Shown: one piece after another, positions 1 to 64,000 of the stretch
How the letters are laid out: the number at the start of each line of letters is the position of its first letter
Numbering within the stretch: position 1 is the stretch's first letter
From: Xanthomonas theicola
GTDB lineage: Bacteria; Pseudomonadota; Gammaproteobacteria; Xanthomonadales; Xanthomonadaceae
Reading direction: 5' to 3'
DNA: 64,000 bases
NCBI RefSeq assembly: GCF_014236795.1
Contig: NZ_CP049017.1
Coordinates: 4,008,001-4,072,000, forward strand
The notes under the pieces: generated by a model
The model's database searches: none
The model's input: the letters and a program-made list of their open reading frames with translations, nothing else
Told to the model about the DNA's origin: nothing
Program-made: the position numbers and the translations under genes

Positions 1-209
1 TCCAGTGCATGATCATGGGCAGGCTGATGCCGCACTGTTGCGCGATCTGCGCGTTGGTCGCTCCCTCGGCGGCCAGCAAGCTGATGCGCGCGCCGTACCA
101 GGGAATGCGGCAGCGAGCGCGAGCGGCGCATCGATTGCAGTTGGGCGCGTTCCTCTTCGGAAGGCGCTATGCGGATGCCGGGGCGGGCCATGAGATTTCC
201 TGTCGCCAT
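1..209 (-). pseudogene. IS630-family transposase, N-terminal fragment, frameshifted
   Basis: The minus strand from ATG at 209 (or 191) reads an N-terminal helix-turn-helix start (MARPGIRIAPSEEERAQLQ) followed by LVRRA. The frame then slips near position 95, after which the other frame continues with ISLLAAEGATNAQIAQQCGI, a typical IS630 winged-helix sequence. The gene runs off the left edge of the window. The frameshift and its position among other transposon remnants mark it as a decayed copy. It is a different IS630 type from the neighbouring element at 265-1223. Confidence 0.7.
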
Positions 210-264
210 GAGGCTATCTCCAAGACCAGCAGATTGATGATAAGTTTCTCGAGGGACAGAACAA

Positions 265-1223
265 CACTAGTCCACTGCGTCATTGACTTGGCACCCATCT
301 GTGTTGACAGATGCGCCATGGGCAAGATGCCTCTAACCGATACCGAACGCGAGCAACTGCTTTCAGCGGCACGCCGCCGTACGGTTCGCGCGGCGGACGT
401 GCGACGCGCAAAATTGATCTTGCTGCTCGGGGACGGTGAATCGCGCGAGGGGATCCTGAGCGCATTGGGTTGCGACTGGCGTTTCATCGCGCATTGGTCG
501 GGACGCTTTCTCAGCGAGCGACTGGCCCGCCTGTACGCTGGCCACCCCGGGCGCGCTCCTGTGCAGCCGCCTGCCGAGTTGGAAGCGCGTGTCCCGAACC
601 GCACCCTCAAGCACGAACCAGCCGACGGCTCGACACACTGGAGCAGCTACACGCTCGCGGCAGAACTGGGCAATGCGTCGGTCTGGGCCGTGCAGCGCAT
701 CTGGCGTAAGCACGGCGTCAAGCCGCAGCGGTTGGAGCGGCGCATGGTCTCCAACGATCCGGCGTTGGAGACCCAGGCAGCCGACGTGATCGGGCTGTAT
801 CTGAAGGGGGGAGACGTGGAGGAGGGCGACCGCAGCCGGAACCGCAACCAGTCCAGGATCTGCGCCCGGGTCGAGCATGTGCTTGCCGTGGTCAAGCGGC
901 TGTGGGGCTTTGCCAAGGTGCGCTATCGCGGGCTGGACGAGCATGCCAACCGCAGCGTTGTGCCCCTTGGGCCGGCGAACCTGTCCCTGGCGCCCGCCCG
1001 GTGGGCGGCATAGCGGCGCCCGGTGGGGCTGCCAAGCCAGCCCGGAGCGCCAAAACGGGGGCGGAGACTGCCAGAAATGGCCTCCCCAGGATCGGTTGAG
1101 CCATCTCGTCAGGCCGTCTGGCCGATGCAGGCGATTGATCAGCGTTGCCTTAGATGCATCTTGCCCATGGCTCATACTGCCGACACAGATGGGGTGCCAA
1201 GTCAATGACGCAGTGGACTAGTG
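265..1223 (+). mobile_element. Decayed IS630-type element with inverted ends, hybrid with IS5 sequence
   Basis: Matching inverted ends are visible: positions 265-296 read CACTAGTCCACTGCGTCATT and onward, and the reverse complement of 1192-1223 reads the same. The homology continues inwards to about 330 and 1150, including the motif GCCATGGGCAAGATG on both arms. The terminal repeat proper probably starts after a TA dinucleotide (268-269 and 1219-1220), as expected for IS630 targets. The interior is only about 0.9 kb and holds a fused, non-functional transposase, so the element cannot move on its own. Its right end lies in the polA stop codon. Confidence 0.75.
318..1013 (+). pseudogene. Hybrid transposase remnant: IS630 N-terminus joined to IS5 C-terminus
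   Basis: The first ~165 codons from ATG 318 resemble the helix-turn-helix half of IS630 transposases (PLTDTEREQLLSAARRRTV; SVWAVQRIWRKHGVKPQRLE). No IS630 DDE catalytic domain follows. From about 815 the reading frame instead continues into the C-terminal end of an IS5-family transposase (ICARVEHVLAVVKRLWGFAK, then VRYRGLDEHANR). The joint is in frame, so the track looks like one open reading frame, but neither half carries a complete catalytic triad. It is inferred to be an IS5 insertion into IS630 followed by deletion. Confidence 0.7.
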
Positions 1224-3995
1224 CGCCTCGTCCCAGTTGTCGCCGGCGCCGCTGTCCACCACCAGCGGCACCTTCAGTTCCGCGGCGCCGGCCATCCGCC
1301 GCGTCACCTCGGGCAGCAGCGTGTCGACGAAATCGACGTCGGCCTCGAACACCAGTTCGTCGTGCACCTGCAAGATCATCAGCGCGCGTTCGCGGTGCTG
1401 CTCCAGCCAGGCGTCCACGCTTGCCATGGCGCGCTTGATGATGTCCGCGGCGGTGCCCTGCATCGGCGCGTTGATCGCGGCGCGCTCGGCGCCGGCGCGC
1501 AGGCCCTGCTGCCTGGCGTTGATGTCGTTCAAGTACAGGCGGCGGCCGAACAGGGTCTCCACGTAGCCCTGGGTGCGCGCCTGCTCGCGCATGCGCTCCA
1601 TGAAGTCGCGCACCCCGGGGTAGCGGCTGAAGTACAGCGCCACGTAGTCCTGCGCCTCGCCGCGGCCGATGCCGAGGTTGCGGGCCAGCCCGAACGCGCT
1701 CATGCCGTACATCAGGCCGAAGTTGATTGCCTTGGCGGCGCGGCGTTCGTTGCCGGTGACCTCCTCGAGCCGGCGCCCGAACACCTCGGCGGCGGTGGCG
1801 CGGTGCACGTCCATGCCGGCGCCGAAGGCGCGCAGCAGGCCCGGGTCCTCGGACAGGTGGGCCATGATCCGCAGTTCGATCTGCGAGTAGTCGCAGGCGA
1901 TCAGCTTGCGCCCGGGCGGGGCGACGAAGGCGCGGCGGATGCGGCGGCCATCGTCGGTACGGATCGGGATGTTCTGCAGGTTCGGGTCGGCCGAGGACAG
2001 CCGCCCGGTGGCGGCGCCGGCCTGGTGGTAGCTGGTGTGCACGCGGCCGGTGTCGGGGTTGATCATCTCCGGCAGCTTGTCGGTATAGGTGCTGCGCAGC
2101 TTGGCCAGACCGCGGTACTCCAGGATCACCCGCGGCAGTTCGTGCTGCTCGGCGATCGCCTCCAGCGCCTCTTCGTTGGTGCTGGGCTGGCCCTTGGGGG
2201 TCTTCAGCAGCGCCGGCAGCTTCAGTTCGTCGAACAGCACCGCCTGCAGCTGCTTGGGCGAATCCAGGTTGAAGGTACGCCCGGCCAGCGCGGTGGCCTT
2301 CTGCTGGGCGGCCAGCATGCGCTGGCTCAGGTCCTGGCTCTGCCTGCGCAGTTCGGCCATGTCCACGCTGACGCCGTTGGCCTCGATCCGCGCCAGCACC
2401 GGCACCAACGGCATCTCGATCTCGCGGTAGACCCGGGCCAGCGCCGGCGCGGCGTCCAGCCGCGCGGACAGCGCGCGGTGCAGACGCAGGGTGATGTCGG
2501 CGTCCTCGGCGGCATAGCCGGTGGCGTCGTCGATGGCCACCTGCGAGAACGCGATCTGCTTGGCGCCCTTGCCGGCCACGTCCTCGTACTTGACCGTCTC
2601 ATAGCCCAGGTAGCGCCGCGCCAGCGAGTCCATGTCGTGGCGGCCGGCGGTGGAGTTGAGCACGAAGCTCTCCAGCATGGTGTCGTCGGCGTAGCCGCGC
2701 ACGTCCACGCCGTGGCGGCGCAGCACGTGCAGGTCGTACTTGCCGTGCTGGCCGACCTTGGACGTGGCCGGGTCCTCGAGCAGCGGCTTCAGTGCGGCCA
2801 GCACCGGCGCCCGGTCCAGTTGCACCGGTGCACCCGGGTAATCGTGGCCCAGCGGCAGGTAGTCGGCACGGCCGGGCTCGATCGCGAAGCTGAGCCCGAC
2901 CAGGTTGGCGCGCATCGCGTCCAGCGCATCGGTCTCGGTGTCGAAGGCGAAGCCGTCGGCCGCGCGCAGGCGCGCGAGCAGGTCCTCGAACTGTTCCGGG
3001 GTCGTGACCGCGGCGTACTCGCCCTTGGCGGCCAGCGCCGGGTCCAGCGTTTCGTCGGCAGGCGCGGCAGCGCGGGCATAGCCGGCGGCGGTGCCGCGCA
3101 GGCTGGGTAAGGCCTCGACGGCCAGGACGGCGCCGGTCGGGGCCGCCACGCCGCCGTCCAGGTCGCGCAGCGCCTGGGTGAAGCCGTAGCGCTGGTACAG
3201 GCCGCGCAGTTGCTCCAGGTCCTGCTCGCGCAGGCCCAGCGTGCGCGGACCGCCGGGCAAGGCCACGTCGGTCTTGATCGTGACCAGTTCGCGGTTCAGC
3301 GGCAGCCGCGCCAGCGCCGCGCGCAGGTGCTCGCCGATCTTGCCCTTGATCGCATCGGCGTTGGCCATCACTGCGTCCAGCGAGCCGTACTCGGCCAGCC
3401 ACTTGGCCGCGGTCTTGGGGCCGCACTTGTCCACGCCCGGCACGTTGTCGATGGCGTCGCCCATCAGCGCCAGCAGGTCCACGATCTGGTTCGGCCACAC
3501 GCCGAACTTCTCCATCACCGCCGCGTCCGAATCCATGCGGCTGCCGCTCATGGTGTTGACCAGCTGCACGCCGGGGCGCACCAGCTGGGCGAAGTCCTTG
3601 TCGCCGGTGGAGATGGTCACCTCCAGGCCGTCGCCGGCGCCCTGCAGGGCCAGCGTGCCGATCACGTCGTCGGCCTCCACGCCGCCCTCGCGCAGAATGG
3701 CGATGCCCAGCGCGTGCACGATCCGGCACATCGGCTCGACCTGCGCGCGCAGTTCGTCAGGCATCGGCGGGCGGTTGGCCTTGTACTGCGCGTACAGGTC
3801 GTCGCGGAAGGTCTTGCCCGGCGCGTCGACCACGAAGGCGACGTACTCCGGGCGCTCCTTCAGGGTGGCGCGCAGCATGTTGACCACGCCGAACAGCGCG
3901 CCGGTGGACTCGCCGGCGGCGTTGGTCAGCGGAGGGAGCGCGTGGAACGCGCGGTACAGGTAACTGGACCCGTCGATCAGGACTAATCGGCTCAT
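1218..3995 (-). CDS. polA: DNA polymerase I
   Basis: This 925-residue protein has the three-domain order of DNA polymerase I: an N-terminal 5'-3' exonuclease (LVLIDGSSYLYRAFHALPPL; GGVEADDVIGTLA), a 3'-5' proofreading domain (FAFDTETDALDAM at about residue 345) and a C-terminal polymerase. The polymerase shows motif A (DYSQIELRIMAHLSEDPG), the O-helix (RRAAKAINFGLMYGMS) and motif C (QVHDELVFEA). It fills gaps in repair and removes Okazaki primers. It ends in the usual DEAH. The TAG stop codon is the junction with the IS630-type element, so the gene stays full length. It is divergent from the lipoprotein gene at 4088 across 92 bp. Confidence 0.98.
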   Translation of the reverse strand: MSRLVLIDGSSYLYRAFHALPPLTNAAGESTGALFGVVNMLRATLKERPEYVAFVVDAPGKTFRDDLYAQYKANRPPMPDELRAQVEPMCRIVHALGIAILREGGVEADDVIGTLALQGAGDGLEVTISTGDKDFAQLVRPGVQLVNTMSGSRMDSDAAVMEKFGVWPNQIVDLLALMGDAIDNVPGVDKCGPKTAAKWLAEYGSLDAVMANADAIKGKIGEHLRAALARLPLNRELVTIKTDVALPGGPRTLGLREQDLEQLRGLYQRYGFTQALRDLDGGVAAPTGAVLAVEALPSLRGTAAGYARAAAPADETLDPALAAKGEYAAVTTPEQFEDLLARLRAADGFAFDTETDALDAMRANLVGLSFAIEPGRADYLPLGHDYPGAPVQLDRAPVLAALKPLLEDPATSKVGQHGKYDLHVLRRHGVDVRGYADDTMLESFVLNSTAGRHDMDSLARRYLGYETVKYEDVAGKGAKQIAFSQVAIDDATGYAAEDADITLRLHRALSARLDAAPALARVYREIEMPLVPVLARIEANGVSVDMAELRRQSQDLSQRMLAAQQKATALAGRTFNLDSPKQLQAVLFDELKLPALLKTPKGQPSTNEEALEAIAEQHELPRVILEYRGLAKLRSTYTDKLPEMINPDTGRVHTSYHQAGAATGRLSSADPNLQNIPIRTDDGRRIRRAFVAPPGRKLIACDYSQIELRIMAHLSEDPGLLRAFGAGMDVHRATAAEVFGRRLEEVTGNERRAAKAINFGLMYGMSAFGLARNLGIGRGEAQDYVALYFSRYPGVRDFMERMREQARTQGYVETLFGRRLYLNDINARQQGLRAGAERAAINAPMQGTAADIIKRAMASVDAWLEQHRERALMILQVHDELVFEADVDFVDTLLPEVTRRMAGAAELKVPLVVDSGAGDNWDEAH

Positions 3996-4087
3996 TGGCC
4001 GATTCTACGCTGCCGTCCTTCGCGCGCCGAACGCGGGCGTGCGGCGCATAATCCGTGGCGACGATGTTGACCGAGGAGAACGTTGCG

Positions 4088-4375
4088 ATGAAAGCCCTGA
4101 TGCTGGTTCCGCTGTTGCTGCTGGCCGGTTGCGCCTCGACCGGCCTCGGCCCGGACGGCGCGCCGATGGACATGCGCGGCGCGGACGTGATCCAGCGCAA
4201 GATGGACAACGGCGACACCGTGGACGAGTACCGGGTGTCCGGCCAGTTGCGCATGGTCAAGGTGACCCCGGCCAACGCCCCGGCCTATTACCTGTACGAC
4301 CAGAATGGCGACGGCCACCTAGACGGCAACAAGGACAACGTGTCGCCGGTGTACTGGAAGCTGTACGGCTGGTGA
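4088..4375 (+). CDS. DUF2782 family lipoprotein
   Basis: A 95-residue protein starting at ATG 4088 rather than the upstream in-frame ATG at 4055, because residues 1-16 (MKALMLVPLLLLAGCAS) then form a perfect lipoprotein signal with the lipobox LAGC. The mature part has the DUF2782 pattern: DTVDEYRVSGQLRMVKVTP followed by APAYYLYDQNGDGHLD. Members of this family sit beside polA in Pseudomonas as well, which supports the call. It is predicted to be anchored in a membrane facing the periplasm; no biochemical role is known. Confidence 0.85.
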   Translation: MKALMLVPLLLLAGCASTGLGPDGAPMDMRGADVIQRKMDNGDTVDEYRVSGQLRMVKVTPANAPAYYLYDQNGDGHLDGNKDNVSPVYWKLYGW

Positions 4376-4540
4376 GGCGGCGATCGCGGTCCTGGGATCG
4401 GCGATCGCGGTCTGCGCCAGCGCCCCCTCGCTGACACGGCATCCGCCGCGGCCGGCGAAGCCAGGAACTTTCCGATGTCGCCGGCCGCCGCCGTGCCTAC
4501 GCGTGCACGCCGCGACGCCGGCCATGCGCCGCGGTTCACC

Positions 4541-4572
4541 GGACCTGCCCGGAGCCGCTCCCGGGCAGGTCC
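4541..4572. terminator. Strong GC hairpin between convergent genes
   Basis: A perfect 12-bp stem, GGACCTGCCCGG at 4541-4552 and its complement at 4561-4572, with an 8-base loop, lies between the convergent DUF2782 and universal stress protein genes. There is no clear T-run, so it may act as a bidirectional transcript end or mRNA stabiliser rather than a textbook intrinsic terminator. Confidence 0.45.
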
Positions 4573-4643
4573 AGTCCGTGCCGTCGCGCCTGCCGCCGCC
4601 GCGTGCGCAGTCCCGACACACCGCTCCCCTGGGAAACCCCGTC

Positions 4644-5090
4644 TCAGCGGATCACCAGCACCGGCACCTGGCTGCGCGCCAGCACCTCGGCCGTCTGGCT
4701 GCCGAGCAACACCCGGCTCATGCCGCGGCGCCCGTGCGAGGTCATCACGATCAGATCGCTGCGGCGCGAGGTCGCGATGTCGTTGATGCCCTCGGCCGCG
4801 TAGCGATCCAGCACATGGCAGCCATGCGCGACCACGCCGGCCGCCGCCGCCGCCGCGAGCGCCGGCGCCAGCACCTTCTGCGCCGCCTCTTCGCGGTCCT
4901 GCCGGTACTCGGGCGTGGCCTCGTAGCCCACGCTCCAGCCCATCGCGTCGTACATGCCCATTGCCCAGGGCTCGGACACCGTGACGATGTCCACTTCCGC
5001 GCCAAGCCTGGCGGCCAGCGCCAAGCCTTGCTGCACGCCCTTGTCAGACAGCTCGGAACCATCGGTCGCAATCAGGATGCGCTGATACAT
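4644..5090 (-). CDS. Universal stress protein UspA family
   Basis: A 148-residue single-domain protein. The N-terminus MYQRILIATDGSELSDKGVQ gives the first strand and the conserved Asp of the nucleotide-binding fold, and the C-terminus has the ATP-binding glycine motif SHGRRGMSRVLLGSQTAEVL. ATG 5090 is chosen because it begins exactly at the domain; the reading frame upstream has no family similarity. Family members bind ATP and respond to starvation or oxidative stress. It is monocistronic. Confidence 0.93.
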   Translation of the reverse strand: MYQRILIATDGSELSDKGVQQGLALAARLGAEVDIVTVSEPWAMGMYDAMGWSVGYEATPEYRQDREEAAQKVLAPALAAAAAAGVVAHGCHVLDRYAAEGINDIATSRRSDLIVMTSHGRRGMSRVLLGSQTAEVLARSQVPVLVIR

Positions 5091-5169
5091 CGGCTTACTC
5101 CGGTAACGCCGCCCGCGGCGGCACGGGCACCATTGCATACCCGGCGTGGACGTCGTGCCTTGACCGGGA

Positions 5170-5730
5170 TCAAATCCCGGAGGATTGCGCCGCTAGCGGC
5201 CGCGCCGGATTGCCGGCCACGCGCGTGCCGGCGGCCACGTCGCGGGCGGCCACGCTGCCGGCGCCGATCACCGCATCGTCGCCGGGCGACCCCGGGGCAG
5301 CACGACCGCCCCGCTGCCGATCCACGCATTGCGGCCGATCGTCAGCGGCCGGCCGAATTGGAGCCCGGCCGCGCGCTGCGCCGCGTCGCGCGGACGATCG
5401 GCCGCATACAGCTGCACCACCGGCCCGATCTGCATGCCGACGCCGATCCGCACCGGCGCCACGTCCAGGATCTCGCAACTGATGTTGAGCAACACCTCCT
5501 CGCCCAGGTGGATGTTGTAGCCGTAGTCGCAATGGAACGGCGGCCGCACCACCGCCCCGCGGCCGGCCATGCCCAACCGCTCGCCCGGTAACGCGTGCCT
5601 CCGCGCCGGTGATTCGGCCAGTGCCGCGTTGTAACGCACCATCCATGCCTTGGCAGCGGGCTGATCGGCCTGCAGTTGCGCGTCGCCGGGGCGATACGCC
5701 GGCAAGCATCTTGCCCTTCTCGCTGCGCAT
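5170..5730 (-). pseudogene. maa: Maltose/sugar O-acetyltransferase, two frameshifts
   Basis: Three segments in two frames together rebuild a left-handed beta-helix acetyltransferase. Frame 1 from ATG 5730 gives MRSEKGKMLAG. Frame 2 gives YRPGDAQLQADQPAAKAWMV through FHCDYGYNIHLGEEVLLNIS and RPLTIGRNAWIGSGAVVLP. The ending returns to frame 1 with GDDAVIGAGSVAARDVAAGT and AGNPARPLA. The hexapeptide repeats and the HCDYGYNI acceptor region identify the Maa/NodL family, which acetylates sugars with acetyl-CoA. Two frameshifts (near 5695 and 5290) make it non-functional as read, unless they are sequence errors. Confidence 0.85.
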
Positions 5731-5879
5731 CGCGCCCTCGCAAACGGTATCGAAGGTGGCGATCATCGCATCGACCACGGCATCCATCTGAATGCTTTAC
5801 GGCGTGGGCAATACGGACAACGACCCGCATGTGCCGCCGTTCACGCCGTCGTGCACGCGGATGAGTCGACGCTCTCCAT

Positions 5880-6735
5880 AAGAACCTGTTCACGATCTTT
5901 CCCGGGTAGTGCAAACTCTGCGGACGCGAACAAAGACGTATCCGAGTGCCATGAGCCGGGAGCGGTTCGAGCAGATCCGCCCCATTCTGGAGCAGGCGCG
6001 CAAGCGTACCAAGCCACGGATCGTGGATCTGTAGGACGTGTGGTGCGCGGTGCTGTACCTGCTGCGCACCGGCTGTCAGTGGCGAGCGCTGCCCAGCGAC
6101 TTCCCGAAGTGGCGCACCGTGCACTGCTACTTTGCCAAGTGGAGCGAACCAGACGATGAAGGAGTGAGCCTGCTGGAGCGGGCGCTCAAAAAATCAGGTT
6201 GGCGCGGCCCGCCAGAGACAGGGGCGCAACGCTTGCAGCACGTTCTTGATCGTGGACGCACAGAGCGTGAAGAACACGGACACGGCCGGCCAGAAGGGTT
6301 ATGACGCGGGCAAGAAGGTCTCGGGGATCAAGCGTCGCATCGCCGTCGATACCCAAGGCCTGCCGCATGCGGTCGCGGTGACGACGGCGGAAGTGACCGA
6401 CCGCAAAGGCGCGCTCCAATCCCTGGATCGTTGCAAGCCGAACCTGGGACACGTGCAAAGCCTGTTGTGCGATAGCGGCTATACCGCAGAACCGTTCGCC
6501 GAAGGCGTACGAGAGATCCTGGGCAAGCAAGTCACGGTGCAGATCGCCAAACGCAGCGAACTGCACACCTTCAAGGTCATGCCCAAGCGCTGGAGCGTCG
6601 AACGCAGCTTTGCGTGGCTGGAAAAGAACCGAAGGCTATGGAAGAACTGCGAGCGCAAGCTCAACACCAGCTTGCAGTTCATCCACCTGGCATGCCTGAC
6701 ACTACTACTACTCAAAAGATCGTGAACAGGTTCTT
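5880..6735 (+). mobile_element. IS5-family insertion sequence (IS427-like group)
   Basis: A 21-bp inverted repeat, AAGAACCTGTTCACGATCTTT at 5880-5900 and its complement at 6715-6735, bounds an 0.86-kb element carrying one transposase region. Flanking bases ...CCATA and TACAG... allow a TA target duplication, common in this group. The ends are intact but the transposase is damaged, so it could move only with help in trans. Confidence 0.85.
5951..6725 (+). pseudogene. IS5-family transposase with nonsense codon and A-tract frameshift
   Basis: From ATG 5951 the frame reads MSRERFEQIRPILEQARKRT then KPRIVDL, hits TAG at 6032, and resumes with DVWCAVLYLLRTGCQWRALP. Related elements have an aromatic residue at the stop, so this looks like a Tyr-to-stop change. 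At a six-A run (6188-6193) the continuation moves to another frame: VGAARQRQGRNACSTFLIVD, then VKNTDTAGQKGYDAGKKVSG and the C-terminal WSVERSFAWLEKNRRLWKNC. Two-frame transposases with slippage are known in this group, but the nonsense codon argues for inactivity. Confidence 0.8.
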
Positions 6736-6765
6736 ACAGTGCACCGGTCCGTTCGCGGCGCGCCC

Positions 6766-6850
6766 CTGTAGGAGCGGTTTCAATCGCGACGAACGCAGCC
6801 GCCAATTGTCCGGCTTCGGCGCCCGGTCAGGGCCGAAGCCCCTCCTACAG
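6766..6850. repeat. REP-like intergenic hairpin element
   Basis: CTGTAGGAG at 6766-6774 is the inverse of CTCCTACAG at 6842-6850, with GCGGTTTCAATCGCGACGAA following the left arm and GGGCCGAAGCCCCTCC before the right arm. The style (TGTAGGAGCGG, 'tcgcgac') matches short palindromic elements scattered between Xanthomonas genes. TACAG-GCACCGG also occurs as a direct repeat at 6735 and 6845. The rest of 6736-6960 shows no gene. Confidence 0.55.
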
Positions 6851-6960
6851 CGCACCGGCCGATGCGACGAGCGCGCTGCGCATCGGCCGCGACGCGGAGC
6901 GCGACCTGCCGCGATCCAAGCCGCGATGGCTGCGTCGCCGGCCGTGCGGTACAGCGGGAT

Positions 6961-7848
6961 TCACGCCGCCTGCAGCGCCCGCTGCGCGTCCTGCCCGGCT
7001 TCGCAATGCACGTACAGCACCGGCATGCCGTGCGCTTCCAGCACCGCGGCCAGTTGCCGCTGCCGCGCCAGATAATGTTCGTAGATCCGCTGCAGACGGT
7101 CGCAGTCCTTCCGGTCGTGGGCGTAGTGCGCGCACCAGCCGGCCGGGTCGAACAACGCCATGCGCACCTCGCCGCCACGGTAGCGCAGCAGCGGCTCGGG
7201 CGGGCTGGCCAGCCACTCTTCCTCGTCCGGTGCCAGCAGCGCGGTCTCGATCAGCGGCCACAGCGGCGCCAGCCCCTGATTGTCGTACTGCATCGACATC
7301 ATCGCCGCCAGGTCGTTGGCCGTCAGGTAGCGCGCATGCTCGATCTGCGCGGCGAACGCCTGCTGCACCAGCAGCGCGGTATCCGGCTGCGCCATGCCTT
7401 GCGCCAGCAGCACGTCCTCCAGCGCCTCGGCGACCGGCGCCAGCGTCTGCGCCGGTCCGCTGAGCAGGAACGGCACCACCCGCAGCGCGCCGCCGAGCAG
7501 CGCGGCGTCGGCCTGGAACGGCAGCGGTACGCTGCCATCGGCATCGGCGCCGAACGCCAGCAGGCGCGGGCCGGCCTTGCGGCCGGGTGCGCGCGCGCTC
7601 AGTTCATCCAGGCGCCGGTGCATCGGCCAGCCCGTGCGCAGCACCTCGGCCGGGTCGAAATGCGCGCCGGCCAGGCTCAGTTCCAGTTCGCGCACCGCCG
7701 GCACCAGCTGCGCCAGGTCGCGGCCGACCTTTTCGGCCAGTTCCGCGGCCACGGCGTGCGGCAGCGCCGCATGCGCCGGGGCGCGCCCGGCAGACAGTTC
7801 CAGGGCGATCACGCCGCGGGCATTCATGTTGGCGATGGCTTGGCTCAT
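6961..7848 (-). CDS. Conserved protein of unknown function (295 aa)
   Basis: The open frame starts at ATG 7848 (MSQAIANMNARGVIALEL); a longer in-frame start at 7878 is possible but lies closer to the divergent fadI promoter region. I do not recognise a domain. The sequence is Ala/Leu-rich with no signal peptide or membrane segment, and ends with a region richer in aromatics (DPAGWCAHYAHDRKDCDRLQ; VLYVHCEAGQD). Codon use looks native. It is divergent from fadI by 104 bp, so shared control is possible, but no function can be assigned. Confidence 0.75.
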   Translation of the reverse strand: MSQAIANMNARGVIALELSAGRAPAHAALPHAVAAELAEKVGRDLAQLVPAVRELELSLAGAHFDPAEVLRTGWPMHRRLDELSARAPGRKAGPRLLAFGADADGSVPLPFQADAALLGGALRVVPFLLSGPAQTLAPVAEALEDVLLAQGMAQPDTALLVQQAFAAQIEHARYLTANDLAAMMSMQYDNQGLAPLWPLIETALLAPDEEEWLASPPEPLLRYRGGEVRMALFDPAGWCAHYAHDRKDCDRLQRIYEHYLARQRQLAAVLEAHGMPVLYVHCEAGQDAQRALQAA

Positions 7849-7952
7849 GGCTTGGCGGTTGGCCCGTCGCGGGCGCAAAGCTACACTCGCTTCATTATGC
7901 CTGCGCTAACGTACAGGCCATGTCCCCGACTCCCCTCGCGCGAGGTAATCCC

Positions 7953-9233
7953 ATGCCAGCAGCCCGTCCCGTCGCCATTCTTGGCGGCGTCCGCATTCCG
8001 TTTTGCCGCCAGAACACGGCGTATGCGGATGTCGGGAATCTTGGCATGTCGGTGCGCACGCTGGGCGCGCTGGTTGAACGCTACGGCCTGCACGGCCAGC
8101 AGCTGGGCGAGGTGGCGATGGGGGCGGTGATCAAGCACTCCAGCGACTGGAACCTGGGCCGCGAGGCGGCGCTGTCGTCGGGGCTGTCGGCGCTGACCCC
8201 GGGCATCACCCTGCAGCGCGCCTGCGGCACCAGCCTGGACAGCATCGTCACCGTGGCCAACAAGATCGCGCTGGGGCAGATCGCGTCGGGCATCGGCGGC
8301 GGTTCTGACACCACTTCCGAGGTGCCGATCGTCTACGCCAAGAAGTTGCGCGCGCGGCTGCTGGCCGCCAATCGTGCCAAGACCACCGGCGTCAAGGTCC
8401 GCGCGCTGGCCCGCGGCTTCAAGTTCGCCGAGCTCAAGCCGGAGTTCCCCGGCGTGGCCGAGCCGCGCACCGGCAAGAGCATGGGCGACCATTGCGAGGA
8501 CATGGCCAAGCAGTGGAACATCTCGCGCGACTCGCAGGATGCCTGGGCGGTGTCCTCTCACAAAAAGCTGGCCGCGGCCTACGAGCGCGGCTTCTTCGCC
8601 AACCTGATCGCGCCGTTCCGCGGCGTGGAGCGCGACAACATCCTGCGTGCCGACACCTCGCTGGAGAAGCTCGCCACGCTGAAGCCGGCGTTCGACAAGG
8701 TCAGCGGCCGCGGCACCCTGACCGCGGCCAATTCCACCCCGCTGACCGACGGCGCGGCGGCGGTGCTGCTGGCCTCGGAGGAATGGGCGCAGGCGCATGG
8801 ACATGTGCCGATGGCCTACCTGCGCGACGCGCAGGTCGCCGCGGTGGACTTCGTGCACGGCGAGGGCCTGTTGATGGCCCCGACCATCGCCGTGCCGGAC
8901 ATGCTCAAGCGCCACGGCTTGAACCTGCAGGATTTCGACATCTACGAAATCCACGAGGCTTTCGCCGCGCAGGTGCTGTGCACGCTGCGCGCCTGGGAGA
9001 GCGAGGACTACTGCCGGACCCGGCTGGGCCTGGATGCGCCGCTGGGGCAGATCGACCCGGCCAAGATCAATCCGCTGGGTTCGTCGCTGGCCACCGGCCA
9101 CCCGTTCGCCGCGACCGGCGCACGCATCGTCGCCACCGTGGCCAAGCAACTGGTGGAGCGCGGCGGCGGCCGCGCGCTGATCTCGATCTGCACCGCCGGC
9201 GGCATGGGCGTGGTGGCGATCGTCGAGCGCTAG
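7953..9233 (+). CDS. fadI: Acetyl-CoA C-acyltransferase (thiolase), FadI type
   Basis: A 426-residue thiolase. The catalytic nucleophile cysteine is in ITLQRACGTSLDS, the active-site His in YEIHEAFAAQ, and the second cysteine in SICTAGGMG; LATGHPFAATGAR is the C-terminal thiolase signature. The length and the inserted loop (KSMGDHCEDMAKQWNISRDS) fit FadI of the anaerobic-type beta-oxidation complex better than FadA. It cleaves 3-ketoacyl-CoA to acetyl-CoA. ATG 7953 is preceded by GAGG at a good distance; an in-frame ATG at 7920 would add 11 residues. No fadJ partner is adjacent. Confidence 0.92.
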   Translation: MPAARPVAILGGVRIPFCRQNTAYADVGNLGMSVRTLGALVERYGLHGQQLGEVAMGAVIKHSSDWNLGREAALSSGLSALTPGITLQRACGTSLDSIVTVANKIALGQIASGIGGGSDTTSEVPIVYAKKLRARLLAANRAKTTGVKVRALARGFKFAELKPEFPGVAEPRTGKSMGDHCEDMAKQWNISRDSQDAWAVSSHKKLAAAYERGFFANLIAPFRGVERDNILRADTSLEKLATLKPAFDKVSGRGTLTAANSTPLTDGAAAVLLASEEWAQAHGHVPMAYLRDAQVAAVDFVHGEGLLMAPTIAVPDMLKRHGLNLQDFDIYEIHEAFAAQVLCTLRAWESEDYCRTRLGLDAPLGQIDPAKINPLGSSLATGHPFAATGARIVATVAKQLVERGGGRALISICTAGGMGVVAIVER

Positions 9234-9314
9234 CCGCGAGCGCACCCCGCCGCGCCACTGCCGGCGGCGCCATCGGCGGTGGCCGGGGCGCGGTTGCGCG
9301 CCTTGCCGGCGGCC

Positions 9315-10583
9315 TCACTCGTGCAGGCGCGGGAACCCGTGATCGTCGCGGCGCTCGGCGCCGGCCGGATCGGGATCCGGCAGGAACATGGGCGCGCCAG
9401 GGTCGGTCAGCGGCGGCACGGCCTCGCCGCGCTGCGCGCGCAAGGCGTTGGCGTAGCAGCGTTGCGCCATGAGCGCGTCGCCGGTCTCGGCATAGCCGTC
9501 GCCGAACGCCTCCCAGGCCTCGGCGCCGGCACCCAGCGCCAGCGCACGCTGCAGGAACTCCTCCGACTGCGGCCACTGCTGCTGTTGGCGGGCCAGGCGC
9601 GCCAGGGTCAGCAGCAGGCCCGGGCTGTCCGGATGGCTCTGCAGCCAGCGCTGCGCGCTGGCGCGGCGCGCGTCGTACTTCTCCACCGGCAGGCGCCCGT
9701 ACAGCGCCGCCAGGCCCTCGTCCCAGCGCGTCTCCAGCGCCTGTTCGACGCTGCGCAACGCCGCATCGTCCCAGTGCAGGGCGGCGGCGCGGACCGCATA
9801 AGCCTCGACCACGGGCGGCTCGCTGCGCAGCGACTTTGGCAGGATTTCCCAGCGTTCGGCCAGCGCGTTGGCATCGGTCGCCTGCTGCAGCGCCGCCGCC
9901 GCCAGGCGCGATTCCAGCGCGCCGATCGCATCCAGCGGCAAGGCCTGCTGCTGGCGGATCGCGCCGAGCTGCCCATAGGCCTCGCCGGCGCGACCGATGC
10001 TGGCCAGTGCCTCGGTGCGCAGCAGCAGCCCGCGCGGCGGCAGCGGCTGCGCTGCGGCCACGTCCAGCGCATTGATCGCCTCGACCGGGTGGTGTCGGGC
10101 CAGGTGGCGTTCGGCCTGCAGCAGCGCGTGCACGCCGGCGTCGCGCTCGGCCAGGCGTTGCAGGTAGCGGTCGGCGGCCTGCGCATCGGCGCGCGCATCG
10201 GCCACGCGCACCGCGGCGACCAGGGCGATGGCGCTGACCTCCGGATCTTCTGCGGCGGCGTTCAGCTGTTTCTCGGCGCGCGTCCATTGGCCGTTGTGCA
10301 GCGCGCCCAGGCCGTCGCTCAGGCGCACGCGCGACTGCATGCGGCGATGCCGGCCCCAGGCACGGAACGGGAAGCTGAGCAGGTTCCATAGCAGCCACAG
10401 CGCCAGGAAGGCGATCACCAGCAGCAGCAGCGCCTGCGGCAGCGGCGAGATGTAGTCGTTGCCGCCGGTGCGCACGATCACTTCGCCGAGGTCGCGCAGG
10501 TTGTCCTGCGCTAGCCATTGCGCGCCGATCACGCCCAGGGCGATCACGACCAGCAGCACGATCACGGAACGGAGGGGTTTCAT
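9315..10583 (-). CDS. hemY: HemY protein (heme biosynthesis-associated TPR membrane protein)
   Basis: A 422-residue protein with two N-terminal membrane segments (MKPLRSVIVLLVVIALGVIG; ISPLPQALLLLVIAFLALWL) followed by a helical TPR-like periplasm- or cytosol-facing domain (RLARQQQQWPQSEEFLQRAL). This is the HemY architecture of proteobacteria, not protoporphyrinogen oxidase. Its ATG overlaps the hemX stop codon (ATGA), indicating translational coupling in the operon hemD-hemX-hemY. It is thought to help late porphyrin steps; its exact function is not established. Confidence 0.9.
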   Translation of the reverse strand: MKPLRSVIVLLVVIALGVIGAQWLAQDNLRDLGEVIVRTGGNDYISPLPQALLLLVIAFLALWLLWNLLSFPFRAWGRHRRMQSRVRLSDGLGALHNGQWTRAEKQLNAAAEDPEVSAIALVAAVRVADARADAQAADRYLQRLAERDAGVHALLQAERHLARHHPVEAINALDVAAAQPLPPRGLLLRTEALASIGRAGEAYGQLGAIRQQQALPLDAIGALESRLAAAALQQATDANALAERWEILPKSLRSEPPVVEAYAVRAAALHWDDAALRSVEQALETRWDEGLAALYGRLPVEKYDARRASAQRWLQSHPDSPGLLLTLARLARQQQQWPQSEEFLQRALALGAGAEAWEAFGDGYAETGDALMAQRCYANALRAQRGEAVPPLTDPGAPMFLPDPDPAGAERRDDHGFPRLHE

Positions 10584-11560
10584 GGTTGGCTCCTTGTGTC
10601 GCGCATGCTGCGCAACTGCTGCAGGGTGGTGCCCAGCTCAGGGATGGCCGGGCGCAGGGCGGCATTGCGCAGGGTCTGCAGCGCGGCGCGGCGTTCGCGC
10701 AGGGGTGCCGACTCCGGCCACAGGCGTTGCAGCCAGGTCCCTGCGCGGGCCAGCGTGCTGCGGTAGCCGCGCGCGTCGCCACGCTCCAGCGCGGCGTGCG
10801 CCAGACTCAGGTCCAGCTGCAGCGCGGCGCGCGCGGCCACCCGTTCCGAGCGTGCGGCCAGCACGCCGCTCTGCGCCGGGCGGATCCTGACCAGAGGCGA
10901 CAGCAGCCGTTGCCACAGCGGCGGCTGCGCGTGCTCGGGCAGTTGCGTGGGCAACGCGTCCAGGCTGTCGGCGAAGGCGTCCAGCTGGGCCGACAGCCGC
11001 GCCTGCGGCCCGTCGCCGAGCGCGTCCAGTGCAGTGCGTTCCTGCAGCAGCGCCTGACGCAGGTTGAGGTACTGCGGATCGCTCACGCCCTCCAGCACGC
11101 CGCTGGCCAACGCATAGGCGCGGCGCGCACCCGGCGCGTCGCCGGCCACGGACAGGCGCTGCTGGCCCTGGTTCAGCAGCAGTTCCACCTCGTCCAGGCG
11201 CAGCGCCTGCGCGCCATGACGGTTGGAATCGGCGAGCTTGGCCATGTTGGCTTCGAGCAGCGCGCTGCGCTGGCTCAGGCCGAGCATCTCGTCGCGCAGC
11301 ACGCGGTTGGTGCTGGCCGCGTCCTGCACCCGCTGCACGGTGGCGCGCTGGTCGCGGCGCAGCGTTTCCTGGGACTGTTGCATGGCCTGCAGTTGCTGCT
11401 GGAGCTGGGACTGCTCGGCCAATGCGCGCGCGTTGCGCGCCTGCCACCACTCCCAGCCGCGCCAGCTGGCCAGCGCGAGCGCAGCCAGCATGGCCAGCAC
11501 CAGCAGCAGCCAGATCCAGCGCGTGGAGCGGCGAGGCGTCGACGGGGGGATTTCGGTCAT
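10580..11560 (-). CDS. hemX: Uroporphyrinogen-III C-methyltransferase-like HemX membrane protein
   Basis: A 326-residue protein: short N-terminal tail, one membrane helix (WIWLLLVLAMLAALALASWR), a coiled coil (ALAEQSQLQQQLQAMQQSQE) and a C-terminal helical domain with RLDEVELLLNQGQQRLSVAG, the family signature. ATG 11560 is chosen because an AAGGA sits just upstream; the frame is open to 11659 but that part lacks family features. HemX lies between hemD and hemY and shares their operon. Despite the name no methyltransferase site is visible. Confidence 0.88.
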   Translation of the reverse strand: MTEIPPSTPRRSTRWIWLLLVLAMLAALALASWRGWEWWQARNARALAEQSQLQQQLQAMQQSQETLRRDQRATVQRVQDAASTNRVLRDEMLGLSQRSALLEANMAKLADSNRHGAQALRLDEVELLLNQGQQRLSVAGDAPGARRAYALASGVLEGVSDPQYLNLRQALLQERTALDALGDGPQARLSAQLDAFADSLDALPTQLPEHAQPPLWQRLLSPLVRIRPAQSGVLAARSERVAARAALQLDLSLAHAALERGDARGYRSTLARAGTWLQRLWPESAPLRERRAALQTLRNAALRPAIPELGTTLQQLRSMRDTRSQP

Positions 11561-11678
11561 CGGCAGCATCCTTGTCGGCTGCACGCCCCGTCGCGACGAT
11601 GGCGACGGCCGGACGCACGGCACCGCGGGAGCATGGCGTGAGCGGCACCGCGGCCGCAAGCCGGCAGCTGGCGCGCGT

Positions 11679-12455
11679 TCAGCGAGGTGGCGAGCGCGTC
11701 ATGGCCGCAGCTGCGGCCGCGGCCAGCTGCTGCGGCAGCGGACCGCCGGCGCGGGCCACGTCGACGAAGCCGAATTCGGCCGCCTGCGCGGCCAGTCGCG
11801 CGCTGGCGGCGACCAGCGGTTGCGCGCGCCACGCCGCGGCCAGGTCGTCGGGAAGCTGCGCCAGCACCAGCCGCAGCGCTTCGCCGCTGCTCAGCGCCAG
11901 CACGCCCGGCGCCGCAGCGCGCAGCCGGGCGATGCGCGCTGCGGGCAACCGCAACGGCACCCGATGGTAGACATCGGCCCGCTGTAGCGGCGTGTTGCGC
12001 GCCTGCAACTGCGCGGCGAGCAGGCCCCGGCCGCCGGGCGCGGTGATCAGGCCGACGGCACCGCTGCCGGCAGCCAGCTGTGGCAGGGCGAGCAGGCCCT
12101 CGCTGTCCATCCGCGCCGGCATCGCGACCTCGCCGATCCCATGGTGCCGCAGCGCGCGCGCAGTACCCGCGCCGACCGCCAGCCAGCATTGCCCGGGCGC
12201 CGCCGCCAGCGGCTGCAGCGCCGCCGCCGCGCACACCGCCGCCGGGCTGCTGAAGATCACCCGCGGCGCGGCCAGCGCCACGGCCAGCGCTGCGCGCGTG
12301 GCCTCGTCGCGACAGGCTTGCAGGCGCCATGGCGACACCGCCAGCAGGCGTGCGCCGACCCGCGCCGCCGCGCGCCGCAGCGGTGCGTGCTCGCCCTGCG
12401 GGCGCAGCGAGATCAGGTTCCAGGCCGTGCGTGCGGCGGTTGCATGTGCGCTCAT
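11679..12455 (-). CDS. hemD: Uroporphyrinogen-III synthase
   Basis: A 258-residue protein with the poorly conserved but recognisable HemD fold: AWNLISLRPQGEHAPLRRAA at the start, RVIFSSPAAVCAAAALQPL, WLAVGAGTARALRHHGI, LITAPGGRGLLAAQL, YHRVPLRL and LALSSGEALRLVLAQL. It cyclises hydroxymethylbilane to uroporphyrinogen III. ATG 12455 is preferred; ATG 12464 adds three residues. It is first in the hemD-hemX-hemY operon, 118 bp before hemX. hemC is not in the window. Confidence 0.88.
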   Translation of the reverse strand: MSAHATAARTAWNLISLRPQGEHAPLRRAAARVGARLLAVSPWRLQACRDEATRAALAVALAAPRVIFSSPAAVCAAAALQPLAAAPGQCWLAVGAGTARALRHHGIGEVAMPARMDSEGLLALPQLAAGSGAVGLITAPGGRGLLAAQLQARNTPLQRADVYHRVPLRLPAARIARLRAAAPGVLALSSGEALRLVLAQLPDDLAAAWRAQPLVAASARLAAQAAEFGFVDVARAGGPLPQQLAAAAAAAMTRSPPR

Positions 12456-12497
12456 GCCAGGCATTATGCGAGCCCCTCCCGGCAGCACAATCGCACC

Positions 12498-12968
12498 ATG
12501 GCAGCGGATCTTCCTTTCGATGCGTTCCTGCGGCAGTTGCAGCGACAGTTCGACGCGATGCCGCCGGTGGCGGCGCTGCAGGTCGCGCTGCAGGGCTATG
12601 CCGAGCAGCGCCTGCGCGTGGCTGCGCCGCTGGCGGCCAATCGCAACGACAAGGGCAATGCCTTCGGCGGCAGCCTCGGCTCGGTGATGACCCTCGCCGG
12701 CTGGGCGCTGGTCAATTGCGAACTGCACCGTGCCGGGCTGCAGGCCGATATCTACGTCGCCGATACCCAGGTGCGCTACCTGACGCCGTTGTACGCCGAC
12801 CTGCACGCGCATGCCAGCGCCGACGTGGACGCGGACTGGAGCGCGTTCTTGCGGACCTTCCGCCAGCGCGGCCGCGCCCGCATCGGCATCCGCGCGCAGG
12901 TCGGGCCGGCCGACGCCGGCGCGTCCGCGACGCTGAGCGGCCGCTTCGTCGCCATCGCGAAAAGGTAA
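12498..12968 (+). CDS. YiiD C-terminal-type (hotdog) thioesterase domain protein
   Basis: A 156-residue protein whose central part, AANRNDKGNAFGGSLGSVMT followed by LAGWALVNCELHRAGLQADI, is the characteristic core of the YiiD C-terminal 'putative thioesterase' domain, a hotdog fold with the Asn/Gly-rich turn. It stands alone here without the acetyltransferase domain found in E. coli YiiD. The substrate is unknown; acyl-CoA is inferred from the fold. It is divergent from hemD by 42 bp. Confidence 0.8.
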   Translation: MAADLPFDAFLRQLQRQFDAMPPVAALQVALQGYAEQRLRVAAPLAANRNDKGNAFGGSLGSVMTLAGWALVNCELHRAGLQADIYVADTQVRYLTPLYADLHAHASADVDADWSAFLRTFRQRGRARIGIRAQVGPADAGASATLSGRFVAIAKR

Positions 12969-13005
12969 AATGCGCGCACCACTCGCGCCGATCCAGGGAC
13001 TCGCC

Positions 13006-13425
13006 ATGCATTCGATGTTCCGCACCGTCGCGCTGCTGCTGGTGCTGGGTGTCGCCGGCACCGCGCTGGCCGGCAGCCGCAGCCAGCAGAACAAGCTCGA
13101 TGCCCTGCAGACCGCCTACGGCGCAGCGCTGCGCTGGAGCGAGTTCGAGACGGCCTGGGAAGTGGTGGACCCGGCCTACCGGCAAGCGCACCCGCTGACC
13201 GACCTGGAACGGGAGCGCTACCGCCAGGTGCAGGTGTCCTCCTACAAGGTGGGGCGGGTCGGGGCGCTGGAGGGCGACGTGGTGCGCGACATCGAACTGG
13301 GCGTGATCAACCGCAATACCCAGGCCGAGCGCATCGTGCGCTACCGCGAGCGCTGGCACTGGGATGCGCAGGCCAAGACCTGGTGGCTGCTGGACGGCTT
13401 GCCGGACTTGTGGAACGGCCAGTAG
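13006..13425 (+). CDS. Secreted protein of unknown function
   Basis: A 139-residue protein. Residues 1-22 (MHSMFRTVALLLVLGVAGTA and LA) form a Sec signal peptide; ATG 13006 is chosen because the upstream in-frame ATG (12970) would put charged residues before it. The mature part contains YGAALRWSEFETAWEVVDPA and ends in WHWDAQAKTWWLLDGLPDLW, rich in Trp. This pattern recurs in small periplasmic proteins of Xanthomonadaceae; no function is known. It precedes the rhodanese-secB-gpsA group in the same direction. Confidence 0.78.
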   Translation: MHSMFRTVALLLVLGVAGTALAGSRSQQNKLDALQTAYGAALRWSEFETAWEVVDPAYRQAHPLTDLERERYRQVQVSSYKVGRVGALEGDVVRDIELGVINRNTQAERIVRYRERWHWDAQAKTWWLLDGLPDLWNGQ

Positions 13426-13480
13426 CGCCGCCGGCCGGCTGTGCGACAATCGGCGCCCGCTTCCAGCCCCCCTATCCTTT

Positions 13481-13915
13481 GTGAACTTCGAAGAACTGCT
13501 GGCCTTCGCCGGCCACAATCCGATGCTGGCCCTGGCCCTGATCGGCCTGACCATCGCTCTGATTGTCACCGAAATCGCGCGCCTGTTCCGCGGCTTCAAG
13601 ACCCTGCGCCCGGCCGAACTGACCCGCCTGATCAATGCCGGAGACGCGGTGCTGGTCGACCTGTCGGCCTCGGCCGACTTCGAGAAGGGCCACATCGCCG
13701 GCAGCCGCAACGCGACCCCGAGCCAGTTCGGTGCCGAGCACAAGCTGGTGGCCAACGCCAAGTCCACGCCGGTGGTGCTGGTGTGCCGCACCGGCAACAC
13801 CGCCGAAGCCGCCGCCAAGCGGCTGAAGAAGGCCGGTTTCGAACAGGTCTACGTGCTCGACGGCGGCATCGCCGCCTGGCAGCAGGCCGAACTGCCGCTG
13901 GTCAAGGGCCGCTGA
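13481..13915 (+). CDS. Membrane-anchored rhodanese-like sulfurtransferase
   Basis: A 144-residue protein starting at GTG 13481 (VNFEELLAFAGHNPMLALAL). One membrane helix (MLALALIGLTIALIVTEIA) is followed by a rhodanese domain: VLVDLSASADFEKGHIAGSR, the active-site loop VLVCRTGNTAEAA with the catalytic Cys, and VYVLDGGIAAWQQAELPL. It matches YibN, which in many gammaproteobacteria lies just upstream of secB and gpsA, as here. Confidence 0.88.
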   Translation: MNFEELLAFAGHNPMLALALIGLTIALIVTEIARLFRGFKTLRPAELTRLINAGDAVLVDLSASADFEKGHIAGSRNATPSQFGAEHKLVANAKSTPVVLVCRTGNTAEAAAKRLKKAGFEQVYVLDGGIAAWQQAELPLVKGR

Positions 13916-14004
13916 CCGTGCCTGCGGCCGCGCGGGCTGCAGGCTGCGGCCGGCATGTGATAATCCCGATTCTTTCTGTTCCCTGAATCCACCGGAGTCA
14001 AGAA

Positions 14005-14523
14005 ATGTCCGACGTCACCAACAACGGCGCCGCGGCGCCGGCCGAAGCCGCGTCCGGCCCCGCTTTCACCATCGAGAAGATCTACGTCAAGGACGTTTCC
14101 TTCGAGTCGCCGAACGCGCCGGCCGTGTTCAACGACAACGTGCAGCCGGAGCTGCAGCTCAACCTCAACCAGCGCGTGCAGCGCCTGAACGAGCAGGCTT
14201 TCGAAGTGGTGCTCGCGGTGACCCTGACCTGTACCGCCGCCGGCAAGACCGCCTATGTGGCCGAAGTGCAGCAGGCCGGCGTGTTCGGCCTGGTCGGCCT
14301 GGACCCGCAGGCGGTGGACGTGCTGCTCGGCACGCAGTGCCCGAACATCCTGTTCCCGTACGTGCGCGCGCTGGTCAGCGAACTGATCCAGGCCGGCGGT
14401 TTCCCACCGTTCTTCCTGCAGCCGATCAACTTCGAAGCGCTGTACGCCGAGACCCTGCGCCAGCGCGCGCAGCAGGACGAGACCCAGTCGCTGGCCGACT
14501 CGGAGCCGGCCGGCAACGCCTGA
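14005..14523 (+). CDS. secB: Protein-export chaperone SecB
   Basis: A 172-residue protein with the SecB core: [65 protein letters not shown] and the [20 protein letters not shown] block that forms the substrate groove. SecB is a homotetramer that keeps preproteins unfolded and hands them to SecA. An acidic tail ([14 protein letters not shown]) fits SecA binding. GGAG lies upstream of ATG 14005. gpsA follows after 18 bp. Confidence 0.97.
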
Positions 14524-14541
14524 GCGTGTCCGCCGTTGCGC

Positions 14542-15567
14542 ATGCGCGATAACGCCGCGAAGAAGATCGCCGTGCTCGGCGCAGGCTCCTGGGGCACGGC
14601 ACTGGCCGCGCTCGTCGCCCGGCATGATTTCCCGACCTTGCTGTGGGGCCGCGACGCGGCCGTCGCCGAGGCGATCGGGCAACGCCACGAGAACCCGCGC
14701 TACCTGCCGCAGATCCCGTTGCCGACGGCCCTGCAGGCCACCACCGATCTGGCGGCGGCCGTGCACGGTGCCGACTGGATCCTGGTGGCGGTGCCCTCGC
14801 ACGCGTTCACCGAGACCCTGCACCAGTTGGCGCCGCTGCGCCCGCCGCAGGCTGGCGTGGCCTGGGCGACCAAGGGCTTCGAGCCCGGTTCCGGGCGCTT
14901 CCTGCACGAAGTCGCGCAGGAAATCCTGGGCGAGGACGTACCGTTGGCGGTGGTGACCGGGCCGTCGTTCGCCAAGGAAGTGGCGCTGGACCTGCCGACC
15001 GCGGTGACCGTGCACGGCGATGCCGCATTCGCGCAGCAGGTCGCCGATGCCATGCACGGTCCCACGTTCCGCGCCTATACCGGCGACGACATGGTCGGCG
15101 CCGAGCTGGGCGGGGCGATGAAGAACGTGCTCGCCGTGGCCACCGGCGTAGCCGACGGCATGGCGTTGGGCCTGAACGCCCGCGCCGGCCTGATTACCCG
15201 CGGCCTCAACGAGATGCTGCGGCTGGCCGCGGCAATCGGGGCCAAGCCGGAGACGCTGATGGGCCTGGCCGGACTCGGCGACCTGGTGCTGACCTGTACC
15301 GGCGACCTGTCGCGCAACCGGCGCCTGGGCCTGGCGCTGGGCCGGGGACAGCCCCTGCAGGACGCAATTCGCGCGATCGGCCAGGTGGTCGAATCGGTGC
15401 AGACCGCCGACGAAGTGATACGCCAGGCCGCGCGCCATGGCATCGATCTGCCGATCTCCAGCGCAGTACGCGCGGTGCTGCACGGCGAACTGACCCCGGC
15501 GGTGGGCCTGCAGCAGTTGCTGTCGCGCGAGCAGAAGCCGGAGTACCCGACCACGCTGTTCAGCTGA
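14542..15567 (+). CDS. gpsA: Glycerol-3-phosphate dehydrogenase [NAD(P)+]
   Basis: A 341-residue enzyme with the N-terminal dinucleotide-binding motif [20 protein letters not shown], the conserved VAVPSHAF and ATKGFEP segments, [20 protein letters not shown], the catalytic Lys region [17 protein letters not shown] and the C-terminal [20 protein letters not shown]. It makes sn-glycerol 3-phosphate for phospholipids. ATG 14542 is preferred over TTG 14536. The secB-gpsA order is conserved in gammaproteobacteria. Confidence 0.96.
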
Positions 15568-15641
15568 GCTGCGCTTTCCCGGCCGGGAAACCGGCGCCGG
15601 GCCGGATTTTGCTTGCCTGCCGCGGTGTGGAGCGCAAAAAG

Positions 15642-15665
15642 AAGCCCGGTCCTGGGACCGGGCTT
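15642..15665 (-). terminator. Rho-independent terminator of ax21
   Basis: AAGCCCGGTCC and its complement GGACCGGGCTT form a perfect stem. Read on the minus strand the stem is followed by CTTTTTGC, a T-run as needed for an intrinsic terminator. It lies about 50 bases after the ax21 stop and converges on gpsA, so it may also block read-through from that side. Confidence 0.8.
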
Positions 15666-15716
15666 GCAACCGCGCGCAACGGGAGCGCGCGCGGCGCCGC
15701 GCGTGCGTTGCAGCGC

Positions 15717-16289
15717 TTACCAGCTGAAGCGCGGGCCGACGAACCATGTCTTGTCGCCGTCGCGGTTCATCTTCACGTCCGCGCTCAGGCCCCAGTTCTG
15801 ATTGAGCTTGGCCTGGGCGCCGAGGCGGCCGTAGAACTCGCCTTCCCGGTTGATGCCGTTCTTCTTGGCGTAGTCCTCGTAGCCGCCCAGCGCGTAGACC
15901 TCGAAGTACGGGTTGAACGCGGTGCGCACGCCGACTTCGGCGCTGTAGCCGTTGAGCGTGGTGCCGAACTCGGGATCGAAGCGCTGGTAGGCGACGCGGG
16001 TCACCAGGTCGGTGCTGGTCGCGATCTCATGGTTGTAGCCCAAGCCGATGCGCCACTGGTCGACCTTGACGTCAGCCAGGTCGGTCTTCTGACGGTCGAA
16101 GTCGCCGAACACGGTGAAGTTCGGGTGGATCGCGTAGGAGCCCTTGACGGCCCAGCCATCCGCATCGCCACCGCTGGCGTCGGTCTTGATGTAGCCGCCT
16201 TCGACGTAGTTGTAGGACAGGCCTTCGGCAGCGGAAGCAGCGAACGGCAGGGTGGCCAGGAGGCCGAGAGCGAGCAGGGAGGTCTTCAT
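15717..16289 (-). CDS. ax21: Ax21-family outer-membrane beta-barrel protein
   Basis: A 190-residue protein: signal peptide MKTSLLALGLLATLPFAASA, then the Ax21 N-terminal sequence EGLSYNYVEGGYIKT with GDADGWAVKGSYAIHPNFTV, alternating aromatic beta-strands, and a terminal aromatic residue (GPRFSW) as in outer-membrane barrels. Ax21 proteins of Xanthomonas and Stenotrophomonas are secreted or vesicle-associated and linked to diffusible-signal-factor regulation, motility and biofilm; earlier claims that a sulfated peptide activates rice XA21 were withdrawn. AAAGG precedes the start; the upstream 100 bases are AT-rich, consistent with a strong promoter. Confidence 0.9.
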   Translation of the reverse strand: MKTSLLALGLLATLPFAASAAEGLSYNYVEGGYIKTDASGGDADGWAVKGSYAIHPNFTVFGDFDRQKTDLADVKVDQWRIGLGYNHEIATSTDLVTRVAYQRFDPEFGTTLNGYSAEVGVRTAFNPYFEVYALGGYEDYAKKNGINREGEFYGRLGAQAKLNQNWGLSADVKMNRDGDKTWFVGPRFSW

Positions 16290-16621
16290 GATCGGGATAC
16301 CTTTGTTATTGGTTTGGTCGACGCTGAGGCGGAGGCCGTTCGCTGCCGATATGTAAATTATCCGTTAGCCACCCCGACTCCTTCCTGAATATAAAACTGA
16401 CCGGTACATAAATTTGATTTGATATTCAGGAACTTTGGGGTTGCAGTCGCTTGACGCACCCACGCCGCCCGCGCGGTCGTTCGGTATGCCGATCCGGGCC
16501 TGCCAGCGTCGCCGATCGGCAGACATGTATCAGGCGCGAGGTGTGCTGGATTGCAGATCGCATCGCCACTGCCCATCGCCAGGCGCCACAATCCTGCGCG
16601 CAGGCGACCCGCCCGCCGTGC

Positions 16622-16880
16622 TCAGTCCGCGCCGGGGAAGCCGAACTGACCGCCAGGCTGCGAACACCACCACCAGGGCGTCGGACAGGTTGAGCCTGGT
16701 CGTGCGGGGCATCGGCAGGCGCCGGCGCCGCCCGGGCGGAACCCGGTCGAGCATGTCGGCGGGCAGGCCGCGGGTTTCCGGACCGAACAGGAACGCGTCG
16801 CCGCCGGCGAAGGCGGTGCGGTAGCGGCGGGTACCGCTGCGCCTGCTGGGCGCATGGGGTAGCCGGTACAGGGATGCCGT
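16622..16880 (-). pseudogene. Degenerate 3' copy of trmL
   Basis: The minus strand reads TAFAGGDAFLFGPETRGLPA, DMLDRVPPGRRRRLPMP and LNLSDALVVVFAAW, then QFGFPGAD in a shifted frame. This is a diverged duplicate of the last ~80 codons of the intact trmL at 19057-19536; by eye the DNA matches at roughly four bases in five. The copy has no start, a frameshift, and no upstream two-thirds of the gene. The rest of 16290-17018 shows no gene; 16370-16440 is AT-rich upstream DNA of ax21. Confidence 0.75.
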
Positions 16881-17018
16881 TGGCCTGCCGCCGACCCCGC
16901 TGCGGCGCGAGCGGTGCAAGCGTTCCGATCCAATGGCTGCACCTGCCCACCGCGCCGCGGGCACCGGCGGGCACCGGCGCCCGCGGCAGCTTCGCGCGCC
17001 AGGCACGCCGTGCCCGTC

Positions 17019-17381
17019 TCAGTCGGGAATGTTCAGGACCTGCGGATCGCACTTGACGAACAGGCGCGGTTCCTCGATGTCGACGATGATCACGGCGACG
17101 TTGATCAGTTCGGAGCGCGTCACCATGTTGGCGATGGTCACGCTACGCCGGTCCGGCGCGTAGACCGGTGCTTCGAATTGCTTTTCCGAAGCGCTGTGAA
17201 CCAGCGTGCGGATGCTCAACCCGTCGGAACTGTCGGAGCTGAGCGTGTACTCGAGGGTGCCCTTGCTTTCGCAAAGTAGGATGTCGGGCGAGAAATTGTA
17301 GAAGTAACGCCCGTTTCCCGCGTTGCCGCCCGACAGCACCCGCACGACTGTCAACTCCACCGGGTAAATGGCTGTGTCCAT
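17019..17381 (-). CDS. Protein of unknown function (120 aa)
   Basis: ATG 17381 is preceded by CAGGAACC, giving MDTAIYPVELTVVRVLSGGN and ending in LFVKCDPQVLNIPD. It is predicted soluble and beta-rich, with no signal peptide. I do not recognise a family. It lies 26 bp downstream of the broken gene at 17408-18739 in the same direction and probably belonged to the same operon. Both sit between the degenerate trmL copy and trmL, so the pair is likely an acquired or relocated segment. Confidence 0.65.
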   Translation of the reverse strand: MDTAIYPVELTVVRVLSGGNAGNGRYFYNFSPDILLCESKGTLEYTLSSDSSDGLSIRTLVHSASEKQFEAPVYAPDRRSVTIANMVTRSELINVAVIIVDIEEPRLFVKCDPQVLNIPD

Positions 17382-17407
17382 CGATGGTTCCTGTTTGGGG
17401 TGGTGGG

Positions 17408-18739
17408 TCATCGTGCCGTGCCGACGGGGGCATCCCGCCGGCTTGACGATCTGCAGTCGATCGACGCGGTCGTCGCTCCGGGAGGGGAGACGGATGCGCA
17501 ATGCGCCACGCCCGGGGGCGGCGGCGAGGCGAGCGACGCGATGGCCGCCGCCGCCGGCGGATCGGGCGCTGGAGCGGAGGCTCGATCGGGCGCAGCGGGA
17601 TCTTTTATGGAAGGCGCCGCGTCCGCGGCCTGCAGCGTAGGCATGCCCTGCCAGTGCACGGCGCGCTGCCATGCATTCTGGAGCCTGCGCTCATGGTGCG
17701 TCTTGACATAAGGAAGCAGAAGCTCGGCGGCGCTCCGTCGATGCCGCTGCGCTTGTGCGGCGTCGCCGCTCAGCTGCGCCTGGAGCATGAGCAGCTCGGC
17801 ATACTGGATCCGCTCGCCGAGCCGGCCCTGCCTTGCGATGGTGGCCAACGGTTCGGCGTTGGCTTGCGCGGCGCGTAGTTGCCGTGCGCCCTCTTCTGCG
17901 TCGCCGATCCGTTGTGCCAGCGCCGCCAGATTCGCATGGGTGCGCCGCCGCCGCCGCTTTCGCTCGCTGGCGGCGGCGCCTTGTTGGGCAGCGAGGCAAG
18001 CACGCCGATCGCGTCATGCAACAGGCCGTCCGCCGCCTGGATCTGGCTGGCGCCGAGTTCCAGTTCCGCGCTCGCGTTGAGCGAGGCCGCGCGGTCGCGC
18101 AGGCTGACGAACACCGCGCAGGTGAGCAGGGGTACCGGCCGCACGCGGCAGGAACTGGACATCGAAGTTGCCGACGCTCAGCCCATCGATCATGAACAGT
18201 TCGAACGCCGGTTTCAGGAAGGGCATGCGTTCCATCGACAGGTAGGACTGCCTGTCGCGTCGGTCGGCGGGGATGTCGGCCTTGGTGCTGCGCTGGAAGC
18301 GCGTTTCCCAGGCAGCTTCCAATGCATAGGCGACCTAGTGGTCGTTGCCGCTGGCCGTCTGCCGGATCAGGCGTAGCCGGTTGAGCAGCAGCGTCCCCTT
18401 CTTGGCCTGGCGGAACAGATAGAGATATTGCTGATCGGTGACCACCCGGAACGGCTGTCCGGCGTCCTGCAAGCCCTCGATCGCTTGGTCGTGGCGGTAC
18501 GTCACCGGGACGTTCACCAGGCTCATGCCGGCTGGGCGCACCGCATCGGGCAAGGACAGGGGCTGGAACCCGGTCCAGTCCATCGCGTCGTGCTGCGAGT
18601 CGACGCTCAGCGCCAGAATGTTGAAGTAGATGTCCGTCGCCAGCATGCCTGCGCCGGCATCGCCGGTCGGCAGATCGCCGCGTACGAATGCGATGGCAAT
18701 GCCCTGGAAGTTGACGGTGACCATGTGCCGGAAATTCAT
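17408..18739 (-). pseudogene. Broken gene of unknown function, one nonsense codon and two frameshifts
   Basis: From ATG 18739 the frame reads MNFRHMVTVNFQGIAIAFVR and later QPFRVVTDQQYLYLFRQAKK, stops at TAG 18335-18337, and resumes in the same frame with VAYALEAAWETRFQR and AFELFMIDGLSVGNFDVQFL. It then shifts near 18150 to PLLTCAVFVSLRDRAASLNA, and near 17950 to LGERIQYAELLMLQAQLSGD through the 3' end (QNAWQRAVHWQGMPTL). Joined, these give about 440 residues. The N-terminal part recalls 'YLYLFRQ' modules of large secreted or toxin-like proteins, but I cannot name the family. Three lesions in one gene suggest real decay. Confidence 0.6.
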
Positions 18740-19056
18740 AGCGCCTCGTCCTGGTTGGAGTGCCGCTGCGGGAGCGGGAGACGACGCCTGCCGGCTTTCC
18801 GCTTGCCGCAGACGATGCCGTGCCAGGCCGGCAGGTCGCCTTCCGGAAACCTGCCGGCGGACGCGAACGGTCCGCAGGATCGCCACCCTGCTGCGCCCTG
18901 CGTGCGAACCCGGCAGCAAGGCGCTGCGCCGCGCCGCTGCCACGGCGAACGATGCCCCGGGTGCATGGCCCGCGGCGGGGCCATGGCGGGCGGGAGCCAG
19001 TGGACGCAGGCGTTGGAATCGCCTGCCGGGCGGCGCAGGCGACGGGAGCCGCGGGC
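18740..19056. other. Gene-free interval between broken gene and trmL
   Basis: I see no supported gene, clear promoter motif or repeat in these 317 bases. The composition is high GC. Open frames here are continuations of neighbouring genes in other frames. Confidence 0.5.
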
Positions 19057-19536
19057 TCAACCGGCGGCGGGGAAGCCGAGTTGCCGCCAGGCTTCGAACA
19101 CCACCACCGCCACGGCGTTGGACAGGTTGAGGCTGCGGTTGTGCGGGCGCATCGGCAGGCGCAGGCGCTGCCCGGGAGGAACCCGGTCGAGCACGTCGGC
19201 GGGCAGGCCGCGGGTTTCCGGACCGAACAGGAACGCATCGCCGTCGGCGAAGGCGGGCGTGTCGTAGCGGGTACTGCCGCGGGTGCTCAGAGCGAACAGG
19301 CGGCGTGGGGCGATGCGCTGCAGGGCGGCCTCCAGCGATGCATGGACCTGCAGGCGGGCATACTCATGGTAATCTAGGCCGGCGCGTTTGAGCTGCTTGT
19401 CGCCGAGGTCGAAGCCGAGCGGTTCGATCAGGTGCAGCTGCGCGCCGGTATTGGCGCAAAGGCGGATGGCATTGCCCGTGTTAGGCGGTATTTCGGGTTG
19501 CCACAGCAGGACGTGCAGCGTGGGCGTGGCGGTCAT
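19057..19536 (-). CDS. trmL: tRNA (cytidine(34)-2'-O)-methyltransferase
   Basis: A 159-residue SPOUT methyltransferase. Visible motifs are VLLWQPEIPPNTGNAIRLCA at the start, LIEPLGFDLGDKQLKRAGLD, and the knotted C-terminus DAFLFGPETRGLPADVL, LPMRPHNRSLNLSNAVAVVV. TrmL methylates the wobble nucleotide of tRNA-Leu isoacceptors using S-adenosylmethionine. The gene is complete. A degenerate duplicate of its 3' third lies 2.2 kb downstream. Confidence 0.94.
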   Translation of the reverse strand: MTATPTLHVLLWQPEIPPNTGNAIRLCANTGAQLHLIEPLGFDLGDKQLKRAGLDYHEYARLQVHASLEAALQRIAPRRLFALSTRGSTRYDTPAFADGDAFLFGPETRGLPADVLDRVPPGQRLRLPMRPHNRSLNLSNAVAVVVFEAWRQLGFPAAG

Positions 19537-19573
19537 CGGCGCAGTTTACGCGCCGGCTCCGGCCTGCGTCGGC

Positions 19574-20050
19574 TCAGCGCGCCATGCGCGTGGCCAGGTC
19601 CTGGCCGAGGCGCTGCAGGCTCGGCTGCAGTTGCAGCATCGTGCCGTCCAGGGCGCCGTCGACCACGCTGCCGATCGCCAAGGCGCGCTGCGTATCGGCG
19701 CTCGGGCGGACCTGCACGGTGACCAGGGTGACCACGCGCCGGCCCGTCGCCCGCTCCGCATCGCGCTGGGCGACCTGGTCGGCGGACGGACGCACCTGCA
19801 CCGCAGCCAGCGTGGCGATGCGGCCGGCCAGTTCGGCGTCGCGCTGCGCCAGCTGCGCGGCGGAGGGGCGCACCTGCACCGCGGCCAGGGTGGCGATGCC
19901 GCTGTCGCGCTCGACCACGCGCTGGGCGACCTGCTCGGCAGAGGGACGGACCTGGACGGTGTCCAGGGTCGCAATGGCCGGCGCGGCGATCGCAGGGGGA
20001 GCGAGCAGGGCGGCGATGGCGAAGGCCAGGGCGAAAGAAGGCGTTTTCAT
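19574..20050 (-). CDS. Secreted tandem-repeat protein
   Basis: A 158-residue protein with a signal peptide (MKTPSFALAFAIAALLAPPA, IAA) followed by four copies of a ~26-31-residue repeat: IATL-(3)-VQVRPSA-(2)-(L/V)AQR with acidic residues after. The fourth copy diverges (VVTLVTVQVRPSADTQRA). After the repeats comes a short helical tail (LQPSLQRLGQDLATRMAR). No enzyme motif or lipobox is present, and I do not recognise the family beyond similar proteins in Xanthomonas. A likely operator lies 30 bases upstream of the start. The repeat suggests a binding or structural role in the periplasm or outside the cell. Confidence 0.78.
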   Translation of the reverse strand: MKTPSFALAFAIAALLAPPAIAAPAIATLDTVQVRPSAEQVAQRVVERDSGIATLAAVQVRPSAAQLAQRDAELAGRIATLAAVQVRPSADQVAQRDAERATGRRVVTLVTVQVRPSADTQRALAIGSVVDGALDGTMLQLQPSLQRLGQDLATRMAR

Positions 20051-20079
20051 GGCGGGTCTCGTTAGTGTTATTGATATGT

Positions 20080-20103
20080 GGTGTACTGGTAATGTAGTAC
20101 ACT
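20080..20103 (-). promoter_or_regulatory. Palindromic operator resembling GGTG-N16-CACC (YtrA-type GntR)
   Basis: GGTGTACT at 20080-20087 and AGTACACT at 20096-20103 form a near-perfect palindrome. The spacing GGTG-N16-CACT differs in one base from the GGTG-N16-CACC operator I recall for YtrA-subfamily GntR repressors in Xanthomonas. It lies 30-53 bases upstream of the repeat-protein start. The remaining gene-free bases up to 20446 (upstream of the M16 peptidase) show no other clear site. Confidence 0.5.
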
Positions 20104-20446
20104 AATACTTGTGGCGCAAGTTATTTTTTTGTTCACTTCTATTCGTTCATCTTTTGTTCAAATTTTTCCGAGCCGATCATGCAGGCGGGTCTGGCAAGCA
20201 GAGCGCATGCCAATGCCAGTGCATTGTTTCAACAGGGAAATTCCATGGAAAACCTGTCCGTCCGCGGACACTCCGGTCGCCGGCGTACGTCCGCACCCGG
20301 ATGGTCCGGCCCTGCGCGGCGCATTGCGGCCCGGGGCCGAGGGCGCCCGCGAAGGCCCGGTACCGCGTCGACGGGATACGCCGCGGCGGGCCTGGCCGTT
20401 ACGATCGACATCCGCCGTCTTTCCGCCCATTGCCAAAGGAACTTGC

Positions 20447-23293
20447 ATGACCGTGTCGATCCGCCCGCGTGGGGCGCTGCTGGCCATCGCCCTGTCCACC
20501 GCGCTCGGCGCGCTGAGCTACGCCCCGCCCTCGAGTGCGGCCAAGCAGCCGGCCGCCGCGAAGGTGGACATCGCATTCGAGCAGTTCACCCTGCCCAACG
20601 GCCTGCGCGTGGTGGTGCATACCGACCGCAAGGCGCCGATCGTGGCGGTCAACCTCTGGTACCACGTCGGCGCCAAGGACGAGCCGGCCGGGCGCACCGG
20701 CTTCGCGCACCTGTTCGAGCACCTGATGTTCCAGGGCAGCGAGAATCATCCCGGCGAATTCTTCGAACCGTTCAAGCAGGCCGGCGCCACCGACCAGAAC
20801 GGCACCACCAACAGCGACCGCACCAACTATTTCGAGAACGTGCCGACCACTGCGCTGGACATGGCGCTATGGATGGAGTCGGACCGCATGGGCCACCTGC
20901 TCGGCGCCATCGACCAGGCCGCGCTCGACGAGCAGCGGGGCGTGGTCCAGAACGAGAAGCGCCAGGGGGAGAACCAGCCCTACGGCCAGGCCTGGGACAG
21001 GCTGAGCCGCGCGCTGTACCCGCAAGGCCACCCATACCACCACAGCGTGATCGGCTCGATGAACGATCTCAACGCCGCCTCGCTGGCCGACGTCAAGCAG
21101 TGGTTCCGCACCTGGTACGGCCCGAACAATGCGGTGCTGGTGCTGGCCGGCGACATCGACGTGGCCACCGCGAAGGAGAAGGTGGCGCGCTACTTCGGCG
21201 ACATCCCGGCCGGCCCGAGCATGGCGCAGCCGCAGGTCGACGTGGCCCGGCGCGCACAATCCAGCCGCGAGACGCTGACCGACAAGGTGCCGCAGGCGCG
21301 CATCTACCGCGTCTGGAACGTGGCCCAGACCGGCACCGAGGACATCGACCGCCTGCAGCTGCTGGCGCAGGTGCTGGGCGGGGCCAAGTCGTCGCGGCTG
21401 GACCGGCGCCTGGTGCACGCGGACCGACTGGTCGACCAGATCAGCGCCAGCGTATGGCCGTCGCAGTTGGGCTCCAGCTTCGGCATCGTCGCCACGGTGA
21501 AGCAGGGTGCGGATCCGGCCCGGGTCGAGGCGGTGATCGACGAGGAACTGCGCCGGCTGCTCGACAAGGGCCCGGACAAGGACGAACTGCTGCGCGCCAA
21601 GACCGCGTTCCGCGCCGGCTTCGTGCGCGGCATCGAGCGCATCGGCGGCTTCGGCGGCAAGGCCGATGCGCTGGCCGAGTGCGCGGTGTTCACCGGCGAC
21701 CCCGGTTGCTTCCGCACCTCGCTGGCCACGATCGAGTCGACCCGCGCGCGCGACCTGAAGACGGTGGGTCGCAAGTGGCTGGGCAAGGGCGACCACACCC
21801 TGGTGGTGGAGCCGGGCGAGCGCGTGGCGCTGGCCGAGGAGCCGGCGGTGCAGCCGACGCCGCTGAACCCGCCGCCGGCCGATCCGAAGTACCGCACGCT
21901 GCCCAGCGTGGTCGACCGCAGCGCCGGTCCGCCCAAGACCAGCCAGTTCCCGCAGCTGAAGTTCCCGGCGCTGCAGCGCGCCACGCTGAAGAACGGCACC
22001 CGGCTGATCCTGGCCGAGCGCCACGACGTGCCGGTGGTGCAGTTCAGCTACGAATTCCCGGGCGGCTTCAGCGCCGACCAGGGACGCAAGTCGGGCACCG
22101 CCAACTTCACCATGGGCATGCTCGACGAAGGCGCCGGCGAGCGCGACGCGCTCGGCTTCGCCGATGCCGCCGCCACGCTCGGCGCCACGCTCGGCGCCGG
22201 CGCCTCGCTGGACGGCGGCAGCGCGTACCTGTCGGCATTGAAGGAGAACCTGGCGCCGTCGCTGGCGCTGTACGCCGACATGCTGCGACGGCCGCGCTTC
22301 GAGCAGAAGGAGATCGAGCGGATCAAGGCGAGCTGGATCGCCGGCATCCGCCAGGAGAAGGCGCGGCCCAATGCGGTGGCGATGCGGGTGCTGCCGCCGC
22401 TGCTGTACGGCGCCGGCCATCCGTACGCGATCCCGTTCAGCGGCAGCGGCACCGAGCCGGCGATCGCCGCGCTGGAGCGCGCCGACCTGGTCGGCTTCCA
22501 GCGCGACTGGATCCGTCCCGAGCAGGCCGCCCTGATCGTCGTCGGCGACACCACCCTGGCCGAGATCGTGCCGCTGCTGGACGCGCAGTTCGGCGACTGG
22601 AAGGGCGAGGGCGCCGCACCGTCGCTGCCGGCGCCGGCGCCGGTGGCACGCCCGAGCAAGCCGCGGGTGTACCTGATCGACCAACCCGGCGCGGTGCAGG
22701 CCAACCTGTTCGCCGCCGAACTGGTCCCGCCGTCCACCGATCCGGCCTCGACCCGCTTGGACATCGCCAACGGCGTGCTCGGCGGCGACTTCACCTCGCG
22801 GCTGAACATGAACCTGCGCGAGAACAAACACTGGTCCTACGGCGCGCGCAGCAGCGCGTCCGCCGCGCTCGGGCAGCGTCCGTGGATGGCGATGGCACCG
22901 GTGCAGATCGACAAGACCGCGCCGGCGCTGCAGGAGATGTACAAGGAGATCGACGCCTTCGCCAGCGGCAGGACGCCGCCGTCGCCGGAGGAGGTGGCGC
23001 GCATCCGCAACGTCCAGACCCTGAGCCTGCCCGGGGCCTACGAGACCGCCAGCGCGGTGCTCGGCACGATCAGCGGCATCGTCCGCAACGGGCGTCCCGA
23101 CGACTACGTGTTCACGCGCAAGGCCGAGATCGAGGCGATGACCCCGGCGCAGGTGCGCGCGGCGGCGTCGACGCTCGACGCCCATGCGTTGACCTGGGTG
23201 GTGGTGGGCGACCTGAAGCAGATCGAACGCCCGGTGCGCGCGCTGAAGCTGGGCGAGGTGACGGTGATCGACGCCGACGGCAAGTCGCGCTGA
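20447..23293 (+). CDS. M16-family zinc metallopeptidase, two-domain, exported
   Basis: A 948-residue protein. ATG 20447 is preceded by AAAGGA and opens a signal peptide (LLAIALSTALGALSYAPPSS). The N-terminal M16 domain has the inverted zinc motif H88-L-F-E-H92 in FAHLFEHLMFQGSENHPGEF and the distal glutamate region. A second, catalytically inactive M16-like half begins near residue 505 (LKNGTRLILAERHDVPVVQF). The arrangement matches periplasmic pitrilysin/insulinase-like proteases that degrade peptides. It is monocistronic. Confidence 0.93.
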   Translation: MTVSIRPRGALLAIALSTALGALSYAPPSSAAKQPAAAKVDIAFEQFTLPNGLRVVVHTDRKAPIVAVNLWYHVGAKDEPAGRTGFAHLFEHLMFQGSENHPGEFFEPFKQAGATDQNGTTNSDRTNYFENVPTTALDMALWMESDRMGHLLGAIDQAALDEQRGVVQNEKRQGENQPYGQAWDRLSRALYPQGHPYHHSVIGSMNDLNAASLADVKQWFRTWYGPNNAVLVLAGDIDVATAKEKVARYFGDIPAGPSMAQPQVDVARRAQSSRETLTDKVPQARIYRVWNVAQTGTEDIDRLQLLAQVLGGAKSSRLDRRLVHADRLVDQISASVWPSQLGSSFGIVATVKQGADPARVEAVIDEELRRLLDKGPDKDELLRAKTAFRAGFVRGIERIGGFGGKADALAECAVFTGDPGCFRTSLATIESTRARDLKTVGRKWLGKGDHTLVVEPGERVALAEEPAVQPTPLNPPPADPKYRTLPSVVDRSAGPPKTSQFPQLKFPALQRATLKNGTRLILAERHDVPVVQFSYEFPGGFSADQGRKSGTANFTMGMLDEGAGERDALGFADAAATLGATLGAGASLDGGSAYLSALKENLAPSLALYADMLRRPRFEQKEIERIKASWIAGIRQEKARPNAVAMRVLPPLLYGAGHPYAIPFSGSGTEPAIAALERADLVGFQRDWIRPEQAALIVVGDTTLAEIVPLLDAQFGDWKGEGAAPSLPAPAPVARPSKPRVYLIDQPGAVQANLFAAELVPPSTDPASTRLDIANGVLGGDFTSRLNMNLRENKHWSYGARSSASAALGQRPWMAMAPVQIDKTAPALQEMYKEIDAFASGRTPPSPEEVARIRNVQTLSLPGAYETASAVLGTISGIVRNGRPDDYVFTRKAEIEAMTPAQVRAAASTLDAHALTWVVVGDLKQIERPVRALKLGEVTVIDADGKSR

Positions 23294-23419
23294 AGCGGCA
23301 TCGCGGGAGCCGGCCATGGCCGGCTCCCGTACCCGCGGCGGCACCCGGATCGCGTGGCGTCATTGCCAATTCAGCGATCTGCGGCACAATCCGGGTTCCT
23401 CGGCCTGCGGTCCCTGTCC

Positions 23420-23737
23420 ATGCGCCTACCGATCGCCTTGTTCCTGCTTGCCAGTCTCGCCGCCTGCACCTGGGTGCCGATGGCGCCGGAAGGCAAGGCC
23501 GTGCGCGTGCTGCCGCCAGGCCAGGCGCCGGCCGGCTGCGAGAAGCGCGGCGAAGTGGTGGTGTCGGTGAAGAGCAGCGTGGGCTTCTACCAGCGCAACC
23601 CGCTGCGGGTGCGCGAGGAGTTGGAGACCCTGGCCCGCAACGAGGCGCCGGGCGTCGGCGCCAATACGGTGCAGGCGATGGGCGAGCCGGCCGGCGGCGA
23701 CCAACGTTACGCGGCCTATCAGTGCGGCGTGCGCTGA
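23420..23737 (+). CDS. DUF4156 family lipoprotein
   Basis: A 105-residue protein from ATG 23420: MRLPIALFLLASLAACTWVP is a lipoprotein signal with lipobox LAAC. The mature part has two further cysteines (AGCEKRGEVVVSVKSSVGFY; AYQCGVR) and the DUF4156 pattern VREELETLARNEAPGVGANT. The in-frame ATG at 23354 would spoil the signal sequence. Function is unknown; an outer-membrane location is inferred. Confidence 0.83.
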   Translation: MRLPIALFLLASLAACTWVPMAPEGKAVRVLPPGQAPAGCEKRGEVVVSVKSSVGFYQRNPLRVREELETLARNEAPGVGANTVQAMGEPAGGDQRYAAYQCGVR

Positions 23738-23840
23738 ACAGGTTAAGTCATGCGCTTCGCCTGGATTTGTTAAAGATGCGGTAAAACCGGGCAACCGCTA
23801 GAATTGGCGCCCCCTCGCGTTACCCCTGGCGTATATCTCG

Positions 23841-24857
23841 ATGCTCTTCAACAACGTCTCCATCGCGGGACTGGCGCACATCGATGCGCCGCACACGCTG
23901 ACCTCCAAGCAGATCAACGAACGCCTGCAACCGACCTACGACCGCCTCGGCATCCGCACCGACGTGCTCGGCGACATCGCCGGCATCCACGCGCGGCGCA
24001 TGTGGGATGCGGACATGCAGGCGTCGGACGCGGCCACGCTGGCGGCCCGCAAGGCGCTGGCGGACGCCGGCATCGACCCCGCCCAGGTCGGACTGCTGGT
24101 CAATACCTCGGTCAGCCGCGACTACCTGGAACCGTCCACCGCCAGCATCGTCTCCGGCAACCTGGGCGTGGCCGAGCAGTGCATGACCTTCGACGTCGCC
24201 AATGCCTGCCTGGCGTTCATCAACGGCATGGACATCGCGGCGCGGATGATCGAGCGCGGCGAGATCGACTACGCGCTGGTGGTGGACGGCGAGACCGCCA
24301 ACCTGGTCTACGAGAAGACCCTGGAGCGGATGACCTCCCCGGACGTGACCGCGCAGGAATTCCGCGACGAGCTGGCCGCGCTGACCCTGGGCTGCGGCGC
24401 CGCGGCGATGGTGATGGCGCGTGCCGAGCTGGTCCCGGACGCACCGCGCTACCGCGGCGGCGTGACCCGCTCGGCCACCGAGTGGAACCGGCTGTGCCGG
24501 GGCAATCTGGACCGCATGGTCACCGATACCCGCCTGCTGCTGATCGAGGGCATCAAGCTGGCGCAGAAGACCTTCATCGCCGCCAGGCAGGCACTGGGCT
24601 GGGCGGTGGACGAACTGGACCAGTTCGTGATCCACCAGGTCAGCCTGCCGCACACCCAGGCCTTCATCAAGAACTTCGGCATCGACCCGAAGAAGGTGAT
24701 GACCATCTTCGGCGAGCACGGCAACATCGGCCCGGCCAGCGTGCCGATCGTGCTGAGCAAGCTGCGCGAGCTGGGGCGCCTGAAGAAGGGCGACCGGATC
24801 GCGCTGATGGGCATCGGCTCGGGCCTGAACTGCTCGATGGCCGAGGTGGTCTGGTAG
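23841..24857 (+). CDS. oleA: OleA, acyl-CoA condensing enzyme of olefin synthesis
   Basis: A 338-residue thiolase-superfamily protein. Active-site residues align with Xanthomonas OleA after subtracting 20 for tag numbering: C123 (VANACLAFINGM), E97 (SRDYLEPSTAS), H265 (FVIHQVSLPHTQ) and N295 (GEHGNIGPAS). OleA joins two fatty acyl-CoAs head-to-head to a beta-keto acid, the first step to long-chain olefins. It opens the ole cluster; oleB lies 1.4 kb away instead of adjacent because a fic gene intervenes. Confidence 0.95.
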   Translation: MLFNNVSIAGLAHIDAPHTLTSKQINERLQPTYDRLGIRTDVLGDIAGIHARRMWDADMQASDAATLAARKALADAGIDPAQVGLLVNTSVSRDYLEPSTASIVSGNLGVAEQCMTFDVANACLAFINGMDIAARMIERGEIDYALVVDGETANLVYEKTLERMTSPDVTAQEFRDELAALTLGCGAAAMVMARAELVPDAPRYRGGVTRSATEWNRLCRGNLDRMVTDTRLLLIEGIKLAQKTFIAARQALGWAVDELDQFVIHQVSLPHTQAFIKNFGIDPKKVMTIFGEHGNIGPASVPIVLSKLRELGRLKKGDRIALMGIGSGLNCSMAEVVW

Positions 24858-24912
24858 GGGAAACGGGCTTGGTGAAGCGCAGAACGCGTTAAAAAAAGTG
24901 GATTTTTAGTAC

Positions 24913-26106
24913 ATGTTATTGCATCATGTTCGCTTTCCGAACATGATTGACGCCGCCATGGAAGACGTGTCGAAGTTCAAGGCCAAGTTCCCGTACAACG
25001 ATCTCCCGTTGCTTCCGCCAACCAGAGATATCGAGACACGGAGTCTGCTCAAAGCCTGCATCAATGCCCGCACCGCGTTGGCCGAGCTGAAACAGGCCAC
25101 CGCCTTGCTGCCCGACCCTGCTGTGCTGATCAACACGATTCCGATCCTCGAGGCTCAGGCCAGTTCGGAGATCGAGAACATCGTCACCACGACGGACGAG
25201 CTGTTCCGCTACGCCGACGATCAGGACAAGGCACGGAAGCCTGCCACCAAGGAGGCATTGCGCTACCGCAGTGCGCTCTACGAAGGTTTCCAGTCGTTGC
25301 AGCAGGGCCCCCTCTGCACGGAGACCGCGGTCGTCGTCTGCAGCAGGATCAAGGCGGTGCAGATGCAGATCCGCCGCGTCCCCGGTACGGCCTTGGCCAA
25401 CGACCGGACCCAGCAGGTCATCTATACCCCGCCCGTGGGCGGAACGCTGTTGCGCGACAAACTGGCCAACTGGGAGCGCTTCATCCACGAGCACACCGAC
25501 ATCGACCCGCTGATTCGCATGGCGGTCGCGCATTATCAGTTCGAAGCCATCCATCCCTTCACCGACGGCAATGGCCGCACCGGGCGTGTGCTGAACCTGC
25601 TGATGCTGATCGAGCACGGATTGCTCGACCTGCCAGTGCTGTCTCTGTCGCGCTACATCATCCGCCACCGCAGCGACTACTACCGCCTGCTGCTGGACGT
25701 GACCCGGCATGGCCGCTGGGCCGAATGGATCCAGTACATGCTCAGCGCCGTGGCCGAGACGGCGACGTGGACTACAGCCAAGATCCAGGCGATCCGCGGG
25801 TTGGAGGCGCAGGCCCGCGACCACATCCGCAACCATGCGCCCAAGGCCTATAGCCGAGAGCTGGTGGAGGTGATCTTCAACCAGCCCTACTGTCGCATCC
25901 AGAACGTCGTGGAACTGGTGGGCGTGACCCGGCAGACCGCTGCGCGTCAGTTGAAGGAGTTGGTGGAGATTGGCGTGTTGCAGGAGCAGCGCCTGGGCAA
26001 GGAAAAGCTGTTCCTGCACCCGGCATTCCTGCGCCTGCTCTCCAACGACGATCATCGGCTGCCCGCCTACCGCGTGGCTGCGCCTGACGAGGAATCGGTG
26101 GCGTGA
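24913..26106 (+). CDS. Fic-domain AMP-transferase, class II (self-inhibited)
   Basis: A 397-residue protein. The Fic motif HPFTDGNGRTGR (about residues 213-224) is complete, including the catalytic His. The N-terminal inhibitory motif S84-xxx-E88-N89 (SSEIEN) makes it class II, like Shewanella SoFic, so no separate antitoxin is needed. A C-terminal winged helix follows (RIQNVVELVGVTRQTAARQL). It probably transfers AMP to a protein target; the target is unknown. ATG 24913 is the longest start; ATG 24943 is an alternative. It is inserted between oleA and oleB, in the same direction. Confidence 0.9.
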   Translation: MLLHHVRFPNMIDAAMEDVSKFKAKFPYNDLPLLPPTRDIETRSLLKACINARTALAELKQATALLPDPAVLINTIPILEAQASSEIENIVTTTDELFRYADDQDKARKPATKEALRYRSALYEGFQSLQQGPLCTETAVVVCSRIKAVQMQIRRVPGTALANDRTQQVIYTPPVGGTLLRDKLANWERFIHEHTDIDPLIRMAVAHYQFEAIHPFTDGNGRTGRVLNLLMLIEHGLLDLPVLSLSRYIIRHRSDYYRLLLDVTRHGRWAEWIQYMLSAVAETATWTTAKIQAIRGLEAQARDHIRNHAPKAYSRELVEVIFNQPYCRIQNVVELVGVTRQTAARQLKELVEIGVLQEQRLGKEKLFLHPAFLRLLSNDDHRLPAYRVAAPDEESVA

Positions 26107-26258
26107 TCGGCAAGCACGGTGCGATCCATCGAGACGATGGCGCAGTCGTCATGGTGGGACGTGAGCGCGGCGAGCGTGATTTCTTCTACCTGCGCGAGTT
26201 GGGCGGACGCCTACGAAGTGCAGGCTCCTTCGATCTCGATCGGATGCGATTTGCATGA
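26103..26258 (+). CDS. Possible small coupled ORF (51 aa) or gene remnant
   Basis: GTG 26103 overlaps the fic stop, and the TGA at 26256-26258 overlaps the oleB ATG (ATGA). The product would read VIGKHGAIHRDDGAVVMVGR, ERGERDFFYLRELGGRLRSA and end in DLDRMRFA. The double overlap looks like translational coupling. Alternatively it is the 3' remnant of a gene lost when fic was inserted. I recognise no family. Confidence 0.4.
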   Translation: MIGKHGAIHRDDGAVVMVGRERGERDFFYLRELGGRLRSAGSFDLDRMRFA

Positions 26259-27157
26259 ACTACCCCGGCTACCCCTTCACCCCGCAGCGCTTCCAGGTCC
26301 GCCCCGGGCTGGCGATGTCCTACCTCGACGAAGGCCCGCGCGACGGCGAGGTGGTGCTGATGCTGCACGGCAATCCGTCGTGGAGCTACCTGTGGCGCCA
26401 TCTGGTGGCCGGCCTGTCGGACCGCTACCGCTGTATCGTGCCCGACCACATCGGCATGGGCCTGTCGGACAAGCCGGACGACGCGCCGGGCGCGCGGCCG
26501 GGCTACGACTACACGCTGCAGTCGCGGGTGGACGATCTCGATGCGCTGCTGCGGCATCTGGGCATCGACGGGCCGGCGACGCTGGCGGTGCACGACTGGG
26601 GCGGCATGATTGGCTTCGGCTGGGCGCTGTCGCACCACGCGCAGGTCAAGCGGCTGGTGATCACCAACACCGCCGCGTTCCCGCTGCCGGCGGCCAAGCC
26701 GATGCCGTGGCAGATCGCCATGGGGCGGCACTGGCGCCCCGGCGAGTGGTTCATCCGCACCTTCAATGCGTTCTCCGCCGGGGCCTCGTGGCTGGGCGTG
26801 TCGCGGCGCATGCCCGCCGCCGTGCGCCGCGCCTACGTGGCGCCCTACGACAGCTGGGCCAACCGCATCGCCACGATCCGCTTCATGCAGGACATCCCGC
26901 TGTCGCCGGCCGACAAGGCATGGCCGCTGCTGGAACGCTCGGCGCAGGCGCTGCCGTCGTTCGCCGACCACCCGACCTTCATCGGCTGGGGCCTGCGCGA
27001 CCTCTGCTTCGACCACCATTTTCTGGCCGGTTTCCGCCAGGCGCTGCCGCAGGCCGAGGTCATGGCGTTCGAGGACGCCAACCATTACGTGCTCGAAGAC
27101 AAGCACGAGGTGCTGGTGCCGGCGATCCGCAGGTTCCTGGAGATGCATCCACTGTGA
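26255..27157 (+). CDS. oleB: OleB, beta-lactone decarboxylase
   Basis: A 300-residue alpha/beta hydrolase of the haloalkane-dehalogenase family. The nucleophile Asp is in LAVHDWGGMIGFGWALSHHA, the oxyanion region in VLMLHGNPSWSYLWRHL and the catalytic His in FEDANHYVLED. In ole clusters this protein decarboxylates the cis-beta-lactone to the olefin; dehalogenase activity is not implied. Start overlaps the small ORF upstream. Confidence 0.92.
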   Translation: MNYPGYPFTPQRFQVRPGLAMSYLDEGPRDGEVVLMLHGNPSWSYLWRHLVAGLSDRYRCIVPDHIGMGLSDKPDDAPGARPGYDYTLQSRVDDLDALLRHLGIDGPATLAVHDWGGMIGFGWALSHHAQVKRLVITNTAAFPLPAAKPMPWQIAMGRHWRPGEWFIRTFNAFSAGASWLGVSRRMPAAVRRAYVAPYDSWANRIATIRFMQDIPLSPADKAWPLLERSAQALPSFADHPTFIGWGLRDLCFDHHFLAGFRQALPQAEVMAFEDANHYVLEDKHEVLVPAIRRFLEMHPL

Positions 27158-27260
27158 CCGCCGGGCCGGCCTCGAGCCGCATGCCGCTTTGGACGGTCCG
27201 GCAGTACCATGCGCGGACGCCGCGCAGGCGCTTCACTAGCATTCCCGATTGGAGAAACCC

Positions 27261-28415
27261 ATGCTGATCTCTCGGCTCAGGTTGAAGAACTGGCGCAACT
27301 TTCGCGAGGCGGACATCGGCCTGATATCGCGCGTCTACCTGATCGGCGCCAATGCATCTGGGAAATCGAATCTCCTGGACGTCTTCCGTTTCCTGCGCAC
27401 CATCGCCCAGCCCGACGGCGGCGGTCTGCAGAAGGCGCTCAAGGATCGTGGCTTCATGTCCAAGCTGCGCAGCCTGCACGCCCGGCGCGACCCGGAGGTC
27501 AGCATCGAGGTCGAATTGACCAACTCGCTGGGCGAAGACGCGACGCGCTGGAGCTACGCGCTGTCTTTCAAGGCGGAGGGCAAGGGCGCGCAGCGGGTGT
27601 TCATTACCAAGGAGATCGTGACCCGCAACGGCGAGCAGCTCCTGGCGCGCCCCGATACGGGCGACCAAGCGGACGAGATGCGTCTGACCCAGACGCATCT
27701 GGAGCAGATCAACAACAATGCCGAATTCCGTGAATTGGTCGAGTTCTTCTCGGCCACCACCTACCTGCATCTGGTGCCCCAACTCCTGAAGTTCAGCGAC
27801 GAGATCAGTGGCAGGCTGATCGAGAGCGATCCTTTCGGGCAGGGACTTTTGCAGCGGATCGCACGCACCGGGCAGAAGACCCAGGTGGCGCGGCTCAAGC
27901 GCATCGCCAAAGCGTTGCAGGTCGCGGTACCGCAGTTCTCCGAACTGCAGTTCAGAAAGGACGAAGTGACCGGCGCCCCACATCTGGAGGCGCGCTTCGA
28001 TCATTGGCGCGTCAATGGCGCGTGGCAACGCGAAGAGCATTTCTCCGACGGCACCTTGCGCCTGATCGGCCTGCTCTGGGCCCTGCAGGAGGGGGACGGG
28101 CTGCTGCTGTTGGAGGAGCCGGAGCTTTCGTTGAACGATGCGATTGTGGAATACATCCCCCTGATGATCGATCGGGTGCTGAGAAGCAGGAAAAAAGCGG
28201 CCCGCCAGGTGCTGGTCACCACGCACAGCGATAACCTGATCGCCGCGGTCAACGATCCCGGCTCGGTCGTCCTGCTGGAACCCGGCGACAACGGCACCAC
28301 CGTTCGCGGGCCCAGCGAAGAAGAAGAATCGGCCATGGAAAGCGGCCTGAACCCGGCCGAAGTCCTGCTTCCCAAAACGCGCCCTGAGCGGATCGAACAG
28401 ATGGGGCTGTTCTGA
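27261..28415 (+). CDS. AAA-family (OLD/AAA_21-like) ATPase, possible defence protein
   Basis: A 384-residue ATPase starting at ATG 27261 after GGAGAAACCC. MLISRLRLKNWRNFREADIG is the typical start of SMC/ABC-like AAA_21 ATPases; Walker A is GANASGKS (29-36), Walker B is GLLLLEEPELSLN, preceded by the signature FSDGTLRLIGLLWAL, and TTHSDNLIAAV carries the switch His. The gene overlaps the next one (TGATG), so the two are translated together. ATPase plus small partner pairs of this kind occur among phage-defence systems (OLD, PARIS-like), but no specific system is identified. It lies inside the ole cluster, after oleB. Confidence 0.82.
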   Translation: MLISRLRLKNWRNFREADIGLISRVYLIGANASGKSNLLDVFRFLRTIAQPDGGGLQKALKDRGFMSKLRSLHARRDPEVSIEVELTNSLGEDATRWSYALSFKAEGKGAQRVFITKEIVTRNGEQLLARPDTGDQADEMRLTQTHLEQINNNAEFRELVEFFSATTYLHLVPQLLKFSDEISGRLIESDPFGQGLLQRIARTGQKTQVARLKRIAKALQVAVPQFSELQFRKDEVTGAPHLEARFDHWRVNGAWQREEHFSDGTLRLIGLLWALQEGDGLLLLEEPELSLNDAIVEYIPLMIDRVLRSRKKAARQVLVTTHSDNLIAAVNDPGSVVLLEPGDNGTTVRGPSEEEESAMESGLNPAEVLLPKTRPERIEQMGLF

Positions 28416-29005
28416 TGCGGCAGGTGCATGTCATCGGCGAGGATGCGCTGACGTGTGCGCTGGGAACCCGGATGGTGGTCGAGGCAACCGGGATCCCGCC
28501 AGCGATGCCGGCCATCGATACCAAGGGCGTCACCAGGTTGCAGTCGAACCTGCGCCGTTACTTCGGACTTGCCAACATGGGACTGGTCTTGTGCGTGGCC
28601 GATACCGACGGCGCCTGCGTCAAGGATCTGCTCGCGCGTTGGTTGCCCCAGGGGGCTCCGCGCGGATTTTCTCTCCGCTTTGCCGTGACGGAAGCTGAAA
28701 GTTGGCTGTTGGCGGACAGCCAGGCACTGGCAGACTTCCTGCATGTTTCTCGAGCGAAGGTGCCGGACAATCCGGACGGGCTTGTCGATCCCAAGCGCCA
28801 AATACTGGCGTTGGCCGCGCGTTCGTCCAAGCGCTTGCTCCGGCAAGAGCTGATTTCCGAACGGGATCGCAACAAGCCGGGTGTCGGCTACAACGTGCAC
28901 CTGTGCGACTTCGCCGCGCGTCACTGGCGCCCTTCGGAAGCATCGCGGGTCTCGCCCAGCCTGTCGCGTGCCATGATCCGGCTCGCCGCGCTGGCGGCGC
29001 CGTGA
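28415..29005 (+). CDS. Small partner of AAA ATPase, possibly TOPRIM/DUF4276-like
   Basis: A 196-residue protein coupled to the ATPase gene. It begins MRQVHVIGEDALTCALGTRM, has a hydrophobic strand ending in acidic residues (GLVLCVADTDGACVKDLL) and a motif AVTEAESWLLADSQALADFL, like the E/D-rich segments of DUF4276/TOPRIM-type nucleases coupled to OLD-like ATPases. The DTD and EAESWLLAD stretches could form the metal site. The assignment to TOPRIM is by analogy; a structure prediction would settle it. Confidence 0.6.
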   Translation: MRQVHVIGEDALTCALGTRMVVEATGIPPAMPAIDTKGVTRLQSNLRRYFGLANMGLVLCVADTDGACVKDLLARWLPQGAPRGFSLRFAVTEAESWLLADSQALADFLHVSRAKVPDNPDGLVDPKRQILALAARSSKRLLRQELISERDRNKPGVGYNVHLCDFAARHWRPSEASRVSPSLSRAMIRLAALAAP

Positions 29006-29014
29006 ACTCCCGGG

Positions 29015-29398
29015 TCAGAGACCGGGCAGCGGATTGCGCTCGATCTGGGTCACGTCTTCCCAGTGGCTCGCGGTCAGCAGCGGCAAGCCGTGCGCCAGCC
29101 GCGCCTTGTCGCACTGGGCGCTGCGCTCGCCGAACTCCAGCGACGCGGGCACCGCCGCGCACACCGACGGGCGCCGGTCGTGGATCGTGCAGCGGCTGTA
29201 GCGGCCGATCTGCGCATCCAGCGCCACGCAGCGCGGCTGCGCCTGCGAGGTGCCACGCATCGCCCGCTCGTGGCTGCGCAGCGGTTCGGTGAGGCCGCAG
29301 GGGACCCTGCCGCCGAGCGCGGGATCGGCCTCGCTCCAGTGGAAGCTGACGCGGAAGTAGGCGCAGCACGCGCCGCAGGTGAGGCAGGGATGTGCCAT
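29015..29398 (-). CDS. YkgJ family cysteine-cluster (metal-chelating) protein
   Basis: A 127-residue protein, [20 protein letters not shown] then [20 protein letters not shown] and [16 protein letters not shown]. The CxxCxxCC start and later cysteines are the YkgJ zinc/iron-chelating domain. ATG 29398 begins the domain directly. Function is unknown. It is convergent with the TOPRIM-like gene (9 bp between stops). Confidence 0.9.
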
Positions 29399-29501
29399 GG
29401 GAGGCCGGGCCTTGCGCGGCAAACAGCGTTGGGGGGGCGCGGCATTCTGACCGAACTGGCGCGCGCCGCAAGCACGCCGGCGTTCAGCATGTTGCGTCGG
29501 A

Positions 29502-30397
29502 TCAGGCCCATCGCGGCGATGCGTACTGCTGCAGGAAGGCCAGAAAGCTGGCGAGCTTGGGCAGCGGCTGGCGGTCCTGCCGGTACAGCGCGTGTACCGG
29601 CCGGCTGGCCGGCAGGTAGGCGTCGAGCACGGCGACCAGGCGTCCGGCGGCCAGGTCCTCGGCCACCAGCACCTGCGGCTGCAACAGCAGTCCGGCGCCA
29701 TGCAGCGCGGCCTGGCGTAGCGCGGCGCTGCTGTTGCAGCGCAGGGCGGTCTCGGTGGGCCAGCTTGCACTCGTGCCTGGCGAGGCCAGCCGCCAGGCCG
29801 AGCGCGGGTTCCAGGCGGCGTGGCCGAGACAGCGGTGCGCGGCCAGGTCGGCGGGCGTGGCCGGCACGCCGTGGCGCGCCAGGTCGGCCGGCGCGGCACA
29901 GATCGCCATGCGGTAGTGGCCTAGCGGGCGTGCCACCAGGTTCAGGGCGGGATCGAGCGTGCCGACCCGGATCGCCAGGTCGATGCCGTCCTCGATCAGG
30001 TCGACCACGCTGTTGCTCAGTTCCAGTTCGATGCGCACCTGTGGGAACCGTGCCTGGTATTCGGCCACCGCCGCGGCGATCACGCATTCGCCCAGCGTGG
30101 TGGCGGCGCTGATCCGCAGCAGGCCGCTGGGCGCAGCGGCCAGGCGCTCCACCGAATCCTCGGCCCAGCGCAGCTGTTCGAGCACGCGCTTGCCCTCCTC
30201 GTGGAAGCGGCGGCCGGCCTTGGTCAGGCCCTGGCGGCGGGTGCTGCGTTCCAACAGCCGTGCGCCCAGATGGGTCCGAGCTGCCGGACCAGCTTGCCGA
30301 TCATCACCGCACTGATGTGCAACCGGCGCGCGGCGGCGCTGAAGCTGCCGGCCTCCACGGCGGCGACGAAGACCTCGATGCTGCGCAGCTTGTCCAC
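29502..30397 (-). pseudogene. LysR-family regulator, frameshifted in the DNA-binding domain
   Basis: From GTG 30397 the frame gives the HTH DKLRSIEVFVAAVEAGSFSA, ARRLHISAVMIGKLVRQL. It then slips near 30280 and the downstream frame continues GARLLERSTRRQGLTKAGRR with the full effector domain ([40 protein letters not shown]). A single missing base would restore about 298 residues. It is divergent from the SDR gene at 30498, the usual layout of a LysR regulator and its target. Confidence 0.85.
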
Positions 30398-30497
30398 GAT
30401 TGCGAACCTTGGGTTTGCAGTGCCGGAAATTCTGCGCCATTTTTCGCCGTCCGGTACATGGCCAGACTGCCTGCCTCACAACCGCAGGAGCAGTGGC

Positions 30498-31099
30498 ATG
30501 AAGGCGATCGTCATCGGCGGGACCGGCACCCTGGGCCGCGCCGTGGTGCAGGAACTGGCGCGCGACCACGAGGTGGTCGCGGTCGTCCACACGCGTGGCG
30601 CGCACACCGTGGACATCACCGACGACGCCAGCGTGCAGGCGCTGTTCGCCGCGCTGGGGCCGGTGGACGCGATCGTCTCGGCCAGCGGCGAGCTGCACTT
30701 CGGCGAGCTCGCCACGCTGCAGCCGGCGCAGTTCGCGCAGGGCCTGCAGCACAAGTTGCTGGGTCAGGTGCGGCTGGCGCTGATCGGCCAGCACCATCTC
30801 CGCGACGGCGGCTCGATCACGCTGACCGGCGGCATCGTCGCCAACGAGCCGATCCGCGGCGGCAGCAACGCCACCACGGTCAATACCGCGCTGGAGGGCT
30901 TCGTGCGCGCGGCCGCGTGCGAACTGCGTGGCGGCCGGCGCATCAACGTGGTCAGCCCGACCGTGCTGAGCGAATCGGTCGAACGCTACGCGGCGTTCTT
31001 CCCGGGGTTCGAAAGCGTGTGAGCGCGGCGCGCGCGGCGCTGGCCTACCGGCGCCGCGTGGCCGGGATCCAGAGCGGGCGCGTGTTCCGGGTCACCTAG
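30498..31099 (+). pseudogene. Short-chain dehydrogenase with shifted C-terminus
   Basis: ATG 30498 gives MKAIVIGGTGTLGRAVVQEL, a Rossmann start, then AIVSASGELHFGELATLQ and ITLTGGIVANEPIRGGSNAT. The frame stops early at 31020 (FFPGFESV). The remaining conserved end, AARAALAYRR and AGIQSGRVFRVT, is in another frame up to TAG 31097-31099, so a GTGTG repeat near 31015 carries an indel. The missing ~26 residues are probably important for folding. The SDR lacks a standard YxxxK, as in the short 'NmrA-like' group of this type. Substrate unknown. Confidence 0.7.
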
Positions 31100-31104
31100 A
31101 GCGT

Positions 31105-31260
31105 GTCATCCATTCCCGAACAGGGCGCGTCCCTCTTGCGCGCGAACGGGCAAGCAAAGAGAGAAGCGGATACGTGTGCAGGCCCGAACCATGACGCGCG
31201 CCGCGCACGCGCAAGAGCGGCCCTGCGAAACCCAACGCGACCCACTCGGGAATGGATGAC
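31105..31260. repeat. MITE-like element with 15-bp perfect inverted ends
   Basis: GTCATCCATTCCCGA at 31105-31119 is exactly complementary to 31246-31260; some homology continues outward (GCG-G). The 156-bp interior has no gene. It fills the space between the SDR stop and the oleC start and has the size and ends of a small non-autonomous element. No target duplication is obvious. Confidence 0.6.
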
Positions 31261-31303
31261 CCGCCCTGGCGGCATGGCCGACGCCATCGGCGATAATCGG
31301 CCG

Positions 31304-32956
31304 ATGACCACGACCACGACCTGCAACATCGCCGCGGCCCTGCCGCGGCTGGCGCGCGAGCGTCCCGAGCAGATCGCCATCCGCTGCCCCGGCCGCCGCG
31401 GCGCCGACGGCCTGGCCGCCTACGACGCGACCTTGAGCTATGCGCAGCTGGATGCGCGCAGCGATGCGATCGCCGCCGGCCTGGGCGGCTACGGCATCGG
31501 CCGCGGTACCCGCACGGTGGTGATGGTGCGGCCGTCGCCGGAGTTCTTCCTGCTGATGTTCGCGCTGTTCAAGGCCGGTGCGGTGCCGGTGCTGGTGGAC
31601 CCGGGCATCGACAGGCGCGCGCTCAGGCAGTGCCTGGACGAGGCGCAGCCGCAGGCGTTCATCGGCATCGCGCTGGCGCAGCTGGCGCGACGGCTGCTGC
31701 GCTGGGCGCGTTCGGCGCGGCGCATCGTCACCGTCGGCCGGCGCTGGGCCTGGGGCGGCACCACGCTGGCGCGGATCGAGCGCGCCGGCCGCGGCGCCGG
31801 CAGCCAGCTGGCGGCGACCGCGCCCGACGACATCGCCGCGATCCTGTTCACCAGCGGCTCCACCGGCGTGCCCAAGGGCGTGGTCTACCGGCACCGCCAT
31901 TTCGTCGGGCAGATCGAACTGCTGCGCAACGCCTTCGGCATGCAGCCCGGCGGCATCGACCTGCCGACCTTCCCGCCGTTCGCCCTGTTCGACCCGGCGC
32001 TGGGGCTGACCTCGGTAATCCCGGACATGGACCCGACGCGCCCGGCCAGCGCCGATCCGCGCCGGCTGCACGCTGCGATCGAGCGCTTCGGGGTGACCCA
32101 GCTGTTCGGCTCGCCGGCGCTGATGCGGGTGCTGGCCGACTACGGCCGGCCGTTGCCGGACGTGCGCCGCGCGACCTCGGCCGGCGCGCCGGTGCCGCCG
32201 GAGATCGTGGCCAGGATCTGCAGCCTGCTGCCGGAGGACGGCAAGCTGTGGACGCCGTACGGCGCCACCGAGTGCCTGCCGGTGGCGGCGATCGAGGGCC
32301 GCGAACTGCAGGGCACGCGCGCGGCCACCGAAACCGGCGCCGGCACCTGCGTCGGAGCGGTGGTGGCGCCGAACGTGGTGCGCATCATTGCCGTCGACGA
32401 CGCGGCGATTCCGGACTGGTCGGGCGTGCGCGAGCTGCCGGTGGGCACGGTCGGCGAGATCACCGTGGCCGGGCCGACCACCACCGATACCTATTTCAAT
32501 CGCGACGCGGCCACCCGCATCGCCAAGATCCGCGAGCGCCTGGACGACGGCGGCGAGCGCATCGTGCATCGCATGGGCGACGTCGGCTATTTCGACGCGC
32601 AGGGCCGACTGTGGTTCTGCGGGCGCAAGACCCAGCGGGTGGAGACCGCGCACGGGCCGCTGTACACCGAGCAGGTCGAGCCGATCTTCAACACCTTGCC
32701 GTGGCTGCGCCGCAGCGCGCTGGTCGGGATCGGCGCGGCGGGCGCGCAGCGGCCGGTGCTGTGCTACGAACTGCAACCGGGCGCGCCGGCGCCGGCGCCG
32801 GCGCCGGCCGAGTTGCGCGCGCTGGCGCAGGCGCATCCGCACACCGCCGGCATCGTCGATTTCCTGTGCCACCCCCGCTTCCCGGTGGACATCCGCCACA
32901 ATGCCAAGGTCGGCCGCGAGAAGCTGGCGCTGTGGGCCAAGGACCGCGTGCGCTGA
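31304..32956 (+). CDS. oleC: OleC, beta-lactone synthetase
   Basis: A 550-residue member of the acyl-AMP ligase superfamily. The P-loop [20 protein letters not shown], the A5-type motif [15 protein letters not shown], and [20 protein letters not shown] are all present, and the C-terminal subdomain ends [19 protein letters not shown]. OleC converts the beta-hydroxy acid to a cis-beta-lactone using ATP. ATG 31304 lies just after the MITE-like repeat; upstream in-frame sequence belongs to that repeat. Confidence 0.93.
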
Positions 32957-33345
32957 GGCCACCGACCGGCCCGCTGCCGGCCGCCGCCTGGCCGTCGGCG
33001 CTGGCCGGTTGCAGCGCGGCGAGCATGGCCAGGTGCCATGCTGGCGGCCTCGGCGTGGGCGAGCTTGCAGCCGTGGTCGAGCGCCGGCGGCGTGGGCGGG
33101 AGGCGCGGCGCGGCTGGCACGGGGCAGCAGGAACGCAAGGCGCGGCAGGCGGCCGTTCCGCAAGGACGCGGTCCGTGCGCTGCGCCAGCGCCGTGGCAGG
33201 AGCGCCTGCCGCCACGCTGCAGACTTGCGCCGACCCGCACCTTCGATGGCTTGCGCGCCGGGTGGCGCCGCCTGCACGCGCGCCGATCGCCTTCTTCGGC
33301 GCTTCCCGGCTATCGTGTGCGCCCTGGTTCGATCGATGCGGCGCG
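32957..33345. other. Gene-free interval between oleC and oleD
   Basis: No supported gene is visible in these 389 bases. The sequence is very GC-rich, and open frames are extensions of oleC or oleD in other frames. A promoter for oleD may lie here but no clear motif is seen. Confidence 0.5.
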
Positions 33346-34356
33346 ATGAAGATTGTGGTGACGGGCGGTGGTGGATTCCTGGGCCAGGCGCTGTGCCGCG
33401 GCCTGGTCGCGCGCGGGCACGAGGTGATCAGCTACAACCGCGGCCACTCTCCGCAACTGCAGGCGCTGGGCGTGGCCCAGGTGCGCGGCGACCTGACCGA
33501 TAAGCAGGCGCTGCACCACGCCGTCGCGGGCGCCGCGGCGGTGTTCCACAACGCGGCCAAGGCCGGCGCCTGGGGCAGCTACGACAGCTATTACCAGCCC
33601 AACGTGGTCGGCACCGAGCACGTGCTGGCCGCCTGCCGCGCGCATGGCGTAGGCCGCCTGGTCTATACCTCCACGCCGAGCGTGACCCATCGCGCCACCC
33701 ATCCGGTCGAGGGCCTGGGCGCGGACCAGGTGCCGTATGGCGAGGACTTCCAGGCGCCCTATGCCGCGACCAAGGCACTCGCCGAGCGCGCGGTGCTCGC
33801 CGCCAACGACGCGCAGCTGGCGGTGGTGGCGTTGCGGCCGCGGCTGATCTGGGGGCCGGGCGACAACCAGCTGTTGCCGAAGCTGGCCGCGCGCGCGCGC
33901 GCCGGGCGCGTGCGCCTGGTCGGCGGCGGCGACAACCTGGTGGACTGCACCTACATCGACAATGCCGCGCAGGCGCATTTCGATGCGTTCGACCACCTGG
34001 CGATCGGCGCGGCCTGCGCCGGCAAGGCGTATTTCATTTCCAACGGCGAGCCGCTGCCGATGCGCGAGCTGCTGAACAAACTGCTCGCCGCGGTCGGCGC
34101 GCCGCCGGTGAGCAAGACCCTGTCGTTCAAGACCGCCTACCGGATCGGCGCCACCTGCGAAACGCTGTGGCCGCTGCTGCGCCTGCGCGGCGAGCCGCCG
34201 CTGACCCGCTTCCTGGCCGAGCAGCTGTGCACGCCGCATTGGTACAGCATGGAACCGGCGCGCCGCGACTTCGGCTACGTGCCGCGGGTGTCGATCGAGG
34301 AGGGTGTGCAGCGTCTGGCGTGGTCATGGCGCCACGACGCTGCCGTCACTTCCTGA
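33346..34356 (+). CDS. oleD: OleD, NADPH-dependent beta-keto acid reductase
   Basis: A 336-residue extended SDR (3-beta-HSD-like). The cofactor motif is [20 protein letters not shown]; the active site has the Ser/Thr stretch [11 protein letters not shown] and [13 protein letters not shown] (YxxxK). OleD reduces the OleA product to the beta-hydroxy acid used by OleC. It closes the ole cluster. A weak 7-bp stem (TGCCGAA/TTCGGCA, 34368-34397) downstream could end the transcript. Confidence 0.93.
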
Positions 34357-34419
34357 CGACCGCCGGTTGCCGAACATGGTTGTGCGCCGATTCGGCACGA
34401 CACCTTACTGGGCATTGCC

Positions 34420-34578
34420 ATGTTGCATTACGCCATCATCTTCTTCGTCATCGCCATCATCGCCGCCGTGCTGGGTTTCAGCGGCATTGCCGGTGCGGCG
34501 ACCAACATCGCCTGGATCCTGTTCGTGGTGTTCCTGATCCTGGCGGTGATCTCGATGTTCCGCCGCGGCAAGGTCTAG
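34420..34578 (+). CDS. DUF1328 (YtjA-family) small membrane protein
   Basis: A 52-residue protein, [40 protein letters not shown] and a basic tail MFRRGKV, almost entirely two membrane helices. This is the DUF1328 pattern, including the AGAA segment between helices. Such proteins are common in proteobacteria and often stress-induced; function is unknown. It is too short for most gene-length cut-offs but the match is clear. Confidence 0.88.
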
Positions 34579-34597
34579 ATCCAGCCCTGCCGTCAGG

Positions 34598-34633
34598 CGC
34601 GAAAGCGGCCCGCGGCCGCGGGCCGCTTTCGCG
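34598..34633. terminator. 36-bp perfect palindrome after DUF1328
   Basis: CGCGAAAGCGGCCCGCGG is followed directly by its own complement, giving an 18-bp perfect arm with no spacer. It begins 20 bases after the DUF1328 stop. No T-run follows, so it is a probable but atypical terminator. Confidence 0.5.
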
Positions 34634-34800
34634 TTCCGGGCGATCGATTGCCGCCGCTGCCGATTGCAGGATGGGCATGCCTCGGCCGTCGGTTCGGGCA
34701 CGCACGCTACGCGTCGACCAAAGCCGCGATGCGGAAAACGATACCGGCGGTGGCGATGCCTGCGCTGGCGCGCGGTGGAGCGTTGCAGGAAGAGGCGCGA

Positions 34801-35916
34801 CTATTGGCCGTTTCCAGGAACATCCACTGCGCTACGCAGCGTTGCATCCTGTGCATGGCGTTCCTGCGCCAGTTCGATCAGCCGCGTGATCAGATCGCGG
34901 TAACTCAGCCCGCTGGCCTGCCACAGCTTCGGATACATGCTGATGCGGGTGAAACCCGGCAGCGTGTTGAGTTCGTTGACCACGATGCGGCCGTCGCCGG
35001 TCAGGAACACGTCGACCCGCGCCAGACCGGCGCACTCCAGCACTTGGTAGGCGCGCAGCGCGACGGCGCGGATGCGTTCCTGGGTGGCGCCGTCGATCGC
35101 CGCCGGCACCACCACGTCGGCGCCGGTCTCGCTGATGTATTTGGTTTCGTAGGAATAGAACGCGTCGTGCACTACCACTTCGCCGCACACGCTGGCCAGC
35201 GGCACGTCGTTGCCGAGCACCGCGCATTCGATCTCGCGCCCGTCGATCGCCGCTTCCACCAGCGCCTTGTGGTCGTAGGCCAGGGCCAGCGTCAGCGCCA
35301 CGGCGAAGCCGGCGGCATCGTGCACCTTGCTCACGCCCACCGACGAACCCTGGTTGGCCGGCTTGACGAACAACGGTAGCCCGAATTGCGCGGCCAGCGC
35401 GGTGAAATCGGCCTGCGCCGCATCGGTGCGGCGGATGCAGGCGAACGCGGCGACGTCCAGCCCGGCGTCGCGCAACAGGCGCTTGGCCACGTCCTTGTCC
35501 ATCGCCAGCGCCGAGCCGAGCACGCCGGAGCCGACGAACGGCAGCCCGGCCATACGCAGCAGGCCTTGCAGCGAGCCGTCCTCGCCAAGCGTACCGTGCA
35601 CGATCGGGAACGCCACGTCGATCTGCTCCAGCGCCTGCGCCGGTTGCAGCGCGCGCAAGGGCTGCGCGTCGTCGCCGGGGATCACCGCCACGCCGCGGCC
35701 GCTGCGCTGCAGCGCGATCCGCACCGGATCGTCGGCATGCAGCAGGAATCCGTCGCGCTCGCTGGCATGCCAGCGGCCATGCTTGTCGATGCCGATCAGG
35801 GTGGCGTCGAAGCGCTGCGGGTCCAGCGCATCGACGATGTTGTGCGCGGACTGCAGCGAGACCTCGTGCTCGGCCGACCTGCCGCCGAAGATGATGCCGA
35901 CCCGGATCTTGCGCAT
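34801..35916 (-). CDS. ddl: D-alanine--D-alanine ligase
   Basis: A 371-residue ATP-grasp enzyme: [20 protein letters not shown] at the start, [36 protein letters not shown], and the metal-binding C-terminus [20 protein letters not shown]. It makes the D-Ala-D-Ala dipeptide for peptidoglycan. The length and the inserted segment after residue 50 are of the DdlA type. It is divergent from ubiJ. It is not in the usual mur-fts cluster here. Confidence 0.95.
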
Positions 35917-36034
35917 GCATGTCCTCGCCGCAGGGGCGCCGCTGTGGGGGGTATAGAATGCCTGTTTTCGCCGCCGCGACCCAGCCCGGAGCGCTGTCGC
36001 ATGGCAGCGCGTCGCGGCCTTGTAGAATGCGCGG

Positions 36035-36676
36035 ATGTCGCCTTCTCCCTTCGATGCCCTCAAGCCCCTGGCTGGCCGCGCGCTGGAAGCGGCGCTCAAC
36101 CGCGCGCTGGCGCTGGACCCGGATACCCGCGAGGCGCTGCGCGGCCTGGACGGCCAGCGCGTGGCGTTGACCCTGGATGCGCCGGCGCTGGCGCTGCAGA
36201 TCCGTGTGGACGGCACGCGCCTGCAGGTCGGCCCGGTGGACGCGGCGCAGGAGCCGGACCTGGCGGTGCGCAGCACCCTCGGCGGGCTGTTCGCGCAGTT
36301 GCCGTTCCTGGCGCAGGCCCGGCGCGGCGCCAGCCCGGGCGGACGGGTGCGGGTCGCCGGCGATGCCGATCTGGCGCGGCGCCTGCAGCAATTGACGGCA
36401 CGCTTCGATCCGGACTGGCAACGCCCGTTCGCCCAGGTGTTCGGCGATGTGCTCGGGGTGCAGCTGGCCAACGCCGCGCGCGCGGCGTTGCAGCAGGCCC
36501 GGCGCAGCGCGCAGGACCTGGCGCAGAGCGCAGCGGAGTACGTCACCGAGGAATCGCGCGACGTGGTGCCACGCGCCGAACTGGACGCGTTCTACGACGA
36601 CGTCGACGCGGTGCGCGACGACGTCGAACGCCTGGCCGCGCGCATGGGTAGGCTGTCGCCGGGGCGTGGCGCATGA
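36035..36676 (+). CDS. ubiJ: Ubiquinone biosynthesis accessory factor UbiJ (SCP2 domain)
   Basis: A 213-residue protein with an N-terminal SCP2 lipid-binding domain ([63 protein letters not shown]) and a C-terminal helical tail ending [20 protein letters not shown]. UbiJ organises the soluble ubiquinone hydroxylase complex. Its stop overlaps the ubiB ATG (ATGA), the conserved ubiJ-ubiB arrangement. ubiE is not adjacent. Confidence 0.9.
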
Positions 36677-38331
36677 AGGCGATGTTCCGTGCCAGCCGCA
36701 TCGGCCGGGTGATCCTGCGCTACCGCCTGGACGACCTGCTCGACGGCACCGCGGCCGAGCGCTGGCTGCGTCTGGCCAAGCCGTTCGTGCCGCGCGCCAG
36801 CCCGGACATCGCCGCGCAGTCGCGCGGTGCGCGGCTGCGCCTGGCGCTGCAGGACCTGGGCCCGATCTTCGTCAAGTTCGGGCAGATCCTGTCCACCCGC
36901 CGCGACCTGATGCCGCCGGACGTGGCCGAGGAACTGACCCTGCTGCAGGACCGGGTGCGCCCGTTCGACGGCCAGGCCGCGCGGCGCATCGTCGAGCAGG
37001 CGCTGGGGCAGCCGATCGGCGTGGCCTTCGCCAGTTTCGACACCACCCCGCTGGCCTCGGCCTCGATCGCGCAAGTGCACGCGGCGACGCTGCACGGCGG
37101 CCGCGAGGTGGTGGTCAAGGTGCTGCGTCCGGACATCGAGCGGCAGATCGGCGCCGACATCGCGCTGCTGAGGTCCGCAGCCGCGCTGGTCGAGCGCGCC
37201 CACCCGCGCGCCGACAAGATCCGCCCGCGCGAAGTGGTCGCCGAGATCGAGACCACGCTGGCCGCGGAACTGGACCTGCAGCGCGAAGGCGCCAACGCCA
37301 GCGTGCTGCGCCGCTTCTGGCTGCATTCGGACGACCTGTACGTACCGGAGGTGATCTGGAGCCACACCGTCGAGCGCGCGCTGACCCTGGAGCGGATGCG
37401 CGGCATCCCCTCCGACGACATCGCCTCGCTCGACGCCGCCGGCATCGACCGCAAGGCGCTGGCGGCCAAGGGCGTGCGCGTGTTCTACACGCAGGTGTTC
37501 CGCGACAACTTCTTCCATGCCGATGCGCATGCCGGCAACATCTGGGTCGACAGCGATCCGGCGCGGCGGATCAACCCGCGCTTCATCGCGCTGGACTTCG
37601 GCATCATGGGCCAGTTGTCGCAGGAAGATCAGTACTACCTGGCCGAGAATTTCATGGCCATCTTCAACAAGGATTACCGGCGCATGGCCGAACTGCACGT
37701 GGAGGCGGGCTGGATGCCGGCCAATGTGCGCATCGACGAACTGGAAGCGGCGGCGCGTTCGGTGTGCGAGCCGTACTTCACCCGGCCGCTGTCGCAGATC
37801 TCGCTGGCCGAGGTGCTGATCAAGCTGTTCCGGGTCGCCCAGCGCTACCAGCTGACCCTGCAGCCGCAGCTGATCCTGCTGCAGAAGACCCTGCTCAACA
37901 TCGAGGGCGTGGGCCGCCAGCTGGATCCGGAACTGGACATCTGGGCGGTGGCGCGGCCGGTGCTCGAGCGCATCCTGATCGAGCGCTACAGCCCGCAGCG
38001 CGCGCTGCACGAGCTGCGCAAGCGGCTGCCGGAAATCATGACCCACGCGCCGGACATGCCGCGCCTGGTGCACGGCTGGCTGCGCCAGCAGGTGGAAGGC
38101 CGCCATGAACTGTCGATGCGCTCGCGCGACCTGTTCGAGCTCAACGCGATCCTGCTGCGCATGCAGCGCCGCGTGGTCACCGCGATCACCGGCGTGGGCC
38201 TGCTCACCGTCGGCACGCTGCTGTACGCGCTCGACGCCGGCGGCCCGCACCTGGGCCGGGTGTCGCTATGGGCATGGATCGCCGGCGGCATCGGTGCGCT
38301 CAGCCTGCTCTCGGCGTGGTGGCGGCCCTAG
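36673..38331 (+). CDS. ubiB: Ubiquinone biosynthesis protein UbiB (ABC1/ADCK kinase-like)
   Basis: A 552-residue atypical kinase. The family KxGQ motif is in [20 protein letters not shown], the Ala-rich nucleotide loop in [18 protein letters not shown], and the catalytic segments [17 protein letters not shown] and [20 protein letters not shown] are complete. Two C-terminal membrane helices ([39 protein letters not shown]) anchor it. It is required for aerobic ubiquinone synthesis, probably helping to extract lipid intermediates. Confidence 0.95.
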
Positions 38332-38430
38332 CGCGGGCCATGCGATCGATGCCGCGCCACGGCGGGGCGCCACGGCCGCTGCCCACGTCCTGCCCGCACG
38401 GTTCGGATCGGCGCCGCGTGGTTCTCCACC

Positions 38431-38589
38431 CTAGAGCACTTTCGATCCAAGTGATGCCACTTGTGGGAGCGACTCCGGGTGGCCTCGGGCCATCAGTCGC
38501 GACGAACTTTACAGATAGGGCACTTCGCGGCTGAAGCCGCTCCCACGACACTTCGCTGGCGGTAAATACCAGAATCGGAAATGCTCTAG
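38431..38589. repeat. MITE/REP-like element with imperfect inverted ends
   Basis: CTAGAGCACTTTCGAT at 38431 matches the complement of the right end (CTAGAGCATTTCCGATT, ending 38589). Inside is a second inverted pair, GTGGGAGCG at 38463-38471 and CGCTCCCAC at 38538-38546, with 'cagtcgcgacgaa' and 'gcggctgaagccgctcccac' phrases common in Xanthomonas intergenic repeats. The right end lies 10 bases before the DUF3147 start and may supply its ribosome binding site (AGGAG). Confidence 0.6.
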
Positions 38590-38598
38590 GAGCGGCCC

Positions 38599-38949
38599 AT
38601 GCCCTGGCTTGTCGCCAAGTACCTGATCACCGCCGCGCTGGTGGTGGCGATCTCCGAAGTGGCCCGGCGCAGCGACCGGCTCGGCGGGCTGATCGCCGCG
38701 CTGCCGCTGGTGACCGTGCTGACCCTGGTCTGGCTGCAACTGGAGCGACAGCCGCAGGCCAAGATCGCCAACCATGCCTGGTACACCTTCTGGTACGTGC
38801 TGCCGACGCTGCCGATGTTCCTGGCGTTCCCGCTGCTGTTGCCGCGGCTCGGCTTCTGGTGGACGCTGGCGGCGTGCGCACTGCTGACCATGGCCTGCTT
38901 CGGCGCGTTGGCGCTTGGCGTGCGCCGTTTCGGCATCCAGTTACTGTAG
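38599..38949 (+). CDS. DUF3147 family membrane protein
   Basis: A 116-residue protein with four predicted membrane helices: LVAKYLITAALVVAISEVAR, GLIAALPLVTVLTLVWLQLE, WYVLPTLPMFLAFPLLLPRL and WWTLAACALLTMACFGALAL. The pattern is that of DUF3147. Function is unknown. Its AGGAG is at the right end of the preceding repeat. Confidence 0.82.
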   Translation: MPWLVAKYLITAALVVAISEVARRSDRLGGLIAALPLVTVLTLVWLQLERQPQAKIANHAWYTFWYVLPTLPMFLAFPLLLPRLGFWWTLAACALLTMACFGALALGVRRFGIQLL

Positions 38950-38984
38950 CGCGTCGGCACGGTGGCCGGCGGCCGCGGCGAAGC

Positions 38985-39445
38985 TCAGTGCCCCACCGCG
39001 GCGCCTGCCGCCTTGGCGAAGAAGTCGTCGCTGCCCTGATCGTTCATCTTGCGTGCATTGGTCAGTTCGCCGGCCTTGGTGGTGTAGCGCACCTGCCGTC
39101 GGCGCCGACCACCACCGCGGCCGGGATGCCCTTCTCGATCGGATCGCCGTCGGCGCGGCTCGGCTCCAGGTTGTGGTCGAAGTTGCCCACATCGATCTTG
39201 ACCACCTCGAAGTGCGCGTTCACCAGCGCGGGGTTCTTGGCCGTGTGCAGCGAGACATCGAGCGCGCGGCAGTCGCCGCACCAGTTGGCACCGAAGCTCC
39301 GCAGGGTCGGCCTGTGCGCCTTCTTGCAGGCGGCCAGCACCCGCTGCACCTGCGCGCCGGCATCGGCGGCGGCATCGTAGGGCGGCTCCAGCGCGTGGGC
39401 CAGCGGAACCAGGGTCAGCAGCGACAACAGCAACCAGCGTTTCAT
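38985..39445 (-). pseudogene. Secreted thioredoxin-like protein, 3' frameshift
   Basis: ATG 39445 opens a signal peptide (MKRWLLLSLLTLVPLAHALE), then a thioredoxin fold with W55-C-G-D-C59 (FGANWCGDCRALDVSLHT) and VKIDVGNFDHNLEPSRADGD. After AVVVGADGR near 39094 the frame runs out, and the real end, VRYTTKAGELTNARKMNDQG with DDFFAKAAGAAVGH, is in another frame to 38985. One missing base (GGCAGG for GGCAAGG) would explain it. The active site is upstream of the lesion. Confidence 0.8.
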
Positions 39446-39589
39446 GGGGACACTCAGCAGCGTTGCAGGAAGCAAGCCCATCGTCGAGCCTCGGCATGGC
39501 CGCGTCGACGGCCGCTGCGGGCCGTAGCCCGGCCGGCACATTGTGAACCTTGAATCGCCCCGGGATTCCAGGAGGCCGTTTGGTTTGAG

Positions 39590-40503
39590 TCAGGCCGCCT
39601 TGGCCTGACCGGCTTGCTGCCGAGGGTAAGCGCTTGGGCTTCCGCTGGCCGGACGTGCCCGATCGGCCCCAGCCGTGGTTTGTGGTTGAACCCGTGCACC
39701 CAGTCCAGCGTGGCCAGTTCCACCTGTTCGCGCTTGCGCCACGATCGGCGGTGGATCCCCTCGGCCTTGTACAGGCCATCGATCGTCTCGGCCAGCGCGG
39801 TGTGCCCCAAGGGCAGGCTTCGCGCTCATAGCAATCGCCCACGCGGCCCACCGACGGCTCGATCCGCCTCGGTCGGCCGCTCGCTGTCGCGGATGCTCAC
39901 AGACTGCGAACCGCGGTCGCAGGGGTGGATCAGTACGCCCTCCCGCTGCCGCGCGTGCAGCGCCTGTTCCAGGGCGTCGAGCGCGAGGTCCGTGGTCATC
40001 GAGCCCGACGCCTGCCAGCCCACGATCCGCCGCGCGGACACGTCGAGCGCCAACGCCACGGACACCCTGCCCTGCCACGTCGAGACCTAGGTGAAGTCGC
40101 TCACCCACAGCGCGGTCGGCCGGTCGGCCTGGAACTGCCGTTTCCCCCGGTCCAGCGGACACGGCGGCGCCTTCGCTGTGCGTGGTCTTCACTGGCTTGC
40201 CACCGACCACGCCACGCAGGCCCAGCCGGCGCATCCGCCGCGCCACCGTGCACCGCGCCACCTGCCGGCCTTCCCGCACAACTGCTTGCACACCTTGCGC
40301 ACACCGTCGACCTGGCGGTTCTGGTCCCGGACACGGCGGATCTGCGCCACCAGCGCCCAGCCGCGCCACCAGCGATCCGGGCGAGCGCCGGGATCGGCCT
40401 CCCGGGCCGCATGGCTGTAGACCCTCGACCGAGCCATCTCCAACACCCGGCAGATCGGCTCGACTGCGTCGGCGGCGCGATGCGCCGCAACCAACCCCGT
40501 CAT
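39590..40503 (-). pseudogene. IS3-family transposase OrfB, multiple frameshifts
   Basis: Pieces of the integrase domain appear in several frames: VEPICRVLEMARSRVYSHAA, then VARCTVARRMRRLGLRGVVG with KPVKTTHSEGA, ALALDVSARRIVGWQASGSM with ALDALEQALHARQ, and MGHTALAETIDGLYKAEGIH with LDWVHGFNHKPRLGPIGHV. The order is that of one OrfB, but at least three frame changes and substitutions make it inactive. Confidence 0.8.
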
Positions 40504-40826
40504 GGCGTGAAACGGCGGTCCAGCCCGGCCTGGGCGAAGGACGCCGAGGCCTTGCGCAGAATCTCCTTGGCCTGGCGCCGCTCCCGATTCTCCCGCTCCA
40601 GCGCCTTCATCCGCGCTCGCTCCTCCGTCGTCAGGTCTGGGCGCAACCCTTGGTCGCGCTCGGCCCGGCGCACCCACCAGCGCAACGTCTCGGCCGCACA
40701 CCCGATCTTCCCGGCAATCGACGCGAGCGCCGCCCACGGCGAACTGTGCTCGCCTTGATGCTCCGGCACCATCCCAACTGCCCGCTCCCGCACGTCCGGG
40801 CAATACGTCACTGCCTGCTTGCTCAT
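40500..40826 (-). CDS. IS3-family transposase OrfA
   Basis: A 108-residue helix-turn-helix protein: [40 protein letters not shown] and a leucine-zipper-like [19 protein letters not shown]. It is full-length for OrfA of this IS3 group and starts near the right terminal repeat. By itself it does not catalyse transposition. Confidence 0.85.
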
Positions 40827-40877
40827 GACGCCATCCTCTCAACAGTTGGAGCCTCCAAGTATCCCGGGGCGGTTCCG

Positions 40878-41095
40878 TCAGCCGCCACAAGGAGGCAAGC
40901 GCCAAACGGCGCAACCCCACCAAGAAGGCGAAACGGTGGGTTGTCGAGGTCTGCCGCAGTTGGTTCAACCGGTTCCGCAAACTTCTGGTGCACTACGAGA
41001 AGCTTGAGCGCAGCTTCGTGGCCCTCAACCGCATTGCGGCAGCGATCATTGCGTTCCGCAAGGTCAAACTGACCGTCAACGTTATTTACGGATAG
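40878..41095 (+). pseudogene. IS5-family transposase, C-terminal fragment
   Basis: The open frame after the IS3 right end reads SRHKEASAKRRNPTKKAKRW, then VVEVCRSWFNRFRKLLVHYE and KLERSFVALNRIAAAIIAFR to TAG 41093-41095. This is the C-terminal end of an IS5/IS4-type DDE transposase. The left part is gone. From 41096 to 41257 there is only the upstream region of the next gene. Confidence 0.75.
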
Positions 41096-41257
41096 TTTCT
41101 AAGCCACCTTCTTGTCCGCCATCACCGCGCTCTATCCGGAAAGCCTTGGAGACGAGGGCTGAACGGCGCAACTGCGCTTCCCCTTCCACCGCGCCTCAAA
41201 CCCCAATATCGGCTAGGATCGGAGCGACAGGGGGTAGCCTCACGAGGAGTCCTACCC

Positions 41258-41575
41258 ATGCAGACCGTTCTCGCTCCCGCCCGTCCTGCCCGCGCTCGTC
41301 CCGCCATCGATCTGGCTGCCGAAATGGCCTACTGGCAGGATGCCCATGCCAGCGGACGCCTGGGTCGCCATGGCTTTTCCCATTACTCGCTGCTGCTGAA
41401 GGTGGGCTACGACGTGTATCTGGCGTATCCGCGCGCCACCGAGGCGCAGTTGTACCGCGTGCTGCAGGATTCCTACCACCGGCTGGCGCCGGCGCTGTCG
41501 GTGTCGTGGGACGAAGCGCGCTGGCTGGTACGCCATGCCTGGCACCGCCTGGAGCAATCCGGCCGCAGCCACTGA
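41258..41575 (+). CDS. Small protein of unknown function (105 aa)
   Basis: ATG 41258 follows GAGGAGTCCTACCC, a strong ribosome binding site. The protein starts basic (MQTVLAPARPARARPAIDLA), then EMAYWQDAHASGRLGRHGFS and SHYSLLLKVGYDVYLAYP, with conserved aromatics and a C-terminal SWDEARWLVRHAWHRLEQS. It is soluble. I know of similar short proteins in Xanthomonas but no function. Confidence 0.72.
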   Translation: MQTVLAPARPARARPAIDLAAEMAYWQDAHASGRLGRHGFSHYSLLLKVGYDVYLAYPRATEAQLYRVLQDSYHRLAPALSVSWDEARWLVRHAWHRLEQSGRSH

Positions 41576-41627
41576 GGACGCTCGCGGACGGGTTGCGCCG
41601 CGCTGCCGCACGGCGCGGTGCGGTGGG

Positions 41628-42509
41628 TCACCGCGCCGCGCCGGAACTGCGTTCGTTGGCCTCGAGGTGGCCCTGGAACTGCCTGGAGCCCTGTCCGGGC
41701 GAGGTCGCCGCGTCGCCTTGCGTGTGCCTGAGACTCTGCTTGCGCCGCTCGACCACGTTCTTGGCCAGCGCCACGCGGCGCCCGGCCACCATCTCGGTGA
41801 GCCAGGCGATCAGGTAACGGGTGTATTCGAGTTGGTGCTCTTTGCGGGTCAGCGCGTGGTCGGCGCCCTGGATCACCCGCGCGGTCAGCGACCGCGCGTT
41901 GGAGAATGCCGCGGCGTAGTTGCGGATCACCTGGCCCGGCACGATCACGTCCTGCTCGGCTTCGACCAGCAGCGCATCGCCGCGGAAACGCTGGCAGGCC
42001 GCCAGCGCGACATTGTCGGCCGGCGCTACCGCGCGGTGCCGGTACGGCATCAGGTCCGGATCCCGGTTCAGCGCCACCTTCGGGCCGTCCCAGTGCGCGT
42101 CCTTGTACAGCGCCGGCGACCGCAGCGCCAGCCATTCCACCGGCCGCTCCAGGGTCAGCAGCGAGGCGAGGTAGCCGCCATAGCTCAGGCCCACCACCGC
42201 GATCGATTCCCGGTCCACCTGCGGCGACGACGCCAGGCGGTCGTAGGCGGCCTTGATGTCGTCCAGGTTCTGCGCGCGCGTCACCGTCTCGCGCATCCAG
42301 GCCAGTCCTTCGTGGCCGCGCAGGTCGAAGGTCAGGCACACGCAGCCCAGGCCGACCGCTTCGCGCGCACGCACCAGGTTGTGGTGCTGGTTGCCGCCCC
42401 AGCCATGCACGAACAGGACGCCGGGCATGCCGTTGGTGGGCGTGAGCAGGGTGCCGCTCAACGCATCGCCGTCCACCGCGATGTCGATGCTGGAGAGTTT
42501 GGTTTCCAT
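41628..42509 (-). CDS. Alpha/beta hydrolase (serine hydrolase)
   Basis: A 293-residue hydrolase with [13 protein letters not shown] (oxyanion), nucleophile Ser in [20 protein letters not shown], acidic residue in [17 protein letters not shown] and His in [10 protein letters not shown]. The last ~45 residues are a charged, low-complexity tail. The gene starts 2 bp after the stop of the DUF3182 gene, so both are one operon. The substrate is unknown. Confidence 0.88.
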
Positions 42510-42511
42510 CG

Positions 42512-43603
42512 TTAGTCCACGACGCTCAGGTACCGGTACTTGGTCAGGCGGCCCACGCGCGGATCCTCGTCCCTGTAGTAAACCTGCGCGCCGACAGGCA
42601 AGTCCTGCTCGCCGTAGCGCTCGACGGTGGCCGCGACCACCGCGCGCAGTCCCGGCTGGCGCTGGAAGGCGTCGACCGCGGCCAGTTCCGCCGGCGTTGC
42701 GCCGCCGACGCGCCAGGACTGCTCGAGCACGCCGCCGATGCCGGTGCCGTCCTCGGCGACGCCCTCGATCACATCGTAGTTGCGGCGCGATGCATAGAAC
42801 GCCGGATAGGCTTCGGCGATGCAGCGGTCGTAGTGGCGCGCCTTCAGCACCGCCTCGCGCTGCGGCGGCGGCAGCTCGCCCTCCAGCAAGGCATCCAGCG
42901 TGCCGCGGATCACGAACAGTTGCGAGCCACCGTAGGTCTGGCGGCCGCTGCCGTCGCCGGTGACCGATTGCGTTCCGTAGTACGCGATGGTCATCCCGGC
43001 GCAGTCCACTTCGCCGACACTGAAGGTGGTCGAGCGATCCAGCTGCCGTTCGAGCACGACGCCCTGCTGCGCCAGATCCGCCGGGGCCACCGCGTCCAGC
43101 GCCGTGTCGAGCGCGGGCGCGTCGCCCAGCAGCAACTGGCCCTGTCCGCCGATGCCGTGGGGCAGTTTCAACCGCACCTGGCCGCCGCGGCACAGCCGCG
43201 CGTAGGCCGCGCGCGCATCGGCAGCGGCGAACGCGGTGTAGCCGGGCAGCGTGGCCTCGGCCAGTGCGGCGCCCAGCGCATGCTGCCAGCCCTCCGGCGC
43301 GGCCGCGCCGCGTTCGACCAGCGGATGGCTGATCGCCTTGGTGGCGACGAACGCATGCGGCACCACCCCGCCGAGTAGATCGGCGGCGGCGCACACGCCC
43401 AGTGGTTGCGCCTGTGCCGCGGTCAGGGTGTCGTCCGGCACGTAGAAGCCGCTCCCGGCGGCGGCGCCATCGCGTACCGGCACGCCCATCAGCCGCGCCA
43501 CTTCGGCGGCGATCCAGGCATGCGTGGCGGCCTCGTGCCCGTCGGCCGGATGCATGCGGACGCTGTGGCAGCGGACATGGTCGTGTCTGGCAGGTCGGGC
43601 CAT
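42512..43603 (-). CDS. DUF3182 family protein (ATP-grasp-like)
   Basis: A 363-residue protein from ATG 43603 ([20 protein letters not shown]). Conserved DUF3182 segments are [70 protein letters not shown] and [20 protein letters not shown]. The [11 protein letters not shown] stretch resembles the flexible loop of ATP-grasp ligases, so ATP-dependent ligation is an inference. It is paired with the hydrolase downstream. Confidence 0.83.
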
Positions 43604-43972
43604 GCGCGGCACTCCACTCGGGAAGGACTGGACATCAAGCATGCCGGAACAGCAGAACCAGGATCGGCAGCACCGCCAACGCCAGCGCCCCCGGCGCGCG
43701 CAACGGCCTGCGCCGGGGGCGCCACCAAGCGCCCGCTTCCGAGGTGCCGGGCGCATCGCCGGGCGGGTGCGCGCCGACGCGGCCTGCTGCACGGTGATCG
43801 ATCGCGAAGACGGATGGCGGTGGGGGTCGGCCATGCGACCAAGGCTGTCGGCAACCGCGTTGCGCCGTGGTGAACGCGGCATGCCCGGCGCGTCAGCGGC
43901 GCAGCGCAGCGCCGCAGCCGGGACCGGTGCTGGCCATGTCGCGAACGCGCCGACGCAGCGGCACCGCTGCGA
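43604..43972. other. Upstream region of DUF3182, no clear gene
   Basis: The minus strand contains a short open tail, ALALAVLPILVLLFRHA with a stop just before the DUF3182 start, that looks like a membrane helix, but it has no start codon in frame and is not called. Inverted GC-rich stretches are present (CCCCCGGCGCGCGC/GCGCCGGGGGCG, around 43688-43722). Otherwise I see nothing. Confidence 0.45.
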
Positions 43973-44392
43973 TCAGGCGGGCGGCATCCGCGCGGCGACC
44001 TGCGCGTCGATCCGGTGCTTGCCGGCCAGCGCTTGCATGCCCTGCAGCGTGGCTTGGATCACGCTGGCATAGCCGCTGCGCCACAACTGGGCGCGCGACT
44101 GGCGCGAGGACGCCTCGCCCAGCGCCACCGCGAACGCCTGCACGCGCGTGTCCGCGAGCGTGGCGCGGTCCAGGAACGGCTGTGGCGGCGCGATCACGTC
44201 CACCGGCGCCAGCCAGGCATCGGCGACCAGTTCGGCCACGCCGACCCGGTGCGACAGTTGATGCATCGCGCTCAGGGTCTCGTGCAGCATTTCCAGATAC
44301 GCCCACTGCCACAGCGCCGCCTTCAACTGCGGATCGGCCTGGTCCAGCGCCGACAGGGCAACGTCGACATCGTCGATGCGTAAATCGTTCAT
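43973..44392 (-). CDS. Protein of unknown function (139 aa)
   Basis: ATG 44392 gives MNDLRIDDVDVALSALDQAD and a helical protein: KAALWQWAYLEMLHETLSAM, HRVGVAELVADAWLAPV and QLWRSGYASVIQATLQGMQA. No domain is recognised. It is soluble and acidic at the start. It is divergent from the cupin gene over 255 bp. Confidence 0.7.
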   Translation of the reverse strand: MNDLRIDDVDVALSALDQADPQLKAALWQWAYLEMLHETLSAMHQLSHRVGVAELVADAWLAPVDVIAPPQPFLDRATLADTRVQAFAVALGEASSRQSRAQLWRSGYASVIQATLQGMQALAGKHRIDAQVAARMPPA

Positions 44393-44647
44393 TCGTCTGC
44401 GCTCCACGTCGCGCAATCTGATCGTTCCATTCTGCGCGCAAATAGTGATGGGGTCGTGAGCCGGGTCCTGTTCCGGTGCCGCCACGCTGCATCGTCTCGG
44501 TCCGGGCACACGCACGCGCGGGACCGCGGCGCCGCTGCGTTGGCGCGGGGCGGCGGGCGCCGCCGCCGCGACCACACGGCGTGGCCGGCATGATCCGGCG
44601 AGGGCGGATGCCGCCGCCCGCCATGCCACGCCCATGAGGATCCGCCG

Positions 44648-45147
44648 ATGCACCTGCAACATTGGCTGCGGCCGCCGCACGCATGGGGGTGCGCAACCAT
44701 CCGTTCCTGCCGGTCCTGCTGCATCGCGGGGCCGAGCGGGATGGCGGCGCCGCCGGCTTCGAGCGCCGCTTCGCCAGGCATGGCTGGCCGGCGCAATGGC
44801 GCGACGGCATCGACGCCTACCACCACTACCATTCCAGCGCGCACGAGGTGCTTGGTGCGGCCCGCAGCAACGCGCGGCTGGTGGTCGGCGGCCCGGGCGG
44901 GCCCGAGACCATGCTGGCGGCCGGCGACGCGTTGCTGCTGCCGGCCGGCACTGGCCATTGCTGCATCGCGTCCAGCGCGGACGTCCTGGTGGTCGGCGCC
45001 TATCCGGCCGGGCAGGACTGGGACATCTGCAGGCAGGCGCCCAGCGCCGCCGCGCTCCGGCGCATCGCGCAGTTGCCGTTCCCGCCCCGCGACCCGGTCG
45101 CCGGCGCGCACGGCCCGCTGCTGCAGCATTGGCGGATGCCCGGTTGA
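44648..45147 (+). pseudogene. YjlB-like cupin protein with G-tract frameshift
   Basis: ATG 44648 gives MHLQHWLRPPHAW and then meets a five-G run (44685-44689). The following frame does not continue the protein, but the next frame does: VRNHPFLPVLLHRGAERDGG, WRDGIDAYHHYHSSAHEVLG, GPETMLAAGDALLLPAGTGH and VVGAYPAGQDWDICRQAP. A six-G run would give one intact 166-residue cupin. The His motif (HHYHSSAHE) and GTGH are typical of the YjlB family. A start at TTG 44662 would bypass the lesion but is weak. Confidence 0.8.
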
Positions 45148-45341
45148 TCCGGCGCGGTCGGGCAGGGCGTCCAGCACCCCGGTCTCCCGCAGACGGCGCG
45201 GCCCGACCGCGATGCGGAGGCCGCGCTCGAAGGGATGCGCCGCCATGCGCCCGCAGATCGCCGTGCGCACGTTCTCTCGGCCTGGCGCCGCCAGCGGCGC
45301 CATCGCCGCGCCGTCGTCTTCCTCGCCGCGCCGCCGACGGA

Positions 45342-46511
45342 TCAGGCCCAGACCTTGCTGCATGGGTCCAACTCCATCGTCGCCATTTCGGCGGCGCGCC
45401 AGCCGAACCCGCAGATCGCCAGCACGCCCTGGCTGGCCGGCTCCAGCCCGAACGCCCGCTCCAGGCTTGCTTCGTTGATCGCTGCCGTGACGTACGCGCC
45501 CAGTCCTGCTTCGGTTGCGCAGAGATACAGGGTCTGCGAAAGATGGCCGGCCTCCAGGACGATGGCGCGATAGCCCTTGGCATGGCGGCGGTACTTCCAG
45601 AAGCTGCGGTCGTAGCGAGGAACAAGCAGCACCATGACATGCGCGTCGGCGAACCATTGCTGCTGCGCGACCGCGTCCAGCGCGAACGCAGGCAGAGGCC
45701 CGGGCGATCGCCCCAGGGGCTCGAGTGCATGCTCGATGCAGTGGTAGTGATACAGGCCCGGCGAGACGCCTTCGACGTTCTGGACGATCAGATACGCCTC
45801 GACCGGATGCAGGCCTCCGCCGGAGGGGCTGGTCTTTTTCAGGAAGACCATGTCCTCCGTGACCCGCACCTGTCCCTGCGCGGCGAACACGCGCTGCATC
45901 AGCTGGGCGAACAACCGGTAAGGCAGCGGCAGCTCCGCGTCGAAGTTGCGGCACGTTGCGCGCCGGGCCAGCAGCGTATCGAACTGCGCCTGCTCCGCGC
46001 GAGGCAAGGGCAAGCGCGACGACGCGCTTGCGCACGCGCCGGCTTCCACCGGCGGCGCTCCCAGCACCAGGCGCAGTTCCTGCGCCGTTTCCGTACCGGT
46101 CTCCTTCATGGCTTGCACCGCGTCCGTGCCGCTCCACCGGGTGAAGGCATGGAAGGCGGCCGCCAACGGGTGCCAATGCACCGAGCGCAAGGCGTCGTCG
46201 CGAGCGCGGTTCTCGGCATGGCGGCGACCGCCGGCCACCACCAGCCCCTTCCGCAACAGCCGCTTCAGCGGCTTGCGCGCGGCGTCGGCGAGCGCCTTCG
46301 TCCGCACCCACTTGTCGGGGCTCAGCCGCCCCAACAGCTCCCGCTCCTCGGCATCCACGCCGACCTCGGCGCGAAGGTGCGGCGCCAACGCGATCCAGTG
46401 CAGCGTACGGCGCAAGCCGTCGCCGCCTGCCAAAAGATCATGCAGATCGAACCGGGTGTCCTCGCGGGGCTCCAGGTACAGCACCTTGCAGCGCCGGATA
46501 TGCATCACCAT
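45342..46511 (-). CDS. SagB-like putative peptide-maturation dehydrogenase
   Basis: A 389-residue protein (MVMHIRRCKVLYLEPREDTR; ATG 46505 is a second start). The C-terminal two-thirds is a nitroreductase-fold, SagB-type FMN dehydrogenase: RRATCRNFDAELPLPYRLFA, KTSPSGGGLHPVEAYLIVQN, LYHYHCIEHALEPLG, AIVLEAGHLSQTLYLCATEA and LGAYVTAAINEASLERAFGL. The N-terminal part fits the family I know as 'putative peptide maturation dehydrogenase' (TIGR04511). Relatives oxidise azolines to azoles in RiPPs; here no cyclodehydratase is adjacent. It faces away from the precursor gene with 101 bp between the starts. Confidence 0.85.
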   Translation of the reverse strand: MVMHIRRCKVLYLEPREDTRFDLHDLLAGGDGLRRTLHWIALAPHLRAEVGVDAEERELLGRLSPDKWVRTKALADAARKPLKRLLRKGLVVAGGRRHAENRARDDALRSVHWHPLAAAFHAFTRWSGTDAVQAMKETGTETAQELRLVLGAPPVEAGACASASSRLPLPRAEQAQFDTLLARRATCRNFDAELPLPYRLFAQLMQRVFAAQGQVRVTEDMVFLKKTSPSGGGLHPVEAYLIVQNVEGVSPGLYHYHCIEHALEPLGRSPGPLPAFALDAVAQQQWFADAHVMVLLVPRYDRSFWKYRRHAKGYRAIVLEAGHLSQTLYLCATEAGLGAYVTAAINEASLERAFGLEPASQGVLAICGFGWRAAEMATMELDPCSKVWA

Positions 46512-46612
46512 TTCCTGGGCGGGGGAGAAACCGATTGTTTGACGCGATGCAGCCAGCTAGATTGGGGACCGAGGGCCTGGTTCGGGCCGGTTGACGGGGG
46601 GACGACATAGCG

Positions 46613-46936
46613 ATGAGAAAGACAGGCGGTGGAGCCGCGGCGCAGCTGGAGCTGAAGGTCGCGAGCAGACTGTTGGACCTGCTGGCAACGGACAACGACT
46701 TTCGCAGGCTGTTCAAGAAGGATCCGCGCGCCGCGCTCGTCAACGTCGGCCATGCGGCGGATGCCGAAGGGCTCGCCCAGCTGTCGAAATGCCTCTGCGT
46801 GCAGCGAATCGCTCCCAAGCAGGACATCGCCAGGTCGAGGGAGGCCCTGCTCGAAATGATGACATCGGGCATGTCGCAGAACCCGATTCATTTGAACGTC
46901 GAAAGCAACGCGTCGCGCCGCACCCGCAGGCGCTGA
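46613..46936 (+). CDS. NHLP-type leader peptide, putative RiPP precursor
   Basis: A 107-residue peptide. Residues 13-47 (LELKVASRLLDLLATDNDFR, RLFKKDPRAALVNVGH) match the nitrile-hydratase-like leader of NHLP/'putative modified peptide' families (TIGR04509 type). Next comes a C60-L-C62 pair (AQLSKCLCVQRIAPKQDIAR) and a polar tail (SGMSQNPIHLNVESNASRR). The leader does not end in a clear double-Gly; the site of cleavage is unknown. The gene is on the opposite strand from the dehydrogenase and cyclase, and its 3' end overlaps the cyclase 3' end by 49 bp. Confidence 0.82.
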   Translation: MRKTGGGAAAQLELKVASRLLDLLATDNDFRRLFKKDPRAALVNVGHAADAEGLAQLSKCLCVQRIAPKQDIARSREALLEMMTSGMSQNPIHLNVESNASRRTRRR

Positions 46937-49494
46937 GGAAGCGCGGACGGCGTCCACTGGGCGTCGAACGCACGCAACTGCGCCTGTGCGAGCCGTTGCT
47001 GCCCCGAGGAGGCGAGCAGTTCCGCTGCCAGCAGGTGCCCGAGCGTGGTGTCGACCACGTTGAGCGCTTGTTGGCACCAGCCGCAGCCGAGCTCGCTGTA
47101 GGCCAACCCCCGATGGCGGGTGAGCCAAAGCGATTCCTTCAGCGCCTTGGCGCTGTCGCCTTGCCGGGCGTAGGCCTGCGCCAGTACCTCGTGGAGCCGG
47201 AACGGCTCATTGCCATCGCGATGCGCTTCCAGGATCCGGATGGCCTGGCCGTGGTCTCCCGCCGACAGCGCCTGGCCCGCCTGCAGGATCGCGTACACGG
47301 GCGCAACGAGAACGTTGCCCGTCAGGTCCGCCCTGCCCCGCAGCGCGTGCACGACGCCTTGCGCAAGGCGCCGATCGCCCAGGCGCTGGGCCAGGATCCC
47401 TGCGGAAATCGCCGCATAGACATCGTCCACGGCGTCCGCCGTCACCTCCGCGGCCAAGGCGGCATCGGTCGCACGCGACGATAGATCGCCCAGAACCCGC
47501 AGTGCGGCGCGCTCATCGCCGGCCATCCATTTCGCTACCGCAAGCGGATACAGCGCGGCACGCCCGCGCAACGAGTCCGGCGCCACTGCGCCGGCAATGC
47601 GTTCGGCCGCCGATTGCGCCTCCTGCCACCGCCCCTGGTCGAGCAGCAGCGTGACCTTGTCGAACGGTACGCTGTTGCGCTCTCCCATGCCGTCCAGCAG
47701 CGACGTCGCTTCCTGGAAATCGCGCTGCGCGGCGCTGGTGTTCGCCAGCCGGATGCGCGCGGACGTGCCCTGCCGCGCGCCGGCCTTCAACAACGCCGCC
47801 CTGGCCTCGGCATAGCGATCCAGCGCCAGATACATGCGTCCCATCAGTTCCCAGGACAGGCCGGCGAATTCGTACCGCGGCGACAGCGAAGCCGCTGCCG
47901 ACTCCAGCCCCTGCGCGAAACGGTTGCGCGCGTACAGGGCGTAGCCGACGTTGGCCGAGGCCTGGAAGAAACCCGGATACATCGCAGCCATCTGCTGCCA
48001 CTTCTCCAGCGCCTGCTGGGGGGCGTCCATTTCCGCCGCCCAGGCGTCCAGATACATCCGGTCGCGCGGGGCGAGGTTGGAACGCAACTGCAAGGCCTTG
48101 CGCAGGTATTGTTCCCCGCCCTTGAGATCGTTCACCGCATTGCGCGCGCGCAGCTGGCCGATGTAGGCGAGCGCAAAACTCGGATCGAGCTCCACCGCAT
48201 GCGCATAGAACGCTTGCGCCTTGCCGTACTCGCTGCGATCGTAGGCGTTCTGCCCCAAGGCATACGAACGCAGCGCATCCAAGTCCTTGGTGGTGACGTG
48301 CGGCAACGGGGCGGAATTCCGCTCGATGGAGGCAAACGCCTCACCGAGCTTGCCGCGCAGACCGGCGGTCACCTTGTCGATGGAGCCGAGCACCGAGTGG
48401 ATGCCATAGCCGTCCGCGGATTCGGCGTAGACCGTGGTCTGCGTCTGCGGATCGATGACCTCCGCGCTGACGCGGACACGGCCGCCGACTTCCGAAACAG
48501 TGGGCAGGATCACCGCGCGTGCGCCATCGCGGATCGCGATCTCCGACGCCACCGCCCTGTCCAGCAGGGCCTGGGGATTGCGCCGCATGCGCAGCAGCGC
48601 ATCGCGGGTCTTGATATCCGACAGCAGATTCACGTAGCGCGACTGTTCCAGGCTGATCCGGAACGCCTGCTGCAGCGAGTCGTCCAGGACCGTTTCGCCG
48701 GTCAGGTTGCGCAAGTCCCCCACCACCACCCAGTCGCGCTCGGCGAACGCGATCGCCGGCTGCGGGCGGGTCACGAACCAGCCGCCGACCACCATCGCGA
48801 CGATCAGCGCCGCCTCTGCCGCCAGCGCGACCGGCCTGCGCCACAGCGGCGAGTCGCGCCATGCCTTCGGCGTGGACTTGGGCGCGCGCAACGGGGTGTG
48901 GCCGATCTCGCCGACTTCGTAGATCTCCTGCGCGGTCGGTACGCCCTTGAAGCGCCAGCGCCCGTGCGATTCCCACAGCAGGCGCTCGCCACGCTCGCCC
49001 AGTTCGCGCGCGGCGCGGTGGGTCAGCGACTCGGCCACCGCCGACAGCAGGAGCTGCCCGGGCCGCGCCAACGTCATCAGCCGCGCCGCGGTCGGTTTGG
49101 CCAGGCCCTCCACCTCCAGCGGTTTGGCGCCGACCTGCACCGCCGCGTCGCTGTTGCGCCAGGTCAGCACCTCGCCGACGTGCAGGCCGGCGCGCACCTT
49201 CAGTTCCAGCATGCGCTGCGTGCCCAGCGCGCGCAGGCCGCGGCTGTAGTCCAGGGCGAAGCCCAGGCCGTCGATCGGGCGCTCGAACAACAGCAGCAGA
49301 CCGTCGGACCGGTCGATCAGGCGCCCGCGCCAGCGCTGCTGCAGTTCCAGCACCAGCGCGTCGTGCAGCTTGAACAGTTCGGCGGCGCTGGCATCGCCGA
49401 GCCGTTCCACCAGCGCCATCGAATCGCACAGGTCGGTCAGCAGCAGCGTGCGCAACTGCGGGACCTCCGGCTGGAACTGGTGAGCGTCGTTCAT
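46888..49494 (-). CDS. Putative peptide modification system cyclase (nucleotide cyclase-TPR)
   Basis: An 868-residue protein from ATG 49494. Residues ~10-190 are a class III adenylate/guanylate cyclase-homology domain (QLRTLLLTDLCDSMALVERL; DRSDGLLLLFERPIDGLGFA; VRAGLHVGEVLTWRNSD). A membrane helix follows near residue 240 (ALAAEAALIVAMVVGGWFV), then a TolB/FlgO-like segment (WVVVGDLRNLTGETVLDDSL) and many TPR-like repeats. This domain order fits TIGR04510, found with TIGR04509 and TIGR04511. Whether it makes a cyclic nucleotide is unproven: only the first metal Asp (LTDLCDS) is clear. The GGDEF gene lies 26 bp upstream. Confidence 0.83.
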   Translation of the reverse strand: MNDAHQFQPEVPQLRTLLLTDLCDSMALVERLGDASAAELFKLHDALVLELQQRWRGRLIDRSDGLLLLFERPIDGLGFALDYSRGLRALGTQRMLELKVRAGLHVGEVLTWRNSDAAVQVGAKPLEVEGLAKPTAARLMTLARPGQLLLSAVAESLTHRAARELGERGERLLWESHGRWRFKGVPTAQEIYEVGEIGHTPLRAPKSTPKAWRDSPLWRRPVALAAEAALIVAMVVGGWFVTRPQPAIAFAERDWVVVGDLRNLTGETVLDDSLQQAFRISLEQSRYVNLLSDIKTRDALLRMRRNPQALLDRAVASEIAIRDGARAVILPTVSEVGGRVRVSAEVIDPQTQTTVYAESADGYGIHSVLGSIDKVTAGLRGKLGEAFASIERNSAPLPHVTTKDLDALRSYALGQNAYDRSEYGKAQAFYAHAVELDPSFALAYIGQLRARNAVNDLKGGEQYLRKALQLRSNLAPRDRMYLDAWAAEMDAPQQALEKWQQMAAMYPGFFQASANVGYALYARNRFAQGLESAAASLSPRYEFAGLSWELMGRMYLALDRYAEARAALLKAGARQGTSARIRLANTSAAQRDFQEATSLLDGMGERNSVPFDKVTLLLDQGRWQEAQSAAERIAGAVAPDSLRGRAALYPLAVAKWMAGDERAALRVLGDLSSRATDAALAAEVTADAVDDVYAAISAGILAQRLGDRRLAQGVVHALRGRADLTGNVLVAPVYAILQAGQALSAGDHGQAIRILEAHRDGNEPFRLHEVLAQAYARQGDSAKALKESLWLTRHRGLAYSELGCGWCQQALNVVDTTLGHLLAAELLASSGQQRLAQAQLRAFDAQWTPSALPQRLRVRRDALLSTFK

Positions 49495-49520
49495 GGGCGG
49501 CTCGGCCGGCGCGCGGCGGA

Positions 49521-50618
49521 TCAGTAGGGCGCGGCGGCGAGATCGTGCCAGTACAAGCGGTTGCCGCCGAGGCGCTTGGCCTCGTACAACGCGGCGTCGG
49601 CGTTGGCGTACCAGTCGTTCCAGTCCGACTGCGGATCGACCCGGCTGATGCCGATGCTGACCGGGCAGATATGCGGCAACGGATGCGGCACGCCGAGCAG
49701 GTTCTGCACGGTGGCGATCACGAACTCGCCGATGCGGCGCAGGTCTTCGGCGTTGCCGGCGGCGACCAGCAGGCAGAATTCGTCGCCGCCCAGGCGGCAG
49801 GCGATATCGTCCTGGCTGGCGACGGACCGCAGGATGTTGGCGACGTTCTGCAGCACGCGGTCGCCGACCAGGTGGCCGTGCTCGTCGTTGATGCGCTTGA
49901 AGCGGTCGCAGTCGATCAGCAGCAGGCCCGGTCCCGGCGAGCGGCCGGCGCGCCGGCACTCCTGCAGGCGCAGGACCAGGCCGCGGCGATTGTGCAGGCC
50001 GGTCAGTTCGTCGGTGCGCACCAGCTCTTCGGTCTTGCTGAGCTGGTGGGTGGTGGCGTAGAGATTGTCCAGCGCCGCTTCCAGATCGTGGTTGCGGCGG
50101 CGCAGCTGGCGGATCAGGGTCTGCTCGTTCATCACCACGCGCACGATGGTGCGGCGCAGGAAGTAGGCGACCACGCCCGGGTCGCGCTCCACCAGGCGCT
50201 GAAAGTCGTCGTGGTCCAGTTCGACCAGCACGCCGTCGCTGGCGGCGATCGCATCGGCACTGCGCATATGGTTGCCGATCAACAGCCCGAGTTCGCCGAA
50301 GAACTCGCCGTGCCCGAGATGCTTGACCACCAGGTCCTCGCCGAAATCCAGGTCGATCACGCCGCTGCCGATCACGAACATGGCGCTGCCGCCAGTGCCG
50401 CGCCGGAACAGCACCTCGCCGGCGCGCACCGGCCGCGCGCGGCCGAACTCGGAAAACAGGTCCAATTCCACCGCGGTCAGCACCGCCGGCTCACTGGGCT
50501 TCGGGGCCACCGCGCCAACGGTCGAAGTTGTCTCGCGTGCGTTGGACGCGGCGCTGTCGCAGGTCATCCGAGCCCCACTGCTCCTGGCGTTGCTCGCCAT
50601 CTGCGGGGAGCATAGCAT
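49521..50618 (-). CDS. Cyclic-nucleotide-binding domain plus GGDEF diguanylate cyclase
   Basis: 365 residues from ATG 50618; ATG 50567 would give 348 and has a more purine-rich upstream region. An N-terminal cNMP-binding (CRP-like) domain is visible (FSEFGRARPVRAGEVLFRRG; FFGELGLLIGNHMRSADAIA). A C-terminal GGDEF domain has DELTGLHNRRGLVLRLQECR and the active-site RLGGDEFCLLVAAGN. No RxxD inhibitory site precedes GGDEF (SQDDIACRL). It should make cyclic di-GMP under control of a bound nucleotide. Being 26 bp upstream of the cyclase-TPR gene in the same direction, it could sense that protein's product. Confidence 0.88.
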   Translation of the reverse strand: MLCSPQMASNARSSGARMTCDSAASNARETTSTVGAVAPKPSEPAVLTAVELDLFSEFGRARPVRAGEVLFRRGTGGSAMFVIGSGVIDLDFGEDLVVKHLGHGEFFGELGLLIGNHMRSADAIAASDGVLVELDHDDFQRLVERDPGVVAYFLRRTIVRVVMNEQTLIRQLRRRNHDLEAALDNLYATTHQLSKTEELVRTDELTGLHNRRGLVLRLQECRRAGRSPGPGLLLIDCDRFKRINDEHGHLVGDRVLQNVANILRSVASQDDIACRLGGDEFCLLVAAGNAEDLRRIGEFVIATVQNLLGVPHPLPHICPVSIGISRVDPQSDWNDWYANADAALYEAKRLGGNRLYWHDLAAAPY

Positions 50619-50919
50619 CCGAACCAGGCCCTGACGATGCGGTCACGGCCAGTCTCGCAATCGGAAGAGATTGCCGAGCCTCCTGGAATCGGTCGCCCGC
50701 ACTCGCCGCACGACCGGGTGGCACATCGACCTGTCGCGCATTGCAATCCTGGACATGCCGCGCGGGCGCCGCGCCGAACAGCGCCCGGCGCTCAGAACGG
50801 GATTGGGCCAAGCCCCCGGCAGTCTGCGCCGGGAGCGCCGGCGCCACGCCACCCCGTGCCGCCTCGCGGGGCGCCGCCGCGGTGCGCAGCGGGCCGCGCG
50901 CGTCCGCTGGCGGGCGGAC
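50619..50919. other. Gene-free interval between GGDEF gene and autotransporter
   Basis: No gene is visible in 301 bases. Several GC-rich inverted stretches (for example GTCCGC/GCGGAC at about 50902-50919) could end the autotransporter transcript, but none is followed by a T-run. Confidence 0.45.
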
Positions 50920-53900
50920 TCAAAACGCCACGTTCAGGACCACATCCACGCTTTCGTCGTGCCGGTCCTTGGCGACGCTGCCGTCGTAGCGGACCCCCAG
51001 CCGGGTACGTTCGGAGAGGTCGAGGCTGGCCTGCAACTCCAGCCCCAGGCTGTTCTGGTCGAAGGCGGCGCTGGAGACCCGGAACGGTTGGCTGTCGGCG
51101 AAGGCGAGCGACTGGGTGACCCGGCTCGGCTCGAAGGCATGCTGCCAACCGGCGCCGACCGACAGGGAGCCGCGGCTGCCACCGAGGCCGAATCCGCTGG
51201 CGGCACGCAGGCCCAGCGTGCCGTAGGTCTGGCGCTGGCGGACATCCGAACCGGTGAGCGCAGCGCTGCCGCCATGCTCGCGGAGCCGGTCCCTGCCGAC
51301 ATCGACCTGGGCGAGCCCCAGGTATGGTTGCCAGCGGACGCGGCCGCTCTCCAGGTCGAGCGCGGCTTCGGCGAACAGTTGCGCGGTGCGGGCATCGTAG
51401 TTGGCGGTGAGTCGATCGGAGAAGCGCGGGATGGCCAGTGTCCGTTCGCTGTCGATGCGGTGTCCGCTGTAGAGCGCCCCCAGGCTGAAGTCGACGGCAC
51501 CGCGCTGGGTGCCGGCATAGACGCCGAGATGGTAGCTGTGCACCGATGCCGAAGCCTGCATGCCGTCGACGCCGATCGTCGCGGTGTTGTAGCCGGCGGC
51601 GACACCCAGGCGCCAGTCGGCCGCGACGCTGCCATCGACGCCGACGAAGATGCCGCGGCCGTCGCTGATCGACAGGCCGTGGCCGTTGCCGTCAGCGTCG
51701 TAGTCGGCGCGGCCGCCGAACGCGTCGAACCAGGCCTCCGCCTGGCCGTCCTGCGCCAGCGGCCGTTGCATCGCGCCCTGCGGCAGCGAGGCCGCCGCGG
51801 CACCGCTCCAGGCACCGCGCAGCCGCTGGCCGAGAATGCGGCGCCCCTGGCGGGCCTGGTCGGTCAGCAGGCTCGCCACCGCCGGGTGCAACTCGCCGGA
51901 AAGCTGGTCGAAGGCGTTGGCCGGGGCGCCATCGGGCAGATAGAGCACCGCGTCGTAGAGCCTGTTGCCATCTCCCAGCGACTCGACCGACGCCGCCGTC
52001 GCCTTCTGGTTGGGAGTGTCGACCACGTCGGCGAAGTGCAGCACCCCCCCGGAACCGGCCGACTGATTGCGCGTCAGGACCAGGCCGACGCCATTGGCCC
52101 GCTGCTCCAGCGCGGCGTCGAGCAGGGCGAAGCTGTCGGTGACGCCAGCGAACGTCCCGCTGATCCCGGCCTTGGCATCGAGGATCTGGTAGCGGGTCAG
52201 GGCCCGGTAGGTCGAGCCGTCCTCGCTGCGATCCTGCGGACCGACCGCGACCTTGACGTTCTGGCCGATGACAACCATGCCGCCGACGTCGGTGCGATCC
52301 GCCGCGCCCGCGGCATTGACCTCGACATCGTAGGTGGACCTGGCCGCGAAGGTCAGGGTGCCGTCCACGGTCAGGGTGCCGATCGAGTTGCCCGGCGCCA
52401 GGTGGCCGCTCACCGTGGCGCTGCCGACCCGTCCGCTGCCGCCCAGCGTCGCACCGTCGGCCACGGTTACGCCGCCGGCCACGCGGCCATTGACCGCCAG
52501 CCGTCCGGCGACGACGCGGGTCTCCCCGGCATAGCCGGTGGCACCGGCCAGCGTCAGGACGCCGCGACCGGTCTTGGTCAGCCCGCCCGCGCCGGCGATG
52601 TCGCCACTCAGGATCAGGGTGGTGCCGCTGGCGGTTTCGAAGGTGCCGCCCGCCGCAGCGAGCGTCATGGCATTGCCCAGTTGCAACGAGACGCCGGCGG
52701 CCAGGGTGCCGCCTTCGAAGCGCAGCGGGCGTTGGCCGAGTTGGCTGGCGGAGGTGACGACCTGCGGACCCTGGACGGGCGTCAACACCAGCACATCGCC
52801 GTTGCCGTTGCCAGTGCCGCCACTGCCACTGCCTCCACCTCCACCGCCACCTCCACCGCCTCCACCGCCTCCACCGCCTCCACCGCCTCCACCGCCTCCA
52901 CCGCCTCCACCGCCTCCACCGCCACCAGTGCGGTCTAGGATGAGATAGACATTGCCGCCGTCCTGATCCAGGCTGGCGTCGAGGAAGGCGAAGTTTTCCT
53001 GCACCTTCGCGAATCGGCCAACGACGCCCTGGCCGGCGGTGAGGATGGTGTAGCGGGTCGAGGCGCGGTAGGTGGAACCGTCCTCGCCGCTGGACTGCGG
53101 GGTGACGAGGACGTCGACGTTGTTCCCGATCGTCACCTTGCCGCTGGCCTGCAGACGGCCGGACTGGCCCGCGGCATCGACGCCGACGGCATAGAAGGCG
53201 TTGGCGTCCAGGGTCGCGTCCTTGGCCCGCAGGATGCCGAGCGCATCGCCCGGCGCCAGGCGCCCGCCCGCGGCGACCCGGATGTCGCCGACGCTGCCGG
53301 TCCCACCCAGGCCGGCATCCTTGGCCACGTTCACCGTCCCGCCCAGCCGGGTGCCGGTGGCGAGCTGCAGCAGGCCGGCGCTGACCGTGGTGTCGCCCTG
53401 ATAGCCGGTGTCGCCGCCGAACACGAGTTTTCCCGAGCCGCGTTTGTCGAGCGTGCCGGTACCGCCGAGGGCGCCGGCGACGACGGCGCTGCCGGTGGCG
53501 GCCACCTCGATGACGTTGGCGCCGCTGAGGGTGGCGGCGCCGTCGATGGCGAGCGCCTTTTCCGCGCCGAGCGTCGCGTTGTCCAGTCGCAGCGTGGCGC
53601 CCTTGTCCAACCGGAAGGCGCCCGTGGTCCGCAGCGTGCCGCCGTTCACCTCGAGCCGGCCGGCGCTGGCATGGATATCGCCGCCGAGCGCATTGCTGCG
53701 GGTGAAGGTCAGCCCGCCGCCCTCGAGCGAGACGCCGCCGAAGCGGTTGTCGCCACCCAGGGTCAGCACGCCGTCGCCGCGCTTGATCAGCGCGCCGGGG
53801 CCGCCGATGTCGTTGCGCCAGCGATCCGCGGCATTGAAGTGCGCGCCCGGCGTGGTGTCGTCCTGGGCATTGGCCGTCTCCATGGTCACGGTCACGTCCT

Positions 53901-56900
53901 TGTCGAAGGTGCCGTAGCCTTCGGCGGCGCGGAACAGGTTGATGCGGCTCCAGGGGTCGTCGAGCACGCGGCCGGAGGGGTCGGCGGTGGTGCGGATGAT
54001 GTCGCGCAACTGCTGGCGGTCCAGATAGGGGTAGCGGGTGAGGATTAGGTACTCGGCGTTTTCGGGGACCTGCATCGGCAGGTCGGTGCGCCCCAGGGTG
54101 ATGTTGTTTTCCTTGAGGAAGGCGTCGAAGCCATAGTCCTTGGTCTTGTTGTAGTAGGCGAGCTGCTGCTGGTACTCCTCCCAGGTATCGAACGAGACGT
54201 CGTGGGCGCCGCCGCCGCGGGCGGACGCGCATTCGGCGATCGTGCCGAAGCCGCTCGCCTTGCAACGGTCGCGCTGGCCCTGGCGGATGCCCTTCGGGTT
54301 GGCGGTGGCATTGAGCCAACTGCCGGGGACCGGCACCTGCTGCGCGAGCTGTTCCGCCACCGCCTGGTAGGCCATCGCCCGCGAGGCCATGACGTCCAGC
54401 GGATAGTGCACGCCCAGGACCACGCGGCTTTCCCCGTACTCCTGGGCGCGGTTGACGTAGGCCTGGAAGCGTTCCGGATAGATGTAGGCGGCGAGCAGGT
54501 TGGCGCCGCTGCCCTTGGCGGTGTGGCCGCTGGGAAAGGAGGAGCTGCCGGAGTTGATGCCGTTGATCGGGGCAACCCCGCCCGCCGCCAAGGGAATATT
54601 GGTGGGCCGCGGTGAATGCGAAAGATCCTTGCCGACTTCATGCAGCTTTCCAGGCGATTCGCTCCCCATGTTCATGAAGGGGTTGCCGTGCTCGCCGCCG
54701 ATCGCGTTGAAGGGCCAGCTGTCCAGACGACCGCGGGCGCGATCGGTCATGCCTCCCATGTTGTAGTTGCTGTTGTCGCCGATCGCCAGATCCCTGCGCG
54801 CCTGACTCGTCCGACGATAATCCCGGACCACCTGCATGTTGTGGTCGTCGCGCCGCGGCGTGGTGCCGGCGACGCCGCCGCCGTTGTAGCCGGGATACAG
54901 CGGGCCGGCGATCTGCGGATGCTCCTTGCGCAGGGCGTCGTACTGCTCCACCAGCGAGCGGGTGTAGGCGACTGGCGCGAGCTTCTGCGGCGTGCGATCG
55001 AACGAGAGCCAAACCGAGTTCGCGTCGTAGCTGAGCAGCGCGGTCAAGTAGGCGAAGTTTTCGTGGACGCCGCCAAGCCGGCCGCTGAGTCCACCCTTGG
55101 CCGCGAGGATCTGATAGCGGTCGGCGGGCCGGAACGCGGCGCTGCCGGCGTCCACGCCCTGGGCGCGCAGGAAAACCTCGCCGCCGGCGAGCGCGATGCT
55201 GCCCGCCTGCAGGCGGTCGGCGCGGGTGGCGTCGAGATCGACGTCGAGCCGGGCGCCGGCGGCCATGGTCAGCTTGCCGTCGACCGTCAGCGTGCCGATC
55301 GCGCTGCCGGCCGGATCGAGGATGCCGCCGGAGGCGATGGTGGCCGCACCGACCCTGCCGCGCCCGCTGAGCCGGGCTTGATCGGCGACGCTCACCGCGC
55401 TGGCGAGCGCACCTTCCACGCTGAGCGTGCCGGCATCGACGCGGGTCGGCCCGCTGTAGTCGCTGTCGCCGGCGAGGACCAGGGTGCCCGCCCCGGTCTT
55501 GCGCAGGCCGCCTTCGCCGCGCAGCGGGGCCGCGATGGTGGCCAGGGTGGCCTTGCCGTCGACGAGGATGCCGGTATCCGGCTGCTTCAGGCGTAGCGCA
55601 TCGCCCTGCAGGCGATAGCCGTCGCTGAGGAAGCGCAGGCCGCTCGGGGCGATCTCGCCATCCTTCCCATCGACCGTCACCGTGCCCGGCGAGCCGGCGA
55701 AGACCGCCTGCTTGCCGCCCCAGGCGTCATTGACCCAGCCGCCCTCGCGTGTCCAGTTCTCCAGCGTCCCGCCGGCGCGCCAGACGCCGTCGCCGCCGAC
55801 GGCGCCGTCGGCCATATGCTGGCCATCGCCGTCCCAGAACTGGACCTCGGGAATGGGAGAGTTCACCGCGAACACGACGAACTGGGTCTTGCCCTGGCTG
55901 TTGCTGTTGTTGTTGTCGGACACCAGCACCATCGAGGCATGGCCGTTGGGCAGCCGGGGACCGAAGGTCATGCCCTCGATATTGTCGATCTTGTTCTCGT
56001 AGGTGTTGAGCACGCCATTGAGCGATGCCGAATCGAACACCAGCGTCTTGGGCAGCGTGGCGACGCCTCCGGCGAGGTTGCCGCTGTCCTTGACGTCCTG
56101 GCCGGCGCCCAGGTCGACCCGGTAGATGCGGATGGAATTGTGCGACACCCCCTGGGCTGCGCGGTGGCGGAGGTGCCATCCCAGGCGCGCTCCATCACCA
56201 GCAGGGTCTTGTCGTCGACGGCCAGGATCTCGCTGACGCCGTTTTCCTGGTCCAGCCTGCCATTCCTGCCGCTGAGGTCGTCGAGCCGGTAGACGTACTG
56301 TTTGAGGACATTGCCCTGCCGATCGACCTGGCTCAACCGGGTCAGCCGCACCGGATCGCCGGGCTTGTTGCGCTCGGTGCCGATCCACAGATCGCCGGAG
56401 GGGGTGAAGGTCATGCCTTCCAGGCCCTTGTTTCCAGAAGCGTTGCCCTGCGCGTTCTGAGGGAGCACGAACTGGGTCCGGCTGTTGTCCTCGCGCCAGT
56501 GGAACAGGCTCCCCGTCCCCTCGTTGGCGAACCACAGGCCGTTGCCGGCCGGATCGAAGCGCACCGATTCGGGGGTATCGATCCGCGGATTGCCGTCGAG
56601 CAGGCTGTCGTCGGTGAAGGTGAGCCGGTAGCCCTGCTCGCCCGGCCGGCTCGACGCGGTCAGGTAGAAGACATTGGGAGAACCCGAGCCGTTCGGCAGC
56701 GCACCCGGCATCACATTGTCGCGCACCACCACGAACCGGTTGCTCTTGGGATCGAAGTCGATGCCGGAAAGTCCGGCGACGAGCCACTTGCTGGCGTTGC
56801 GGTAGCCGGTGGGATACGTGGTATTGCTGAGATATTTCAGCCCGGTCATCTCGCGGCGGTCGTCCTGCATCGGATCTGCTTGCTGCGCATGCAGGTGCGG

Positions 56901-56951
56901 TGGTGCGAAGGCCACTGCAGCACAGATGGCGATGGACAACGGCTTACGCAT
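50920..56951 (-). pseudogene. Giant autotransporter: phytase-like propeller, PAP2 phosphatase, Gly linker, beta-barrel; one frameshift
   Basis: ATG 56951 opens a signal peptide (MRKPLSIAICAAVAFAPPHL). Residues ~30-370 are an esterase-like phytase propeller (GLSGIDFDPKSNRFVVVRDN; GLEGMTFTPSGDLWIGTERN). At a C5/G5 tract (56148-56152) the frame breaks; the next frame resumes at once with VSHNSIRIYRVDLGAGQDVK and finishes the propeller (NIEGMTFGPRLPNGHASMVL). One more G would give about 2,010 residues. Then come autotransporter-associated repeats, a PAP2 domain (SSSFPSGHTAKGSGANLLAA; ESRVVLGVHYPLDVMASRAM), more repeats, 32 glycines, a further beta-helix, and a ~280-residue barrel ending VVLNVAF. 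It is a type V secreted, surface-exposed phosphohydrolase by inference. Confidence 0.85.
52831..52926 (-). repeat. Minisatellite coding a 32-glycine linker
   Basis: On the plus strand the 9-bp unit CTCCACCGC is repeated about eight times without interruption from 52851 to 52923, with near-copies before it. On the coding strand all codons are GGN, giving 32 consecutive glycines followed by SGSGGTGNGNGD. Equal-length units keep the frame, so changes in copy number would alter linker length without breaking the protein. Confidence 0.9.
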
Positions 56952-57201
56952 CGGGCGTTTGGCTGGGTCACGCAAGGACGACTTCAATCGCACAACACAC
57001 TCCTGGTTCAACGCAGTGATGGCGGATGCATCCGTTCCGCTCCCAAAATCCCAAAACGTCCGCGGCACCTAGAAATCCGCGATTGCGGATTCGGCGAGAC
57101 GCGAGACTTTTCCACAAGATCATGAATTTTTAGTGACTCGCTTCACGCTCGGCTGTGGCGCGATGGTCGCGTCCGGCTTCTGGGGCAGCGCGCTGGAGCG
57201 G

Positions 57202-57780
57202 CTAGCCGATCGTGACCAGGTTGTCGTCAGTGGCGTCGCCTTTCGCCCGTGCCTTGGCGGCCTGGATCTGCGCGTTCATCGCCTCGACGCCGCCGTTGCC
57301 CAGTCCACTGCGGAAGTGTTCGATGACCCCGTCCCTGTGCTCACCCAAGGTGGCGCCAAGACGCTTGAACGCCGGCAGCCGGCAGCCACGCGCCCCACTG
57401 ATCCAGCGGTCCAGCTTGTGTCCAGCCTCCTCGGGCGTGTGCGGCACGGTGTCCAGGCTGCGCAGCGCTTCCTTCAAGCGCCATGCCCGGGCCGGCTTCA
57501 GCCCACTTCGCTGCAGCCAGTGCAGGGTCCAGACCTGCTTGTCGCTCCAGCGTTCGACATCCTTGAGCAACGCCCAGCGGCGGCCCTTCAGGTCCGGCTC
57601 GGTCTTGACCTGCGTTCGCCGCACCTGGTCCAGCGCACGACTGGCCAGCGCCACTCCATGGAACGGATCAAAGGGCAGCCGCGCATGCGGGCAATGGTGG
57701 CCGCACCGGCCTCGAACGCCCTGGACATGTCCAGGCGCAGGTCGCCGATCGCGTCGTCCTGGCCGCCATGTGCCAGAAGA
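57202..57780 (-). pseudogene. ISL3-family transposase remnant
   Basis: The minus strand reads ARLPFDPFHGVALASRALDQ, VRRTQVKTEPDLKGRRWALL, WTLHWLQRSGLKPARAWRLK and GNGGVEAMNAQIQAAKARAK, the C-terminal DDE part of ISL3 transposases. The N-terminal region is frameshifted and partial, and the gene stops before the family's usual end. It lies between the two autotransporter genes. Confidence 0.75.
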
Positions 57781-58089
57781 TCGGCCGCAAACGCCTCCAG
57801 TTTGCGCTATCGATTCAGAGTCGCCGCGTTTTGGGAAGCCCATGAGTCGGATTCAGGGAGGCGCCATATAACCCCAGGGGCGCAGCTGTGCATCCCGCGT
57901 GCCCTGCTTGACGCCGCCCGGTTCCACTCGCCCCGAAATTATAGATCGCCATCATGAGAGAGTAACAGATCGTGATAATGATATCGCACGCGCAGATCCT
58001 GGAATCTGAAGCCGCAACGAAAATGACGGACTGGCGGTTCTTTCATATTTTGAATCTTCAGTGATATTTTAAATGGTGGGGATATTTCG

Positions 58090-61000
58090 ATGAAACTAAA
58101 TATGACGGTATCTGCTGCAACCTTGATTGCTTGCTGTTTGACACACAGGACTGCGCTCGCTGAGAGCGCCATCAACATTCGGGGGACTGAACTTCTGGGT
58201 GAATTCTCGACGCTGAACAATACCGTGGCTGGCCGCTCGCTGCTGGACAAAAACATCAGACTGGGAGTGCAAATCAACAATCAGGCCGACGCCGCGAGCA
58301 GAGCGCGGTCCGTCTACGATGCCGTCGGCAGCGACTGGAGCTTTTCCGAGGCGCTCGGCAACCGGATGTCAGCCATCTATAAAGCCAGAAACGATAAGGC
58401 GGGCACTTTCTACCTTTCCCAGAACGTCAAGGATCTCCTCAATTTCGGCACTGGCACCGCGGGCGGCAACTCCGGTGTAATCAAATACATCTTCAGCAAC
58501 GGTACGATTGACGGAAAGACCCCCATTAGCGCCGCGACGCTCGCGGCCCTGCCGGCCGGCGCGCAGTTCGACGTGCTCGGAAAAGCATACGGCCTGCCGG
58601 CCGGCGCGCCCGGGGGCGACAAGTACGGCAACCCGCGCCTGTTCCAGAGCGCCAGGGGAGAGTACGGCTCGATACAAGGCTGGGAGGCGGTCGACTTCTT
58701 CGGGAACAAGGTTAACAGCTTCTCTTATCTGGTGGGGCCCGCGTCGGACGCCCGTAACAGCCCTTCCTTCCCGAGCGGACATACGACCGCCGGCTACGCC
58801 TACTCGCTGTTGTTCGCGTCGATGGTTCCGGAACGTTACAAGGAGGCCTTGACCCAAGCGTCGGAATTCGGGAACAGCCGCATTGTTCTGGGCGCACATT
58901 ATCCGCTTGACGTGATTGCCGGACGTATCCTCGCCACGCACGATCTCGCCCACCTGCTCGCGAACGATCCGGACTATGTCGGCACCCGCGCCGGCTTAAC
59001 CATTCCGGACTTCCAGGCCCAACTGGCCAAGGCTAGCGTCGACCTGCGCACCGCTCTGTCCGCAGATTGCGGCAGCAGCATACAAGTGTGTGCCGCCAGC
59101 GCCATCAATGCGATGGGTGACCGTTTTGCCGACAAGGCGAAGAACAAGGCGGACTATAACTATCGTCTCACCTACGGAATGCCCGGGACGAGCGCCACCA
59201 ACGGCACTCTTCTGGCCATCACGGATCCGGCGGCACAAGCCCTCTTGGCGACCCGCTTTCCCTACCTGACACCGGAACAGCGTACCGACGTTCTGTTCAC
59301 CACGCAGGTCGTCGGCGGCGTTCCCTTCGACAGCGGCAAACTCGGTTTCTGGGCCCGCCTGAATCTCTACGCGGCGGCCGACGGCTACGGTGCTTTCAAT
59401 GGCCCGGTTACTGTGACCATGGATGCGGCCAAGGGCGGTTTCTCCGCGTTCGACAACTTCGCCAACGATATCGGGGGCGCCGGCTCGCTCACCAAACTCG
59501 GCACCGGCGTCTTGGCCCTCACCGGCACCAATACTTATTCGGGGGGCACCACGATCGCAGGTGGCACGCTGATCGCGGCAGGTGGGGCGGCTCTTCCGAA
59601 TGCGGGGATGTTGGCGATTGATAAGGCGGGCCGGTTGGCGTTGCTGTCGGACGAGACGATCGGCGGTCTTTCGGGATCGGGATCGGTGGACCTCGGTGCC
59701 TCACGCCTGTCGGTGGGAGCGGACAATCGATCAAGCACCTATGACGGTTCAATCTCAGGCCATAGCGGCCTCACCAAACTGGGCGCCGGTCAGCTCAATC
59801 TGACCGGCACGAACACATTTGTCGGCGATACGCGCGTGATAGGCGGTCTGCTTTCGGTGAATGGGTCGCTCGCATCAAACGTGACGGTGGCGTCCGGGGC
59901 AACGCTTGGCGGCAATGGACGGATCGCCTCGCTGGATGTCGCCTCCGGGGGAACGGTCGCGCCCGGCAACTCGGTCGGAACGCTGAACGTGACCGGCAAC
60001 GTCCGCTTCGCGCCGGGCGGCGTCTACCGGGTCGAGGTCGTGCCGGACGCGCGCATGGACAGCCTCCTGGTCGGCGGTGGCGCCGATCTGAACGGCGCTT
60101 CGCTTGAATTGCGGAAAGAAAATACCAGCGACTGGCTATCGCCGGGCAAGGCTGGGGGCCTGCTTGGCTCCCGCTCCACCATTCTCAGCGCGGCGGGCGG
60201 TGTGACCGGCCGGTTCGGACCCGTCATCAACAGCGGTTTCACCTTCATCGATGTCGATCTCTCCTATTCGGCCGACCGGGTCGATCTGAGTCTGAAGCGC
60301 AATGGGGTCCATTTCGCATCGCTTGCCTCGTCCGAGAGCGGCCGATCTGTCGCGACCGCACTCGACGGGATGGCATCCGGAACCCCTATCTACGAAACGG
60401 TGCTCGCCAACTCCGCTCCGAGTGCGCTGCCGCCGCTGTTCGATCAGCTCTCTGGCCAGATCCATGCCGGCATGGCCGCGTCGCTGCTCGAAGACAGCCG
60501 GTTCCTGCGCGCGCAGGCGCTGGACCGCGCAGGAGCAGGTATCGATGGGGCACCTTCGGGCAATGCGGCAATCCTCGCGCGTGACGCATCCGGGGCATCG
60601 ATCGTCTATATGCACGGCTTCGGGTCCTGGGACCGGAGCGATGGCCAGGACGGCAATGCGGCCTCCGATCGCTCGGCCGATGGCTTCCTCGCCGGCGCCG
60701 ACGGCGTGCTCGACAATGATTGGCGGATCGGCGGGCTCGTTGCCTATGGGCATACAGGGTTGAGCCTGGCCGATGGTTTGGGTTCCGGCCATGCCGATAG
60801 CTACGCGCTTGGACTTTATGCTGGACGGCACTTCGAGAACGGCCTGACGCTGCGCGCCGGGGCCGGCTATAGCCATTCCGAGATTAAGACGACGCGCGCA
60901 CTCTTCACGTCGGAGATCGGTGATGAGAACCTGTCCGCAAAATACGGCGCCGATCTGGGGCAGGTGTTCGGTGAGGCGGGCTGGCGCTTCGGAAGTGACG

Positions 61001-61425
61001 AGGCTTTGATCGAGCCGTTCGCCAATATCGCTTATGTCGCCCTGCACGATGGCGGCTTCACCGAAGACGGTGGCTCGGCAGCCCTTCGCTCCGGCGGATT
61101 TGCCAACGACCTCCTGCTGTCGACACTGGGCGTGCGGTTGACGAAAGCATTCGACCTCGCCGGGTCGACCGTGACGGCCAGGAGCACGCTCGGCTGGCGG
61201 CACGCCCATGGCGGCGCGACGCCCGACGCGTCCCTCGGTTTTGCCGCAGGCGGTCCTACCTTCGCAGTCGCTGGCACGCCGATCGCTCGCGACACCCTCG
61301 TCGTGGAGCTGGGTGCCAGCACCGCGATCGACGGCAACCTGTCGTTCGATGTCGCCTACCAAGGTCAGTTCGCGGCCACCAGCGTCGAAAACGGCTTCAA
61401 GGCGGGACTTTCCTGGAAGTTCTGA
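58090..61425 (+). CDS. Autotransporter with PAP2 acid-phosphatase passenger
   Basis: A 1,111-residue protein: signal peptide (MKLNMTVSAATLIACCLTHR), then a class A acid-phosphatase/PAP2 passenger to about residue 330 with SPSFPSGHTTAGYAYSLLFA (~225-244) and FGNSRIVLGAHYPLDVIAGR (~262-281), the PSGH and SRxxxxxHxxxD motifs. Autotransporter-associated repeats follow (SLTKLGTGVLALTGTNTYSG; GLTKLGAGQLNLTGTNTFVG) and a C-terminal barrel ends GLSWKF. It should be exported by type V secretion and release phosphate from organic substrates at the surface. Start is preceded by GGTGGGG. Local base composition is lower in GC than its neighbours, and insertion-sequence remnants flank it, so recent acquisition is likely. 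Confidence 0.93.
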   Translation: MKLNMTVSAATLIACCLTHRTALAESAINIRGTELLGEFSTLNNTVAGRSLLDKNIRLGVQINNQADAASRARSVYDAVGSDWSFSEALGNRMSAIYKARNDKAGTFYLSQNVKDLLNFGTGTAGGNSGVIKYIFSNGTIDGKTPISAATLAALPAGAQFDVLGKAYGLPAGAPGGDKYGNPRLFQSARGEYGSIQGWEAVDFFGNKVNSFSYLVGPASDARNSPSFPSGHTTAGYAYSLLFASMVPERYKEALTQASEFGNSRIVLGAHYPLDVIAGRILATHDLAHLLANDPDYVGTRAGLTIPDFQAQLAKASVDLRTALSADCGSSIQVCAASAINAMGDRFADKAKNKADYNYRLTYGMPGTSATNGTLLAITDPAAQALLATRFPYLTPEQRTDVLFTTQVVGGVPFDSGKLGFWARLNLYAAADGYGAFNGPVTVTMDAAKGGFSAFDNFANDIGGAGSLTKLGTGVLALTGTNTYSGGTTIAGGTLIAAGGAALPNAGMLAIDKAGRLALLSDETIGGLSGSGSVDLGASRLSVGADNRSSTYDGSISGHSGLTKLGAGQLNLTGTNTFVGDTRVIGGLLSVNGSLASNVTVASGATLGGNGRIASLDVASGGTVAPGNSVGTLNVTGNVRFAPGGVYRVEVVPDARMDSLLVGGGADLNGASLELRKENTSDWLSPGKAGGLLGSRSTILSAAGGVTGRFGPVINSGFTFIDVDLSYSADRVDLSLKRNGVHFASLASSESGRSVATALDGMASGTPIYETVLANSAPSALPPLFDQLSGQIHAGMAASLLEDSRFLRAQALDRAGAGIDGAPSGNAAILARDASGASIVYMHGFGSWDRSDGQDGNAASDRSADGFLAGADGVLDNDWRIGGLVAYGHTGLSLADGLGSGHADSYALGLYAGRHFENGLTLRAGAGYSHSEIKTTRALFTSEIGDENLSAKYGADLGQVFGEAGWRFGSDEALIEPFANIAYVALHDGGFTEDGGSAALRSGGFANDLLLSTLGVRLTKAFDLAGSTVTARSTLGWRHAHGGATPDASLGFAAGGPTFAVAGTPIARDTLVVELGASTAIDGNLSFDVAYQGQFAATSVENGFKAGLSWKF

Positions 61426-61456
61426 CGAACCACGATTTCAGCAACCTGATTATTGA

Positions 61457-62225
61457 TCAGAAATACATGATCTTGAATCCAGCTGCATAGCGGATCGGTT
61501 TATGCATGAAATAGCGAGCGACACGCTGTGGCGATTTCTGGAGACCACGCAGATGGCTGATGACCGCTTTCTTGAACTGTCCCTTGGTCCGCGCCGGAAC
61601 TTGTTTCGTCGCGTTCGCCTTCGGATCGGCGTTGAGCATCTCGTCGGGGTTCGGCTCCGGGCTGTACGACGGCAGGTAGAACACGTCGATCTCCTGGAAG
61701 TGCTCGGCCAGCCACGCCTCGACCGGCTTGGCATGATGAACCTTCAGGTTGTCGAGAATCAGAAACACCTTCTTGCTGCGCATGTCTTCGATCGGCCGCT
61801 TCAGGAAATCGAGCGGGATATCGGCGTTCATCGCATCCTCGAAGACTTTCCAGCGCACCTGGCCGCGATTGGTCGCCATCGACGTCACCGACAGGCCTTC
61901 GCGTCGGCTCGCCACGCGCCGCTCGGGCGTCTTGCCCGTCGGTGCGTAGGAGCGGCCTCGTACATGGTCCGAGCCCAGCCGCGTTTCCTCGCCCCACTGG
62001 ATTTGCGCGCCTTCGGTTTTTGCCCGGCGCGCCATCTCCGGGGACGTCTCGTTCCGCCATGCCTGCACCGCTTCCGGTCGCTGCTCGCAGGCCCGCCTCA
62101 TCGGCTTTTGCGGTGTGAAGCCCCAGCGCGCCGGATACAGGCCGACACCCTGCCATGTCAGCGTCAAACCGCATCGCGGTCGGATCAACGCCCGCACGGC
62201 ATGTCGCGTCCGAGGTCCACCCAAT
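61457..62225 (-). pseudogene. IS630-family transposase, truncated N-terminus
   Basis: The minus strand carries the DDE domain: WGEETRLGSDHVRGRSYAPT, VTSMATNRGQVRWKVFEDAM, KVFLILDNLKVHHAKPVEAW and VFYLPSYSPEPNPDEMLNAD, ending VARYFMHKPIRYAAGFKIMY. The helix-turn-helix half is missing or incomplete at the right, where the next element begins. It lies 31 bases after the phosphatase autotransporter stop. Confidence 0.82.
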
Positions 62226-62227
62226 CT

Positions 62228-63215
62228 TGAGTAGCCACCCAGTTCGGAGTCCAATTCCCTACCCCAAGGAGATTGGACGTGAAGAAGCGATTTACCGAAG
62301 AACAGATCATTGGTTTCCTGCGTGAGGCCGAAGCGGGCGTGGCGATCAAGGACCTGTGCCGGCGCCATGGCTTCAGTGAGGCCTCCTACTATCTGTGGCG
62401 CAGCAAGTTCGGCGGGATGAGCGTGCCCGATGCCAAGCGGCTCAAGGACCTGGAGGCAGAGAACGCCCGGCTGAAGAAGTTGCTGGCCGAGCAGGTGTTC
62501 GAGAACGACCTGATCGAGGATGCGCTGCGAAAAAAAAGTGGTGAGCGCACCGGCGCGTCGTGCGCTGGTGCGCGAGTGGATCGGGCATGGCGCCGGCGGG
62601 AGCGGTTGTATCGCGAGCAGCAGCTGCAGGTCCGACGCCGCAGACGCAAAAAGGTGCCAGTGGGCGAGCGTCAGCCGCTGTTGCGGCCATCGCAGGCCAA
62701 CCAGGTGTGGTCGATGGACTTCGTGTTCGACCGCACTGCCGAAGGTCGGGTATTCAAGTGTTTGGTGATCGTGGACGACGCCACGCACGAAGCGATCGCC
62801 ATCGACGTGGAGCGCGCGATCTCGGGACACGGCGTTGCGCGTGTGCTGGACTGGCTGGCGCACAGTCGCGGCTTGCCGCAAGTGATCCGCACCGACAACG
62901 GCAAGGCGTTCTGCGGCAAAGCCATGGTCGCCTGGGCGCATGCCCGTGGCGTGCAGTTACGGCTGATCCAACCCGTCAAACCGAACCAGAACGCCTACGT
63001 CGAATCGTTCAACGGCCGACTACGCGACGAATGTCTCAACGAGCACTGGTTCCCAACCCTGCTGCGTGCGCGCACTGAGATCGAACGCTGGCGACGCGGA
63101 TAGAACGAGGACCGACCTAAGAAAGCGATCGGCGGCATGATGCCGTCCGCTTATGCCGAACATCTTGCCGACACCCATATCATGAGCACCGGACTCTAAA
63201 CCCGGCCGCTACTCA
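62228..63215 (+). mobile_element. IS3-family element (IS407-like group) with internal deletion
   Basis: Ends match as inverted repeats: TGAGTAGCCACCCAGTTCGG at 62228 and, as complement of the right end, TGAGTAGCGGCCGGGTTTAG. Complete relatives are about 1.2 kb; this one is ~0.99 kb. Its right end cuts off the 3' part of the integrase gene. Confidence 0.8.
62279..63103 (+). pseudogene. IS407-type OrfA-OrfB fusion produced by deletion
   Basis: GTG 62279 after AAGGAG starts OrfA (KKRFTEEQIIGFLREAEAGV; FSEASYYLWRSKFGGMSVPD). After EDALRKK the sequence jumps, missing ~60 codons of OrfB, to RERLYREQQLQVRRRRRKKV and the catalytic core NQVWSMDFVFDRTAEGR, VIRTDNGKAFCGKAM, NQNAYVESFNGRLRDECLNE. A stop codon (TAG 63101-63103) precedes the usual C-terminus, and KKAIGGMMPSAYAEHLADT lies beyond it. 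The core triad is present but the fusion is probably inactive. Confidence 0.8.
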
Positions 63216-63980
63216 GGGCGGGGGGACGTCGGCGCGACGATTTCACCGCGCCGGCCGGCGAACGCGAATTGCAGGCGAATTGCCAACGGGACGACGTAGT
63301 TCTCCAACCCCTCGGCTTCGATCTTGTCGATCTGCCGGAACCGCTTGCCCATGTCCTCGTCGCTGATGAGGTGAGTGGCCTTGCCGTTGAGGAACATGGG
63401 GACATGGCGGCACGGATTGGTGCCGTCGGGACGATAGCCCCACACGTCGGCCAGATTGAACACGCGGCGCATGACGCTGAACGTCCGGTTGGCATCGGTG
63501 GGTTTGTGGGCCACCTTCTTCATCATCGCGGCCACGCCCGGGCGCTTCACGTCCTGAACCTTCATGCGGCCCAGCATCGGGATGATGTAGCGGTCGATGG
63601 TGCCTTGGTAGCCTTCCTGCGTGCTGGGCTTGTTGCGTACCGTGGAGTAGTCCTCCATGAACTTCACGCACCGTTCCTTGACGGTGGGTGCCTTGCGCGC
63701 TGCCGCCTTGTCTGCGGCAGGGTCGGCGCCCCGGCGCACCTGGGCCAGCCATTCCTGCGCCAGCGAGCGGGGCCTGTTCGACCGTCAATTCCCCGTACTG
63801 GCCCAAGGCAGGCTTGCGGCGCTCGCCCGCGTTCGTGCGGTACTGGAGCATGAACACCTTACGGCCCGCTTGGGTAATCTTGCACAAGAAGCCGGGCACC
63901 AGCGTGTGCCGGAGTTCGACGGCCTGCGCCTGGGGCTTTGCCGCATCAACTACGGACTTGGTGAGCTTGATCTTTGCCAT
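63216..63980 (-). pseudogene. Tyrosine recombinase (P4-type integrase), truncated and frameshifted
   Basis: ATG 63980 gives the N-terminal DUF4102-like domain (KIKLTKSVVDAAKPQAQAVE; RHTLVPGFLCKITQAGRKVF). The frame slips at a G4/C4 run near 63764, and the next frame gives the SAM-like domain (APTVKERCVKFMEDYSTVRN; MKVQDVKRPGVAAMMKKVAH) up to the first catalytic-domain Arg (FAFAGRRGEIV). There the IS407-type element cuts it, removing the HxxR and Tyr. It marks a former genomic island; an attachment site would lie beyond the window. Confidence 0.85.
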
Positions 63981-64000
63981 GATGACTCTCGGAACGGCCC

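What the first reader, a model, noticed from the sequence alone, without database searches (positions are those of the whole stretch)
45342..50618. Four-gene putative peptide-modification system with nucleotide signalling
Seen: a SagB-like dehydrogenase, a divergent NHLP-type leader peptide with a Cys-Leu-Cys segment, a cyclase-homology/TPR membrane protein, and a cNMP-binding GGDEF protein 26 bp upstream of it. Known: TIGR04509, TIGR04510 and TIGR04511 describe the first three as a recurring but, to my knowledge, biochemically undefined RiPP system. Inference: a second messenger made or sensed by the cyclase protein may control the GGDEF enzyme and tie peptide maturation to cell state. No transporter, cyclodehydratase or protease is adjacent, so the chemistry is open.
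Basis: partly seen in the sequence, partly recalled or inferred. Interest (0 to 1): 0.8.

Follow-up and report, generated by a model that had tools for sequence, protein, structure and literature searches.

The report
Swappable peptide-signal receptor cassette, Xanthomonas family
Four neighbouring genes appear to make a modified small peptide and a membrane receptor that turns it into two internal messengers (cGMP, then cyclic di-GMP); close relatives share the internal half but carry very different peptide/enzyme/receptor sets, as in the "dialects" of bacterial peptide communication.

Summary
All four genes are real. Dehydrogenase, peptide and cyclase protein exceed the TIGR04511/04509/04510 cut-offs; the cNMP-GGDEF gene lies 26 bp upstream of the cyclase. 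Dehydrogenase, cyclase and GGDEF occur together in 111 of 198 family genomes; 69 have none. Not found in print in my searches: the link to the peptide, and a striking polymorphism. In two genera the GGDEF protein and cytosolic cyclase domain average 90-96% identity, while the periplasmic TPR half, peptide and dehydrogenase form six discrete, linked alleles per genus (TPR 82-83% within, 29-31% between). In the closest pair, flanks 97-99% identical enclose 3.5-kb cassettes without a blastn match; in 3 of 3 pairs the left edge is at the transmembrane helix. This is the architecture of ComQXPA-type pherotypes. Best reading: a dehydrogenase-matured peptide signal sensed by a receptor guanylate cyclase. 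The relay is well supported; that the peptide is the ligand is inference.

The parts
45342..46511 (-). SagB-like dehydrogenase (TIGR04511), variable module; Trp305-Lys306-Tyr307 present
   Evidence: WKY in 105 of 105 loci
46613..46936 (+). precursor peptide, 107 aa (TIGR04509), convergent with the cyclase gene, divergent from the dehydrogenase
46874..46933 (+). C-terminal 20 residues of the peptide, proposed mature core (allele-specific tail)
   Evidence: lowest nonsynonymous/synonymous ratio of three segments in 6 of 7 alleles with >=3 members; that it is the core is inference
46888..49494 (-). receptor-type guanylate cyclase (TIGR04510), 868 aa
48895..49494 (-). cytosolic class III cyclase domain, residues 1-200, conserved module
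   Evidence: 86-97% mean identity in 50-residue blocks within the genus; residues of XC_0250 6 of 6
48772..48846 (-). single transmembrane helix, about residues 217-241; allele junction at about codon 225
46891..48291 (-). TPR superhelix, residues 402-868, predicted periplasmic, hypervariable module
49521..50618 (-). cGMP-binding diguanylate cyclase (cNMP + GGDEF), conserved output module
45342..48820 (.). approximate extent in the window of the exchangeable cassette (TM + periplasmic half of the cyclase, peptide, dehydrogenase); edges placed by analogy with relatives
46888..46936 (.). 49-bp antisense overlap of the ends of peptide and cyclase genes
   Evidence: overlap in 30 of 44 loci

Best explanation
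A polymorphic modified-peptide signalling system with a receptor guanylate cyclase. Proposed steps: (1) the peptide is made with a helical NHLP-like leader and a C-terminal core of about 20 residues [core: supported by within-allele constraint]; (2) the SagB-like enzyme makes a two-electron oxidation on the peptide (tail, or the common middle Cys), not YcaO-dependent azole formation [enzyme type shown by homology; target and product inferred]; (3) the product is cut and leaves the cell by an unlinked route [inferred, no candidate shown]; (4) it binds the periplasmic TPR superhelix of the cyclase of the same allele [inferred]; (5) this changes cGMP synthesis by the cytosolic domain, cGMP binds the cNMP domain of the GGDEF protein and raises c-di-GMP [cGMP synthesis and its effect on c-di-GMP shown experimentally in X. 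campestris for the apparent orthologues, PMC3770947; residues conserved here], which there affects biofilm and transcription. Alleles are exchanged by recombination between the conserved cyclase domain and the far flank, creating signalling groups like pherotypes.
For: Families. Relay residues: F92, E109, H117, E165 105 of 105 loci, N164 89 of 105, GGDEF 105 of 105, cyclase D34, D64, A143 105 of 105; window matches 7 of 7 cGMP-contact residues. Topology: a hydrophobic segment at residues 201-260 with positive-inside charge in 105 of 105. Two blocks: distance r GGDEF-cyclase domain 0.88; TPR-dehydrogenase 0.69, TPR-peptide 0.69, dehydrogenase-peptide 0.70; within genera TPR-peptide 0.80 against cyclase domain-peptide 0.27; partial r 0.59-0.64, reached by 0 of 300 permutations, free or within genus. 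Genus label changes on trees (minimum 17): GGDEF 17, cyclase domain 17, dehydrogenase 28, TPR 40. Genus monophyly of alleles found in the cyclase-domain tree (support 99; and 94, which the tool calls neither shown nor rejected) and rejected for TPR (p 1.6e-4, 4.8e-5) and dehydrogenase (p 2.7e-57, 2.8e-28). Discrete alleles, with TPR, dehydrogenase and peptide clusters agreeing in 44 of 44 loci. Cassette swap with edge at the membrane in 3 of 3 pairs looked at. Tail conserved within alleles, also in two alleles without gene overlap (0 of 6 and 0 of 4 loci overlap). One receiver-only locus, G054. The TPR model resembles peptide-binding TPR proteins, among them the quorum sensors NprR and Rap (a shared fold shows no function).
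Against: No direct evidence that the peptide is modified, exported or bound by the cyclase. No linked transporter or protease; C39 peptidase domains exist but far away. Linkage of TPR, peptide and dehydrogenase could partly follow from the poor DNA similarity between alleles, which hinders recombination inside the cassette. One genome per species was searched, so strain-level polymorphism is untested. Overlap of peptide and cyclase genes (30 of 44; 13 of 13 in g17 allele 4) may bias the tail statistics there. One of 7 alleles (g1 allele 2) does not show the lowest ratio in the tail. The sequences of XC_0250 and XC_0249 themselves were not read, only residue numbers in the paper.
Confidence: 0.55

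Rival explanations
1. The peptide is an antimicrobial RiPP that also induces its own response: the variable receptor half recognises the self-made antibiotic (as in nisin-type autoinduction, recalled) and the cassette diversifies by warfare, not by communication.
For: SagB-like enzymes and NHLP-type leaders are known from antibiotics; Os1348 of Pseudomonas sp. Os17, a distant NHLP protein in a cluster with a SagB-type enzyme, is needed for full antibiotic activity (PMC7726476, abstract and one section read). Cassette polymorphism is also usual for bacteriocin loci (recalled).
Against: No immunity gene, transporter or protease was recognised in the cassette; its regular partner is a second-messenger relay; the output reported in X. 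campestris is biofilm and regulation.
Confidence: 0.2
2. The TPR half senses something foreign (plant, phage or envelope stress) and is variable for that reason; peptide and dehydrogenase are an effector arm switched on by the relay.
For: The TPR half is the most variable part of the cyclase protein; mutation of either relay gene in X. campestris reduces virulence to plants and biofilm (PMC3770947).
Against: Peptide, dehydrogenase and TPR co-vary as discrete alleles; the tree conflict is seen over 18 genera, and named species with the locus include Lysobacter and Stenotrophomonas as well as Xanthomonas.
Confidence: 0.12
3. The peptide never leaves the cell: the modified 107-aa protein is an intracellular cofactor-like or redox protein and the cluster is a metabolic or redox unit.
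For: No linked exporter; no signal peptide is obvious by eye (no predictor was run); the leader part is conserved and a middle Cys is kept in 120 of 152 peptides.
Against: The co-varying receptor half is predicted to lie on the other side of the membrane.
Confidence: 0.08

Closest known systems
XC_0250 / XC_0249 cGMP to c-di-GMP pathway of Xanthomonas campestris (PMC3770947)
   Same: same linked gene pair and domain make-up; 6 of 6 cyclase and 7 of 7 cGMP-pocket residues named in the paper are present; TPR domain there 'of uncharacterised function'
   Different: the paper's main text has 0 occurrences of 'peptide' and 'dehydrogenase', and the parts read name no input signal
NCBIfam TIGR04509/04510/04511 putative peptide modification system
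   Same: full membership by score
   Different: family names only; I found no paper that tests their function; GGDEF partner and allele structure are not part of the family names
ComQXPA pherotype system of Bacillus (PMC4008528, passages read)
   Same: four adjacent genes: maturation enzyme, peptide most variable at its C-terminal signal, receptor with variable sensor half, conserved output (conservation ComA>ComP>ComQ>ComX)
   Different: prenyltransferase and histidine kinase there; SagB-like dehydrogenase, guanylate cyclase and diguanylate cyclase here; there all four genes are on one strand
RNPP / Rap TPR quorum sensors
   Same: TPR superhelix as peptide receptor (fold match only)
   Different: cytosolic and without cyclase (recalled); here joined across the membrane to a cyclase
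TOMM / SagBCD azole peptides
   Same: SagB-like dehydrogenase
   Different: no YcaO cyclodehydratase found in the genome

Membership tests
TIGR04509/04510/04511 system | each protein above the curated cut-off | tested here: met
   82.1/34, 1137.9/400, 568.8/240 bits
XC_0250/XC_0249 relay | catalytic residues of the guanylate cyclase named in PMC3770947 | tested here: met
   6 of 6 in the window; over 105 loci D34, D64, A143 in 105, A154 in 101, L150 in 84, L66 in 82
XC_0250/XC_0249 relay | cGMP pocket and GGDEF motif | tested here: met
   7 of 7 pocket residues; GGDEF 105 of 105
XC_0250/XC_0249 relay | cGMP made, bound, and c-di-GMP raised | not testable with these tools
   shown in the paper for X. 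campestris only
ComQXPA | ComQ-type prenyltransferase and ComP-type histidine kinase | tested here: not met
   dehydrogenase and class III cyclase instead: not a member, works like it at most
Polymorphic peptide signalling (pherotype) systems | discrete linked alleles of peptide, maturase and sensor half with conserved output half | tested here: met
Polymorphic peptide signalling (pherotype) systems | allele-specific response to extracellular peptide | not testable with these tools
   needs bench work
TOMM (YcaO + SagB azole) clusters | YcaO cyclodehydratase | tested here: not met
   no match in the own genome; 5 of 14 control genomes ring
Os1348 NHLP family (NF038399) | score above cut-off | tested here: not met
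   26.8 bits against 40
RNPP/Rap receptors | homologous TPR receptor | tested here: inconclusive

The most novel reading that the evidence does not exclude
A Gram-negative pherotype system: a dehydrogenase-matured RiPP is the extracellular ligand of a membrane guanylate cyclase, so that self-recognition by peptide dialect sets cGMP and c-di-GMP levels across the Xanthomonas family; dialects move between species and genera by swapping the receptor's outer half together with peptide and enzyme.
Probability: 0.5. Interest if true: 0.92.

Novelty: new variant of a known kind. Interest (0 to 1): 0.8.

Why it matters
It would give the missing input of a known bacterial cGMP pathway, give a function to an uncharacterised RiPP family found in 119 of 198 sampled genomes of its family, and add a Gram-negative, nucleotide-cyclase counterpart to the Gram-positive peptide pherotypes. 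The question 'what does the TPR domain of XC_0250 sense?' becomes directly testable: the candidate ligand is encoded next to the receptor, and natural allele swaps provide ready controls.

Tried and rejected
Degenerate cyclase: my first reading of the motif suggested a dead enzyme because the usual Asn/Arg are replaced; dropped because the paper reports XC_0250 with those residues replaced as active (PMC3770947). Azole chemistry: no YcaO found. Mobile origin on plasmids or phages: 22 plasmid records and 1 phage record match the dehydrogenase, those listed at about 30-34% identity and annotated, where annotated, as SagB-type enzymes. Promoter/terminator scan of 46300-47100: nothing. AlphaFold model of the cyclase protein: TPR part confident, cyclase domain poor (11-row alignment), so not used for the catalytic domain. 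FastTree and quick trees were used; allele labels on the backbone tree need 9 changes (minimum 5) in g1 and 11 (minimum 5) in g17, and shuffled labels do as well in 11 of 200 and 48 of 200 cases, i.e. alleles follow the backbone weakly or not at all.

Print searches that gave no paper joining the peptide family to the cGMP pathway, judged from listings, abstracts and the passages read: (open-licence PMC papers only).
Full report
1. The observation. The window lies in a 4.79-Mb genome. The four genes are as described: dehydrogenase 45342-46511 (-), peptide 46613-46936 (+), cyclase/TPR protein 46888-49494 (-), cNMP-GGDEF 49521-50618 (-), with 26 bp between the last two. NCBIfam scores are 568.8, 82.1 and 1137.9 bits against cut-offs of 240, 34 and 400. 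Peptide and cyclase genes are convergent and overlap by 49 bp.

2. Distribution. In 198 genomes drawn from the family, the dehydrogenase is above cut-off in 119, the cyclase in 121, and the GGDEF protein matches at E<=1e-60 in 121. All three are present in 111, none in 69, a part in 18. In 321 genomes drawn from the class, 4 exceed the TIGR04511 cut-off and all 4 are of the window's family. I fetched up to 20 kb around 119 dehydrogenase hits: 117 of the 119 over-cut-off genomes are covered, the window's own included (G120 and G176, incomplete matches, were not taken), plus a second locus of G036 and two sub-cut-off hits (L129, L131). With the window this makes 120 loci. A profile built here finds at least one family peptide in 119 of 120; the exception, L131, is a sub-cut-off dehydrogenase hit. 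GGDEF lies directly upstream of the cyclase on the same strand in 99 of 107 loci where both frames were found; of 116 loci with cyclase and dehydrogenase frames, the dehydrogenase has the cyclase's orientation in 104 and the opposite one in 12. In 11 of those 12 the peptides are short (76-89 aa; the twelfth frame is 183 aa by its first start codon), 10 of the 11 with hydrophobic ends such as GWVVFCR or MIFFCLK.

3. The signalling half is known. PMC3770947 (parts 1 and 2 of 4 read, plus a term search of the main text) shows that X. campestris XC_0250, a class III cyclase with TPRs, makes cGMP, that its residues 1-220 alone are active, and that the linked XC_0249 binds cGMP and then makes more c-di-GMP. 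With one constant offset per protein, all six XC_0250 residues named there (D41, D71, L73, A150, L157, A161) and all seven XC_0249 residues (F73, E90, L91, H98, V142, N145, E146) are the same letters in the window. Over the 105 loci with full-length dehydrogenase, cyclase and GGDEF (15 of 120 dropped), D34, D64, A143, F92, E109, L110, H117, E165 and the GGDEF motif are invariant; N164 is kept in 89, V161 in 90, L66 in 82, L150 in 84, A154 in 101. PDB chain 5h5o is the closest solved sequence to the cNMP domain (2.4e-47) and has the same seven residues. That XC_0250/XC_0249 are orthologues is therefore strongly suggested, though I did not read their sequences. The paper's main text has no occurrence of 'peptide' or 'dehydrogenase'.

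4. Two halves that evolve apart. Among 8 genomes of the window's genus (27 of 28 pairs; G058-G085 left out as near-duplicates), mean identity is 90-97% in blocks of the GGDEF protein after residue 40 (49% before it), 86-97% in the first 200 residues of the cyclase, 84% over 201-250, and then 78, 62, 51, 49 and finally 22-35% from residue 451 on; the dehydrogenase is at 33-64%. The genomic site is the same: frames on the dehydrogenase side are found in 7 of 7 relatives (44662-45147 at 68-82%, DUF3182 protein at 62-82%). The window's TPR part is at 23-31% to its own genus but 56% to G158 of another genus, and the dehydrogenase 30-55% against 69%, while GGDEF and cyclase domain are 90-95% to its own genus and 57-83% to the 25 outsiders with the best TPR match. 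Trees of 105 loci, counted on 93 rows in 18 genera with at least two rows, need 17 changes of genus (the minimum) for GGDEF and for the cyclase domain, 28 for the dehydrogenase and 40 for the TPR part (FastTree). With one row per allele or genus (40 rows), each genus' six alleles are one side of a branch in the cyclase-domain tree (support 99; and 94, which the tool calls neither shown nor rejected), while this is rejected for the dehydrogenase (p 2.7e-57, 2.8e-28) and the TPR part (p 1.6e-4, 4.8e-5).

5. Alleles and swaps. I then searched all held genomes of two genera (20 and 35): 18 of 20 and 28 of 35 are above the dehydrogenase cut-off. Loci examined: 20 for g1 (18 genomes plus G170 and the named X. 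albilineans record L155) and 29 of 35 for g17 (not taken: G092, G215, G222, G223, G231 without a match and G234 with a fragment). Full-length genes: 18 of 20 and 26 of 29 (left out: G170 and L155, which keep only the GGDEF gene; G175 and G230 with a broken dehydrogenase frame; G214, whose two dehydrogenase pieces lie about 13 kb apart and whose GGDEF runs off the stretch). TPR parts fall into six clusters in each genus: mean identity 0.83 and 0.82 within, 0.29 and 0.31 between, with maxima between clusters of 0.37 and 0.52. Same- and different-allele identities of dehydrogenase and of peptide do not overlap, so the clusters agree in 44 of 44 loci (narrowest gap: dehydrogenase g1 0.65 against 0.60). 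GGDEF and cyclase domain hardly differ by allele (same/different means 0.93/0.92 and 0.95/0.95 in g1; 0.92/0.90 and 0.96/0.94 in g17). In G064 against G118, 5.9 kb on one side are 97.2% and 7.6 kb on the other 98.7% identical, with no blastn match (E<=1e-5) in the 3.5 kb between; within the cyclase gene identity falls from 96-100% to 53% at codon 225, the start of the membrane helix. Two further pairs (G199/G206, G017/G219; flanks 92.6-95.2%) drop at the same block (3 of 3 examined). G199 carries, beside its opposite-type dehydrogenase, a match to the last 61 residues of a dehydrogenase of the other type, read as a scar of replacement. For 9 of 12 alleles the closest TPR part, and for 9 of 12 the closest dehydrogenase, lies in another genus, against 1 of 12 for the cyclase domain (the outside set is larger, for which the cyclase domain is the control).

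7. The peptide. Of 157 peptides found, 152 (E<1e-12) were aligned: they share an N-terminal part (LldlL..DD.FR..F..dp.aAL...G) and a helix after an [A/P]-x-K motif; the tails fall into classes (TPQLD..., VVFCFEAGKV..., GWVVFCR...). A middle Cys is kept in 120 of 152, the CLC of the window in 2. Within alleles, the last 20 codons have the fewest amino-acid changes relative to silent ones of three segments in 6 of 7 alleles with at least three members (for example 22 against 158 and 5 against 53 codon differences in g17 alleles 1 and 2; pairs are not independent; exception g1 allele 2). Those two alleles have no overlap with the cyclase gene (0 of 6, 0 of 4). This is what a receptor-recognised core should look like: nearly fixed within an allele, different between alleles.

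8. Chemistry. The SagB-like enzyme keeps Trp-Lys-Tyr in 105 of 105 loci (that Lys-Tyr is catalytic in SagB-type enzymes is recalled). Without YcaO, azole formation by the usual route is unlikely; a two-electron oxidation in the tail or at the middle Cys is my inference, with low confidence in the site.

9. Losses. X. albilineans CFBP2523, X. sp. GPE 39 (G170), G052, G060, G107 and G069 keep the GGDEF gene without cyclase, dehydrogenase or peptide in the 17-19 kb looked at; G054 has cyclase and GGDEF without dehydrogenase or peptide, as a listener that no longer speaks would.

10. Verdict. The relay is known; the RiPP families are known by name; the union of both into a polymorphic, ComQXPA-like cassette was not found in print in the searches named. 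The claim that the peptide is the ligand rests on co-variation, linkage, topology and within-allele constraint, and needs the bench tests listed.

Noticed in passing
window 50920-56787 (-): 1955-aa autotransporter frame with PATR repeats, phytase-like, PAP2 and autotransporter beta-domains.
   Followed up: no
window 42512-43882 (-): DUF3182 protein; flanks the site in 7 of 7 same-genus relatives examined.
   Followed up: no
L155 and L162: X. albilineans and X. sp. GPE 39 keep the cNMP-GGDEF gene but show no cyclase, peptide or dehydrogenase beside it.
   Followed up: partly
L262 (G054): Cyclase and GGDEF full-length, no dehydrogenase or peptide found in 18 kb: a possible receiver-only genotype.
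   Followed up: partly
window 46888-46936 and relatives: The end of the receptor gene is antisense to the end of the peptide gene (the proposed core) in 30 of 44 loci, which ties their sequences together.
   Followed up: no
L071, L102, L104, L133: Several peptide paralogues in one locus, in L102 and L104 with several dehydrogenases.
   Followed up: no
L240, L129, L241: Dehydrogenase frame broken in G230 and G175; in G214 its two pieces lie about 13 kb apart.
   Followed up: no
G000:C1 732999, 561505, 4270568: C39 peptidase domains far from the locus, two with identical scores: possible unlinked export/processing candidates.
   Followed up: no
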